A stretch of DNA of 60,000 bases from positions 10,862,175-10,922,174 of the forward strand of contig NC_087078.1 of the NCBI RefSeq assembly GCF_026151205.1, in the 5' to 3' direction. Within the stretch, counting starts at the first letter, position 1. Each line of letters opens with the position of its first letter. This document shows, piece after piece, positions 1 through 60,000 of the stretch. The notes beneath the pieces were generated by a model. That model did no database searches. It saw only the letters and a list, made by a program, of their open reading frames with translations, and was not told the origin of the DNA. A program made the position numbers and the translations under genes. The DNA is from Bolinopsis microptera. Its lineage: Eukaryota; Ctenophora; Tentaculata; Lobata; Bolinopsidae.

Positions 1-484
1 AGAACAGCACTCGGAGAACAACAGTAGCAATTGTAATAAGTGAGATTGGACGGAGACTCTTTTGAGGGTACCTGACTCCTACATATCGCACTGTACATAG
101 CGCCACCAGAAGAATAAACTCTATTTCCATTAAAAGAGGGAACATGTTATTAACATACCCCACCCAGCCCTTGTAGTCCAGTTCCAAGTAATGAGGTAGA
201 TCACGTGATAACAGTTTAGGGACCAGGATTATGGGAGAGTAGATACTCCTGGCCAGGTCCAGGGAGCTGATACAGAGGAAGAGGATGACAGCTAGACTTC
301 GCTGTTGGACAGAGTGGTAGTAGAGGATGAGAGGGGTTAAGGTGAGTCCGATGAGGAAGGCTGTGATGCCGTGTACAGCACAGGCGTAGTTCAGGAAGAT
401 GTCGTAGTTGTTGGTGTCCCGTATCAGGGTCAGGTCTGTTGTGTTTGTGCTGGTCGGTATTCTTATCTCACCGAATATTCCCAT
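1..484 (-). CDS. Partial rhodopsin-class GPCR, N-terminal part (runs off window start)
   Basis: On the minus strand an ATG at 484 opens a frame that stays open to base 1, about 161 codons, so the C-terminal half lies outside the window. A short N-terminus with an NTT glycosylation sequon leads into a hydrophobic segment (ACAVHGITAFLIGLTLTPLI), a second (LAVILFLCISSLDLARSIY, resembling TM2 with its Asp) and a third ending in CTVRYVGVRYP, which sits where DRY and the second intracellular loop of class A receptors are expected. The layout resembles the GPCR at 10730-11787, so they may be related. Membrane receptor; ligand unknown. If the missing 5' exons of SF3A1 lie to the left, this gene too is nested in an SF3A1 intron, antisense. 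Family call is by motif layout only. Confidence 0.6.
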   Translation of the reverse strand, partial: MGIFGEIRIPTSTNTTDLTLIRDTNNYDIFLNYACAVHGITAFLIGLTLTPLILYYHSVQQRSLAVILFLCISSLDLARSIYSPIILVPKLLSRDLPHYLELDYKGWVGYVNNMFPLLMEIEFILLVALCTVRYVGVRYPQKSLRPISLITIATVVLRVLF

Positions 485-2030
485 GTTCTCTGATAGATCT
501 TATCTGAGATAAAATACATTTTAAGGAAGACTAAAATAACAATTTAGAAACGATTAAAAGGAAAAAAAGGAGGGGAAAAACGAAAAGGGGAACTCGAAAT
601 ACGTTGAGTCACATCTTCAAAGGTACTGATACAAAGGAACTTCAAAGGTACTAGTATGTAGTGACCAGAGGACTGTGTGCTAAAACAAATTACAACAACG
701 CTTTTAATGTAATTCTGAAAGGTCCTGGAGGTACTCGAAAGTGGTAATGACGTGTCGTTAATTACAAAAGAAGTTAATAGATAACAGCTGGTTCCTCAAA
801 GGTCCTCAGGAAGACTAAAGTGTGTTCCAGAAATAGCACCTAAAACATCCAACCTACGTACTCCCAATTTACAATTATAAAGACACGTGCAAACCAGCTG
901 CCTGTACTTCATTACATATGATCTGCTATACGGCTGCGTTTTATAAGAGCACGTGGGATTCTATTAGTACTACTAGTACTAAGTACTAGATGCTATGAGT
1001 TATCATCATAAGCAGGACCCACGGGTAAATAAGTTCAACGTTTATTAAGACATACAAAGATGGGAAATATTGTTTAAACTAAAACTACAGTTATAAAGTA
1101 GTTGAACCACTTTACAACTGTTTAGTGTTTAAGAGGGAGATATTAGCGATATTGGGTACTCTCGTATTTGCTCCGGGACTATTTTAACAACAATGTGCGA
1201 ATGTGAACTACACTACATACCTACACTACACAGGGCTGGTAAATGAATGTTGTAATAATTTTTGAGTAGAGGCTAACAGCTAGACAATGGTCTGGCGAAG
1301 AGACGCATCTACTTTAGAATTCCTGTATGTTTACTATTGTACTGTTTAGTGACTTCATATTGAGCACAAAACTACTTAGCCCATTCTTGCATGTGCAGGT
1401 TCATATTGAGCACATGTTTGTAGTGCTTTGTACAGGATGAGCAAACAATCAACTTCTTTTGTCGAATATTACTAAAAGATTGATCTTGTTTCCATTGTGA
1501 AAGTACAGAAACTGATCAGTGCATTACATTGTCTCTAGATGGAATTTCAAAATTTGACACGTGCTTACTGTGGTATTCTAGAAAAACAAAAAATAAGTCA
1601 GACAATAGTGCTTCTAATTGATTTCTACGTCTAACTCCAGAAATCTTACGGTAGTTTGAAATTTTATCTGTGCCATGTAAAATAGAAACACCAGATGTTT
1701 AACAATTCGAAAATAGCAGCGCACCAGAAAATGTTGTTAAATTACACTTTTATTTATGTTTTTCACTTTAGATCGACAATTGTATTGTAAACTGTTTTGA
1801 ATCGCTATTTGTCAAAACGAACTTACACCACCCCTATCCACTATAATGTCCTTTTCTTGCGGTCAAGAAACTGTAGTATATAAATTAAAATAGTAATTAC
1901 ATTCAAGCTCTGATGAACTCTTATAGACGAAGAAGTTGCTGCACGTGCTCTGATTACAGCAGTATCATGTTAACTAACTTAACTAACTTTTAACTTACCC
2001 TTAACTAAATTACTAACGTATTAATTGCAG
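485..2030. other. Non-coding stretch upstream of first visible SF3A1 exon
   Basis: About 1.5 kb of AT-rich sequence without a convincing exon. The SURP-domain exons of SF3A1 were looked for here and not found. The right part, ending in TTAATTGCAG at 2030, is the intron before the first visible SF3A1 exon. The left part presumably holds the 5' flank of the minus-strand GPCR. Confidence 0.5.
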
Positions 2031-5000
2031 ATTCCAGATGAGGTAGCAGCTGTAGACACAGCTCCCATACAGATCAGCAACGTTAAAGTCAGGAAGGATT
2101 ACAATCCTAAAGGTTTGTTAATTGTAATTGCTGGCGAATGTTATTGATAAAATTAAAGAATAATTGATATTTCATAGTTTAGTTATCTTTAAATAATTTA
2201 ATCCACCCAGAATTATCATTATTATACACTTCTTGAATGTCTTGTTGATATCTCTCAGTACATACTGTAAACATACTAATATTAATATATCCCTGCTGTT
2301 CCCAACCTCTTGTTAGATCTCCCTTTCTCTCTTCCTAACCTCTCTCTCATTTCAGCCAAGGCGGGAGCAGTACCCTCAGCACCATCTGACCAATGGGTGA
2401 TATCACCCATAACGGGTGAGAGGATCAGAGCAGACCAGCTGCAGGAGCACATGAGGGTAGCCCTGCTGGATCCCAGGTGGAGAGAACAGAGGGACAGGGC
2501 TCTGGAGGAGAAGAAGAGGCACGAAGATCCTTATGCTCCTGGTATGAAGCTCACTTATTTTGTTGGTATTTTAGTGTGAATACCATTGAATCTGAATTAT
2601 AAAGTTATAATGGTTATTTGATCGTGTCATGTTTAAGTAGATTGTAGATTTTAGTGACTTTAGTATGTCGTCAGGTTTTGATCAGAACAAGAATTGTCCG
2701 AGAATCAAATACTTACTGATCACAGAATAATCAGATATTATGTTCTCATTTCAATTAACAGATTGACTTGAGGAATAACAATTGCTCTATCGGATTTTTT
2801 TGACTGGTTTTCAGGTATTGATGTGAGCAACACGCTCAAACAGCTTGCTGAGAGAAGAACAGATATCTTCGGTAAGGGAGGAGAGGAAACTATGATCGGT
2901 AAAAAGGTGAGTTATTAAAAAGGTTTATTGTTGATCGGTAAAAAGGTGAGCTATTAAACAGGTTTATTGCCGGTCTGGTGTGCAGTATAGCATCAATTTA
3001 ACTTCGCTCTAATGGAAATACTAGTATTATAGAGTGTAGACTGTATCAATTATGAATATAAAATTGATATTGAACATAAATATGAATGAAAATGAATATT
3101 GGAATTGAACATAATTAAGCATGAATGAAAATACGAATGTTGAATATAGATAACTCTGTGCCTCTCAGATAGGAGAAGAAGAAGTAAAGGACACGTCAGT
3201 ACAATGGGACGGTCACAGTTCCAGTATGGAGTCCGCTATTGCCCAGGCTAAGAAAAATGTTACTATTGACGAGCAGATCGAGGCTATCCAACGTTCTAAA
3301 GGACTTCTGTAAGTAGATCATCTGAAATACTGACACGACTTCTGTAAGTAGATCATCTGGAATACTGACACCAACTGTAAGTAGATCATCTGAAATACTG
3401 ACACGATTTTTGTTTCGTTTTAAAAATCTTTAAACCTACTGGTGAGTTAAACCTTAGAGAGTAGGAGTCAGTAGCGTCATAGTAACAACGCATGTAAAGT
3501 TATGTGTAAATATTATTATATTATAATATTAATACACAACAGTTACTGACCCCACATCCCCCTCAGACCTAACAAGGACGCTATAGGACCAGCTGTCCCC
3601 AGCTCCACAGCCCCAAGCTCCCAACCTCCTGTCAGTCTCCAGCCTCGCACTGGTACAGTACAAGTACCGGGACTACCCCAACAAGCTGTGTTGGTGCGAA
3701 CTGCTCCTGTTATAGGTACGTTGTTATAGGTACTGCTCCTGTTATAGGTACGTTGTTATAGGAACTGCTCCTGTTATAGGTACGTTGTTATAGGAACTGC
3801 TCCTGTTATAGGTACGTTGTTATAGGAACTGCTCCTGTTATAGGTACGTTGTTATAGAAACTGCTCCTGTTATAGGTACGTTGTTATAGGAACTGCTCCT
3901 GTTATAGGTACGTTGTTATAGGAACTGCTCCTGTTATAGGTACGTTGTTATAGGAACTGCTCCTGTTATAGGTACGTTGTTATAGGAACTGCTCCTGTTA
4001 TAGGTACGTTGTTAATTGTTATAGGAACTGCTCTCGTTATAGGTACGTTGTTATAGGAACTGCTCCTGATATAGGTACGTTGTTGTAGGTACTGCTCCTG
4101 TTATAGGTACGTTGTTATAGGAACTGCTCCTGTTATAGGTACGTTGTTATAGGAACTGCTCCTGTTATAGGTACGTTGTTATAGGAACTGCTCCTGTTAT
4201 AGGTACGTTGTTATAGGAACTGCTCCTGTTATAGGTACGTTGTTATAGAAACTGCTCCTGTTATAGGTACGTTGTTATAGGAACTGCTCCTGTTATAGGT
4301 ACGTTGTTATAGGAACTGCTCCTGTTATAGGTACGTTGTTATAGGAACTGCTCCTGTTATAGGTACGTTGTTAATTGTTATATGAACTGCTCTCGTTATA
4401 GGTACGTTGTTATAGGAACTGCTCCTGTTATAGGTACGTTGTTATAGGTACTACTCCTGTTATAGGTACGTTGTTATAGGAACTGCTCCTGTTATAGGTA
4501 CGTTGTTATAGGAACTGCTCCTGTTATAGGTACGTTGTTATAGGAACTGCTCCTGTTATAGGTACGTTGTTATAGGAACTGCTCCTGTTATAGGTACGTT
4601 GTTATAGGAACTGCTCCTGTTATAGGTACGTTGTTATAGGAACTGCTCCTGTTATAGGTACGTTGTTATAGGTACTGCTCCTGTTATAGGTACGTTGTTA
4701 TAGGAACTGCTCCTGTTATAGGTACGTTGTTATAGGAACTGCTCCTGTTATAGGTACGTTGTTATAGGAACTGCTCCTGTTATAGGTACGTTGTTATAGG
4801 AACTGCTCCTGTTATAGGTACGTTGTTATAGAAACTGCTCCTGTTATAGGTACGTTGTTATAGGAACTGCTCCTGTTATAGGTACGTTGTTATAGGAACT
4901 GCTCCTGTTATAGGTACGTTGTTATAGGAACTGCTCCTGTTATAGGTACGTTGTTATAGGAACTGCTCCTGTTATAGGTACGTTGTTAATTGTTATAGGA

Positions 5001-8000
5001 ACTGCTCTCGTTATAGGTACGTTGTTATAGGAACTGCTCCTGTTATAGGTACGTTGTTATAGGTACTACTCCTGTTATAGGTACGTTGTTATAGGAACTG
5101 CTCCTGTTATAGGTACGTTGTTATAGGAACTGCTCCTGTTATAGGTACGTTGTTATAGGAACTGCTCCTGTTATAGGTACGTTGTTATAGGAACTGCTCC
5201 TGTTATAGGTACGTTGTTATAGGAACTGCTCCTGTTATAGGTACGTTGTTATAGGAACTGCTCCTGTTATAGGTACGTTGTTATAGGTACTGCTCCTGTT
5301 ATAGGTACGTTGTTATAGGAACTGCTCCTGTTATAGGTACGTTGTTATAGGAACTGCTCCTGTTATAGGTACGTTGTTATAGGTACTGCTCCTGTTATAG
5401 GTACGTTGTTATAGGAACTGCTCCTGTTATAGGTACGTTGTTATAGGAACTGCTCCTGTTATAGGTACGTTGTTATAGGTACTGCTCCTGTTATAGGTAC
5501 GTTGTTATAGGCACTGCTCCTGTTATAGGTACGTTGTTATAGGTACTGCTCCTGTTATAGGTACGTTGTTATAGGTACTGCTCCTGTTATAGGTACGTTC
5601 AGCGGCTTGTTTTGTGTTACATGTATAACCAACATTCAGAAACCCCCTTATACTAGATTGATTGTAAGATAATACTTTAAGCGATTTTATGGAGAACTCA
5701 AATTTCCAACAAAACAATTTCTCAAATTAAACGAATAGAATATATGAATCAAAGTTGACCAAATGATACTCTGTCAAAGAGCTAACTTCTAGATTAAACA
5801 TGCTATTTTATGGGCACAGCCTCACCAATATAATATAATGTTCGCAACTCGGCAGCTCTTACTATTCCTCAGTAATTCCTCCTGTGCCATAAAAACCATC
5901 CCCGCTTCTGCTGCAGGGTACTGGCTAGCTGTTGGATACACGCTCACTGGGCCGTGTGCACTATCACTAACCAAGATGTTCATTGTGACAATATCCTAAT
6001 TCAAAGCTGTTATTTTGAAGCGTTTTTCACACAGTTGTAAACGACATTGTAGTAGTTAAACCAGTGCTTGAAGCACCAGTGCTTCCAGAGGTGATATCAT
6101 CTTCAGTATGTTCTGTTACGTAGTGCAGTTCCAAGGTTTCCTTTCTCGGCCATGACCCCTGCTGTAGAGCTTGTTTAGCCATTGACTCTCGTTTCCGCCC
6201 TGACAATGTTTCTGGTTTCCGTTTCTGTTCTGACCATCGTTCTGGTTTTGGTTCCCAGTCAGACCAACGTTCTGGTTCCCACTGCCACTTCGGTTCTGGT
6301 TCTGACCAGCTTTCTGGTTCTGGTTCCGGGTCTGGTTCTGGTTCCCACTCTGACCAACGTTCTGGTTCTGGTTCTGGTTCTGGTTCTGACCAGCGTTCTG
6401 GTTCCGGGTCTGGTTCTGGTTCTAACCAGCGTTCTGGTTTCAGTTTCGGTTTCGGTTTCGGTTTCGGTTCTGGTTCTGGCCAGCGTTCTGGTTCCGGGTC
6501 TTGTTCCGGTTCTGACCAGCGTTCTGGTTTCAGTTTCGGTTCCGGTTTCGGTTTCGGTTTCGGTTTCGGTTCTGGTTCTGGCCAGCGTTCTGGGTTTGGT
6601 TCTGGTTCTGACCAGCGTTTGTCCCAGTTGGTATCTGATTCGAATTCCAGTTCATCATTAGGTTCAAAATGAGGCTCCCTCCACCTTTTAGAAGGTACTT
6701 TAAGTATCCCTCTACCTCCTCTGGCTCCTAGAGGACCACTCTCAATCACTTCCAGAGTCTGAGCCAGTATTGATAGAAAAAGGAAGAAGACTTTCATCCT
6801 GTAAAATGTAGAAGTCGGTAGGTTGACAAAAGTTGTTAAAAGGGAACATTATTTAACGAAAACGCAACTCACATTCAGTATGCACTTAATTCAATAATAA
6901 ATAATGTTGAAGCAAAGTTTTAAAAAGTTTTAAGTAAATCATAGACATTTTTGTACTATTTACAACATCAACTTGAAGAAATAAAGATAGCTAGAATAAA
7001 ATAAGCTAACCACACCACACTCACATGTACATTGTGATTTATGAGAATTTCCAACAATACGGGGGTTTACACATTAAATAGTTCTACTAGGTGACATAGG
7101 TTGGTAACTACTAACTAGGTGACATAGGTTGGTAACTTCAAATCCGAAGAAAATCAGTGGCTTCCGGTACTTGAAACCTCGTCAAGCCTCCACTGATTTA
7201 TTTATTATTGATATTGTTTGATTGTGCCGTAAAAATAAACAATTGTTTTATTAATAAGGCAACAGAAATTATAACAGATTTACCACTTTCAGTTCAGCAG
7301 AACCCCAACCTGCTAGCACAAGCTCAGATAGCACAAGTTCAAATAGCACAAGCTCAACAACAGCGGATAGTGCAGCAAGCTGCCGCTCAGCAACAACAAG
7401 CCCAAATACAGCAACAACAAGCTCAGATACAGCAGCACATGTTGCAGCAGCAGCTCATCACCCAGCAGATCGCTAGGGTGAGTTTATATTTACCTATTGA
7501 ACACTTAGATTTCATAGATTTCATAGATTTTGGGACGGATTTTTGATATTTTTGATAGAAACATCAGATTTTTCAACAAAGAAATCAAAAATTGATTAAA
7601 ACAGGCCACAAAGGGTAAAAACAACCGAATTTTCGCCGTTGGCACTGCTACAATACTCATTTTCGGGCCTCACTCGTTCTCGGGCCTCGAGCAGAATATG
7701 AAACCTCGCTGCGCTCGGACGGAAATATTCATAGATTTCATAGATCTTTTCTGAGATTCATAGATTTCATTTTCAAATTCACCTGGACACCCTGAATATA
7801 TCCCAATATTGTGATATTAATGATAAGATAAAACTAATTTCTATTTCTCAACTAGAGACTGTAGGACCAATTAATGATATCTTCCGACCCTAATCTTCTT
7901 GTTTTGATAACAGCGATACTCCCTTATCAGTATATTATCTAACAAGATAACCCCCTCTCAGCAACAAGCAGTGCACCAACAAGCAGCCCACATGCAGCTA

Positions 8001-11000
8001 GCAGGACAACTCCTCTCCCAGCAGGCCGCTGCTCAAGCTGCAGCTGAGGAGCACGTTTCTAAACGGTTAGTTGTTATCTCGCGGTAACACGACTCCTGTC
8101 CGACAGCGACATCTGTATTCTGTCCGACTCAGGGTACCAGAAAAAAACGACATTGATCTGATTTCAATGTCGCCCAATCTTATCTCGCAATGTTTTAGGC
8201 TTCCTTGGTTTCCTTCTTAGTTGATCCCTGAAATCGTGAATAAACGTTGTGAAGATGGACATAGTGATGGATATAGTGATGGATAATATTAATGCGGTTG
8301 TCTGCAAATCTTAAATCTCCAATCTTTATCATAACAATCAATTAATTATCGTAATTAATAATCGTTATAATTAGCAATAAAATGATAAACTTTAGATCAT
8401 ATCAACCACTACTCCCTCAGTATAAGACTGGAAGAACCTGCCCTGCTACCGGAGGACCAATGGAAAGCTAGGTTTGCAGTTGGCAACTTCAACGTTAAAG
8501 TCATCATGCCTACCCAGGACCATGGAGATATCAAGCTCAACGGACAGGTACTGAGTCCAGTTAAATTACAGTAACTATTCAGGGACAAGTTTAGCGACAG
8601 CAGCTGAGCTCTGATATTATACAGCGTGTCCGATTCATAGTGTCAGCACTATTTAGTGGGTTGATGACACGGCTCTTTGTCATATTTTCTGTCGGTTATA
8701 TTATTAAGTTATTATATTATTCAGTTATTATTTTATTCAGTTATTATTTAACTTTTTTTGCTATTACTACATCCATTCGGTTAATGTTTTTGTTTATTTA
8801 ATTTTTTGATTTTAATAATTTACATATTTGACACGGTCCCTTTTTCCGCTGTTTTTCAGTTTTGATAAATTAACTTCAGGTCTAGAATCTAAACCCATCA
8901 TGTTCCCTCGCTAGAAAGTTAATAGTTATAATTATCCACCGCTAATTTAAGACTCAGTAAAAACTTGATCACAATTTTCTGTGTGATTAAGTTAATCTCT
9001 CCCCAGTTTTAGTAACACGACGCCAGCTCCCACTATTATACTGGTGACTAGTGATTGACGGATGTTACTCGTCTAAATTTCTTCGAAGTAGCGCGCGCCG
9101 CTTTCTTCTCGAAATATTAGCGCCGCCGGGCCAGACCATTAACAATGGTCAAGACTAGTGACTACTATCCATTAGTTATTATATCGTCTTTTGTTTGGAC
9201 TTTAAAGGAGCTAGTATATAACAGTTTAGTAACACACTCTTTAAATCTATACTAATAATATTATCTTTCTTACTGAGCAGGTGCAAAGTAGAATGGCCCG
9301 AACAGACTTATTACGTTATATGTTCACGAAATTTGTTGCATAGTTTGTTAGTTCGGTTACTTTGAACACCGGAGTTTGGTTTATATATGTATATATGTCG
9401 CTCGAGTTTTTAATTACCTGTCGAATAGTTTATAATAACGTGTAAGTTTTCATAACATCTATAAATCGCTTTATAAGTTTAAGTTTGGTTCTTTGCATTT
9501 AACATAGGGACATACTCGGAATACCCTACCGAAAAGAGCCTGTCGGTCGACTGATGGTACAAAGTATAAAATACCTTTTGTTATTCGCGTCCCCAAGTGT
9601 TCCCCTCTCAAACCCGCTCACGTGCATTCTAAAGATTTATCTCATCAGATAAGAACACATCATAATATGTCAAGACCGTTCCACTGGGTGTGTTCCTATT
9701 TAAGCGGCCAGGTGGTTGTCTTTGACCCGTGCTCTCCTATTTAAAGATTAGTCTCGTGGTTAATGACCTTGTCGCGGGTAATTTCACCTGCATCAAGTGT
9801 TGTTTCACCTGCATCATGTGCTGTTTCACCTGCATCAAGTGTTGTTTCACCTGCATCATGTGTTGTTTCACCTGCATCAAGTGTTGTTTCACCTGCATCA
9901 TGTGTTGTTTCACCTGCATCATGTGCTGTTTCACCTGCATCAAGTGTTGTTTCACCTGCATCATGTGTTGTTTCACCTGCATCAAGTGTTGTTTCACCTG
10001 CATCATGTGTTGTTTCACCTGCATCATGTGTTGTTTCACCTGCATCACGTGTTGTTTCACCGTTAGTTTAAAGTTTACCTTGTGACGGTCACATCGCGGG
10101 GAAATTTCTGGTGGTAAAACTACCAGGATAATCTTTCGTTTTTCATGTTCTCCCAACCTTATCATAAATAACGAGTTTTAAAAAGTTGACATACTTTTTC
10201 GCGTTGATTCTCTCAAAGTGGAGTACCGTACCATCAGCAAACTGTTAGATACATTTGACATCAAATATTTTATAAGCATCATGTTGCTCTACCCTAGCTT
10301 ACTACACTTTACAGTTCCTTTATGTGCCGGGCTTATATGATGTTGAAAATAGCGACTCCAAACTTACCCTAGCTAAATAACGCTGATAATTTGAGATTTC
10401 CGTTATATTTCGTTAATATAATGATGTCGATAATTTATTGGCGGGATAACTCAGTCGGTGTTATTTCCTAACTGCAGATCAGTGTACTGTTAACAGTATA
10501 ACACGGGTATCAGTCAGTCGTGTCGATTATAATGACTTGAACGACAGATCTTTATTCTTCACGGTTGTTTGGTCTTATAGTTCCCAACAACGTCTGCTAT
10601 TTTTAGTTTTTATAATTTGCGCCTACAGTCCTGTTGGATTTTTATATTGCTTATACTTATCGTCGTCCTTAATTATATCTTGAAGATTTCCGTGATTAAA
10701 ATTCAAAGCAAATCTTCAAGATTTAACAAATGGTTCCAACAGCTCTACTAATAATGACAGTCTCACTACCCCCAACCACCACCATGACCACCACCTCCCT
10801 GTTCGTTCCAATATACAACAAACCTCTGGATATCTTCTACGGTACCCTGTGTTGTATCTGTTTCCTGATTGGGGTACCAGGAAATGTGGCGGCACTGACC
10901 TACTTCCTGAACCGTAAACCTGATGTCAGCGCCCTTCTCTACCGGATTATAACTCTTAATGATATTCTCATCAGCTTAGCAGTTTTTCCTGCTGGAATCT

Positions 11001-14000
11001 CCTTTTTATCGGGCAGAATGCCAGGGTTTCTGTTCGGTACCAATGTGTTGTGTTATGCGTGGGTTTACGTGTGGTTACTAAACTTGAGACTCAGCGTGTT
11101 TCTGGTTATGGTTCTGTCTTGTTCCAGGACCTATTCTCTGCTGAGACCCTTCGGAGAGAGACGACCCCGGAGTGTTGTTATTATCGTGATCATGTATTTC
11201 TTAGTGCAGTTGGGAGTAACAGTGGCGTTTCAGTGTTATCGGAAAACTAAGACGATTTATGTCGAGGAAATGGGAATTTGTGGGGTGGTACTCGCAGGAA
11301 GCAGTCCTCAAAAGAAAGGTTTTACCATTTTTCTGGAGATATTCAACCAAGTAGACGCTATAGCCCCGATATTTGTGGTTATCTTCAGTGGTCTAGTATC
11401 CTCTGTCGTGCTCTTAAAAGCAGACCCGTCAGGTTCCTCAAATATCATAGCTTTGAAACTCTCTCGAACAGAGCCACTGTTACAATCTTACTTTTCTCAG
11501 CTGTATATGCTATTTTTAACGTCCCGGTTGTGGCGAGTAAAATTTTATATCATATCGACATTTTCACTGGTTATAAGTTCAACTTTCATTCATTTGACTA
11601 TGATCGGGAGTATTATTACTACTTTGAAAACTTTACTTTCACGTTGAGTGTTGCTCTGAATAGTACTTTAAACCCGTTGTTGTATTTGTGGAGAATGGAT
11701 AGTTTCAGGAAGTTTGTCAGGGGTAGATTTTCTAGAATATTCTATGGAGATAACGTTGGAATCAGTAACTTACCTTCTGCTCTTTAAAATGAAACCAAGT
11801 TTTCCCGAAAACTGATTCGGTTATTTAAGAAGCAATTGGTGGAAGAATGCACTTAGAATTGATACAAATTATCTTTTTTATTTGTTAGAACTGATTCTAA
11901 AACAAACAAACAATAATTTCCTTAGCTGAATCCCACTAACTCGTACATATTTTGAAATAGAATTTTTCACAGTGCAAGAACTCTATCATCAAATATAAAC
12001 GATATAATCAATAATTGTGCTCTTTTAAAACATGTAGTCGAATAAATGAATTGCTTCACAATACATTCTCTGTGCCACGTGACAATATTCCACCTAGGTA
12101 GTACCGGTGGAAGTATCTCTGGATGACACGGTGACGAAGATAAAAAGCAAGGTGACTGAGGTTATCGGACTACCGGCTGGCAAACAGAAGATTCTCTCTC
12201 CATCGGTCAGTCTATATATTTTTTTAGATTTCTATATTGTGCTGCATCGTTACCGAATAGAAACTGTAATAAGTAATTACCTGTTGCTTTGTTATATGGA
12301 CACGTTCATTGAAGTTTGAGGAAATTGGTAAATTTCTAAAACAGCGTTTTTGACGATAGTGGTTTAATTTTAACATATATTAATCTAGCGTGTTCATAAG
12401 TTCTGAACATTAGCCACGTGACCCATACTCCCATATGCACTGCTCAAAAATAAAATGTATTGCTTTTAGGCACTGTTATGTAAAAAATGTCACATTTTTG
12501 TGACATTGTTTACCATAGCTGCCCAATTAGCATTTTTTGGTCTAAAATATAGTAGATTAGGTCAATCTAACAATTATGATACAATGTAGGCCTAAAGGGC
12601 AGTGATTTTCTACTGTGAGGTGTCCTCAAAACCCTTTCAACTCATTATTTGATAGTTCTTCTGCCAATCATAGCCCTAAAATATGTTGTTTTGAAAACTT
12701 AACAAATACATGCACTTGGCTATTGGGAAATGATGTAAATTCTGTCACATTATATGGAATTTGAAATTCTGGGTGAATTTCCGAAATCATTTGTATCTGA
12801 TTTTGGTTTGGAAGGCGGGAAAACTCTATATGAGGACGATACACGGATACAGTTGATTGAAGTATAGAGCAGTTGATGTAAACATCGTCACAAAATGATA
12901 CGAAATCGTAAATGGACACGTTCATGTTGAAGTTTAAGGATATTGGTAAACCAAAAAAAATAGCGTGTTCAGAAGTTCTGGACATTAGCCACGTGACCCA
13001 TACTTCCATATACACGGCTCAGAAATACAATTTATTGTTTTTAGGCACTATAATGTAAAAAATGTCACATTTTTGTGACTGTGTTAACCATAGCTGCCCA
13101 ATTAGCATTTTTTGGTCTAAAATATAGTAGATTAGGTCATTCTAACAATTATGATACAACATTTGGCTAAAGGGCAGGGATCGAACGGTTTTAAGGCAAT
13201 ATTTCGTAAACTTTGTCACACTCAGAATACGATACCTCTTTTCTACTGTGAGGTGTCCTCAAAACCCTTTCAACTCATTATTTGATGGTTCTTCTACCAA
13301 TCATAGCCCTAAAATATTTTGTTTTGAAAAGTTAGCAAATACATGCACTTATTGGGAAATGATGTAAATTCTGTCACATTATATGGAATTTAAAATTTTG
13401 GGTGAATTGCCGAAATCATTTATATCTGATTTTGGTTTGGAAGGCGAGAAAACTGTATATAAGGACGATGCACGGATAGAGCTGATTCAAGTTAAGGGCA
13501 GTTGATGTAAAAATTGTCACAATGATAATAAGGGCAGTTGATATGAAAGAAAATCTATCTAACTAATGCAATGGCTGATGTGACGAAATTTACATTTCTT
13601 GACCCTATTTTGAAGAAACATGCCTCGATTAGAATTCAATATTCTTCCAGGATTATTAGTAGGTTATTATTCAGCAAATCAGAACTCAAGTTTAACAATT
13701 CTGAGTTTAATTTTACTAAGTTACCGAAATGTGACGAAATTCACTTTTCCTGCCCCAACAGTATAATTTCAATGTGATGAAAAATGGGCATGGGTTTCTA
13801 TATTTCCTTATCTCTGAATTAATCATTTCAAACTATAATAATTAGGACTGTTGATGTGAAAGAAAGTGTATCTAAACTTTACAATGACGTATGTGACAAA
13901 ATTTACATTTCTTGACCCTATTTTGAAGAACCATACCCCGATTAGAATTCAATATTCTTCCAGGAAATATTAGTAGGTTATTATTCAGCAGATCATCAGA

Positions 14001-15650
14001 ACTCAAGTTTGACAATTCTGAGTTTAATTATACTAAGTTACCGAAATGTGACGAAATTCACTTTTCCTGCCCCAAAAGTATAATTTCAATGTGATGAAAA
14101 ATGGGCATGGGTTTCTATACTTCCTTTATCTCTGAATTAATCATTTCAAACTATAATTAGGACTGTTGATGTGAAAGAAAATGTATCTAAATTTTACAAT
14201 GACGTATGTGACGAAATTTACATTTCTTGACCCTATTTTGAAGAACCATACCCCCGACCCCGATTAGAATTCAATATTCTTCCAGGAATTATTGGTAGGT
14301 TATTTTTCAGCAAATCAGAACCCAAGTTTAACAATGCTGAGTTTGATATCACTAATTTACCGAAATGTGACGAAATTTACTTTTCCTGCCCCAACAGTAT
14401 AATTTCAATGTGATGAAAAATGGGCATTACATGGGTTTCTATATTTCCTGTATAAATCCATTCCAATAATAAGGGCAGTTGATATGAAAGAAAATCTATC
14501 TAACTAATGCAATGGCTGATGTGACGAAATTTACATTTCTTGCCCCTATTTTGAAGAATCATACCTCAATTAGTATATAATGTTACTTTATCACCATCAC
14601 TATGTCGATAAATTAGTTATTTTGCCAACACGGAGCAAATAAAGTTATAATTTTTTTTTGTGACGAAATTTACAAATTTTTACCCTGTTCAGGTATTGAA
14701 ATTTATCCAATGTTAACATATCACTGCCATATAATAATTTATATGACCGGCGTATGGTTGAAATATTGTTAATTGACCCATAGTACGTAATATAGGGTGT
14801 TTAAGTGGGTATACTAATATTTACTCATTTTCACACATGTTGAGATATCATACAAATTTATGTGACTAAATTTACCTATTTCTGCCTTCTGTATTTGTAT
14901 TTGCCTATAACAATGAAATATGTGAACAATTCCAAACACATTCAGCTCACAAAATAATGCTAGACTATTCGGCATTTCTTGTCAGGATGTCATAAACATC
15001 CCTCATATAAATTTCTTAAATGTGTGACGGAGTTTACATGGTGCTACCATTTAAGGAAAAAAGTCGCTAAATATGTAGATAATAGTCATATACAGCTATT
15101 CTATGAATTGGAAATTCGAAAATCTGGTCAAACACGGCAACAAGGGGTCCATATAAACTCCGTCACGTTTTTATAGTGTGACAAAGTTTACAACTCACTG
15201 CCGGCCGCATTTAAGCGATATCTTATCGTCTGATAAAGATATCGTTATGCGACAAAGTTTATCTAGAGGATGAAACGATTATCTTAGGGTTAGAGGGTTT
15301 ATATAGTTTCATAGTGTGACACATTTTACATCATCGTGCCATTCAGTAGGGTTACTAATATTTACCAATATCCTCAAACTTCAATGAACGTGTCCATATA
15401 ATCTCCGTTGGTCAGTTTCCTTTCAATTTTATATTTCTAACTCGTTTACATATTGTGGAGTTGGTGCGTAATCTTACGTATTTCTAGCTGCTTATTGCTC
15501 TGAATAATTTTGATAAACTGCACTGTTCCTAACAACACGTCCGGACAGGGTATGGTGCTGAAAGACACCAACACACTAGCTTACTACAACATACCACCAG
15601 AGGCTAACCTGACTCTGAGAATTAAGGAGAGAGGAGGAAAGGGAAAGTAG
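2031..15650 (+). CDS. SF3A1: Splicing factor 3A subunit 1 (3' two thirds, ten exons)
   Basis: SF3A1 is a core protein of the U2 snRNP SF3a complex, acting in the nucleus at branch-point recognition. Ten phase-compatible exons are visible: 2031-2112 (VRKDYNPK), 2356-2541 ([21 protein letters not shown]), 2815-2906 ([13 protein letters not shown]), 3169-3308 (IGKKIGEEE across the junction, WDGHS, EQIEAI), 3567-3715 (Pro-rich), 7293-7477 and 7962-8065 (Gln/Ala-rich), 8421-8547 ([14 protein letters not shown]), 12098-12205 (LPAGKQK) and 15549-15650 (ending [11 protein letters not shown], stop TAG). The last three encode the C-terminal ubiquitin-like domain and its basic tail, both diagnostic of SF3A1. 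The central region is Gln-rich where the human protein is Pro-rich. The N-terminal SURP exons lie outside the window. Introns 5, 8 and 9 contain nested genes or repeats described separately. A possible AATAAA lies near 16053. Confidence 0.95.
3700..5602. repeat. 32-bp minisatellite carrying an SF3A1 exon end and 5' splice site
   Basis: About 59 tandem copies of a 32-bp unit. The array starts at the end of SF3A1 exon 3567-3715: each unit contains the exon's last bases (CTGCTCCTGTTATAG) followed by the donor GTACGT and TGTTATA. Variant units (a TTAATTGTTATAG insertion with CTCTCG replacing CTCCTG) recur near 4015, 4375 and 4990, which suggests higher-order duplication. 32 is not a multiple of three, and reading past the first donor meets TTA TAG, so using any later donor should bring a premature stop into the SF3A1 message. 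Confidence 0.95.
5603..6026. other. Unique intronic sequence, no feature seen
   Basis: About 420 bp of intron between the minisatellite and the stop of the antisense nested gene. No convincing exon, inverted repeat or tandem repeat was seen. Any 3' UTR of the nested gene would lie here. Confidence 0.4.
6027..6797 (-). CDS. Secreted Pro/Glu/Trp-repeat protein nested in SF3A1 intron
   Basis: A 256-aa frame opening with a clean signal peptide ([13 protein letters not shown]). A short spacer precedes about nine imperfect repeats of the type ERWSEPEP, with PEP and PKP dipeptide runs, making the middle rich in Pro, Glu, Lys and Trp and very poor in hydrophobic residues other than Trp. The tail is Ser/Thr-rich ([10 protein letters not shown]), suited to O-glycosylation. 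The ATG lies just after a good acceptor (CATTTTACAG then GATG), so a 5' UTR exon upstream is likely. It lies antisense in SF3A1 intron 5. A structural, adhesive or cuticle-type secreted product would fit, but there is no homology evidence. The opposite-strand frame at 6182-6661 is a shadow of the repeats. Confidence 0.6.
7080..7140. repeat. Short tandem duplication in SF3A1 intron 5
   Basis: The motif CTAGGTGACATAGGTTGGTA occurs twice in close succession (near 7086 and 7114). Confidence 0.6.
7495..7780. repeat. ATAGATTTC-rich low-complexity intronic repeat
   Basis: The words TTTCATAGATTTCATAGATTTT recur at both ends of this intron segment (near 7508 and 7727-7770). In the middle is a GC-richer piece (CGGGCCTC twice, CTCGCTGCGCTCGG). 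It may be a small repeat insertion; no target duplication was recognised. Confidence 0.35.
8548..9780. other. Intron 8 of SF3A1, left part, nothing coding seen
   Basis: AT-rich intron sequence with a short CpG-rich patch at 9080-9130 (GCGCGCGCCGC). No exon, RNA gene or inverted repeat was recognised. Confidence 0.4.
9785..10065. repeat. 21-bp minisatellite (GTTTCACCTGCATCA units)
   Basis: About 13 copies of a 21-bp unit, TGTTGTTTCACCTGCATCAWG, differing mainly at a single A/T position. As 21 is a multiple of three, all frames stay open and give spurious frames on both strands. It lies about 670 bp upstream of the nested GPCR. Confidence 0.95.
10730..11787 (+). pseudogene. Single-exon rhodopsin-class GPCR with a 2-bp frameshift, nested in SF3A1 intron 8
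   Basis: Seven-transmembrane receptor, about 350 residues if the two frames are counted together. TM1 has the GVPGNVAA signature, TM2 [13 protein letters not shown]3 begins with a conserved-position Cys and ends in [11 protein letters not shown], so DRY is replaced by SRT. TM6 lacks CWxP (YAIFNVP). TM7 has NSTLNPLLY with a full NPxxY, then a basic helix-8 segment (FRKFVRGRF). The frame breaks in a CTCTCT run at 11459-11464: upstream codons are open to 11647 in one frame, whereas TM6, TM7 and the tail lie in another that starts to align exactly there. One CT dinucleotide too many explains it. It could be a recent pseudogene, a polymorphic null allele or a base-calling error, because the rest is undamaged. 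Ligand unknown. Confidence 0.75.
12390..13525. repeat. Two tandem ~570-bp units inside the inverted-repeat element
   Basis: The unit beginning near TAGCGTGTTC at 12389 and again at 12961 includes the shared pieces GCCACGTGACCCATACT, AATGTCACATTTTTGTGAC, GCTGCCCAATTAGCATTTTT and TGGTTTGGAAGGCG. The second copy is diverged by small indels, including an extra stretch around 13180-13235. Confidence 0.8.
13530..14600. repeat. Three and a half tandem ~310-bp units inside the inverted-repeat element
   Basis: Units start near 13528, 13850, 14160 and 14470 with a GTTGATRTGAAAGAAA word. Each carries TGTGACGAAATTTACATTTC, then CAATATTCTTCCAGGA, then a second TGTGACGAAATT site and AATTTCAATGTGATGAAAAA. 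Chance open frames here (for example 13571-13777) are not genes. Confidence 0.8.
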
Positions 15651-16060
15651 ACGTTTCACCTGCTTATAATTTTATTTGCTACCTAGAAACGCTTATTTTA
15701 ACCTTTCTTATTGTTGAGTAGGCTGTAAGGAGGTTATGTCAATTTGTTTTGGACGTGTCAGCTTTTTACAAATTTACGTCACTTTCCTAACAGACGTCAA
15801 ATTCTGTATTTTATCGTGGTTATTTAAAATTTAAGAGGTTTTGTTCTTCGAAGCTGTAAGAGGTTTCCTTCAAACAATTTCCGATCAGAAATGCAGAGCA
15901 AAATGTTGAATCGAACATAAAAATATTCCTTTTAACCCTAATTTTAATTTTCATCGTATAATCGTGTTTTATTTCTTGTATCTTGGATTTTTTGGAATTA
16001 AAAATAAGAAATCCTTAAATTGTGAAATGAAAATTCAGAGTTGAGACACAGTTAATAAAC
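15651..16060. other. SF3A1 3' UTR and flank
   Basis: AT-rich sequence following the SF3A1 stop. There is no further exon. The first clear AATAAA is near 16053 at the edge of the retrotransposon copy, so the polyadenylation site is uncertain. Confidence 0.35.
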
Positions 16061-16069
16061 TGCGGAGTG

Positions 16070-18400
16070 ACTAAAATGCTATACAGCAAAAACAGAAGGC
16101 TCCAACCAAACACTCCACCTACTGATCCTAACCACCCTAACAACTCTCAAGCTCTCTCTCTTCAACCCTCATTCCCTCACTCCTCTTGGTGCACAAAACC
16201 ATTCTAACCTATGTATGTCCCCCTTACGGGTTCCACAAGCCCAACGGTACATAGTTAGACGAAAAACAGAGAAGCCTTGATTGCCAGATCAAGGACTGCA
16301 TCAGTAGCAGCGAAATACGGATATACCTTCTCCCTTACAGTCAGCGAGCTGACAACTATCTGCCTGTGTCTTTTAGGCCTTGCCACACCACCTTCGCTAT
16401 TGCATCCGCTCGCCCGTATTCACTGACACATGCCACACCTGGTTTTAGTATGAAGATGTACGCATATTCACCCAAGATGCGGAGATGCCTCAGTTTAGCG
16501 AGTTGAGATACAACAGCAAACTCACAGGAGCATGGATCAAAATCATCAGTTACCAACCTGACACCGTTTCGGGGCTTTAATCGCAATACGGTTTCCTGTC
16601 AGGCGCCCCAGCAGTCCACCCTTGAACCACCATCTGATCCGAGAGTCACTTGAGGAGACCCGTTAGAGCTCGCAATTGGCGACGAGATAACGTTTATGGT
16701 ACCTCTAGATGTTATAGTGAACTCTCAAGCTCCAACCTTCCTGAACTCCCACTCCCTCTTTCTCGATAACAAGTAAATCCATCTGGAACAGTGGGCTGCC
16801 TCTTTCCCACTGTCCCGTACCAGCTTCTTCAGCTCTCTTCCCCTAAAACCAATCCTCCTCGCAGCTCTCTCCAAACTCTGCGCAACCACTCCCCTAGCTC
16901 CAACTTCGACTGCGGCATTATAACAGCACCAACCTTTCGCCTGAATCTCAGCCTGCAGACCACTGTATCGGTCGAGTTTGTACTCGTGCGATTCAGCGAT
17001 CCGCTCTTCAGATGGTACTGTTAGCTCCCACCAAATAACTGTCTTTGCTGACCTTGAGAATATCACAAGGTCCGGCCTCAGCCGTGTTTCCACAATCTCA
17101 CTGGGAAACTTAAGCTGCCCCTCAAGGTCTGACTGCACTATCCAATCCCGATACCGACTCAGGATCCCGAAACCACGACTCTCCTTCCGGTCGTCTTTAC
17201 CTGCTTTTCTCCTCCCAGCAGGAACAAAATCAATGAACTGTCTTCCATCGCCGGCCTTGTTCTTATAAGTGTTCACTCGGCGATCACAATGGAAGACAAC
17301 CTGTTCAGATATCTGCTTCAGAACCTTGTCGTGCCGCCATCTATACCTTCCTTGACTAAGGGCCACCTTACATCCAGAACAGCGTTAGCCAGGTCAAGCC
17401 ATACTACACTCAGATCCTTCTTCTTGACCTTTGCCTCCTTCAGTACCTCCCACATGGCACCAAAATGCTCCGTGCACCCACGGACGCCTGGCACACCACC
17501 CTTCTGTATAGAGAGGTCTACATATCCATTCGAGACAACAAAGCTGGTCAACCTTTTCGCCAGGATCGCCAAATAGATCTTCCCTTGAATGTTACCCAGG
17601 GAAATAGGCCGTCCCGAACTTGGTGAAAAGTCGCCATCCGCCTTTGGGATGTAGACACCCTCGAAATACCTACAATTGTCAGGATATTCTTCTAACTTAT
17701 ATCCAGTTCTTAACAGGTCCCAGAGATTCTTGGCAATACCAGGACATCTCTTGTACACTGTGTATGGGATCCCGTTGTTACCCGGGGCACTCTTGCTCCT
17801 TGCCTTCTTTACAACCTCCTCAAACTCCTTCTTGGATACCGTTGTGAGGTCAAAGGCAACAGAGGGTTCAGGAGCACACTCAGGCAGACCCTCAAGTATA
17901 CCAAGGGGCTGCTGCCGAGCTGGATCTCCGTACGTTCTGGCCAAGTGATCATCTAGCTCCTCCTTTGAACACTTAAGCTCCCCCACTGGACTTGGATTTA
18001 GCACTCCCTTGACTGTCTTGAAAGGGTCGCGTCCAAAATCCCCTCTAACTCTCCTTATCTCTTTCTGCTTCTGTCTCCTTTTCTCAGCCCTCCTCAACTT
18101 CATCAAACGAGCAGCCAACACTCAATAATGCCTCATAACCATCCTTCTCTATCTCACTCCTTGCCTTCCTTTTCTTCCTCCTCAACTGCTTCCTCTTTTC
18201 AATCAGGCTGTCAATCTCCTCCTTTCGCCTGTTCTTAAAGCTCATGGACTTCTTTCCACTACCAGCACCTACTTCAACAATACCAAACAACTTGGCACCC
18301 TCGTCGTACACTACATCACAATGACTCACCATCTTCTCTTGAAATGGTTTCCGCTTGAGAACCACTGCAAACTTCTCTACCACACTCTCATCAAACTCCG
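16070..18400 (-). mobile_element. Deleted non-LTR retrotransposon (reverse transcriptase 5' half joined to endonuclease-like 3' end)
   Basis: The minus-strand pieces, 5' to 3', are: a basic N-terminal fragment (18084-18383); a reverse-transcriptase part (17318-18121) with SKSAPGNNGIPYTVYKR, GRPISLGNIQGKI and the palm motif A start VVWLDLANA; then an abrupt switch at about 17340 into ALSQGRYRWRHDKVL (16725-17366). The last fragment carries RPDLVIFSRSAKTVIWWEL, a pattern like the PD-(D/E)XK restriction-like endonuclease of some site-specific non-LTR elements. RT motifs B to E, including the catalytic DD box, and the zinc-finger region are missing at the junction. The 16070-16720 stretch is 3' non-coding or a decayed tail. 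It is dead as an autonomous element. Confidence 0.8.
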
Positions 18401-20037
18401 TCTACTCGAACTCCCTAGTGACTGTTTTAGTGCTTCATGAATATCCTCAGACTTCCTATCAGTCCTACAAGTTCTGCCATGTATTATTGTACAGAGCATA
18501 TTCTTAAAGTTTGTACCTGTATCCCTTTCTCCTTTCTTCGACATCTTGTCCAGTGAGAGGTATCTGCTTGCCTCCCGTCTCGACCAGTAGAAATGATCCC
18601 AGCATACAAAGGACCGAGATAAAAGCTAGACCGCCAAGAGGCACTGCTTTGTGAGTGATGGGTGCCAAATTGTTGAATATAAACGGACCTATGAAGGAGC
18701 CAAGTCTAGAAATGCCACAACAACTGCTCAACACAATACCCCTATGTGTTGTTGGTGCTATTTCTCCTGTCCAAAGAAACAAACCTGAGTAGGCTCCGTT
18801 CACAAACATGACCCCGATTAAACTCATGAGGCTTTGCAGTGTCCAGCCACCTCCAAATGCAACGTTTAGTATCGCTATAAGATAACTAAGAGTGGCCCCT
18901 AGAAACATGGCTATCATGGTCCTTCTCCTTCCCAACAAGCCTATTAAAGAGACAGTCATAAAATAAGACACTATTCTTCCAACACCAGCCATAATGTACC
19001 CAGAGTATCTATCTGGTAGTATTTTTCCCCAACTAAAGCTAAAGCCAGTATAAAACATAGCAGTGGATGGCCAAAGGGTCACGAGGATAATCGTCTCAAG
19101 TCGAAGACTTGGGTACCTAATAAATTCGATCAGTTGCTGTCTGGCATCATGGTTTCTATCTTTAGTGTTTCTGACGTCCGTTATTTGGATGTTTTCTAGA
19201 TCCAGGTCCATGTTGTTTAATTTCGCCAAACCCTTAAAGGCTTTTTTAGCTGCCTCCACGTCATTTTTTATCAAAAAGAATCTGGGCGATTGGAGGTTGC
19301 TAAAAACAGGGGTTTGCTAAAAACATGTTGTTCCAGCTATACATGAAGTAGCCGATTCCTACTGCAATGGGGTAACCAAATGAACTCAAACACCCTGCCC
19401 AACAATTCATGATGTTCCTATGTTTTGATGGAAGAAGTTCGGCAGTGAGAAGGTACATGCCATTGGACGTTAAAATGTTAGCAAGACCAATGAAATACCT
19501 AATTGCTAGGAGTAAGGTGTAATAATGACAAAATTTCCCCATTAAAAGTGAAGAAATCCCGATGACCATGCCAATCATTGCTGTTTTCTTTCCCCCAATT
19601 TTATCCAACAAGTAACCACCTAGAATTAATCCTGACAATCCTCCAGCATACATAATAGAAGTTAACAAGGTTTTTTGTGCCTTTCGGGATCCGACATCAC
19701 AATACAAATCAAACTCTGCAGAAAATGAGGTATGTTCAAGATTCCATTCTATGTCAGAAGATCCAACGGTCAGTTCTTTTTTGCCATCTACTTCTTCGGT
19801 GATTTCGCAAGGAAATTTTTGCAGTAATGATGGATTGGCTCTTGTCAAATTAAAGCACTTTTCAGATTTGCATTTCCAAGTGTCGTCGGGAGTTGGGTCA
19901 ATACCTGGATCGAAATAGGAATTAGTAATTTGCTAAAATAAATACAGATTTTTGATCCTTTTCATTAAAAGTGGTGCATATAGGTATACGCAACAAACTT
20001 TAAATTTCTTCCTGGCCGTATGTACTGACTAATGTTA

Positions 20038-21458
20038 CACTGGTGTGCCCACCTACGAGTGAAATTGAAACGTAGCGCGCCTGAAACGTCGCGCGCCTGA
20101 AACGTCGCGCGCCTGAAAGCATGACAATGTCAGCCGCGCCGAAAGCTTTCATAAGGTTTCAGTAATCGCGTCTGCGGCAAATTAGAAAATTTTAAAAATT
20201 TGCCAGTATTTGTCACAATTTGGCGGGACTGGAATATGATGCATTGGTTCGGTTAAAAAACCACCAGATATAATGATAACAAGATTAACGGTGACTGAAA
20301 TATGGCGAAAACTTGTTTAGCCCACAGCTATTGAAAATGTCGAGTTTACGAAGCTTGATGACTTAATGATAACACAATTCTTTTAGGCAGATAAAGATAT
20401 TAAATCAAATACGTGAAAACATAGCACAGTATGATAAATAAATGAACATTATTCTTAGTTTATTCCTTTTGTGTGAATAAGATCACCGTAGCAGACAGCA
20501 GTTCACGCAACATTGGCCGTGTGGACTGCTTGTCACTTGCGGAGGACATTTAAAAAACACGTTCTAGAAAAGTACACGTGTTAGTCAAAACAATACATGC
20601 ACGTATTACAAAAATAATTACAAGTGTTAAATTACCAATTCTTAAAAATACACGTGTTACAAATACAAATACACGTGTAACAAAATACTGAGCACATATC
20701 AGGCCATATATTTGCTTAAATTTGAAGTGAGTTAAGTTTTAGAACCCTTTAAAAGCAACTCTAAAACTCAAATTCTTACCATTCTGAAAGGATTGGATGC
20801 TAAACGATGAGTATCGTTGATCAGGAGCTCTATTTATCAGGTTTTATAAAAACGCCAATAGAAAAATGCGAAGATTTTTTATAGGGTCTCCCAGGAGATT
20901 CTATGTACTTCCAAAAGTATACATCCATTTTTTTTCCAGGTGTATTCGAGGAAATGTCTAAGCTTGTTATGTATGCAGTTTCATTGACCTAATACAAATG
21001 ATGGAATTTAAGTGAATTTAATCTGGCGGGTGGTGTTTCTTTTATGCAGATAAAGAGCTGAGTTGTGGTCTAAGATGGGAAGCCATAACTTATCTCTGGA
21101 TCTCAATCGGGTTGACATAATTAAAATAATAATGCAATCTTGTCCTTGTCCTCTCCCCAGAATCCACAAGATGGTTAGGAGAATCGTCGAGGGACAAGCT
21201 GCGTCCGAAGAGCTCCGAAGGAGGCTTTTCAATCAGTTCCAGCCTGAAATGAACAGTTTTCACAGACTCTGCATAATATACAATTAATAATAAAGCTGGA
21301 CCTGTTCTTATGATAAAATTAATTAAAAATAAACCATGTTCCCCACTTGGAAACGATGTCACAGACAACACAGCCACACAATTTAACGGTAAAAATTTTT
21401 CATTAAATAACTGACCCAACAAATTCGAGTAATGAGGAGGAGACTGAATCTTACTTAC
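20038..21458. repeat. Left terminal inverted repeat of the Harbinger element
   Basis: It is the inverse of 36545-38211. Outermost are three tandem 16-bp CpG-rich words (GAAACGTCGCGCGCCT, 20066-20117). Around 20570-20690 there is a cluster of TACACGTGTTA palindromes. The inner part carries the last exon shared by both element genes. The inner limit coincides with the donor GTAAGTAAG of the second gene. Confidence 0.9.
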
Positions 21459-24400
21459 TGTCTTCGCGTCTGCCGCGATCTTGAGTAGGATCTTTCCTGC
21501 GTGCTCCATGAGCTCCAGTTCGTCTGAAAGAGTTCTAAACATTAGTGGGGGGGGGGGTCAATTTCATTTTACCTCATTCGGGCAGCCAAAATTGGGATGA
21601 GGTAAAATGAGGTAAAGTGAGGTAAATGAATCTAGTTTTCTGAGCCTTTTTAGAGACAAATGTTTTTGCCGAAATTTACTTTATTTTACCTAATTCGGGC
21701 AGCCAAAAAAGGGAAAAATGAGGCAAAATGAGTCAAAATAGGGTTTACCCCCCCCCCCCCCCACATTAGTCGCCAAAGATTCAATGATCCTACATTTCTT
21801 GTTGTTGTACGGATAGTATTATATGGAGACAGGTTGCTTTGACCACACATCATATCAACAAAACGAATTCAGTTTTTTTCCTGTGCAAACTTATTGGATT
21901 GGAAAGCAGATTGTGGCAGATTGTTTTGTCTAGGTAGTTAAATCTCGCGGCTTTCGACCGGTGCAAGATTTTGTTGGGGAGACCCTAGTATTTGGACGTG
22001 ATCAAGGATTTTTTGTTGCAAAAAAAGAGTAGCAAATATTTTGGCTGGGCCGCGCCGGTGAGCCAATTTTTTCCGGGACTGTTTGATCGAATACCTATAA
22101 ATAAGTTACCTTGATATGCGACAGCCGACAGCTGGGCAATACTCTTGCCGAACACATCCCATCTATCCTCCTGGAGGATCTGTCTCGCCTGTTCGGCCAC
22201 GGCTCCTGATAAAAGACTGAGGTTCAAACAGACATGAAATTTGCTAAAAGTAAAGAGATGGATTTCTGAGATAACCTGCAGAAGTGGGTTAGTTTTAACT
22301 TTAGAACTGAGTTATATACACATACCAAGTGAAACGTGACTTATAGTGACCTAAAACTGTAGTGGTTTCGATTGCATATCTACTAACCCCCATTTCGACC
22401 GTGAATGGGTATTATATCGCTTAAAATAGACTTGATGTGCGTCAAACCAGCTACCTTTGTGTGGAAACGGCGATGCAATCTTCGACTTGAAGAAAATTAA
22501 TGTCCGAAAGTTTAAAAACGATATGTTGCACTTGAATTATTACCTATCACCGGATTGATCTTCAAAGCCTCCTCAACCATTGTCGCCGAAGTATCTCGGA
22601 GGCCCTTGGGGTGAAGATGTCGTCTCTCTGAAATGATAAAGGCGTGACTAAGTTATTTTCGACGTTGCACAGAGGGAAACCTTACGCCTTAAGGTTAGGG
22701 AGTTTTGTATTATGGCGAACGCGTCAGTTATCACACAAAAGTCTGATTAAATAATGCGGTTTCCAATTTTTACTCGTCACAAAGATCGTACAAAAAAATG
22801 GTCAAAGATGAAAGTATCAACTTTAATTGACCAAAGATGAATTCTTCCTGCGCCTGGTGAGTGGTGACCCATCCATATTACAGGCGATAATTCTAAATGA
22901 TGTTTAGAAATAGCTGTAACTCACTCAGGCGACTCTCGGACTCTTTCTGAAGTCTGGATATGTGGTCTTTTCGGACCTTGCCGGTTGGAGGCGCAGGCCC
23001 GGCTGCTGGTGTGGTGTCCGGTTGAACGGGGGGTTTTGCGACGGGGGCCCGGGGCTCGCTCCGGATGGCCAAAGCTATTCTCTGAACAGCACCTGGAAAC
23101 GTCACAGCGGATTAGTGTATGAAAACGAAGTTATTGCAGGATGTTCCTACTTGAAGAATCGTATTGTAAACCATAAAATTTCAAACTGGGAGTCCGCTCT
23201 GACGATGACACAAAACTGTTTCTACGATCAGTAGATAGTACAAAAAATGACTAAACAAATATTAGCATATTCAGCACAGGTAGCGCCTAGTGACCCATCC
23301 GGATGACTTTTAAAATAGCTATAACTCACTCTGTTCACTCTCGGGGGCTGTCAATGATCCAGGTTTCGTGACGGGAACCGGGGGCATCTTCTTTATCACT
23401 CTCTGAATAGCACCTGGGAATCGCCTACGATTAACCATAATGCAGCAATTCATTTTAAAGCCCAAGATAGGCTATACTGATACAGACGATCAGAGAAGGT
23501 AGGGCAAATTTATCGTCGGTCATGAGTTACAGCGAAATTCTCATACAGTGATATGAGTGAGCTTCACTATGGTATAATTATAATGTAACAATATGTATAC
23601 CTATGTCGCATCTCTCGAAAATATTAGAGACCCTGATCGGAGCCTCGTTAACAGTTGTTGCCAATTGTTCTCCTCCATCAACACTGTCTTCTCCGGGTTG
23701 CTAAAGGTCAATGGTAGGTAAAATTAATAGCTAATGTAATATCTAATACACCACGTGAAAGCGATTCATAATCAATACCTATCAGGACTCAGGGGGGAAT
23801 GATCAATTTATGTTCAATCAGTGAGAATATTAACTGTTAAGTTGAAGAACTATATTCAAACCTTGTCGTCTTTAAGCTGTAAAGAAGTTCCAAAAAACTT
23901 TCTTGATGTCTTCGTCTAACTTTGTCAGACTTCCACTCTGTCCATCACCACTCCTACCTCCCTGTTCAGGAAATGTTTATACTGTATGCCACAGCATGTT
24001 TTTGAAGCATAGGCAATTATAAACACTGCAAACATTCCACCCGACTGAACTAAGGTGATGTTGCAGTCGGTAATTATCAACTGGAACCTAGTAAAGTAAA
24101 AAACGGGAAACTTGTTTAAACTTGTACAAAGCAAAATGCCTGCTTATCATGTACAGCTCAATCTGATTACGGATGTTCTCATTGATCCCACTGCCAGGAC
24201 CTTATTTCGGAAGATCTGTGACATCAAGTATAATTACTTACCCTTTATCTTTTTGAGGGCGGTGATCAGCTCACAGATTGTAGATATTAGCAACTTCCTA
24301 TTTGCCGAAGTCTTGTCTTTTTTCTCATCAATGTGCACTGTAATTACAGCCGAATGAGTAAGTGGAGTAGATACCTGATCAGTGATCACATAGTACCTTA

Positions 24401-24481
24401 CCCATACGTCGACCATACATTGGTCGATAAAAGAGTGGTCGAAAGGAAGCATAGTCATCAATAAGATGCGGATTTTCTCTC
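21229..24481 (-). CDS. Second gene of the Harbinger element, product unknown (partial exon chain)
   Basis: Six consecutive phase-compatible exons: 23601-23700, 23330-23413, 22925-23092, 22544-22627, 22110-22205 and 21459-21523, then a last coding scrap in the TIR (21243-21229, GCT GGA ACT GAT TGA). All have good GT-AG borders and phase 1 joins until the last. Upstream, 24402-24481 (DDYASFRPLFYRPMYG) and 24242-24337 (VHIDEKKDKTSANRKLL) join in phase, but their link to 23700 is uncertain; 24899-24960 (KTFTPTNIDKLVKSLQ) is another exon-like piece. The product is mostly helical and charged, with a Pro-rich linker and successive exons starting GAIQRVI and SAVQRIA, perhaps duplicated. Harbinger elements usually carry a Myb/SANT-type partner, but that domain is not recognisable here. 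The start is not located. Confidence 0.6.
21547..21762. mobile_element. 216-bp MITE with G/C-homopolymer ends and 8-bp target duplication
   Basis: The element starts with a run of G and ends with a run of C. Inside, TTTTACCTCATTCGGGCAGCC and its kin lie in opposite orientations. It is flanked on both sides by ACATTAGT (21539-21546 and 21763-21770). The 8-bp duplication suits the hAT superfamily. It lies in the last-but-one intron of the element's second gene, next to the left TIR. Confidence 0.8.
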
Positions 24482-24981
24482 CTGGTATATTAATGACTTA
24501 AAACGTATCTACATATATCTACCACGTCTTAGAGGAGAATCATTAACTTTCAACGATCAAGTACGGTCTTTTAAATCGTCCTTTCGACCACTTTTTTAAA
24601 CAATCATCACATGGAATTAAACGGGTTTTCACCCCTCGACATTTCACCTCACGATCGTTGGCCCCCTGGTTTTAATCTCAAACGTTGTCTTACACCTAAA
24701 CCTGGCCTAGCTCCGAGCTATGATAGCTCGATCCCCGACTCTAACCCTTACCGTTACACAACATTAACCCAGACCACAACCCAAGCCCTTTAAACTACCG
24801 TTTTGCGCAACCACTTGTTCAAAGAATCCATGACAATGCTTCCAATTTATGAACAAATAAAAAGAAGTGTGGAGGAGAGGCTAACAGAGGATACTTACAA
24901 TCTAGATCGCACTGCAGGCTTTTTACCAACTTGTCAATGTTCGTAGGTGTGAACGTCTTTCTGAAAATATGAACAGTTGAA

Positions 24982-25370
24982 AATCTTCTAATCATTGTAG
25001 GCTATTATTCTTATTCTGCAAGGCTGATAGTGTAGTTTCAGCTCATCATATAATTTATGTATCAGTAAAAATTGTCTTGGCAGCTGCGCTATGGTTGTTA
25101 GCTCTCAAAACGTGATCGTTACACATCTACTAACATGTGGAGAAAGTCCAGCTTATCCTTCACTTCGGTTAGCAAAAAAAATATTAAGGTACTTCAACAT
25201 GTTCTCTTCTTGTCATCATTTTGAATCTTGGTAACCGACGTTTCCCTTTCGAACATGTTTCCTACAATAAGTAAGTCGAGATAACAGAATTATTGCAGTT
25301 AGCAGTAGATACATTATGCAGTACATTATACGAAAAGGAAAATCAACCAAAATATTGACCTACAATGCTA
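24982..25370. other. Harbinger interior, nothing coding seen
   Basis: AT-rich sequence upstream of the second gene's exon-like pieces. No exon with consistent borders was found, though the first exon and promoter of the second gene should lie in or beyond this region. Confidence 0.3.
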
Positions 25371-25439
25371 TATATCTACTTGATGAAGGTTTCAAAAAAA
25401 ACAATGCAAAACCCAGTATGACAACGCAGTGAAACACAC

Positions 25440-25945
25440 CATATTACTGTGGCTGTTAGGTAATAAAAGCTGTTCTGAAATAGAAAGAAACCTTTACAGA
25501 ACGGATTCCATTCCAGCATAAAATTATTAGTTTGGTGAAGAATTCCTTCGTGAAAATACAAAGTAAACCCGGCATATCAAAATCTGCACACAGAACCATA
25601 TTAGTTATTACTACTATAATAAACAATTTATTAACAATTTTTATATCAATATGATGAGAAGAGTAATACCAGCAACAAAATCAGGGTTTGATACTCTTGA
25701 TAATAAACTTTCCTAACAATCTCGATCAAATATGATGTAATTAAAATATCAAGGCTGAAGGCTGGGACGGAAGCAGTGGCTGTTAGGAAATAAAAGCTGT
25801 TTCTGAAATATAAAGAAACCTTTACACTTTTACAGAACGGATTCCATTCCAGCATAAAATTATTAGTTTGGTGAAGAATTCCTTCGTGAACATACAAAGT
25901 AAACCCGGCATATCAAAATCTGCACACAGAACCATATTAGACAGT
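25440..25945. repeat. Two direct copies of a ~160-bp segment
   Basis: Segments at about 25450-25605 and 25785-25940 share GTGGCTGTTAG, CAGAACGGATTCCATTCCAG, GGTGAAGAATTCCTTCGTGA and AACCCGGCATATC almost without change. The matching minus-strand frames (for example MYxHEGILHQTNNFMLEWN) occur in both only because of the duplication; there is no sign of a gene. Confidence 0.8.
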
Positions 25946-26284
25946 TCATCTAAATTTGTATGTACAATTGATACAATTGCTTTGTAGTGGTTATTGGCTG
26001 ATCAAATCTCCAGATAAAATTTAAATAAGATCATGATATTATTGCTGTACACAACAAACATGAGACCATTTTTTAAAAACCTCAGCTCTACCCTCATCAA
26101 CGGAATGAAATGCAGACCGGCAGTTGAACTCATCACAGGTCAAATACTGCATCTACGAACATATGTCTGTCAATGACGCTCATCTCAGGGATGTTGGTGT
26201 ATCATTAGTCCCTGAGGGATTATTATGTAAACTGCACCAAACGCTTCATTGAACCCAAACACCTGGATGACTTAGGAGTCACCT

Positions 26285-26470
26285 AACTCCTCCTGCTGGT
26301 GCATCATTAGTCCCTGAGGTGAGCGTCATTGACGCTCAGCTAAGGGACTCCGTCGGGTCTATGCAGCCTCCTTAGTGTATGAGAAACCACATGCAAGGGT
26401 TAAATGAGTGACCCTATTAAAGATCTAGAATCTTGTAAGGGTCCCCTTTAAAAGATAAAGAGAAAGAGAG
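26285..26470 (+). mobile_element. SINE copy with conserved GAGCGTC-GACGCTC core (5'-truncated)
   Basis: Carries the family core GTGCATCATTAGTCCCTGAG, GAGCGTCATTGACGCTCAGC and TCGGGTCTATGCAGCC, then the tail GGGTTAAATGAGTGACCCT. A short piece of the same core (TCATTAGTCCCTGAGG) lies just upstream at 26201. No clear tRNA-like head in this copy. Confidence 0.75.
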
Positions 26471-26709
26471 AACTCCTGGCTTCTGTACAGTCTATTTTCC
26501 ATCCCAGGGCTCAAGTCACCTCCACCCTCCTTTATTTTACCCCTTTCATCCCTTATCCCTAGGGCAACTGTCTCCTTTCATTGTCCACCCCTCCCCCATT
26601 TCCATTTCGATATCACCAGCCATATATATTCGAAATATTCATATTTACCCTTCTGTACTGACTGAAGGGGACCCTTACAAGATTCTAGATCTTTTAGCAG
26701 GGTCGCTTG

Positions 26710-27096
26710 CAGTGGCGTAACGTTGCCTGTTGGCGCCCCCAGCCGAAAAAAGCGCCCCCCCTATTGGCGCCCCCTCCCCTTTTGGTGCCCCTCCTTAAAA
26801 TTGAACAAGGCGATTTAAGAGGATACACCGGTAAAATCTCTAAAAAAGTGTGTGTATCTAGAGCAAAACGCGCAGTTTTGCTAGTACTTAAGTTAAGTTT
26901 TCAAAATTGTCCCACATTCAAACGACGATTTGGAAAACTCAAATCCTGCCCATACACCACCAAGCCTAAAATAAGTGTGTATTTATTTCAGCATATATGT
27001 GTTTTGTCAAAAAAGGAGTGTTTAAGCATGAAAATTACTGAACCAAATGTCCCCAGGCCAATCCATTTAGCCAATGTGCAGCAGCATCACATCTGA
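26710..27096 (+). mobile_element. hAT-like non-autonomous element, left end (related to 30034-30286)
   Basis: Begins CAGTGGCGTAACGTTGCCTG followed by GGCGCCCCC-rich sequence, as in the complete copy at 30034-30286. It shares AAATTGAACAAGGCGATT-like and TCCCACATTCAAACGACGAT words with it. It extends further, but no matching CGTTACGCCACTG right end was found, so the right limit is uncertain. Confidence 0.6.
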
Positions 27097-27099
27097 TAA

Positions 27100-29280
27100 A
27101 GTAAAAGTAAAGTAAAAAGTCGGTTGAGCTGAGGGCAAACCAGTTAATAACCCATCTTAAAATCTGCCCAAACAGTAGTCAGGAATGACTTGCTGGGGAA
27201 AACATTTTATAATTCTGCAAATACATGTGAAGAGAAGGACTCAGCATGTCATATTTTTTCTGGCGCTGGTAAAGTAATGTACAAAATTATGACATAACAT
27301 CATCACACATATCTCCAAAATGTCAAAAACTCTATATAATAGAAAAAATAATAATACTGGTGGTTACAAGACGAACAATTTTGTACATATATAAATGACC
27401 GGAAACCCTACTAAACATAGAAACACTAGTGCATGGTTTCAGGACATAACATTGTTGTGCCTGATATAGGAGAAACACATTTTTGTTGAGTGTAGAAAGT
27501 CAGGAAACAGCGATTAATTGATATATAATATCAAAAAACATATTATATATGTTCAAAACCATACGTGCTATTTTGTAGCCAAAGGAGCTAATTTCCTTAT
27601 GAGAACCGCATTCCAAGCTTGTGCAATTTCATTTAGCTACACACAATTTATAGTCTTACTTCAAAGCTGTAGCTGTTTGGCCGACGTCCGTCATCCAACC
27701 AAACATCATCCACCAATACATATGAAAGTAAGAAATTAGTCCAAATACATGCAAACGTCGCTCAAGGGGCATTGAACAACAAAGCACCACTTTTTATATT
27801 AGCAAATGGTGTTTTTTCACCATGAAGTAAAGTAATAAATCTGCTAAGTCAATTTTGAAGAAATTCGACAAATGTTGTCAAAGCGTTCGATTTTTATAGT
27901 TCGAGGTAAAACGTCTTTAAATGCGCGGCTCAATTTTTTTTCTTCCTTAATTTTGTTCAGTACCAGTTTTTGATGTAACAAATCTACATGAATTTTTGAA
28001 AGATTGAAATACATATTTAAACACATGTTTTTTGTTTTAAGTTTATGTATGTGGTGTAAACATTTTTTCCTTTATATTTTTCAATTTAAACAATTTTTAA
28101 TAATGCATTTTTTACATTTTGAACATTAGATATATTTTTAAAATCTTTTATAATCAAAATTCAATATTAGATTAAAGTTCATTTTGTAGCGCGATGCACT
28201 ACTGGGTCGCGCCGCGCATCAAATAATTCTTCTCGCAACCTTAGGTAGATCGGCAAACTGCACTTTTGTGCCTCACCAAGCGGCGAAGGTTTGACATCGA
28301 GATAAGAATCAAAGTTCATTTAAAGTTTTTAATTCAAGTTTTCAACCGAAGTTTTCAATTAAAGTTTTCAATTAAAGTTTCATTTAAATATAATAAACTT
28401 AACAGCCACGCTGAAAATACATAAAAGCGAAAATCAGAGGCGCGCCGCGCACATTCGCTCCATCATATATCCTAATTCAAAAATCGAGCGCTTACTCAAA
28501 ATTTCTCAGATTTGCACATTAGTGAGTTAGTAGCTTACTGAAGTTACTGCATGACGACAAACGATTCTACGGTGTCGTTTTCTTGATAAATGCAAATCAA
28601 ACAATATTTGCACAAATTTCAAGCATCGCTGCTCAATCTGCCATCTATTGTTGTTTCCTGAGGTTTTGATATATTTTTCATAATAGCATAAATAAAACTC
28701 AAGAAAACAACAATTTTTTCAAGAAAACAACAATTTTATTTAGTATCAGTTAAAGCAGACAAAAACATATTTTATAAATATAACTAGCGCAAACTTTAGA
28801 CCATATATCTTCTAAAGGGGACTTGGAGTAGCAAGAGAGTGACCAGAAAGTATATATACTTTTACCAAAAATACGTCGAAATGAATCCAGGGTGATACAG
28901 GATCTGAGAGTGCAGACCATAAAGTTTACGCACCCACCCTTGCCTCCTGAATTCTTGGTTAGATAGACAATTATGCAAAATTGGTCGTTTATACTCCAAG
29001 TCCCTTTGTTAATAGAAGTAGTATTATTTATGTCTGGAGTTAGCTTCATTCAATAATAAAAATATCAATATAATCAATATTAATATCAATATCAGACTAA
29101 ACTATCAAATAAATAAATTATCAAATATCAATTATTAATTCACTCTGATTAAAAGTTATAAATTAGGATATCTAATATTTAAGAATTTCAACTACAAGTG
29201 GTCGAAAACGCCCAAAGTCGATCTGAGATATTTTCAGCTAAAGACTCTGTTGGGTATGTGCACCCAACGGAATTTTGAAA
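27100..29280. other. AT-rich Harbinger interior without recognisable genes
   Basis: About 2.2 kb of low-complexity AT-rich sequence. Short imperfect tandem words (TTCAATTAAAGTTT at 28320-28390; ACAACAATTTT at 28710-28740) and two CpG-rich patches (GGGTCGCGCCGCGC near 28205; GGCGCGCCGCGC near 28439) were noted. The frames at 27518, 27844 and 28750 show no domain or splice support. Confidence 0.4.
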
Positions 29281-29295
29281 GATTAAATTGCAGGT

Positions 29296-29505
29296 CTTTG
29301 GTGGTGTAGGGGCGGGAGTTAGATTTCACGATCGAAAGGCTATTGGTTCGGTTCCCCGCTGGTGCATCATTAGTCCCTGAGGTGAGCGTCATTGACGCTC
29401 AGCTAAGGACTCTATCGGGTCTATGCAGCTTCCCGGTCTGATCAGCCGAATGGAAACCATGTGTGAGGGTTAAATGAGTGTAAAAGGGTCCCCTTCAGTA
29501 TACGA
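29296..29505 (+). mobile_element. tRNA-headed SINE copy
   Basis: An A-box-like TGGTGTAGGGGCGGG (about 29302) and B-box-like GGTTCGGTTCC (29345-29355) form a tRNA-related pol III promoter. The family core follows (CCTGAGGTGAGCGTCATTGA, GCTAAGGACTC, GGTCTATGCAG) with the tail GTGAGGGTTAAATGAGTG and AGGGTCCCCTT. Confidence 0.75.
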
Positions 29506-29687
29506 CGGAGTCCGTAGTTTCGTATCCCCCCAGGCTGCTGACATCATGTGTGAACGATCCCTTAGGGCAGGTTTTTAGGTGAAACATTGGTAAAAACACA
29601 CATGTTGCATCAGTTGTGGTGCTGCAGTGGCTAAAAAATTGGCCTGGGGATATTCGGTTCAGTCATTTTCATGCATTAACATTCCTT

Positions 29688-29900
29688 TGGTGTAGGGGCG
29701 GTATTCAGATTTCACTATCGAAAGATTAGTGGTTAGACTCCCCGCTGGTGCATGATTAGTCCCTGAGGTGAGCGACAGTGACACTCAGCTAAGGACTCTG
29801 TCGGGTCTATGCAGCCTCTCGGTCTGCTCAGCCGAATGTTTGGAAACCATATGCGAGGGTTAAATGAGTGACCCTGCCAAGGGTCCCCTTCAGTACAGAA
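29688..29900 (+). mobile_element. tRNA-headed SINE copy
   Basis: Same family as 29296-29505: TGGTGTAGGGGCGG head, decayed B box GGTTAGACTCC (29731-29741), core with GAGCGACAGTGACACTCAGC (palindrome broken by mutations), GGGTCTATGCAGCC, tail GGGTTAAATGAGTGACCCT and AGGGTCCCCTT. Confidence 0.75.
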
Positions 29901-30033
29901 GGGTAAATATGAATATTTTTGAATATTTCCTTGTAAATAATTTAGTAGTACAAATAAGTGAATTGTTGGGACTGAGTGGGCCCGAGATAACTTAAAGCAT
30001 CCAAGCGTTCATTGGGAGATTGTGGATTCAAGT

Positions 30034-30286
30034 CAGTGGCGTAACGTCGCCTGTTGGCGCCCCCCTGCCGAAAAGGTGCCCCCCTGTTGGCGCCCCCTCT
30101 CCTTTTGGTGCCCCTCCCTAAAATTGAACAAATTAGGCAATATAAGAGGATACGCCGGTAATTCAAAATTTTTTCAAAATTGTCCCACATTCAAACGACG
30201 ATTTGGCGCCCCCCCCCCCCCCCCCCCCCCATAAGACAGCGCCCCCCTGCACAGCAGGGTCAGCAGGGCCCTTCGTTACGCCACTG
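30034..30286. mobile_element. 253-bp hAT-like MITE with 8-bp target duplication
   Basis: Terminal inverted repeats CAGTGGCGTAACG and CGTTACGCCACTG. Flanks are ATTCAAGT (30026-30033) and GTTCAAGT (30287-30294), matching 7 of 8. The inside is rich in GGCGCCCCC words and a long C run at 30208-30230. A right end of the same family (GTTACGCCACTG, after GCGCCCCCTCTGATG repeats) lies at 41330-41433. Confidence 0.85.
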
Positions 30287-30306
30287 GTTCAAGTCCTGTT
30301 CTCAGC

Positions 30307-31881
30307 CCCAGGTCAATATCATTAAAAATATGTCGTATATTATTATATCTGGGTGAAATATGTCATGGTTTTTATCACCCGATGGGGCATTTTTGGGCCC
30401 CACAATGATCCAAATTGGCAGAGTCCGATCCAGGGGGACAAAGCCTGCTACAGGCGAGTCCTAGAAAAATTTATTAAAAAATTCTTAACTTTTTTGATAT
30501 AATTTTTCAAACACAAGGATATTTTTTATATGATATCCCCCGTCAGATATTTAGATCCACGTCAAATATGCGCTCATCTTATCAAATATGCGGGGACGTT
30601 TTTCATGTCAAGTTTTGCCTGTAAAATACAGGTAAAAATATGCGTGAACTTTCTCAGATATTTGTAAATCATGACATGATGTCAAGATTTCGGATGTCAT
30701 GATTTCGGATGTCATGAAAATATCAAAATATTTTTTTTAAAGGAATTCTGTGATCAACTATTTCTGAAATTAAATTAATTTGTAACAAAATTTAACAATA
30801 ATTTTTTTATGTCGTGGTTTTCCTTCGAAATATGTCGTATATTAATATGCGAAATATGTAATGATATTGACCTGGGTCATGAATACCCTCAAAATCCTCT
30901 CCTTTGTCTCGCCAATTACTCCACTGTGTACATGTGATGATAAAACTATATATTACGAGGATCTAAGTTAGGATTTAAATAGTTACGATAATACTAAGCA
31001 CTGTTCAATCGATTACCTTCCTGTTTGTAATGATAATGCTTGCAGTGTAATATCAAGCTGCACACTGTCCACACACTGTACGTCGTACAGTTATAATGTT
31101 GACCTGCTAAACTATAACTACCGTTAGTTTTACTTGCGTAATCGTTATTTCGTTAGTATTATCTTGATAACCTCTTTTGACTGTCTCTAGAGATCTCCAA
31201 TATATGGACCGTAGTATTCCAACTGCTGGGGAAACACAGATAATGTGTTATCCCAGACTGCTACAGTGCACTCTCCACACAACACAATAACAACTGCTAA
31301 GTTCTCTATCACCCAGGTCAATATCATTAAAAATATGTCGTATATTATTATATCTGGGTGAAATATGTCATGGTTTTTATCACCCGATGGGGCATTTTTG
31401 GGCCCCACAATGATCCAAATTGGCAGAGTCCGATCCAGGGGGACAAAGCCTGCTACAGGCGAGTCCTAGAAAAATTTATTAAAAAATTCTTAACTTTTTT
31501 GATATAATTTTTCAAACACAAGGATATTTTTTATATGATATCCCCCGTCAGATATTTAGATCCACGTCAAATATGCGCTCATCTTATCAAATATGCGGGG
31601 ACGTTTTTCATGTCAAGTTTTGCCTGTAAAATACAGGTAAAAATATGCGTGAACTTTCTCAGATATTTGTAAATCATGACATGATGTCAAGATTTCGGAT
31701 GTCATGATTTCGGATGTCATGAAAATATCAAAATATTTTTTTTAAAGGAATTCTGTGATCAACTATTTCTGAAATTAAATTAATTTGTAACAAAATTTAA
31801 CAATAATTTTTTTATGTCGTGGTTTTCCTTCGAAATATGTCGTATATTAATATGCGAAATATGTAATGATATTGACCTGGG
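30307..31881. mobile_element. Composite unit: two 570-bp MITEs flanking 435 bp, with a shared 8-bp target duplication
   Basis: MITE copies at 30307-30876 and 31312-31881 have the same orientation and length and no difference was seen on reading. Each has inverted ends CCCAGGTCAATATCATTA and TAATGATATTGACCTGGG. Only the outer borders show a direct repeat, TTCTCAGC, at 30299-30306 and 31882-31889. The inner borders (TCATGAAT and CTCTATCA) do not match each other or it. The 435-bp centre has no recognised function. Confidence 0.85.
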
Positions 31882-31889
31882 TTCTCAGC

Positions 31890-32248
31890 AACTAACTTTT
31901 CATGGAATGTACTACGCTTACTGCTGTTAATTCAGTGCAGCTGCAGGATTCTTACTTCGAAACGACCACCTACCTTATTTTGATATTCATATCTCAGTCA
32001 TAATGATTTAAAATTTAACTTGATGCTAGGCATCTTTTTACCTCAGTTTCAATTTATGTTGGAACAGCTTCGGACTACTAAAATGCTTTTTGTAGCCAGT
32101 ATGTTTAAAAGATTTTCATCATAATCTAATCTAATAATTATCATGTTCTATGTATTCACATCGAAAATTTTGACTTTAGGATGTTGATGACGAAAAGGAG
32201 ATTTTGACTTTAGGATGGTAATGACGAAAAGGAGATTTTGACGTTAGG
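31890..32248 (+). promoter_or_regulatory. Leader of the Harbinger transposase gene with triplicated start region
   Basis: A 34-bp unit (ATTTTGACTTTAGGATG plus ATGACGAAAAGGAG) occurs three times in tandem at 32167-32268. Each has an ATG in the same context. The first two (32181 and 32215) open eight-codon frames that end in TTT TGA; only the third (32249) reads on into the transposase. The two upstream copies would act as uORFs if transcribed. No TATA box could be assigned. Confidence 0.6.
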
Positions 32249-35200
32249 ATGGTGATGACGAAAAGGAGATGTGGGCTGCTGCTTGGGAAGCTGATTCATC
32301 TAGCTCGGTTAATATCAAGAAAAGCAGTTTACAGTACAATAAGTTATCGCTGTGCAAAAAGGCGAGTATTGTGATTTACAAACTTTTTATTTTGAATTGT
32401 CTGACTTTTCCATAATTTAAAGGGCCAAGGTTCGCTTGATCGTGTTTCCTTGTGACAATTTTTAAAAAAAGCTGTTGACATTCTATATTGTATTATAGAG
32501 CACCTGTAAAGTACTACTACCAAGGACGTAAGGAATTCGGAGCCTATAATACTCAGATCAACCGTCTCTTAAAATATGGGACAACAGAAATGTACAAGTA
32601 AGTAAATTCTGGCAATATATATTATATTCAATTCAATTTAATTCAATATTTTGTTTAAAGGGTTTAAATAACTAAATAATTAAATTAAGTCCAATTTTAC
32701 ACAGCAGACTTACACAATATTTAGGCAACATTACCGGTAACCTACATGATTAGCAACGCTCTCATGCTTAAGAAATGAGTTGTGTATTTGCGGATTAATT
32801 TACCATCTTACAATACGAAATGCCTAGTCGAAATGAGTTTATGCCACATCATGTTTTCATCGCTCAACCTAGTATGATTGGGGGTGTCCTGTCCATTTTC
32901 GAATCCATGAGCTATTGGAATATTAGTGGACATAGTTTTTGGAAAATTAGTGGCAAGGAGAAGACATGCCTTATTATATATATATCTATGATATTAGCGA
33001 GCCTTAATATTTACATAATTCTTGGAGATATCTAGAGAAATACAAATTGTGGAATAATGATTGTGCCACCACGTCATAGTTAGGGTAAAATATTATTCTT
33101 AAAAATTTTAAAATTAAGAAGATTGCTCTATGACTTAAAATTTAAAATTAAGCTAAAGATAACTAATTTTTAATAGTTGGTTACAGTTTATGACAGTACT
33201 GGCATGACCAATGTTATTGTGGCTGGTAAAAGGACCCAGGTCCCAGTTGCCTGTTACCGAACCCCTGGGGACTACAATGTGATAGGATCAGGCCAGAATA
33301 ACCAGATGTTTCTATGTAGAGCAATTTATTTCTTTCGGAGCTATGGTTACGTGGTATAGCTGGTGGTCATGTTTATCCTTGTGTGCTAATAATCCATCCA
33401 GATGCTTAGTGATGTGAGTAAATCATGCCCTTCTACGATATATAACGTTTAACTATAAATTTGTTTTTACCACAGAAACTGTGGCACTAAGGTCAAGAAT
33501 TAAAAATGTTTACTCTCATTGATCATAGTTAAAGCGTGTTTTTTCCCCAGCACTACTACACAACAAAAACCTGTCGGCCCACCAAGGAAACACGGTCGCA
33601 GAACAAAGAGCCCAATTGTGCTCCTCTATTCTGCGATCGTGTGTATTTACTATAAACTAGCTAAATGCAGTTAGTAAAATTTATACTATGTATAATGTAG
33701 TATAATGATATTATACAAGGATCAGTGATCTCATAACTTGATTTAATAGTAATATCCGCTAATTTCCTTGTCCATTTTTAAATCGATAAGCCAGAGATTT
33801 TGATCCATCGATAGATTTTAATGATGATGCCCGGCAGGAGTCAATTTGGTATGACGAGATCAGAGTATCATTCACTTTTCATGAAAGTTCGACCGCTTCT
33901 AGAACCAAAGAAGTTCAACCGGAAAAGTACGTCAATCTCAGCTAGAGAGCAGCTCATTTTAACCCTAAGGTTGGACAGGACAATATAGGGTAGAATCTTG
34001 GATGAATATTTATAAATGACGGAATTATCTCTGTCGTCAATCGTTATGAGAAATTTCTCAACTTTTCAGTTGTTTGAACTTTAAATTTCTGTAGAGAGAT
34101 GAAAAGTCGAATTATTTCTTATCTACATTCAATACTACATTATATATATATATATATATATATATAAGAGTTATAATGTAAATGTGGAATATCACTTTTT
34201 ACATCACTAATTGAAGTTAACACCACAGCTACCTGAAGTCTGGGTGTGCGCAAGGGTATCTGGCGAACCAGTTTGTACTATCCCGGTGCAGAGTGTGTAG
34301 GATAATAAAGAAGGTTGGTGCGCTTAGTTGCTTATTCTATAGATTCATTGAGCCACTGACACTTTGAGTTTACTTATCACCAGGTATACCTCAGGAACAG
34401 AAGTCTATTATATCAAGTAAAAATTGTATTTCAGGTGACAACGGCCATCTCTGTCTGCCTGGCTGAACACGCAGATTTTCGTCCACGGTCGACTGAATGT
34501 TGGAAAAAAATTGCTCAGAGATTCCATGAAAGATGGCAGCTGCCGCACTGCATTGGTAATGAAAAAGTCTGACTGAACGGTGGGGAGGCATCTTGGGATG
34601 GGGAGGGGGGAGGCGATCTATTGACGTTGATATATATATATATAATTATCTTTGATTGGACGCCGGGAGCTGAGGGTCTCGAGTTGGTGAATCATGGAAA
34701 TTGATGCTATAGCGTTTCCTTAAAGAAGAGAGGAATAGAGTGAGATCAAACGATATTTGTTGCAGTTTGAAGATCATTGCTCATATTATGCAATTCTACA
34801 GTAACTATGGGAAGTTTTCAATCTTGACTTCCCGAAACGACCATTTTTCAAACTTCAAATGCTCTCCTCGTACAGTTTTTATTGGATCATTCTGAAAGCA
34901 GGCAAAAACTATACGCCACAGGGTGGCATTTCACACACAGAAATCCGAAACTTAGCCTAGTTAAGGTTCGCCACAGTTTCAAAAATTCACGAATTAAATT
35001 TCGATGTTTTTGAGTAGCATAAATTTTAGGAGTATGATTTAAACATTCAGAGCCGACCAATTTTATTATCCTCGTCTGTCCTGAGACAGAAGAGGCATTT
35101 ACACATGTCATTTCAGGGGCAGTGGACGGCAAGCATTGCTTCATTACAAAATTTGGGAAAACTGGAAGTTACACGATTAATTATCACGGATGGCCGTCTG

Positions 35201-36924
35201 TTATTCTCCTCGCAGTGTGTGACGCTGATTATATGTAAGTGCTATTTTCACATGTCATCTTTAAAAAAATGGTTCAACTTAAATGCTAGTGTAGTGAAGA
35301 ACATTGTCACTTCTCCTCTTCAACCAAGATTATGTAGCCAGATTCCTACTAACTTATTGAAATGAGATATGTAATCTTAAAACAATATCATATGTACCGC
35401 TCATGAATATCGTTTTTTGCATGCTTTCAATAAAAATTGCTGCATTCTGCAAAAAACAGGAATGGGTAGATTGGAGTTAAAACTTGCGAGGATTGCGGGC
35501 GATCTATGAGAGATGTAACTTAAATGCTAACATCATTCTCTAACTTCTTTACTACAATTACTTATTCAGAATCCGTCATTTTAACGTTGGAAGCTTTGGC
35601 GGTCGATCAGACGGAGGAATCTGGTCAGAGGACAGACTGGGACGAGGACTGGCCTCCGGAGAATTCCTAGAACGGGGTTTTATACCTGCTGCTGAGATTC
35701 TGCCGAATGATGATCAGGTAAGAACTGATGATAATATGCGAACACTCGTGAATACCAAATGCTCGAGGCTTCATTAACTCAGTAAATACTTTACCCGGAA
35801 TCCCAGCCCTTGAACATGATTACCGTTTTAACAATGGAACAGGGTGTGTTCATAGAAAGATTTAATTTAACCCCGCTTTCGGACTTTGATGGGGGGCCTT
35901 GATTGGAGAGTGGTTCTGGGCGTTAAAAACAGCGCCATTGGTCTGCATCCTTTAGGACATAAAAATATGAGCTTATATGTTATCTAGGCTGTAAGATACT
36001 TAATTAATATAATGTTTACGTCTTCTTTTCAGGAGCGACTTGGTAGAGTCAATTACTACATTGTCGGTGACGATGCCTTTCCCCTTCATGCTCATTGTAT
36101 GAAGCCGTACAGGGGGAAGGTGTCAAAATCTCAGCGGATGACAAACTATAGGTTATCCAGGTACTGGAACGTCACGAATTAAATAAATAAATAAATTGTA
36201 GCCTCGACAATTCAGAAAACTACATCTAATTAGATTAGACAGTCATGATTGTTTTTGTATGAATTGATCAAGAATTACCGTTTGTGCTCTTTGAGCTGTT
36301 TTCCTGTATTTTCCTGTAAAGTGATCATCGCAAAACTGAAAACTTTTGTAGAACCTTATGTAGATTGAATTGTACACTGTTTCAGAGGCAGGATGGTCAT
36401 AGAGTGCGTCTTCGGACACCTATCAAGGAAATGGAAGATCCTGAGTCACCTGACCACAAATGAGGAGGTGACTAGGCTGATTCTGAAAAGCTGTGTGCAT
36501 CTGCACAATTTCTTGCGGATATCACGCTTGGACGACGCAGACGAGTAAGTAAGATTCAGTCTCCTCCTCATGACTCGAATTTGTTAAAACTGGGTCAGTT
36601 ATTTAGTGAAGAATGTTTACCGTTAAATTGTGGCTTTTGTCTGTGACATCGTTTCCAAGTGGGGAACATGGTTTATTTTTAATTAATTTTATCATAAGAA
36701 CAGGTCCAGCTAGTCCAGCTTTATTATTAATTGTATATGATGCAGAGTCTGTGAAAACTGTTCATTTCAGGCTGGAACTGATTGAAAACCCTCCTTCGGA
36801 GCTCTTCGGACGCAGCTTGTCCCTCGACGATTCTCCTAACCATCTTGTGGATTCTGGGGAGAGGACAAGGACAAGATTGCACTATTATTTTAATTATGTC
36901 AACCCGATTGAGATCCAGAGATAA
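32249..36924 (+). CDS. PIF/Harbinger transposase, ten exons, apparently intact
   Basis: DDE transposase that cuts and joins the element ends. Exons: 32249-32361, 32499-32597, 33838-33969, 34229-34313, 34435-34555, 35117-35234, 35570-35717, 36033-36160, 36386-36544 and 36771-36924; together 1257 nt, 418 codons plus TAA, with no stop or frame break. Family motifs in order: GRKEFGAYNTQINRL, TRSEYHSLFMKV, YLKSGCAQGYLANQF (helix-turn-helix-like region), WQLPHCIGAVDGKHC (first Asp), FGGRSDGGIW (second Asp), YYIVGDDAFPLHAHCMKPY, TNYRLSRGRMVIECVFGHL (Glu), KSCVHLHNFLR, and a C-terminal RTRLHYYFNYVNP. The first donor is best read as GC (AAAAAG then GCGAGT), since the nearby GT gives a stop. The final exon lies in the right TIR. 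Confidence 0.9.
32600..33835. other. Second transposase intron, no feature seen
   Basis: About 1.2 kb between transposase exons 2 and 3. A small hairpin-like pair (ACACGGTCGCAGAA and TTCTGCGATCGTGT, 33589-33641) is the only structure noted. The frames at 32820 and 33177 have no domain support. Confidence 0.4.
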
Positions 36925-38211
36925 GTTATGGCTTCCCATCTTAGACCACAACTCAGCTCTTTATCTGCATAAAAGAAACACCACCCGCCAGATTAAATTC
37001 ACTTAAATTCCATCATTTGTATTAGGTCAATGAAACTGCATACATAACAAGCTTAGACATTTCCTCGAATACACCTGGAAAAAAAATGGATGTATACTTT
37101 TGGAAGTACATAGAATCTCCTGGGAGACCCTATAAAAAATCTTCGCATTTTTCTATTGGCGTTTTTATAAAACCTGATAAATAGAGCTCCTGATCAACGA
37201 TACTCATCGTTTTAGCATCCAATCCTCTCAGAATGGTAAGAATTTGAATTTTAGAGTTGCTTTTAAAGGGTTCTAAAACTTAACTCACTTCAAATTTAAG
37301 CAAATATATGGCCTGATATGTGCTCAGTATTTTGTTACACGTGTAATTGTATTTGTAACACGTGTATTTTTAAAGATTGGTAATTTTACACTTGTAATTA
37401 TTTTTGTAATACGTGCATGTATTGTTTTGACTAACACGTGTACTTTTCTAGAACGTGTTTTTTAAATGTCCTCCGCAAGTGACAAGCAGTCCACACGGCC
37501 AATGTTGCGTGAACTGCTGTCTGCTACGGTGATCTTATTCACACAAAAGGAATAAACTAAGAATAATGTTCATTTATTTATCATACTGTGCTATGTTTTC
37601 ACGTATTTGATTTAATATCTTTATCTGCCTAAAAGAATTGTGTTATCATTTAGTCATCAAGCTTCGGTAACTTGAGCTTCGTTAACTCTAGTTTCGCTAA
37701 TGTCCCAAAAACCATGTCCGCTAATGTCCCAATAGCTCATGGATTCAAAAGGGGACAAGTACACTTGCGGACATGGCACTAAGACTGATGGTCAACATAA
37801 TTTTCATTCGATTATCATGCCGTGCTATGTTTTCATGTATTTGATTTAATATCTTTATCTGCCTAAAAGAATTGTGTTATCATTAAGTCATCAAGCTTCG
37901 TAAACTCTACATTTTCAATAGCTGTGGGCTAAACAAGTTTCGCCATATTTCAGTCACCGTTAATCTTGTTATCATTATATCTGGTGTTTTTTTAACCGAA
38001 CCAATGCATCATATTCCAGTCCCGCCAAATTGTGGCAAATACTGGCAAATTTTTAAAAATTTTCTAATTTGCCGCAGACGCGATTACTGAAACCTTATGA
38101 AAGCTTTCGGCGCGGCTGACATTGTCATGCTTTCAGGCGCGCGACGTTTCAGGCGCGCGACGTTTCAGGCGCGCTACGTTTCAATTTCACTCATAGGTGG
38201 GCACACCACTG
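36545..38211. repeat. Right terminal inverted repeat of the Harbinger element
   Basis: It is the inverse of 20038-21458. It is about 245 bp longer, mainly because a segment starting TCATACTGTGCTATGTTTTC at 37581 is repeated at 37814, with intervening sequence (CTAATGTCCCAA words) absent from the left arm. The remainder aligns closely, with scattered substitutions. Confidence 0.9.
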
Positions 38212-38417
38212 TAATTGTTATATTATAATCCGTGATCGGACTTGCAAGTCGGTTAAAGCTAGCAATTACCTGCGAATGCAGTTATATAAATATTTGAGGT
38301 CCCTCCCATCCATACCAACATCAGTGACATTATCAAAGCTGTGTACTTCCAACTTCGATTACGAGTTAGCTCTTTTAGCAAATCATCGCTGCTGACCGGT
38401 TCTTTAACTTCTGCCAT

Positions 38418-38520
38418 TACCTGAGGACCCCAGGCTATTATATTTATGTTCATAGATTTAGAATAGAGATTCGGCGGAATGACAGGCTGAGCGCCACGGC
38501 CCGCCCAGTAACTTCTAGTT
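38418..38520. repeat. Dispersed repeat abutting the SLC22-like start codon
   Basis: The sequence from CCTGAGGACCCCAGGCTAT to GGCGGAATGACAGGCTGAGC and CGCCCAGTAA recurs at 56727-56818 in the same orientation and in part at 40978-41010 (GGCGGAATGGCAGGCTGA). It lies directly upstream of the ATG at 38417, so the 5' UTR of the transporter seems to derive from a repeat. Confidence 0.65.
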
Positions 38521-41300
38521 CTACCAGTACAGGAAATTTCAATTTCATCAGGCTTCCTTCACTAAAATAATGTTTGAAACTTGAAATGTACATAACAGTC
38601 GAACACTATAAACAGCACTGTGATATACTTCTCGCCAATTTGTTGTAAAACAGGGGTTCCAGAAAACCCACTTCCCGATACTCCTGAAAGTTGAAAAATT
38701 TTGCAGTCGATTTGGTTCAATGGTTAAGGTCTAGACGCCCTGCAAAATTTTTTCCTTTTCACCCTTTTGAAAAAAAGCAATAGTGAAAGGTTACGAATGG
38801 GGGTTTTTGCAGAAAAACGTGGATTTTGGAGAACGAGATAGGTGGGTTTAAATATGTCGTGTGTCCTTCCTTCCGTTCGTTACCATGCAACGAAAAAGTT
38901 GGGCGCGCGCGAGGATTGCTTGCGGAGATGTGATGTGATGTATAGATAGCCTGTGATCAATGAATGCGCGGCGCGACTGTGTTTTAATGCATGTATATGA
39001 TGCATGTAATGTATAATATTACTATTGGGTAATACGCCCAATTTGTACGTGGCACGCGTAGTGTATTGATATGTACACGAGTATAGTTAACCTTTGCTGA
39101 TAATTTCTTGAATTACAGATACAAGTTAAGTTCTACGGCAATTGAACTGAATTTCAAGTGTTTCCCGTATTTGATGCATAATTTATCAATATTATTATCA
39201 TGAAGATTGAAGTGAGCTGATTGGAGCTTATACTTAAATTTATAGTAAATGTGAAATGGAAATCTAGCGTCCGCAAAAACGAAACAACGGGCGCAATTCT
39301 TGTTGATCTCTAAGTCTAACTCAATTTTAACATAGTTTTCAAGGCACCTGAATATTGCAATTTTGAGGTTTTAGTTTTACCGAATTTCGTATGATAAAAG
39401 TGCTGGTACTGGTAGTGGTAGTCAGGTAGTCGGATCTCAACCGTTCTAAAAGGCCATTTCGTTAGCTTTTCGTGTTAAAAGCGATTTCTCGACGGTTATC
39501 ACCTCTAGATGATGCTTAAAATATTTGGCCATTATTATATTTTTGTAATAATTAAATGCAATAGGGACGTTTTCGGCCACACCCTTTTCAGGGTTTCACG
39601 GTCATACTCGAATTGTTGTATTTCACTTTCAGCCCAGGAATATCGTAAAGACTATTCTGATACACCAAAATGTGCCTAATAGCCATACTTATATACAACT
39701 TATGAAGCAATATATATTAAAATGCTTATTTTCGGAAATATGGCCGAAAAACAGTTTTTGGCTCGATGCAGTTCATAATTTCCATGACTTTTGGCATTTC
39801 CGCCTAGGATTAGGAAGGTCGTAGAGACTATTCTGATACACCAAAATGTGCCTAATAGACATATTTAAATACAACTTATGAAGAATTGTAAACTTTAAAA
39901 TGCTTATTTTCGGAAATGTGGTTGAAAACCAATTTTTGCCGAGCGAACAATGATTGAATGAAAATACCCACAAATGGGCCATTGGACTGTTAACTAGAAA
40001 GGTCACAAACTCAAAGACTGCGAGTAACATAGAATGCGAGTAACATAGCATTTGTCAGAAGATGGGCCAGGCACAAAATGAACTATCGAGGATAATATGC
40101 GATGAAATACTATAATATAATATTAATAGTGTATAACTATATATGCGTAGTGCCAGTGGGTGTTCTCCACGAACAGTTTATCATTATGGTGTATCAAAAA
40201 TGACTTAAGCATTAAGTACAACTACAAATTTCAGTACACCTCTTCGTTTGTCATCCATCATCTGAGTCTTAAGTACAATTAATTTTTGCTTTAGTTGTAA
40301 CACTTTAGTTGTAACACTTAGGTTGCATGATTTAAGTTCACACTTAAATATTTAAGTGCGACTTTGAGTTTGGGAGTCGAACTTAACGTGCATTTGGGCG
40401 CAACTGTCGTTTTGAGAATCTGACATGGCGAATCAGATCACGTCACTGATTGGGAACCTGTTAATGGCCTGTTAAGGTGTGGGAAACGGGCGCAACTGCC
40501 GGTATAGGCCATTTTTAGGTGTTTATGGACATAAAGTGGGTTCTTTCTATTTCGCTTGCCCACAAATTTCATGTGACTTTGGTTTTTATGGTTTTGCAGC
40601 CGTACAAAACGGTTTTAGTAAAACTTTTACATAAACTCTAATCCCAAGCCTATGACACTAACCACAACACCGAAGCTATCCATAAAACTTAGTCTTACCA
40701 CAACCCTAACCCTAACAGTAACACGAGCCCTAAACAATCGAATTCATGTTTTACTAGCCTGTCACGTGACCAAAACGGTTTTTTGCCCACAACCCTCCAG
40801 GGAAGCATTTTTACCCTACGTCATTGCATGGGGGGTGATTCGGGGGGTGATTCAGCGTCCAAAAATACACTGATTTTGATCAAATTCATACCTAAAGGGC
40901 CTTTTCACAAGAATTTTCTTAAAATTTGGGCCAGCGATTTATATTAGTAGGAGCGGGCTTTTCTGTTCAAGATATGGCGGAATGGCAGGCTGAAATCCGC
41001 CCAATATTACCAATTTTAATTATCCAGCTACTTTCAATTGGTTATACCTTCACGTAGTCCTAATGCAATAATTATGAAGGAGCAAGCCTGCACACTGCAT
41101 ACACGTACTGACGTTCGACAAGCCCTAAGGCTAAAGATAGACTCGGAGTCGTAGTCTGTCGAACTTAAGTGTGCTATTTAATTGGACGGTATTTCGACAC
41201 GCACTGAAGTTCTTTTCGTGTCGACCAAATGTTAAATTGGCCCCAGCCCGGATCGGGATATGGTTCATTATGCTGCCAAATCAGTATATTTTTCATAAAA
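38521..41300. other. Gene-poor stretch with small direct repeats
   Basis: No gene seen. A segment of about 125 bp is directly repeated at about 39645-39765 and 39825-39945 (ACTATTCTGATACACCAAAA, TGTGCCTAATAG, AATGCTTATTTTCGGAAAT). CGCGCGCGAGG-type CpG patches occur near 38905. CCAGCTACTTTCAAT occurs at 41026 and again at 41550. The frames at 39773 and 40652 are unsupported. Confidence 0.45.
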
Positions 41301-41334
41301 AAGACATAATTCATAAAGATACCTACACTTCAGA

Positions 41335-41433
41335 AAAGAGCGCCCCCTCTGATGGCGCCCCCTCTGATGACGCCCCCTCTGATGGTGCCCCCTTCTGATG
41401 GTGCCCGGGTCCTTTGTTTATGTTACGCCACTG
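41335..41433. mobile_element. Right end of a hAT-like CAGTGGCGTAAC-family element
   Basis: Four GCGCCCCCTCTGATG-type repeats lead to a terminal GTTACGCCACTG at 41433, as in 30034-30286. A matching left end was not found nearby, so this is a fragment or a diverged copy. Confidence 0.55.
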
Positions 41434-41989
41434 CCCATGAAAGTGTATTTAACATTGAGAGACAGTATAAAATGTAAATGTTTAACAGAAATGTGACTGA
41501 TTAATGTTCACTAATACCACTCAATAGATGCACCTACTACCTAGCCAAGTCCAGCTACTTTCAATCAGTCATACCTTTTATGTTGTTCAACGTCGTTCAA
41601 TGTTTTTATAAGTTGTTCAATGTTATTCACTGTTGTTTAATGTGGTATTTCAACTTCAAGATGATGGATGAATCCAAACTAGAGTGCAAAGTACTAATAC
41701 TGGAGACAGGGGAACTACTCAACTAGTGCCGACAAGGCTCTCAAAAATAAGACCACCAGGCCAGTAATGTTAATGATGATATTATATAATTAAGTACATC
41801 ATTATTCATTAAATACCATACTAACATAATTTAATCCATTCTAGGAAAATGATGTGATCTTGGAGGCTATTCGTCTACTCGACGTTGGTGGTTGCTCTAC
41901 GGTGTACCAGTGCTGCTAGCCACGCCAGTTGCGGTTGTATGTTGGTGGACTTGTGTTAGGAGTTGTGTTCTTCGGTGTGAAGTGTGTAC

Positions 41990-42260
41990 TATCGGTGAGA
42001 AGATAGATTACAGTGTACGGTCGGTGTGACCAGTGTGTACTATCGGTGAAAAGATAGATTACAGTGTACGGTCGGTGTGACCAGTGTGGACTATCGGTGA
42101 ATATAAGTCAATTGGATTGTACTTAAGATAGATTCCAGTACGAAGAACTTCAGAGAAGAACTCCACAGATCTCAACAGAAGACAAGTAATAGTGTCGGTG
42201 TATTGTAGAGATCTCAACAGAAGACAAGTAATAGTGACGGTGTATTGTAGTAGAGAAGTT
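41990..42260. repeat. Short tandem duplications (51-bp and 46-bp units)
   Basis: TGTGTACTATCGGTGARAAG plus ATAGATTACAGTGTACGGTC repeats about two and a half times (41982-42100). AGATCTCAACAGAAGACAAG plus TAATAGTG and CGGTGTATTGTAG repeats twice (42165-42250). The rest of 41440-42490 holds nothing recognisable. Confidence 0.7.
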
Positions 42261-42492
42261 ACATTGATTGATAGTGATTTGGATACTTTATATAATTGAA
42301 GTGATTGAGTTATTATATATTGAATTACTATTTACCTTTGTTAGTCATTGCAGTGAGAGTGCGTAGTGGAGTGTGTTATTCTGTAAAGCAATTGACTAGG
42401 AAAGTTTCACGTAGTACAATATTGTGTATTCTCTCATTATCATTGTTCAAGTAGATAGTATTGTGTATTATCTAAATTTAGTTATTCCAGTT

Positions 42493-43465
42493 TTATAATA
42501 TCGTGTTTATCTTATTATCAAGTAATTGTATAGAACAGCAGAACTTTGTTTCATTTCTTTCCTTTGTACGAAACGAAAACGAAAACAAAACACAATACTT
42601 GTCCTCACAACAAATAATACCACTTCTGATATAATATCGTCTCTTCAAATCCTTCTTTGCCTTCTCTTTCATCTCCAAAACGAGCAGATGATGTCTGGCT
42701 TGCTCCTCAGGTGACCGATCTGGTGAAATGAACACAGTTTTGTGGTGCTCACTCAGTTTCAGGTTTTTCGATTTTGATAAAATCTGATGTACAGTATTCG
42801 AATTTGATAACAAAATTTTGACAGGTCTGGTCTTGTCAGCTGATTTCCTTCCAATCCTTACAGCTTCGAAGTGTGGTTTCACTTCAATCTGTTCAAACAG
42901 TTCGTCTACTTTGTCTGATAGTTTCTCTTCATCTGTCTCCTTTAAACCAAAAATGAGAACATTCCTGCTGCGATCCTCTTCTGACACAGCCTTCTGCACA
43001 ACTTTTTTCAGGCTCTCCTCCGTTATTGTACTGTTCGGCGAGGCTTTTAACACAGCTTGACTGTATGACTTGATCTCAGCTTGAACAGTGTCCTGAACAG
43101 CAGATTTTACGGTGGTCTGAACTAATTCCAACTGATTGGCTTTGGCTTCAAGAAGTTCCCTCTGCAGTTTGATAACCGAATCTTGTGATCGGATGAGAGA
43201 ACTCTTCAATTCCTCAACATCTTTCATTGCATTCAGAGTTTCTCCGACGACAGAATTCAACTGATAGTACATATTATACATCAAATTTGATAAAACCTTC
43301 TTGACTGGCTTTTCAAACTTTTCAACTGAAAACTTTGTTTTATTTTCACAGTTCGTGGCTTCTGCAATATTCGAAATTTAAGCGTCGAAATCCTCATTCG
43401 CTTCGTTGAAAAATATAGACTGTCCCGATAAACGCTGCAGTAAATCTGTGTCCTTCATCATGTAC
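42493..43465 (-). mobile_element. LINE ORF1-like fragment (coiled coil plus RNA-binding domain)
   Basis: The frame 42493-43284 (263 codons) has a coiled-coil stretch (VEELKSSLIRSQDSVIKLQR) followed by the domain order of LINE ORF1 proteins: RNVLIFGLKETDEEK, then VRIGRKSADKTRPVKILLS and VFISPDRSPEEQARHHLL. Such proteins bind the element's RNA. The same frame extends upstream to an ATG at 43465 (MKDTDLLQRLSGQSIFF), broken by one TAA at 43379-43381. After RRYYIRSGIICCEDK the sequence stops resembling the family, and no ORF2 follows. It is probably a truncated, inactive copy. A captured host use cannot be excluded. Confidence 0.65.
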
Positions 43466-43649
43466 TTAACTTGTATTACAAGGCTACACGGTGGTCGCAG
43501 TGCAATTAAACGATTTTACTGATAAGAGAGCAACTGTTATCAACACACAAGCTAAAAGGTTTTGACACTAAAAATAAAAAAATCGTAAAATGGTCCCCTT
43601 CATCTAATTTTCAGAGTTTGGCATCAAACTCCATAAACAGGATTAAATA

Positions 43650-44336
43650 TATACCGTAGATTGGGGTAAAATCGCCGTGTCGGGGAACTTCGCCACTATT
43701 TTTCAAATAATCATTTTACTGTGTTGAATTGTTAGGAGATCTAGTTTTTGTATAGTATTGTGTTGAACAAATGGTTATAAAGGTATTCCTATTCAAAAAT
43801 AAACGTTTACTATGTTAATTAACCTCAGGCAACATGAAATAATGCAATAAAGTGGCTAAAACTTCCCACTTTCATATTTCCCATATTTTCCAATTATATC
43901 CTTAATAAATTCTGTGTGCCATCATTAGCATATGTCCTGTTCATTTAAGGGCGAATTTAGTTAGCCATGATACACACAACTGATATTATAAAGTTTTCAA
44001 ATTTGTGTGTGGCGAAGTTTATACCCTCTTCTGATCCCATCTGTTCGGCGAAGTTTGGCGCGAAATTCGCGCGCGGCTGGTGAAGTCACGCACGTGTATT
44101 GGCGAAGTTCGACTACATTTCTACTTCATCCCGGCGATGTTACCCGCAGCATGGCGATGTTACCCCTGCGACCAAATTGCCCATTGTACCACGCAGGCTA
44201 AAGCTAGATAAGTAAAATTGGCAGGTATATCAAGGAAATATAATTGAGTTTCGAATGGTATGTTATTGCTTAGCACCGAATGTGGTATAGTTTCGGAATG
44301 GCGAAGTTACCCCATATTGCAGGGTAACTTCGCCCT
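43650..44336. mobile_element. Candidate MITE with GGGGTAACTTCGCC motifs
   Basis: The left end has GATTGGGGTAAAATCGCC and GGGGAACTTCGCC; the right end has GGCGAAGTTACCCCATATTG and GGGTAACTTCGCCC, in inverted arrangement. Several GGCGAAGTT and GGCGATGTTACCC words lie between (44040-44165). Borders and target duplication are not certain. Confidence 0.45.
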
Positions 44337-44545
44337 GATTTCAGTGGCACCAATCTAGCTGACTATTTATGCCTGGCTGATGTGGTTCATACGAAAACAT
44401 TTAATGATGTAGGCACATTTCTTTATTTTAGTTAATGACGAAACCTTAAACCACTTTATCTAGAATTATAAATTTGAGTTGCAACTAAAACATCACACTA
44501 TCATAAATAAATAAAAAATATATTATATTGACAGAGAAGCCACGA

Positions 44546-47500
44546 TCACACTGGATCCTCGTTATTATCATAGTCCCGTTGGATTTTAGAAACGATATCT
44601 CGCATCAAGAGAGGCCCTTTTTGTCCTTCGATAGGGACGGTATAGTCTTGGGAAAGCTGAAGCTGTGTAATAACATTAGTCAATGTGACATCTCGAGTCT
44701 GTAGAAATGTGCAGGCCACATTTGTGTTTCTACCGTACTCTGATATCTCCCATGAGATTGATTTATAGGGACCATTAATAGTCTTATCTTTGTTAAAACA
44801 TTTGTTTTCAAAAGATTCCCTCATTTCTTCAAACTCTTTGACTTGAGATGCTACTTTTTCTCTGCCTACCCTATCGAGGTGCAGCTCGAATGTTTTGTTA
44901 AATTGATCAAATATTTGAGCATCTATAACTTGATATTGCAATATTCTGGCTTTAGTTTCCTCTGACATTGTTACTTTTGGTTTGGAGCTGACCATACGAT
45001 TTAGATACACAATGTCAGTCATATTCCAGCCAAGATATTCTTTAAGAAGGATAAGACTTTCGTTCATTCTGTCGGTTATCATAACAAAGTCCATCTCTTG
45101 GTCCAGATGTTCTATAAAGGCGTTTATCTTCTCTTGAAGTGTTTGTCCTAAATTTCTGCAATACGATGAAAATATTAAATATCAATTTCACATGACCACC
45201 TTTTTCTTCAAAAATAAAGATGTTTCATAAATTCTGGATCAACTTTTACATGAATGCAAGGCCTTTTTCCAGCAATCAGTGTTTTTAATGATTGTTTACA
45301 GATTTCAGAAGTTTGGTCACCGAATGTATTGATGATTCAGTAAAAATCATTGGTTTCAGATTTCAGAAATCTGGTTAAAAAATAAAATGTATTTACCTGC
45401 GGTTAAAAGTATTCCATCCCAAGTCTACAGCCACACTGTTGAGAATCCTGCCAGCACTAGCCTTGTTTTCTGTTGGTTCGGGATATTCGTCCAAGTAGTG
45501 TCCAATCAATGCGTCTATTGAGAGGTGACCGTATTTCTAAAGGAGAGTTAGCAGTGAACATCTCTTTCTACATATTTGGACATCTTCATTTTTGTACATG
45601 AATGACCTTTGAGTATTTCGGTAATCGTACTGTAATGCGACACGTACTCTAGTGCGACACGTACTCTAGTGCGAAGTCTGACAAAAACACCCTCTGTCGC
45701 ACTACAGTACGTGTCGCACTACGATCCAGGTAGCGTACTCTAGTGCGACAAAATATCCTGACTTATTTCCAAGTTCAGGTCACATCCTATCCTTCTTTTT
45801 GACCATTAAGTGATTCGTCGGGTCGGTTCACGTCACTTATTTCGAAGTGATCTTGCGAATACGATTCGTCGGTTCACATCAAGTGTTTCGAAGTTATCCA
45901 ATATCCACTGATCATAATTCCTTCGGGTCAGTTCAAGCCACGTATGCAGTGTGTGATCCACTGGGTAACTCTTAAGCAGCATATGATCCTCATTCCTATC
46001 ACACGCATCGTATGAAGGTATATCTCCGATTGGGATAACAAGTTCATATGCATGGGCCATAAATAAGGTCATGATGATTCTACCGAAGCATCGAACAACA
46101 TCAACATGTCTTCTTCAATCGCCTTCATTCCTGGACGCACTACTGGTTCAAGAAACGTTATCCACGACGGATACCGCTACTGCCTAGATAAGAACCGCGA
46201 CGACAAGACCTACTGGCGATGCACTGAGAAGACCTGCTCCGGACGTCTCAGTCTGACGAACAACACTACTGTGACCTGGACGCAGCTGAAAGCAACCCTT
46301 CCCTCGGAGATGGATTCCTTTGCTGCCTAGTGACTACTACGAACGTACCTGGGTCGGAACACAAACCTCCTATCCCCCTTGATGGGCTGCACCAACCCCA
46401 CTATCTGGCGATTTATCGACGTCCTGAAGAAGGAGCAGGATCTAACCCGATGGAAGATCAACCAGAAGAATGAAGATGCTCAGACAACTACCTCCTCGCC
46501 GACTGAAGAAGTGGACTGATTACGACCGTCGCTTGAACGCTGTGATTGATAGCTACGATGATTATGACAGAATGGATTAGTTGAAGTGTGTTGGAACAAT
46601 GATTTTGAATTGAATATTGTGATTGCAATCTTTGATTTTATATTTAACCCCATTACTCATACACGACTACAATCTTGTCATTAAAAATGGAAAGTAAAAT
46701 TTTCATTGAATGTGTAAAGTGTTTTGTCGCACTTTAGTTCGTGTCGCACTACAGTCCAGGTAGCGCACTGTAGTGCGACAGTGTCGGCCTTGAAAATTCT
46801 CTGTCGCACTAGGGTACGTGTCGCACTACGATCCAGGTAGCGTACTCTACTGCGACAGTATCGATCTTGGAGGTTTCGCACTAGGGTACGTGTCGCACTA
46901 GAGTACGTGTCGCACTACAGTACGTGAACCGAGTATTTCAGGAATAGAAATGACAAAAAGTCAGAAAAATTAAGTAATCTCTAGTTTTTTGCCATGGGGA
47001 TTGGGGAAGAAGCATTGGCGACATTATAGATAATGACCACTGACCAGTCTTTTTGGCCCATTTAAGTTCCGATTAAACGAATTGTTCTGAGACAAATGGA
47101 GTCGTCCAACCCCCTTGTGGCTTGTTCATGAATATATTTACTCGTTTGTTTTGTTAGGGCAAATCTATATCAGCCATTCGATTACTTATATTCTCTAACC
47201 TAACTTGGTGCGAATAGATAATTTGGATGAACGGGACTAAACATCTGGACTGAAAAAAAAGAAGCTTTTACATTCGATGACATACCTTTTGCATTTTGCC
47301 CTCAGCCCCAAAAAAGCTAAAAGCAGACTTAAACTGGGATACTGGAGATCTGACAATAGTGGAGTAAAGAGATGTTTCTTTGGGCATTATCGTGTGTTCA
47401 GCATCTGGTTGGAAAGTGCCGTGTTGACACTGCATGTTGTACACTGATCCAGGTCTTGGAGGTAGCAGGTGCCTGAAAAAAGGAATTATAAAATATAAGG

Positions 47501-50500
47501 TATTATCGTTTATGTCATGACCAAAATTATTCCAACTTAATTTTAACCTTTTGTCGAGTACGACGTAGTAAATCAAACTTTTTTGATTGTTTAACGTCTT
47601 CAAATTGAGGGTACGTAAAGATCGTGTTAGCGTTGATCTCGTGAACTAGAAGACGGTAGAAGACGAGTATCGTTATTTTACCATTAGCTGAACAACAAAG
47701 TCCAGTAAGCGCCGAACTCTCAACAGTGTTGGTGCTATACAGTATACAACTCTCAGTAAATTATGGGAAATGTGGACTTAGACTCTTCAACGTGGTCTAG
47801 TGAATATATATATGTGTGCTAATTTTTGGTTTAAAGGAGAAAATTTAAGACAGGCGTAAAGATTCTTTTTTTAAATCGCAAGTCATTTGTTGTGTCAACG
47901 GAATAGTTTATGCTGATAAGAAACCAATATAAGGAAATATAATAAATTAGCTCTAAACTAGTCGTAACAAAGGAAAACTGAAACTAACAACTTGCCAACA
48001 AAATGAACATGAAAAGTCAAACTATATATCTATCAACGATGTAAAACTAAGAACTATCCCAAAAAAAGGTTTAAGTATGGCTATTTGAATTCGTCAACTC
48101 AATTCTAACCTAACATCAATTTGTGGTTTCAAAACTCTATAGTTTGAAAATTCCACTAGTTTCTTTTAAATCCTATCCAAGATGAATCCCGAAGTTAATT
48201 AGCATTTTATTAAGCTGAATTCAACGAACTGTTACACTAATGAACATTGTGTGAGACTATGAGGAGACAATTTGAGACTGGTATTTTATCTAACGCTCAT
48301 CTTACTTCGAACATTCCAACAGCTACATTGTTACACAAGTGTAACCAGCCAATGACAGGAAGCCGAAGGATTCAATTATACATTAGGCCAGTGACGGTTA
48401 AGGTAGTGTGTACCATACTTTCTTCGCCCGAGACTTTGCTGCAATGGGCAGCTCCTCTATTTTACCCTCACACCCGATTTTCTCGAGTATTCGGCTGAGT
48501 AGACCGGGGGCTACATAGATCACTCGGAGTCCTTAGCAGAGCGTCAACGACGCTCGCCCATGGCTGGTAGCTCAGCTGGGAATCGAACCTGGTACCTCGC
48601 GATTAACAAGCAGGAAGATTTACCAACTGAGTCACACAGCCAGTTACCAACTGCAGCCAAATAATTCTTAAAATTCTTAAACATTGTTAAAGACTTTTTT
48701 TAAATCGCGAGTGACCAGATAATCACAAAAAATACGATATTACCATTGTAATTCAGGTGAATCTTAAATTATTTACTCATAAGTATTAACTTGCCTTGTG
48801 AGAGAATGCAGTTGGTGAGTATATGGGATCATTACAAAGTTGAGCTTTTTTCTAACTCCTCGGAGATAAAAAACATCAACTAAGGTGGAAGTTCCACACT
48901 TGTGGGTCTTTATAAACATTAAGTTCTTTTTAATTAATATCTGTTCTGAATGACTTGAACTTGGCTTATCTTTAGACTCGAACTGTTGGTCTGGATTTGT
49001 TAAAGTCGACATCTCATTCTCTGATGTATCTGAAACTACATCATCACTGACAGAGATATTCATTATCGGCGAACTGACCAGATAGGAGCCTGTGTCAGAA
49101 ATCCCCACCCTTTTTCCTTTGTCGTTTGCTAGTTGAAACATCAAGAAAACCAAACATGTAACCAATATGATGTACACGACATAGCCGCGTTTTGAACCAG
49201 AGTTCAGTTGAGGTACCATTTCTGAACGTTGTTGAGGATAGTTATTTTATAAAAATTAATTTATAAAGGTCGGTACTCGGTATATATATTATATAGTAGT
49301 ATTTATTCTCCTTAAAGTGCTCAAACAATAAATTAGGTCTAAACCATTCCTTACAAAGTGAGACTGTAATTAACAACTTGCCAACAAAATGACAATTAAA
49401 AGTAAAACTATATTAGTTTTAGAATTATCTGACAAAGAGGTCAACTCAAGTCTAACCTAACATTAATTTGGAGTTTCAATTTGTTGTATTCTATAGTTTG
49501 AGGACAATTTGAGACTGCTATACGGTACAAATTCTTAAAGATTTTAAAAATATCGCGTGTCATATCACCGGATAATCACTAAAAATTACGATGATACTTT
49601 TCAGGGGCAATGGAAGCAGCTCATGAGTGTATGGTTCCACAAGAAAGTAAAGCCTTCTTCTGGCTTCTTTCAGATAAAAGGTATTGAGGATAGTGGAGGT
49701 CCCAAACTTGTGGGTCTTTATAAACATGAAATTCCTTTCAATTAAGATATGCTCTGAATGACTTGAACTTGGCCTATCTATAACTGTCAACAAATGAAGT
49801 AAGAAGCTGTCTCAGCAGCTATTGTGAAAATGCAAACAAGTTGCTCTGTCTAATGGATGAAAACGTTCCAGTAAAGTGTCTAAAGTCTGACCACAAGAGT
49901 GTTTACTATATTTACAGTGGTACACACTACACCCCGGCCCCATTTACTATCTGAACTCCATGTGGTAGCGTAAACTGGGCAAAAAGGTACAATGCCGATC
50001 AGGTACAATGCCGATCGGCTGTTAAAGTATTAACCGGCTGTTACGGTAACAGCACTCTTACAGCCGGCTAACTGTCATAGCAAAACACAAGTAAGTACTA
50101 TACTTTACTATCAATAATATCCAGCGTGATGAGTGATCTATTTACACAAGTAAGTACTATACTTTACTATTAATAATATCCAGTGTGATGGGTGATCTAT
50201 TTTGTGTGAAGGAACACATTACCAGCGACCCTAGATAAAATTACTATTTATTTTATTGTAAATAATCCGGGTATTTCTCTTCTCTCACTATCTCTCAGTT
50301 TTCAGTATCCTCTCAAGTCTCGATACCTCGAAACTTTAATAGATGACAAGAAACTGTATTCGGTGGTGTATCATAGATAAATTTGTAAAGTAATTCTATG
50401 TGATAATGTATCACTATTCACTGTTGAATACTGAACAATAAGTTCTCCTTTACATGCCTGCATGTGTTAAACTTTATAAACTCACCCATCTAAATTCTTT

Positions 50501-50910
50501 AGATTATGCTGATAAGGATTCATGACAAAGTTGAGCCTTCTTCTGACTCCACGAAGATAAAAAACATCAACTATGGTGGAAGTTCCACACTTGTGGGTCT
50601 TTATAAACATCAAGTTCTTTTTAATTAATATCTGTTCTGAATGACTTGAATTTGGCCTGACTTTTGACTTGAACAGTTGGTCTGAATCTGTTAATGTTGA
50701 AATCACATTCTCTGATGTGTCTGAAACTACATCATCACTGACAGAAATTTTTACTATCGGCGAACTGACCAGATAGGAGCCTGTGTCAGAAATCCCCACC
50801 CTTTTTCCTTTCTCGTTTGCTAGTTGAAACATCAAGAAAACCAAACATGTAAACAATATGATGTACACGACATAGCCAAGTTTTGAACCAGAGTTCAGTG
50901 AAGGTACCAT
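44546..50910 (-). CDS. Galactose-3-O-sulfotransferase family enzyme with alternative first exons
   Basis: Golgi type II membrane enzyme moving sulfate from PAPS to galactose-type sugars, by family. Exon 1 is present twice, both 425 nt and phase 2: 50486-50910 and 48795-49219. Each encodes a short cytoplasmic tail, a TM anchor (YVVYIILVTCLVFLMFQLA), a stem and the PAPS loop FIKTHKCGTST. Shared exons follow: 47286-47472 (HLLPPRPGSVYNMQ, STIVRSPVSQFKSAF, the 3'-phosphate site), 45397-45536 (GRILNSVAVDLGW) and 44546-45155 (MDFVMITDRMNESLILLKEY, then the C-terminus). With either first exon the message is 1362 nt, 453 aa, usual for the family. The proximal exon ends AG then GCAAGT, an apparent GC donor; the distal one has GTGAGT. 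Exact acceptor sugar unknown. Confidence 0.85.
45833..46072 (-). CDS. Short unknown frame in the MULE, divergent to the FLYWCH gene
   Basis: 79 codons starting MTLFMAHAYELVIPIGDIP, rich in acidic and aromatic residues. Its ATG is 33 bp from the opposite-strand FLYWCH start. No family recognised. It may be a remnant of a second MULE gene, captured host sequence or chance. Confidence 0.25.
   Translation of the reverse strand: MTLFMAHAYELVIPIGDIPSYDACDRNEDHMLLKSYPVDHTLHTWLELTRRNYDQWILDNFETLDVNRRIVFARSLRNK
46106..46519 (+). pseudogene. FLYWCH zinc finger joined to MULE transposase C-terminal remnant
   Basis: The frame 46106-46330 (74 codons) is a FLYWCH domain: GYRYCLDKNRDDKTYWRC, then CSGRLSL, with zinc-ligand Cys residues, as found at the N-terminus of many MULE transposases. 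Directly after its stop, another frame has DYYERTWVGTQ and, from an ATG near 46382, NPTIWRFIDVLKKEQ and KINQKN, which resemble the C-terminal end of FLYWCH-MULE transposases. The catalytic core between the two is deleted, so no transposase activity is expected. The FLYWCH peptide alone could still bind DNA. Confidence 0.7.
47880..48300. repeat. Third, exonless copy of the sulfotransferase promoter-side duplication
   Basis: AATTAGCTCTAAACTAGTCG plus TAACAAAGG and the following CAACTTGCCAACAAAATGA match the sequences upstream of the two intact first exons (51008-51040 and 49335-49400). No first exon follows, so this is either a partial unit of the tandem duplication or one that lost its exon. 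Confidence 0.6.
48440..48643 (-). mobile_element. SINE with a different tRNA head but the same core
   Basis: Read on the minus strand: CTGGCTGTGTGACTCAGTTG A-box region, B box GGTTCGATTCC, then GAGCGTCGTTGACGCTCTGC, TAAGGACTCCGAG, GGTCTACTCAGCCGAAT and a GTGAGGGTAAAAT tail. The core and tail match the plus-strand SINEs at 26285, 29296 and 29688, while the head is unrelated to theirs. It lies in intron 1 of the sulfotransferase gene. Confidence 0.8.
49590..49790 (-). pseudogene. Decayed third copy of the sulfotransferase first exon (3' half only)
   Basis: Encodes SSSHSEHILIERNFMFIKTH and FGTSTILNTFYL, matching the PAPS-loop end of the two intact first exons. The Cys of the loop (KTHKC) is replaced by Phe, the ATG, anchor and stem are missing, and the donor position reads AAAAG then TATC rather than a GT or GC donor. 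It is a relic of the tandem duplication. Confidence 0.75.
50090..50200. repeat. 54-bp tandem duplication
   Basis: ACACAAGTAAGTACTATACT plus TTACTATYAATAATATCCAG and the following GTGATC occur twice in direct succession, with few changes. Confidence 0.8.
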
Positions 50911-50999
50911 TTCTGATCGTTGTTGGGGATTATTATTTTATAAATTAATTCGATAAGGTTGGTACTCGGTAGTATTTATTCTCCTCAAAGTGCTCAAAT

Positions 51000-53750
51000 A
51001 AATATAATAAATTAGCTCTAAACTAGTCGTAACAAAGGAAGATCAATTTTGTATAATGTGGTGTCTGCTGCTGTTGCCTGATGTCAGCTCTTATTTCGAT
51101 TTACACAATTTGAAAATGTATTATGTACAGGAATATAACTAGTAAAAATAAGAAACTTTCCCCGTATTAAAAACAGACACACTACATGGCGACCTGAAAG
51201 ATGAAGCCGAGCAATGAATGAATGTAATGAACAGGAGGTAACAAACCTAGCTATTACAAAAATAAACTTTCAGTCTTAAATAAATAATATAGAGGATAGG
51301 GCCAAGTCAAACATACTCATAGAGTCGGGCAAACTAGACTCTATTCCAGGTTAGTCAGGCAGTGGCTCACACTCTGTTGATATCTCTTCAGGGAGATTTG
51401 AGGTCTCAACCTTACTTAGTTGAGTGTGTCCCACAACCAAGCACCATGCCTAGAAGTCCGGCGTTATGTTTTATAATGATCCTGGACCTAAGTGGCAAGT
51501 AACTCTATATTAACAAAAAAAAGTCAAACATTAAGTTAAATGTCGTCTTTAAATAAGTTTAAACGGTAAATTATAAATTATTCGATGAGGGCTCACTGTT
51601 GCTGTATAACTAGTCATAAGTCTGTGTGTATAGTGTTTAGAGTTATGCTACATCTAACAGGAATATGCAGTTATACCGAACAGAGCGTAGTGTTTAGAGT
51701 ATTATAAAAACTACTTTTCTCCGTGTTTCAAGCGATCCTAATCATTTTGAGCCAATAAAAAATTTAATGATTTTTGGTAATTAGCTTATTAGTAATTATC
51801 CAATTATATGATTGTCCGCTGTGAAAATTGTCTGCACAAAAGTTTTTTGTTTATAAACACCCTCGATTAATCTGCAACCTTCTACGATGTTCGCAATTAA
51901 AGATATTCGACAAACAAGAAAGGCATGATAAAAAGTGGCAAAAGACACGTGGAAAAGTTTGGAAAAGTTGGACAGCCGTTTAGGGTATCGAAAGGAACTC
52001 AAAACCGTCAAAAATCCTTAGAAAGCGTCGTGTGTCGGTAAATCAATTTTCAGACGGATATATCTGTATAACTGCAACTAAACGTTAAAAATCAAGGTAA
52101 AAACAAGTAGCATAATAGCGCACCTATTATATATATATGCCCCTATTATGCAGCTAATTGTTTTTAGTATGTGGTGTGCAAGTCACCCACGAAACTTCAT
52201 TACTGATTTGTAGGCTATATAACCCTATCGATTACAAAGTATTTTTAGACCGATATCACCCTTCATACTGATACAATACACAGTTCAAATGTTGATATCA
52301 TATTACTGTTTTTGCGAGAAGATTATAAACAAAACTGCGAAGTGATAACAAGCAGTAATTGCATGCAAAACATGTAACTGTAGGTATAAAAGTGTAATGC
52401 CGAGCAACTTCAAGAAGTAAGATTGTTCCAAGAGCTCACAAAAGAAAGGTAAAAGGAGAGGGGCTGATTCACTGCCGGCTGCTCCGTAATCTAGGCTACC
52501 TTAGTCGGTAATATTATGGAGGGGGGGGGGGGGGGGGGGGGGATTATGGGTGTTAAAAATATGGACTGTTATAAATATGGTTCTTTGGCCCGCAAAGAAT
52601 CAAATTTGACCCCCACACTTTTAACTGCGAATTTCCTTTCGTGAAAAAATCGAAAATATTAATCAAATTTTTTTCGGAATTATAACCACATTGCCGCTTT
52701 CAGTTTCAAACCAAATTTAACATTTTTCATATTTCACCAGAACTAGCTTCAATTCAGCAAACAATAACGTAAGCATACTTCTGGACGTGAAGGAAAGAAA
52801 CGTTAAGCATATTATGACTGATATATATATATATATTATATCAAAGTAACAGTGAGCTGGATTTAAGAAACTTGTGATAATATAAAGTGTGGTATGTACT
52901 ATGTGGTAGATATTTATATAGCGTACTCTACAATCTAGATCTATAAAACGGGGTACGAGTTACCTCTGATAAGTCTACAATTAACTAACAATTGAGTCTG
53001 AGGTCATTGGTCAATTAAATGTTCATAGATAATAGATATGGATTATAGATACTATATTCACACATAGTTGAACAGCATGAGACAAGTGGAAAACAAACAA
53101 ACGAATGGATTTCAAGCTCGTTAAGGATCGTTGCTTAGGGTTTGTCGAACTACGGTATACGTGTCGAAATTGAGAACGTGTAGCACTCTAGCAGAATGTT
53201 TATAAACATTCTGGTATAAATATATATATTATATATATAAAGCTGGCATAAATACCAGTTTATAATGCTTGAAGATATACGTATGTATAAACAAAAACGA
53301 TATCAACTTAAGGATGGGGGCGGCTGAAGTAAAGTAGGTATAAATAAATGACAGTATACACTATACACGATACCACTGCAGTAGTAGCCTAAATGAGTAT
53401 AAGCAAACATTAACAAAGGTATGCGTTATATATAATATGCGTATTGTATAAAATACACTGCAGTACAATCTACGTGGCCTACATAATATACTCACACAAC
53501 AATTGTATTCGACTAGTAACTATATGTCTTTATAAATTGCGTGTACATGCTCTGATCTGTTACTCTGCACGCTTTGTGTTCCCAGAGAGATAATCAACTC
53601 AGAGCAGACCTAATTAACCGGTTGAAATTAACTCGGTTAAAATGAGCGTAAAAACGAGTGGATTATGCATAATTTTAACATTGCAAAATTTCAACAGTCC
53701 AACATTTTAACCGATAACAGATGGTAAGGTAACCCTAAATTTAAAACTCG
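51000..53750. other. AT-rich stretch with no recognised gene
   Basis: Nothing coding was supported. Features noted are a G run at 52519-52541, (TA)n at 52820-52835 and 53220-53240, and poly-A/T-rich tracts. The frame at 51796-52011 has no domain. Confidence 0.45.
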
Positions 53751-53754
53751 TAAC

Positions 53755-53996
53755 CGACAGTGGTTTGTGACTTCTGCAGCCCACTGCCACTCGAAACACA
53801 TTCAATTTCACTACATAGAGTATACTTGTAAAAGAGTAGCTTTAGCTGTGTGCAGACTGCAAAGTGAAAGCTGTTTATTAACGACTGATCCTCTGCAGTC
53901 TGCACACAGCTAAAGCTACTCTTTTACAATAACTCTATGTGGTGAAATTGAATGTGTTTCGTGTGGCAGTGGGCCAGAAGTCACAAACCACTGTCG
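53755..53996. mobile_element. 242-bp near-perfect foldback (hairpin) element
   Basis: The left arm starts CGACAGTGGTTTGTGACTTC and includes CACATTCAATTTCACTACATAG and AAAGAGTAGCTTTAGCTGTG. The right arm is its complement, ending GAAGTCACAAACCACTGTCG. Arms of about 105 bp surround a loop of about 25 bp (AAGTGAAAGCTGTTTATTAA). Transcribed, it would form a long hairpin. A foldback MITE is likely. Target duplication not recognised. Confidence 0.85.
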
Positions 53997-54530
53997 TGGC
54001 ACGTAGTGTCAACTTTCAATCATGTTCGTTGAAAAGCATGAGACAATCATTATACCTTCATTATTATCTTTTCACAAAGTCACAATAACCACGGTGTCAT
54101 AAAAGCAATAGTCAATACCCTTTATTAACTAGCCTTTATTTACCAATGTATGTGTCTGCAGGACACACTTGCAGCACACTTTTGGACAGCTTTACGAACA
54201 TGATTGAAAGTTGGCACTATGCCGCCAGAGTGCCGCCATAGTGCCACGACAGTGCCGCTGGGATCCGGGATTCCGGATGTATGATTGAAATTTTGCACTA
54301 TGCCGCAAGAGTGCCGCGAGAGTGCTTTGAGGGTGCCACGACAGTGCCATCGGTATCCGGATGTATGGCCTAGAATGTGACACGTCACCAGATCAGGATT
54401 GTAAATCACAAGGCCTCGACAAGGTTAGTAAATAAATACTTTTATAACACCGTGATTATTGAGAAAAGATAATAATGAAGGTATAATGATTGACTTGTGC
54501 TTTTGAACGAACATAATTGAAAGTTGGCAC
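53997..54530. mobile_element. Inverted-repeat element with GTGCC-type satellite inside
   Basis: About 110-bp inverted arms: AACTTTCAATCATGTTCGTT to AAGGTATAATG-type sequence at 54008-54120, and its complement at 54423-54530. Between them is a degenerate array of GTGCCNCGASAGTGCC words. It directly abuts the foldback at 53755-53996. Confidence 0.65.
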
Positions 54531-54820
54531 TATGCCTCTAGATTGCCGCGATAGTTCCTCCATAATTCCACCATAGTGCCACGACAGTGCCACAACAGTG
54601 CCACAAGAGTACCTCAAGAGTGCCGCGACAGTGCCATCGGGATCCGGATGTATGAAAACATTCTATCAGCTTATGCTGCGACAGTGCCGTGACAGTGCCA
54701 CCATAGTACTGTCACGACAGTGCCACGAAAGTGCCACGAGAGTACCACGAGAGTGCCGCAACAGTGCCACGAGAGTGCCACGAGAGTGCCGCAACAGTGC
54801 CATCGGGATCCGGATGTATG
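54200..54820. repeat. Degenerate GTGCCACGAGAGTGCC satellite
   Basis: Units of about 10-12 bp (GTGCCGC, GTGCCAC, with GAGA, GACA or CATA spacers) recur in blocks at 54220-54360 and 54535-54800. Blocks end with GGGATCCGGATGTATGA, seen four times. Frames in both strands (54140, 54598, 54731) are repeat shadows. Confidence 0.85.
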
Positions 54821-54839
54821 ATCCAATTTAAACAAAGAC

Positions 54840-55690
54840 TATTGCTCCTCGAAGAGTACATTGGTGCTGGGTTGATAACTCTGAATGATATAGCTTACAA
54901 CGTGGCAAATTGTAGATTGTTTAGAAATAGCTAAATAGCTTGTACAATTAGGCACGGAGGTAACGGACCAACAAAATAACAAAGGATTGACGGAAAAGTA
55001 AATAATTTTAGGTTTAAATATAAAGAGATGGAACATCAGCACAATAGAAATATGAATTGATTGAAGATATCCAAAATTATCTTTAGCCAACTATATAATA
55101 AATCTCAATGCCGCATAAAAAACTCATTAAAGTGATAAGACAAAGGACAAGATAACTACTATCTCAGTAATAGACCTACAATATAAATGTTACAGACTGT
55201 AGGGAAGGAATGAGTGCTTGTCTGACTATCATCAGTCCGCACGGAGTGGTGTGCAGATTTGGAGGTATACATGGTGGGAGAAAGCGTAAACTTGACACTT
55301 AGCTGACACACCTAGATTATCGTGTATTTTACTGGCATTTATAAAACACTTATAAACACGCCTTTTATGTCAAGGCGGAAAAGGTGCAGAAGACCACGTA
55401 CTCCGCGATGGCAACTGATACAATACAATACAATATAAACACATAATGTAAGATACATTTATAAAAGCCATCGACTTCATCATGGTAGAGTGTTCCTCGA
55501 CGGATTGTTACAATATCTTGTTTTTGTATATTAGAGCTTTAGCCACAGGTAGATTTGTCTCCACGGAGCCCCACAGTTTCAATTCCTTGTTTAACTAGCC
55601 GTACAGCAAGGATATCCACTCTGTTCGCCAGGTTAGGCACATAACCAACACTATACCCTGCCAAAGTCAGCTATATACCATGGTTTTCTC
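54840..55690. other. No recognised feature
   Basis: AT-rich sequence between the GTGCC satellite and the Helitron relic. No domain-bearing frame or clear repeat seen. Confidence 0.35.
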
Positions 55691-56226
55691 AAATTCTACA
55701 AGTCCCACGACAAAATGAGCTCCGAAGACAGCTTTGACATTCCACAAGAGTACCTGAACACTTTGTCACCAAGTGGAATGCCACCCCATCAGTTAAAAGT
55801 GAAAGTCGGCTGCCCTGTTATGCTTCTACGGAACCTGCAGCCTCAACAAGGTCATTGCAACGGCACCAAATACATCGTTACTGTATTGCATGACAACATC
55901 ATAGAAGCCGTGGTTGCCGGATGATCTTATAAGGGCAACAAACTTTTCATCCCACGCATCCCTATAAAGCCCACCGATGGAACGTTTCCCTTTGACATGT
56001 CTCGCCGGCAATTCCCTTTAAGACCCTGCTTTGCGATCACGTCCAACTTAAGGCCCAAGGACAAACGTTGAAAAAGGTTGGAATCTTCTTGGGCCGGCCA
56101 TTCTTCTCCCATGGTCAATACTATGTGGCGCAAAGCAGGGTCGGGGAGAAGGACGCCCTCCGAGTTTTGTCGTTGGACATTGGAATAACGGACAATGCTG
56201 TATACCCAGAAGTTTTGGACAGATGA
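55690..56226 (+). pseudogene. Helitron-type (PIF1-like) helicase C-terminal relic
   Basis: Reading through frame changes shows the last part of a Helitron PIF1-family helicase: SPSGMPPHQLKVKVGCPVML then LRNLQPQQGHCNGT, GNKLFIPRIP, SRRQFPLRPCFAIT, then in another frame AQGQTLKKVGIFLGRP and SHGQYYVAQSRV. These are the late helicase motifs. An in-frame stop follows AVVAG at 55922 and at least one frameshift lies near 56040, so it is not functional. No Helitron CTRR end with hairpin was found downstream. Confidence 0.8.
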
Positions 56227-56230
56227 TATG

Positions 56231-57245
56231 TTAACAGCGATTTTGTTTTTTTATGAATTTGACTTGGAATTAGATTGATATTTGTTATTTAAACTCGATT
56301 AAAAGAAGTAGAGAACTGTATGCCTCTCTTACTTTTAACACTACCATGACCAACCTGTTGTCCTTTTACTCTTAAATGGTTCTATACTCCTCAAAAATTT
56401 GTATCCTGTAAATAATTGTACATAATTGTAATGAAATGCCAAAGTGGGTATCTATGTAATTTTCGTAATAGTTCAATGGTTACCTTCATGCCCACAGCTC
56501 GATGTTTTAACCAACCAGCAGATCGAAGAATCTTTAAATTATTGACTTTTTATATCGTATTGCTGTGTAAATTTGATTCTTATGCTAATTCTAATATTTG
56601 AAAATGCTGTTGGTTTACGTGTAGGTAGTACTAGTAGATGGTTCACAAATTACATAAACCAAATTTTAATTATTTTATACCTGCTCCCCCCGCAACGGTG
56701 GGTACACTTAAATTATGGTTGCAGTTACCTGGGGACCTCAGGCTATCAGTATCATGTTCAATGTTTATAAACATGAATAGAGATTAGGCGGAATGACAGG
56801 CTGAGCGCCGCCCAGTAAGTAGGTTGCAGACATGGCTACATGTTGCAGACATGGCTACATGTTGGCGAAAGTTATTCACAACTATCGTGTTTCATTATAT
56901 TCATCGCAGGAGTACCAAAACCATGGTATATAGATGGTTTTATCTAATAGATGGTTTTATCTAATACGGTAGATGGTTTTATAGATACAAAACTTTAAAA
57001 CATACAAAATGTCTCATGAGTTAAGGGTGGCCCTAACTTAGGGCAGCAGGTGAAGGGTGTGGTTCTGCACCTGCCGCACTTGAATGTTGCATCTGGTTGA
57101 AGCCGATGGTAAGTGGTTATTATATCACTCAATTTAAATTTAATTAAATAATTCTAAGTTGATATATAGGAGCCATTGTCTATTCGCGAGATATCGTCTT
57201 TAATAGTGTTACGATATGTAGTGGATAGAACACGACTATTAGTAT
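56231..57245. other. No gene; one dispersed repeat copy
   Basis: Contains the repeat copy at 56727-56818 (see 38418-38520) and short tandem words (TTGCAGACATGGCTACATG twice near 56822-56862; TAGATGGTTTTATCTAATA twice near 56930-56965). No supported coding sequence. Confidence 0.45.
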
Positions 57246-57790
57246 AAATTAAACAGGAATTAGACAGGAATAAAACAGGAATGAAACAAGAATGAAACAA
57301 GAATGAAACAAGAATGAAACAAGAATGAAACAAGAATAAAACAAGAATGAAACAAGAATGAAACAGGAATAAAACAAGAATGAAACAAGAATGAAACAGG
57401 AATGAAACAGGAATAAAACAAGAAGAAACCAAGAATGAAACAAGAATGGAACAAGAATTAAACAAGAATGAAACAGGAATGAAACAAGAATGAAACAGGA
57501 ATAAAACAGGAATGAAACAAGAATGAAACAAGAATAAAATAAGAATAAAACAAGAATTAAACAAGAATAAAACAGGAATGAAACAAGAATGAAACAGGAA
57601 TAAAACAAGCATGAAACAAGAATGAAACAAGAATGAAACAAGAATGAAACAAGAATGAAACAAGAATGAAACAAGAATGAAACAGGAATAAAACAGGAAT
57701 GAAACTAAAATGAAACAAGAATGAAACAGGGATGAAACAAGAATAAAACAGGGATTAAACAACAATTAAACAACAATTAAACAAGAATTA
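57246..57790. repeat. 11-bp minisatellite (ACAAGAATGAA)
   Basis: About 49 copies of ACARGAATRAA, with the variants ACAGGAATAAA and ACAAGAATTAA interspersed. On the minus strand it reads as an 11-residue FHSCFILVSFL-like repeat in open frames up to 203 codons; this follows from the unit length and is not evidence of a protein. Confidence 0.95.
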
Positions 57791-57799
57791 ATAAGTAAG

Positions 57800-58850
57800 G
57801 TTGTACGACTACACGGAGTACAGGAACAATGTGCAAACCTTAAATACCAGCATTACGTTCATCAACTGCAGTACTTGGGGGAGATTACCCTCACCGAATT
57901 ACTGTTATTGGAAACGTGTTACTGCACTACTTGTTCTTTTATTAATTACTAGTGCGTATTAATGTTTTTAGCTCTTTACAGTTATATGTATCTCCTTCGA
58001 TAATGACCATCAGCATTAGCAGGGGATGAAAACCGTTGACCACATACGACTGAACTCATTAAATAGAAATACATCCTTACAAAGTCAGAATAAGCAATTC
58101 ATGAAGCATCCACTCTAATTATAATTGTAGATTATAGATAATACAGTATTTCACTGCCTCCAGAATCTAACCCACCACGACAGGCTAGTAATAGTATTAC
58201 AATAACACTAATGATACACAAAACCATCAATTAAACCATCTTCCGAATATACATTTCATAAAAACTTTAATCATTTGCTTTTGTCAGAGTTTTCTCGGCA
58301 CTATACCGAAAAAAAAACCATGCCTATAACTCCAACCGTTTTCTTGATTTTGCCGTTCGAAAATTACCCACAGACAGACAGACAAACAGACATACAGTCA
58401 GTTTGGGATTATTAGTATAGATACTATCCAACAATTTAAACATTATCACAATATCACAATACACAATATCACAATATCATACACATTAAACATAATCTTA
58501 TGATCTGATCAGTGTAGCACATCTTGAAGTTCTCCAGTTTTCCCAATGACCATGGTCCACGACTGCCGGGTAAACTATCCTATACCGTATGGCGTATAGG
58601 ACTCTAGGGAGGAAGACACATGGACGGTATATTGTCCTAACCCGACATGCAGACAAGGTGCGAGTTCGTACAGTAAAACCCCCGATTGATTAACCCGCGG
58701 CCATATCCTCTCCCCGAATAGGACTTATATTAACATGCGTAATGTGAACAAACGAAACCCCAATTTACCGCGGAGCATGACTTACCGTGGATTTTCCTTT
58801 CCCCCAACTCCACGGTAAATCGGGGTCTCATCGTACTTGGTCAATGGTGC
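57800..58850. other. Mixed repeat remnants before the terminal minisatellite
   Basis: CAGACAGACAGACAAACAGACATAC followed by GATTATTAGTATAGAT (58370-58422) looks like a LINE or SINE 3' tail. Inverted words CCCCAATTTACCGCGG and CCACGGTAAATCGGGG (58760-58830) suggest a small MITE. No gene seen. Confidence 0.45.
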
Positions 58851-58856
58851 TGGAGC

Positions 58857-60000
58857 TGAGTATTAGGAGGTAAGAATAAGCTGAGTATTAGGAGGTAAGA
58901 ATAAGCTGAGTATTAGGAGGTAAGAATAAGCTGAGTATTAGGAGGTAAGAATAAGCTGAGTATTAGGAGGTAAGAATAAGCTGAGTATTAGGAGGTAAGA
59001 ATAAGCTGAGTATTAGGAGGGGAGAATAAGCTGAGTATTAGGAGGGGAGAATAAGCTGAGTATTAGGAGGTAAGAATAAGCTGAGTATTAGGAGGGGAGA
59101 ATAAGCTGAGTATTAGGAGGGGAGAATAAGCTGAGTATTAGGAGGTAAGAATAAGCTGAGTATTAGGAGGTAAGAATAAGCTGAGTATTAGGAGGTAAGA
59201 ATAAGCTGAGTATTAGGAGGGGAGAATAAGCTGAGTATTAGGAGGGGAGAATAAGCTGAGTATTAGGAGGTAAGAATAAGCTGAGTATTAGGAGGGGAGA
59301 ATAAGCTGAGTATTAGGAGGGGAGAATAAGCTGAGTATTAGGAGGGGAGAATAAGCTGAGTATTAGGAGGTAAGAATAAGCTGAGTATTAGGAGGGGAGA
59401 ATAAGCTGAGTATTAGGAGGGGAGAATAAGCTGAGTATTAGGAGGGGAGAATAAGCTGAGTATTAGGAGGGGAGAATAAGCTGAGTATTAGGAGGTAAGA
59501 ATAAGCTGAGTATTAGGAGGGGAGAATAAGCTGAGTATTATGTATTAGGAGGGGAGAATAAGCTGAGTATTAGGAGGGGAGAATAAGCTGAGTATTAGGA
59601 GGGGAGAATAAGCTGAGTATTAGGAGGGGAGAATAAGCTGAGTATTAGGAGGGGAGAATAAGCTGAGTATTAGGAGGGGAGAATAAGCTGAGTATTAGGA
59701 GGGGAGAATAAGCTGAGTATTAGGAGGGGAGAATAAGCTGAGTATTAGGAGGTAAGAATAAGCTGAGTATTAGGAGGGGAGAATAAGCTGAGTATTATGT
59801 ATTAGGAGGGGAGAATAAGCTGAGTATTAGGAGGGGAGAATAAGCTGAGTATTAGGAGGGGAGAATAAGCTGAGTATTAGGAGGGGAGAATAAGCTGAGT
59901 ATTAGGAGGGGAGAATAAGCTGAGTATTAGGAGGTAAGAATAAGCTGAGTATTAGGAGGGGAGAATAAGCTGAGTATTAGGAGGGGAGAATAAGCTGAGT
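58857..60000. repeat. 24-bp minisatellite with two alternating unit types, continuing past the window end
   Basis: About 47 copies of GCTGAGTATTAGGAGGTAAGAATA or a version with GGGGAG in place of GGTAAG. The first unit type dominates at the start and the second towards the end. An 8-bp insertion (TATGTATT) occurs in two units near 59540 and 59803, about 11 units apart, a sign of higher-order duplication. Confidence 0.95.

Follow-up and report, generated by a model that had tools for sequence, protein, structure and literature searches.

A PIF/Harbinger-type transposon in Bolinopsis microptera with the same intron and exon at the inner edges of both terminal inverted repeats

Results

The element and its arms

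The window, by which is meant the whole 60,000-nucleotide stretch of Bolinopsis microptera DNA that was analysed, holds an 18,187-nt PIF/Harbinger-type element at positions 20027-38213. Its left terminal inverted repeat (TIR; 20027-21459, read on the minus strand) measures 1433 nt and its right TIR (36544-38213, plus strand) 1670 nt. This is much longer than usual. In aligned blocks the two arms are complementary at 93-100%. The outer ends of the element read CA[C/G]TGGTGTGCCCACC, with CACTGGTGTGCCCACC as the outer end of the left arm. About 234 nt of the right TIR (37603-37836) are missing from the eight main left arms of the family.

Two genes lie between and partly within these arms, a transposase gene on the right and a partner gene on the left, and according to the gene models both are read outward. 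The donor of the last transposase intron forms the inner edge of the right TIR, and the donor of the last partner-gene intron that of the left.

The transposon also contains two copies of a short element of roughly 570 nt (30307-30876 and 31312-31881), with inverted ends CCCAGGTCAATATCATT; these are 100% identical across the 300 nt compared. A repeat around CCTGAGGTGAGCGTCATTGACGCTCAGCTAAGG is dispersed at 26292-26345, 29355-29408 and 29741-29794, with copies that are 91-98% alike.

The transposase gene

On the plus strand, the transposase gene was modelled with seven exons ahead of the one in the TIR: 33847-33969, 34229-34313, 34435-34555, 35117-35234, 35570-35717, 36033-36160 and 36386-36544. 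Joined across all eight exons, the model is an open frame of 344 residues with a provisional start. Pfam finds DDE_Tnp_4 (PF13359) in the product, with an E value of 1.6e-16 and 60.7 bits against a cut-off of 24.8. Plant_tran is also above its cut-off; HTH_Tnp_4 reaches an E value of 4.1e-05 but stays under its own. A PDB search with the transposase as query gave no match.

The partner gene

The partner gene, on the minus strand, has at least nine exons ahead of the TIR. They were modelled as exons a to e at 24960-24899, 24337-24243, 23961-23862, 23700-23601 and 23413-23330, and exons f to i at 23092-22925, 22627-22544, 22205-22110 and 21523-21459. The first exon or exons were not found in the exon modelling. 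Exons f and e have like starts (AVQRIA / AIQRVI), and on this likeness may be a duplicated exon.

In the window this gene is frameshifted in exon c, with a stop after 81 codons as read, and the donor of exon b has one additional G (exon end at 24242 instead of 24243). Of the eight copies that were modelled across the genome, leaving aside L010 (which ends beyond the exon g region) and the indel-laden L019, the window copy is the exception: the other seven are open to the end of the gene. In these seven, the exon phases are consistent over the nine exons and the TIR exon, and one of them has a 9-nt deletion that is in frame.

The partner protein matches no Pfam family at E values up to 5, and this includes any detectable Myb or MADF match. 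Given that, and given the frameshift in the window, the case for a real gene rests on the consistent exon phases in near-identical copies. Polymorphism amounts to two synonymous and three replacement codons in six copies (the window copy and C2b being left out), which is too little for a selection test.

A genome search for relatives returned, beyond the gene's own copies and fragments on C9, C11, C3 and C5, a best match at C2:3810620 with an E value of 0.149. This weak match was rejected as a relative; its open reading frame, presumably for a lyase-like protein, is not Myb-like in appearance. Calling the partner gene itself 'Myb-like' was likewise rejected, as the label would come from position alone. 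Isolated fragments of exons c and b, about 95% identical at the DNA level, are found at G000:C9:11405560 and C11:3111570, where no full copy was seen.

A different view would be that the partner gene no longer functions, or stops short of the TIR, and that its donor at the left border arose as a side effect of the inverted duplication and has lost its relevance. The frameshifted window copy, the lack of a Pfam match and the uninformative polymorphism all fit this, as does the C3 copy, in which the left end is not present in the stretch that was read. But seven of eight copies stay open through nine exons plus the TIR exon, with consistent phases and, in one, a deletion that keeps the frame, and two genes are described for PIF/Harbinger elements (PMC9710019). 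A dead or shortened partner gene is thus unlikely.

One intron and one exon at both inner edges

The likeness between the arms begins at A/GTAAGTAAG, after position 36544 on the right and after 21459 on the left (minus strand). The right border reads ...GACGCAGACGA/GTAAGTAAGATTCAG at 36544/36545 and the left border ...GACGCGAAGACA/GTAAGTAAGATTCAG at 21459/21458. From there on, a first-pass annotation had described the same donor GTAAGTAAG, intron, acceptor and exon in both arms, and this anatomy is confirmed.

The last transposase intron (36545-36770, plus strand, 226 nt) lies entirely within the right TIR, and the last partner-gene intron (21244-21458, minus strand, 215 nt) entirely within the left. 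Both end in the identical acceptor TTCATTTCAG/GCTGGAACTG. The exon that follows, here called the TIR exon, is found at 36771-36924 on the right (plus strand) and at 21090-21243 on the left (minus strand). A possible 7-base similarity between the arms, GCAGACG, lies beyond a short gap on the upstream side of the donor; it is equalled in 162 of 5000 shuffles.

The transposase enters this exon in phase 2, as the first-pass annotation had it (..GAC GA/G CTG GAA CTG..), and gains a tail that comes to 51 residues if the split codon is included. With the seven upstream exons, the right-arm exon gives a single open frame, ..RLDDADE LELIENPP..TRTRLHYYFNYVNPIEIQR followed by a stop. Read directly, the unspliced frame ends immediately, with GAG TAA. 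The spliced frame is open in all eight modelled copies; a ninth copy, L018, is broken by indels.

The partner gene enters the left-arm exon in phase 0, also as first described, and its predicted end after exon i is ..AAG ACA/GCT GGA ACT GAT TGA, or ..ADAKT AGTD and a stop. The seven open partner copies mentioned above all run to this AGTD. In its other frame, the left-arm exon also encodes the transposase tail.

The proposal that a single TIR exon is coding tail to one gene and terminator plus 3' UTR to the other therefore holds for the transposase; for the partner gene, the terminator and 3' UTR are what the DNA predicts. The anatomy itself is real, and it is unusual. Its best reading is that both genes use the TIR exon, with a well supported transposase side and a predicted partner side.

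Possible polyadenylation patterns are present in both arms. AATAAA is found at 37551-37556 in the right TIR (plus strand), 626 nt past the stop of the tail, with a counterpart that starts at 20464 in the left TIR (minus strand), and ATTAAA is found at 36992 in the right arm and 21022 in the left. All are patterns only.

Exon i (at 21523-21504, minus strand) and the TIR exon (at 36771-36790) both start with ELEL(M/I)E codons, and the differences between these are all at third positions. The similar stretch reads DELELME for exon i, or DELELIE in L010, compared to DELELIE for the TIR exon. This may be chance or an old duplication.

The transposase tail and its relatives

The tail was also said to include a typical Harbinger C-terminus. 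This is borne out: it resembles the C-termini of other Harbinger-type proteins in the same genome. In a distant alignment, the tail lines up with eight open reading frames from about five other families (L021, L022 and L047-L052). L021 and L022, which form one related family, have 42% and 40% identity over the tail stretch, and carry tail and catalytic end in one exon, with no intron between.

The other six, Harbinger-type frames L047-L052, also run intronless into a comparable end, an arginine and then YF or a variant. They count as about four families, because L047 and L048 are near-duplicates, as are L050 and L051. Across the relatives in this distant alignment, the motif R..L..YF or a variant is continuous with the catalytic end. 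From these comparisons, the tail is taken to be an ordinary transposase C-terminus; among the relatives read, the intron at the TIR border would be peculiar to the family of the window element.

Reading through the left intron

In the frame of exon i, the left intron is free of stops, which is equalled by 41 of 5000 dinucleotide shuffles. The partner gene could therefore read through it, for 71 intron codons and then the transposase C-terminal tail, adding 122 residues in frame. Open frames of 154-161 amino acids span the tail in this way in the eight main left arms.

Relative to L010, a partner-gene arm outside the main subfamily with the same exon i, this opening depends on a 4-nt insertion in the left arms that shifts the frame past a stop. 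L010 itself has a stop in the intron, and its open frame over the tail is just 104 amino acids. In addition, the right arm must splice out its intron at the identical donor and acceptor, and the eight open left arms are one recent lineage, so that they count as a single event. The open left intron may be chance in that lineage, and read-through as the regular end of the partner gene is improbable.

A variant of this idea is a splice switch, where splicing would give the four-residue partner end and intron retention the transposase C-terminal tail, with the two C-termini kept alike by gene conversion between the TIRs. If true, both transposon proteins would have the same C-terminus. This is improbable.

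Copies across the genome

The innermost 456 nt of the right arm, used as query against the genome, gave at least 20 matching arms. The 20 arms that were read are those of 18 other loci plus the two of the window. The first-pass annotation had suggested looking at whether family members keep the donor exactly at the TIR border, and GTAAGTAAG is kept there in 19 of the 20, nine on the transposase side and ten on the partner side. The remaining arm, L020 (C2:16539642), has lost the donor and matched the query from position 54 only.

Eight copies of the transposase have three variable codons in 1035 nt. Because of this near-identity, the copies count as one lineage and not as independent evidence.

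Three arms at 83-87% (L018, L019 and L020) were considered as diverged members. They were rejected as such since they have many one- and two-base indels, like decayed copies or unpolished assembly; they were used for donor presence only and kept out of the arm alignment. L024, the left side of the C3 copy, was also rejected as a diverged member: it matches at 91% from about 22494 inward only, its frames are broken, and its left TIR was not found in the stretch read.

It might also be that the donors sit at the border by coincidence, with the TIR ending there by chance and the donors being unrelated consensus sites. GTAAGT is the consensus donor. Common ancestry of the copies furthermore means that there is one border to explain, not nineteen. 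But this border is within one base of both donors, and the two arms have intron, acceptor and exon in common. Coincidence is very improbable.

Target sites and sister elements

Features of the PIF/Harbinger superfamily that are present include a DDE_Tnp_4-type transposase and terminal inverted repeats. The superfamily also has a second gene with a Myb/SANT/MADF domain; here a second gene is seen, open in seven of eight modelled copies, but with no Pfam family at E values up to 5. The 3-bp target duplication, typically TWA, matches at the outer flanks in three of eight arm pairs: C2a and C11 (TAA/TTA) and C2c (TCA/TGA). In the window, C2b and C6 the triplets are unmatched, with the same outward triplet at both ends, and C6 has a copy abutting one end. 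C1a and C1b are fused together, and the outer ends of the pair (TCA, TTA) are unmatched. At G000:C1:614514-656871 two element copies stand end to end with their termini joined (L017, L006). On C6, another TIR end abuts the element with a common TAA (L003).

When 534 nt from the outer part of the right TIR were compared with the genome, at least 58 matches came up, sister elements included. Two of these were fetched, E5 (C5:13718400-13736300) and E6 (C6:12425100-12442000), which match parts of the outer TIR at 73-97%. The target site of E6 matches as TGA; that of E5 is unmatched. Their inverted arms are about 1.9 kb (99%) and 5.8 kb (90%) respectively, and E6 contains an open frame of 229 amino acids that we take to resemble a piece of a reverse transcriptase.

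Neither E5 nor E6 has a significant match to the inner 877 nt of the TIR that were tested (best E value 0.088), and against both proteins they give weak or low-complexity matches only. If they are moved by the same transposase, which their ends would suggest, the exon is not necessary in cis. The TIR exon thus looks like gene content and not like a transposition signal.

Divergence between the arms

The arms were compared in an alignment of 17: eight right arms, eight left arms and L010. In the intron (226 nt) there are seven fixed substitutions between right and left, two of these beside an insertion, and three indels. The coding TIR exon (154 nt) has one fixed difference between the two sets of eight arms. 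The 676 nt of non-coding TIR that follow have two strictly fixed differences, and three further ones to which a single arm is an exception. Clearly greater divergence between the arms is confined to the intron.

It had been suggested that the shared exon would tie conservation of the TIR to both genes. This is unsupported, because the exon does not stand out from the adjoining non-coding TIR and is no more conserved than it. The relatives E5 and E6, which retain the outer TIR only, also speak against such a tie.

In the intron, L010 is of the right type at all three indels and, 36611 excepted, at every fixed substitution; it carries left alleles at several outer TIR sites. Given these right-type alleles, the left arms would once have been right-like in the intron.

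Some arms carry alleles of the other side. Four sites of right arm C1b, 37346, 37374, 37375 and 37387, carry left alleles. L010 has the right allele at the last three, so the left alleles of C1b look derived there, and the run suggests gene conversion with a left arm as the source. Right arms C3 (37908-38035) and C2b (37937-38035) have left-like sites that are common to L010 and may be ancestral. The stretch that is absent from right arm C2a sits between direct repeats, and may have been lost independently. Exon site 36789 is variable in both arms, and the arms agree in three of the seven pairs that are complete in the alignment. Mixing during assembly may also be a source of left alleles in right arms. 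Signs of conversion between arms are few, and two of the four have other readings.

Discussion

The element is probably a two-gene PIF/Harbinger-type transposon in which the TIRs have grown inward until they include, for each of the two genes, the last intron and exon as well as the 3' UTR. The 3' end of the transposase gene would have been copied, in inverted orientation, to the other end of the element, where it would have replaced the partner gene's own 3' end. The partner gene could have remained functional after this, since that requires only an acceptor and an early stop. Among the genome's own relatives, no older one was found that has the TIR in its state before this growth.

There are two ways in which the junction could have come to lie at the donors. 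Either the copying made use of microhomology between the donors, or any growth further inward would overwrite a gene's own coding exon and be lost. Later gene conversion between the arms would then help to preserve their likeness.

These TIRs are not just transposition signals: they contain coding sequence that is open to use by two genes, each in its own frame. Gene conversion between arms could change the ends of both genes together, and growth of the TIRs would be bounded by the donors. The family offers a concrete and testable case for how TIRs lengthen, and for where the lengthening stops.

The first-pass annotation knew of no described parallel. This stands for the shared 3' exon in TIRs, for which no description was found in the titles and abstract openings searched (Repbase and most subscription papers being outside that search). 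Listings of work on ctenophores had nothing on it either. It does not stand for inverted repeats in general, as repeats that give two genes their 5' ends are known from MuDR and herpes simplex.

Two-gene PIF/Harbinger elements, like for example zebrafish Harbinger3_DR, similarly have a DDE_Tnp_4 transposase and a second gene between TIRs. The TIRs of PIF are given as short, at about 15 bp (PMC9710019). Those of the present element measure 1.4-1.7 kb and include a last exon for each gene, and the second gene has no detectable Myb or MADF match.

Maize MuDR is alike in that long TIRs provide transcript ends to two genes. In MuDR, however, the TIRs contain promoters and sites of transcription start for two genes that converge (PMC3440606). 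The genes of the present element read outward instead, which means that its TIRs contain 3' ends, and what is shared is the 3' end, coding sequence included.

In herpes simplex, too, two genes, US1 and US12, run from unique DNA into an inverted repeat, each into a different copy of it, and they share a common spliced leader. What maps to the repeat there is only the us1 promoter and a short 5' UTR (PMC5476775). In the present element it is the 3' end that is shared, and it is coding in two frames.

Chloroplast genes of the ycf1 type cross an inverted-repeat junction, so that the end of the gene is duplicated in the other arm. Normally, this other-arm copy is a fragment and not the last exon of a second gene. 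In the Bolinopsis element, by contrast, the copy in the other arm appears to be just that, the last exon of a second gene.
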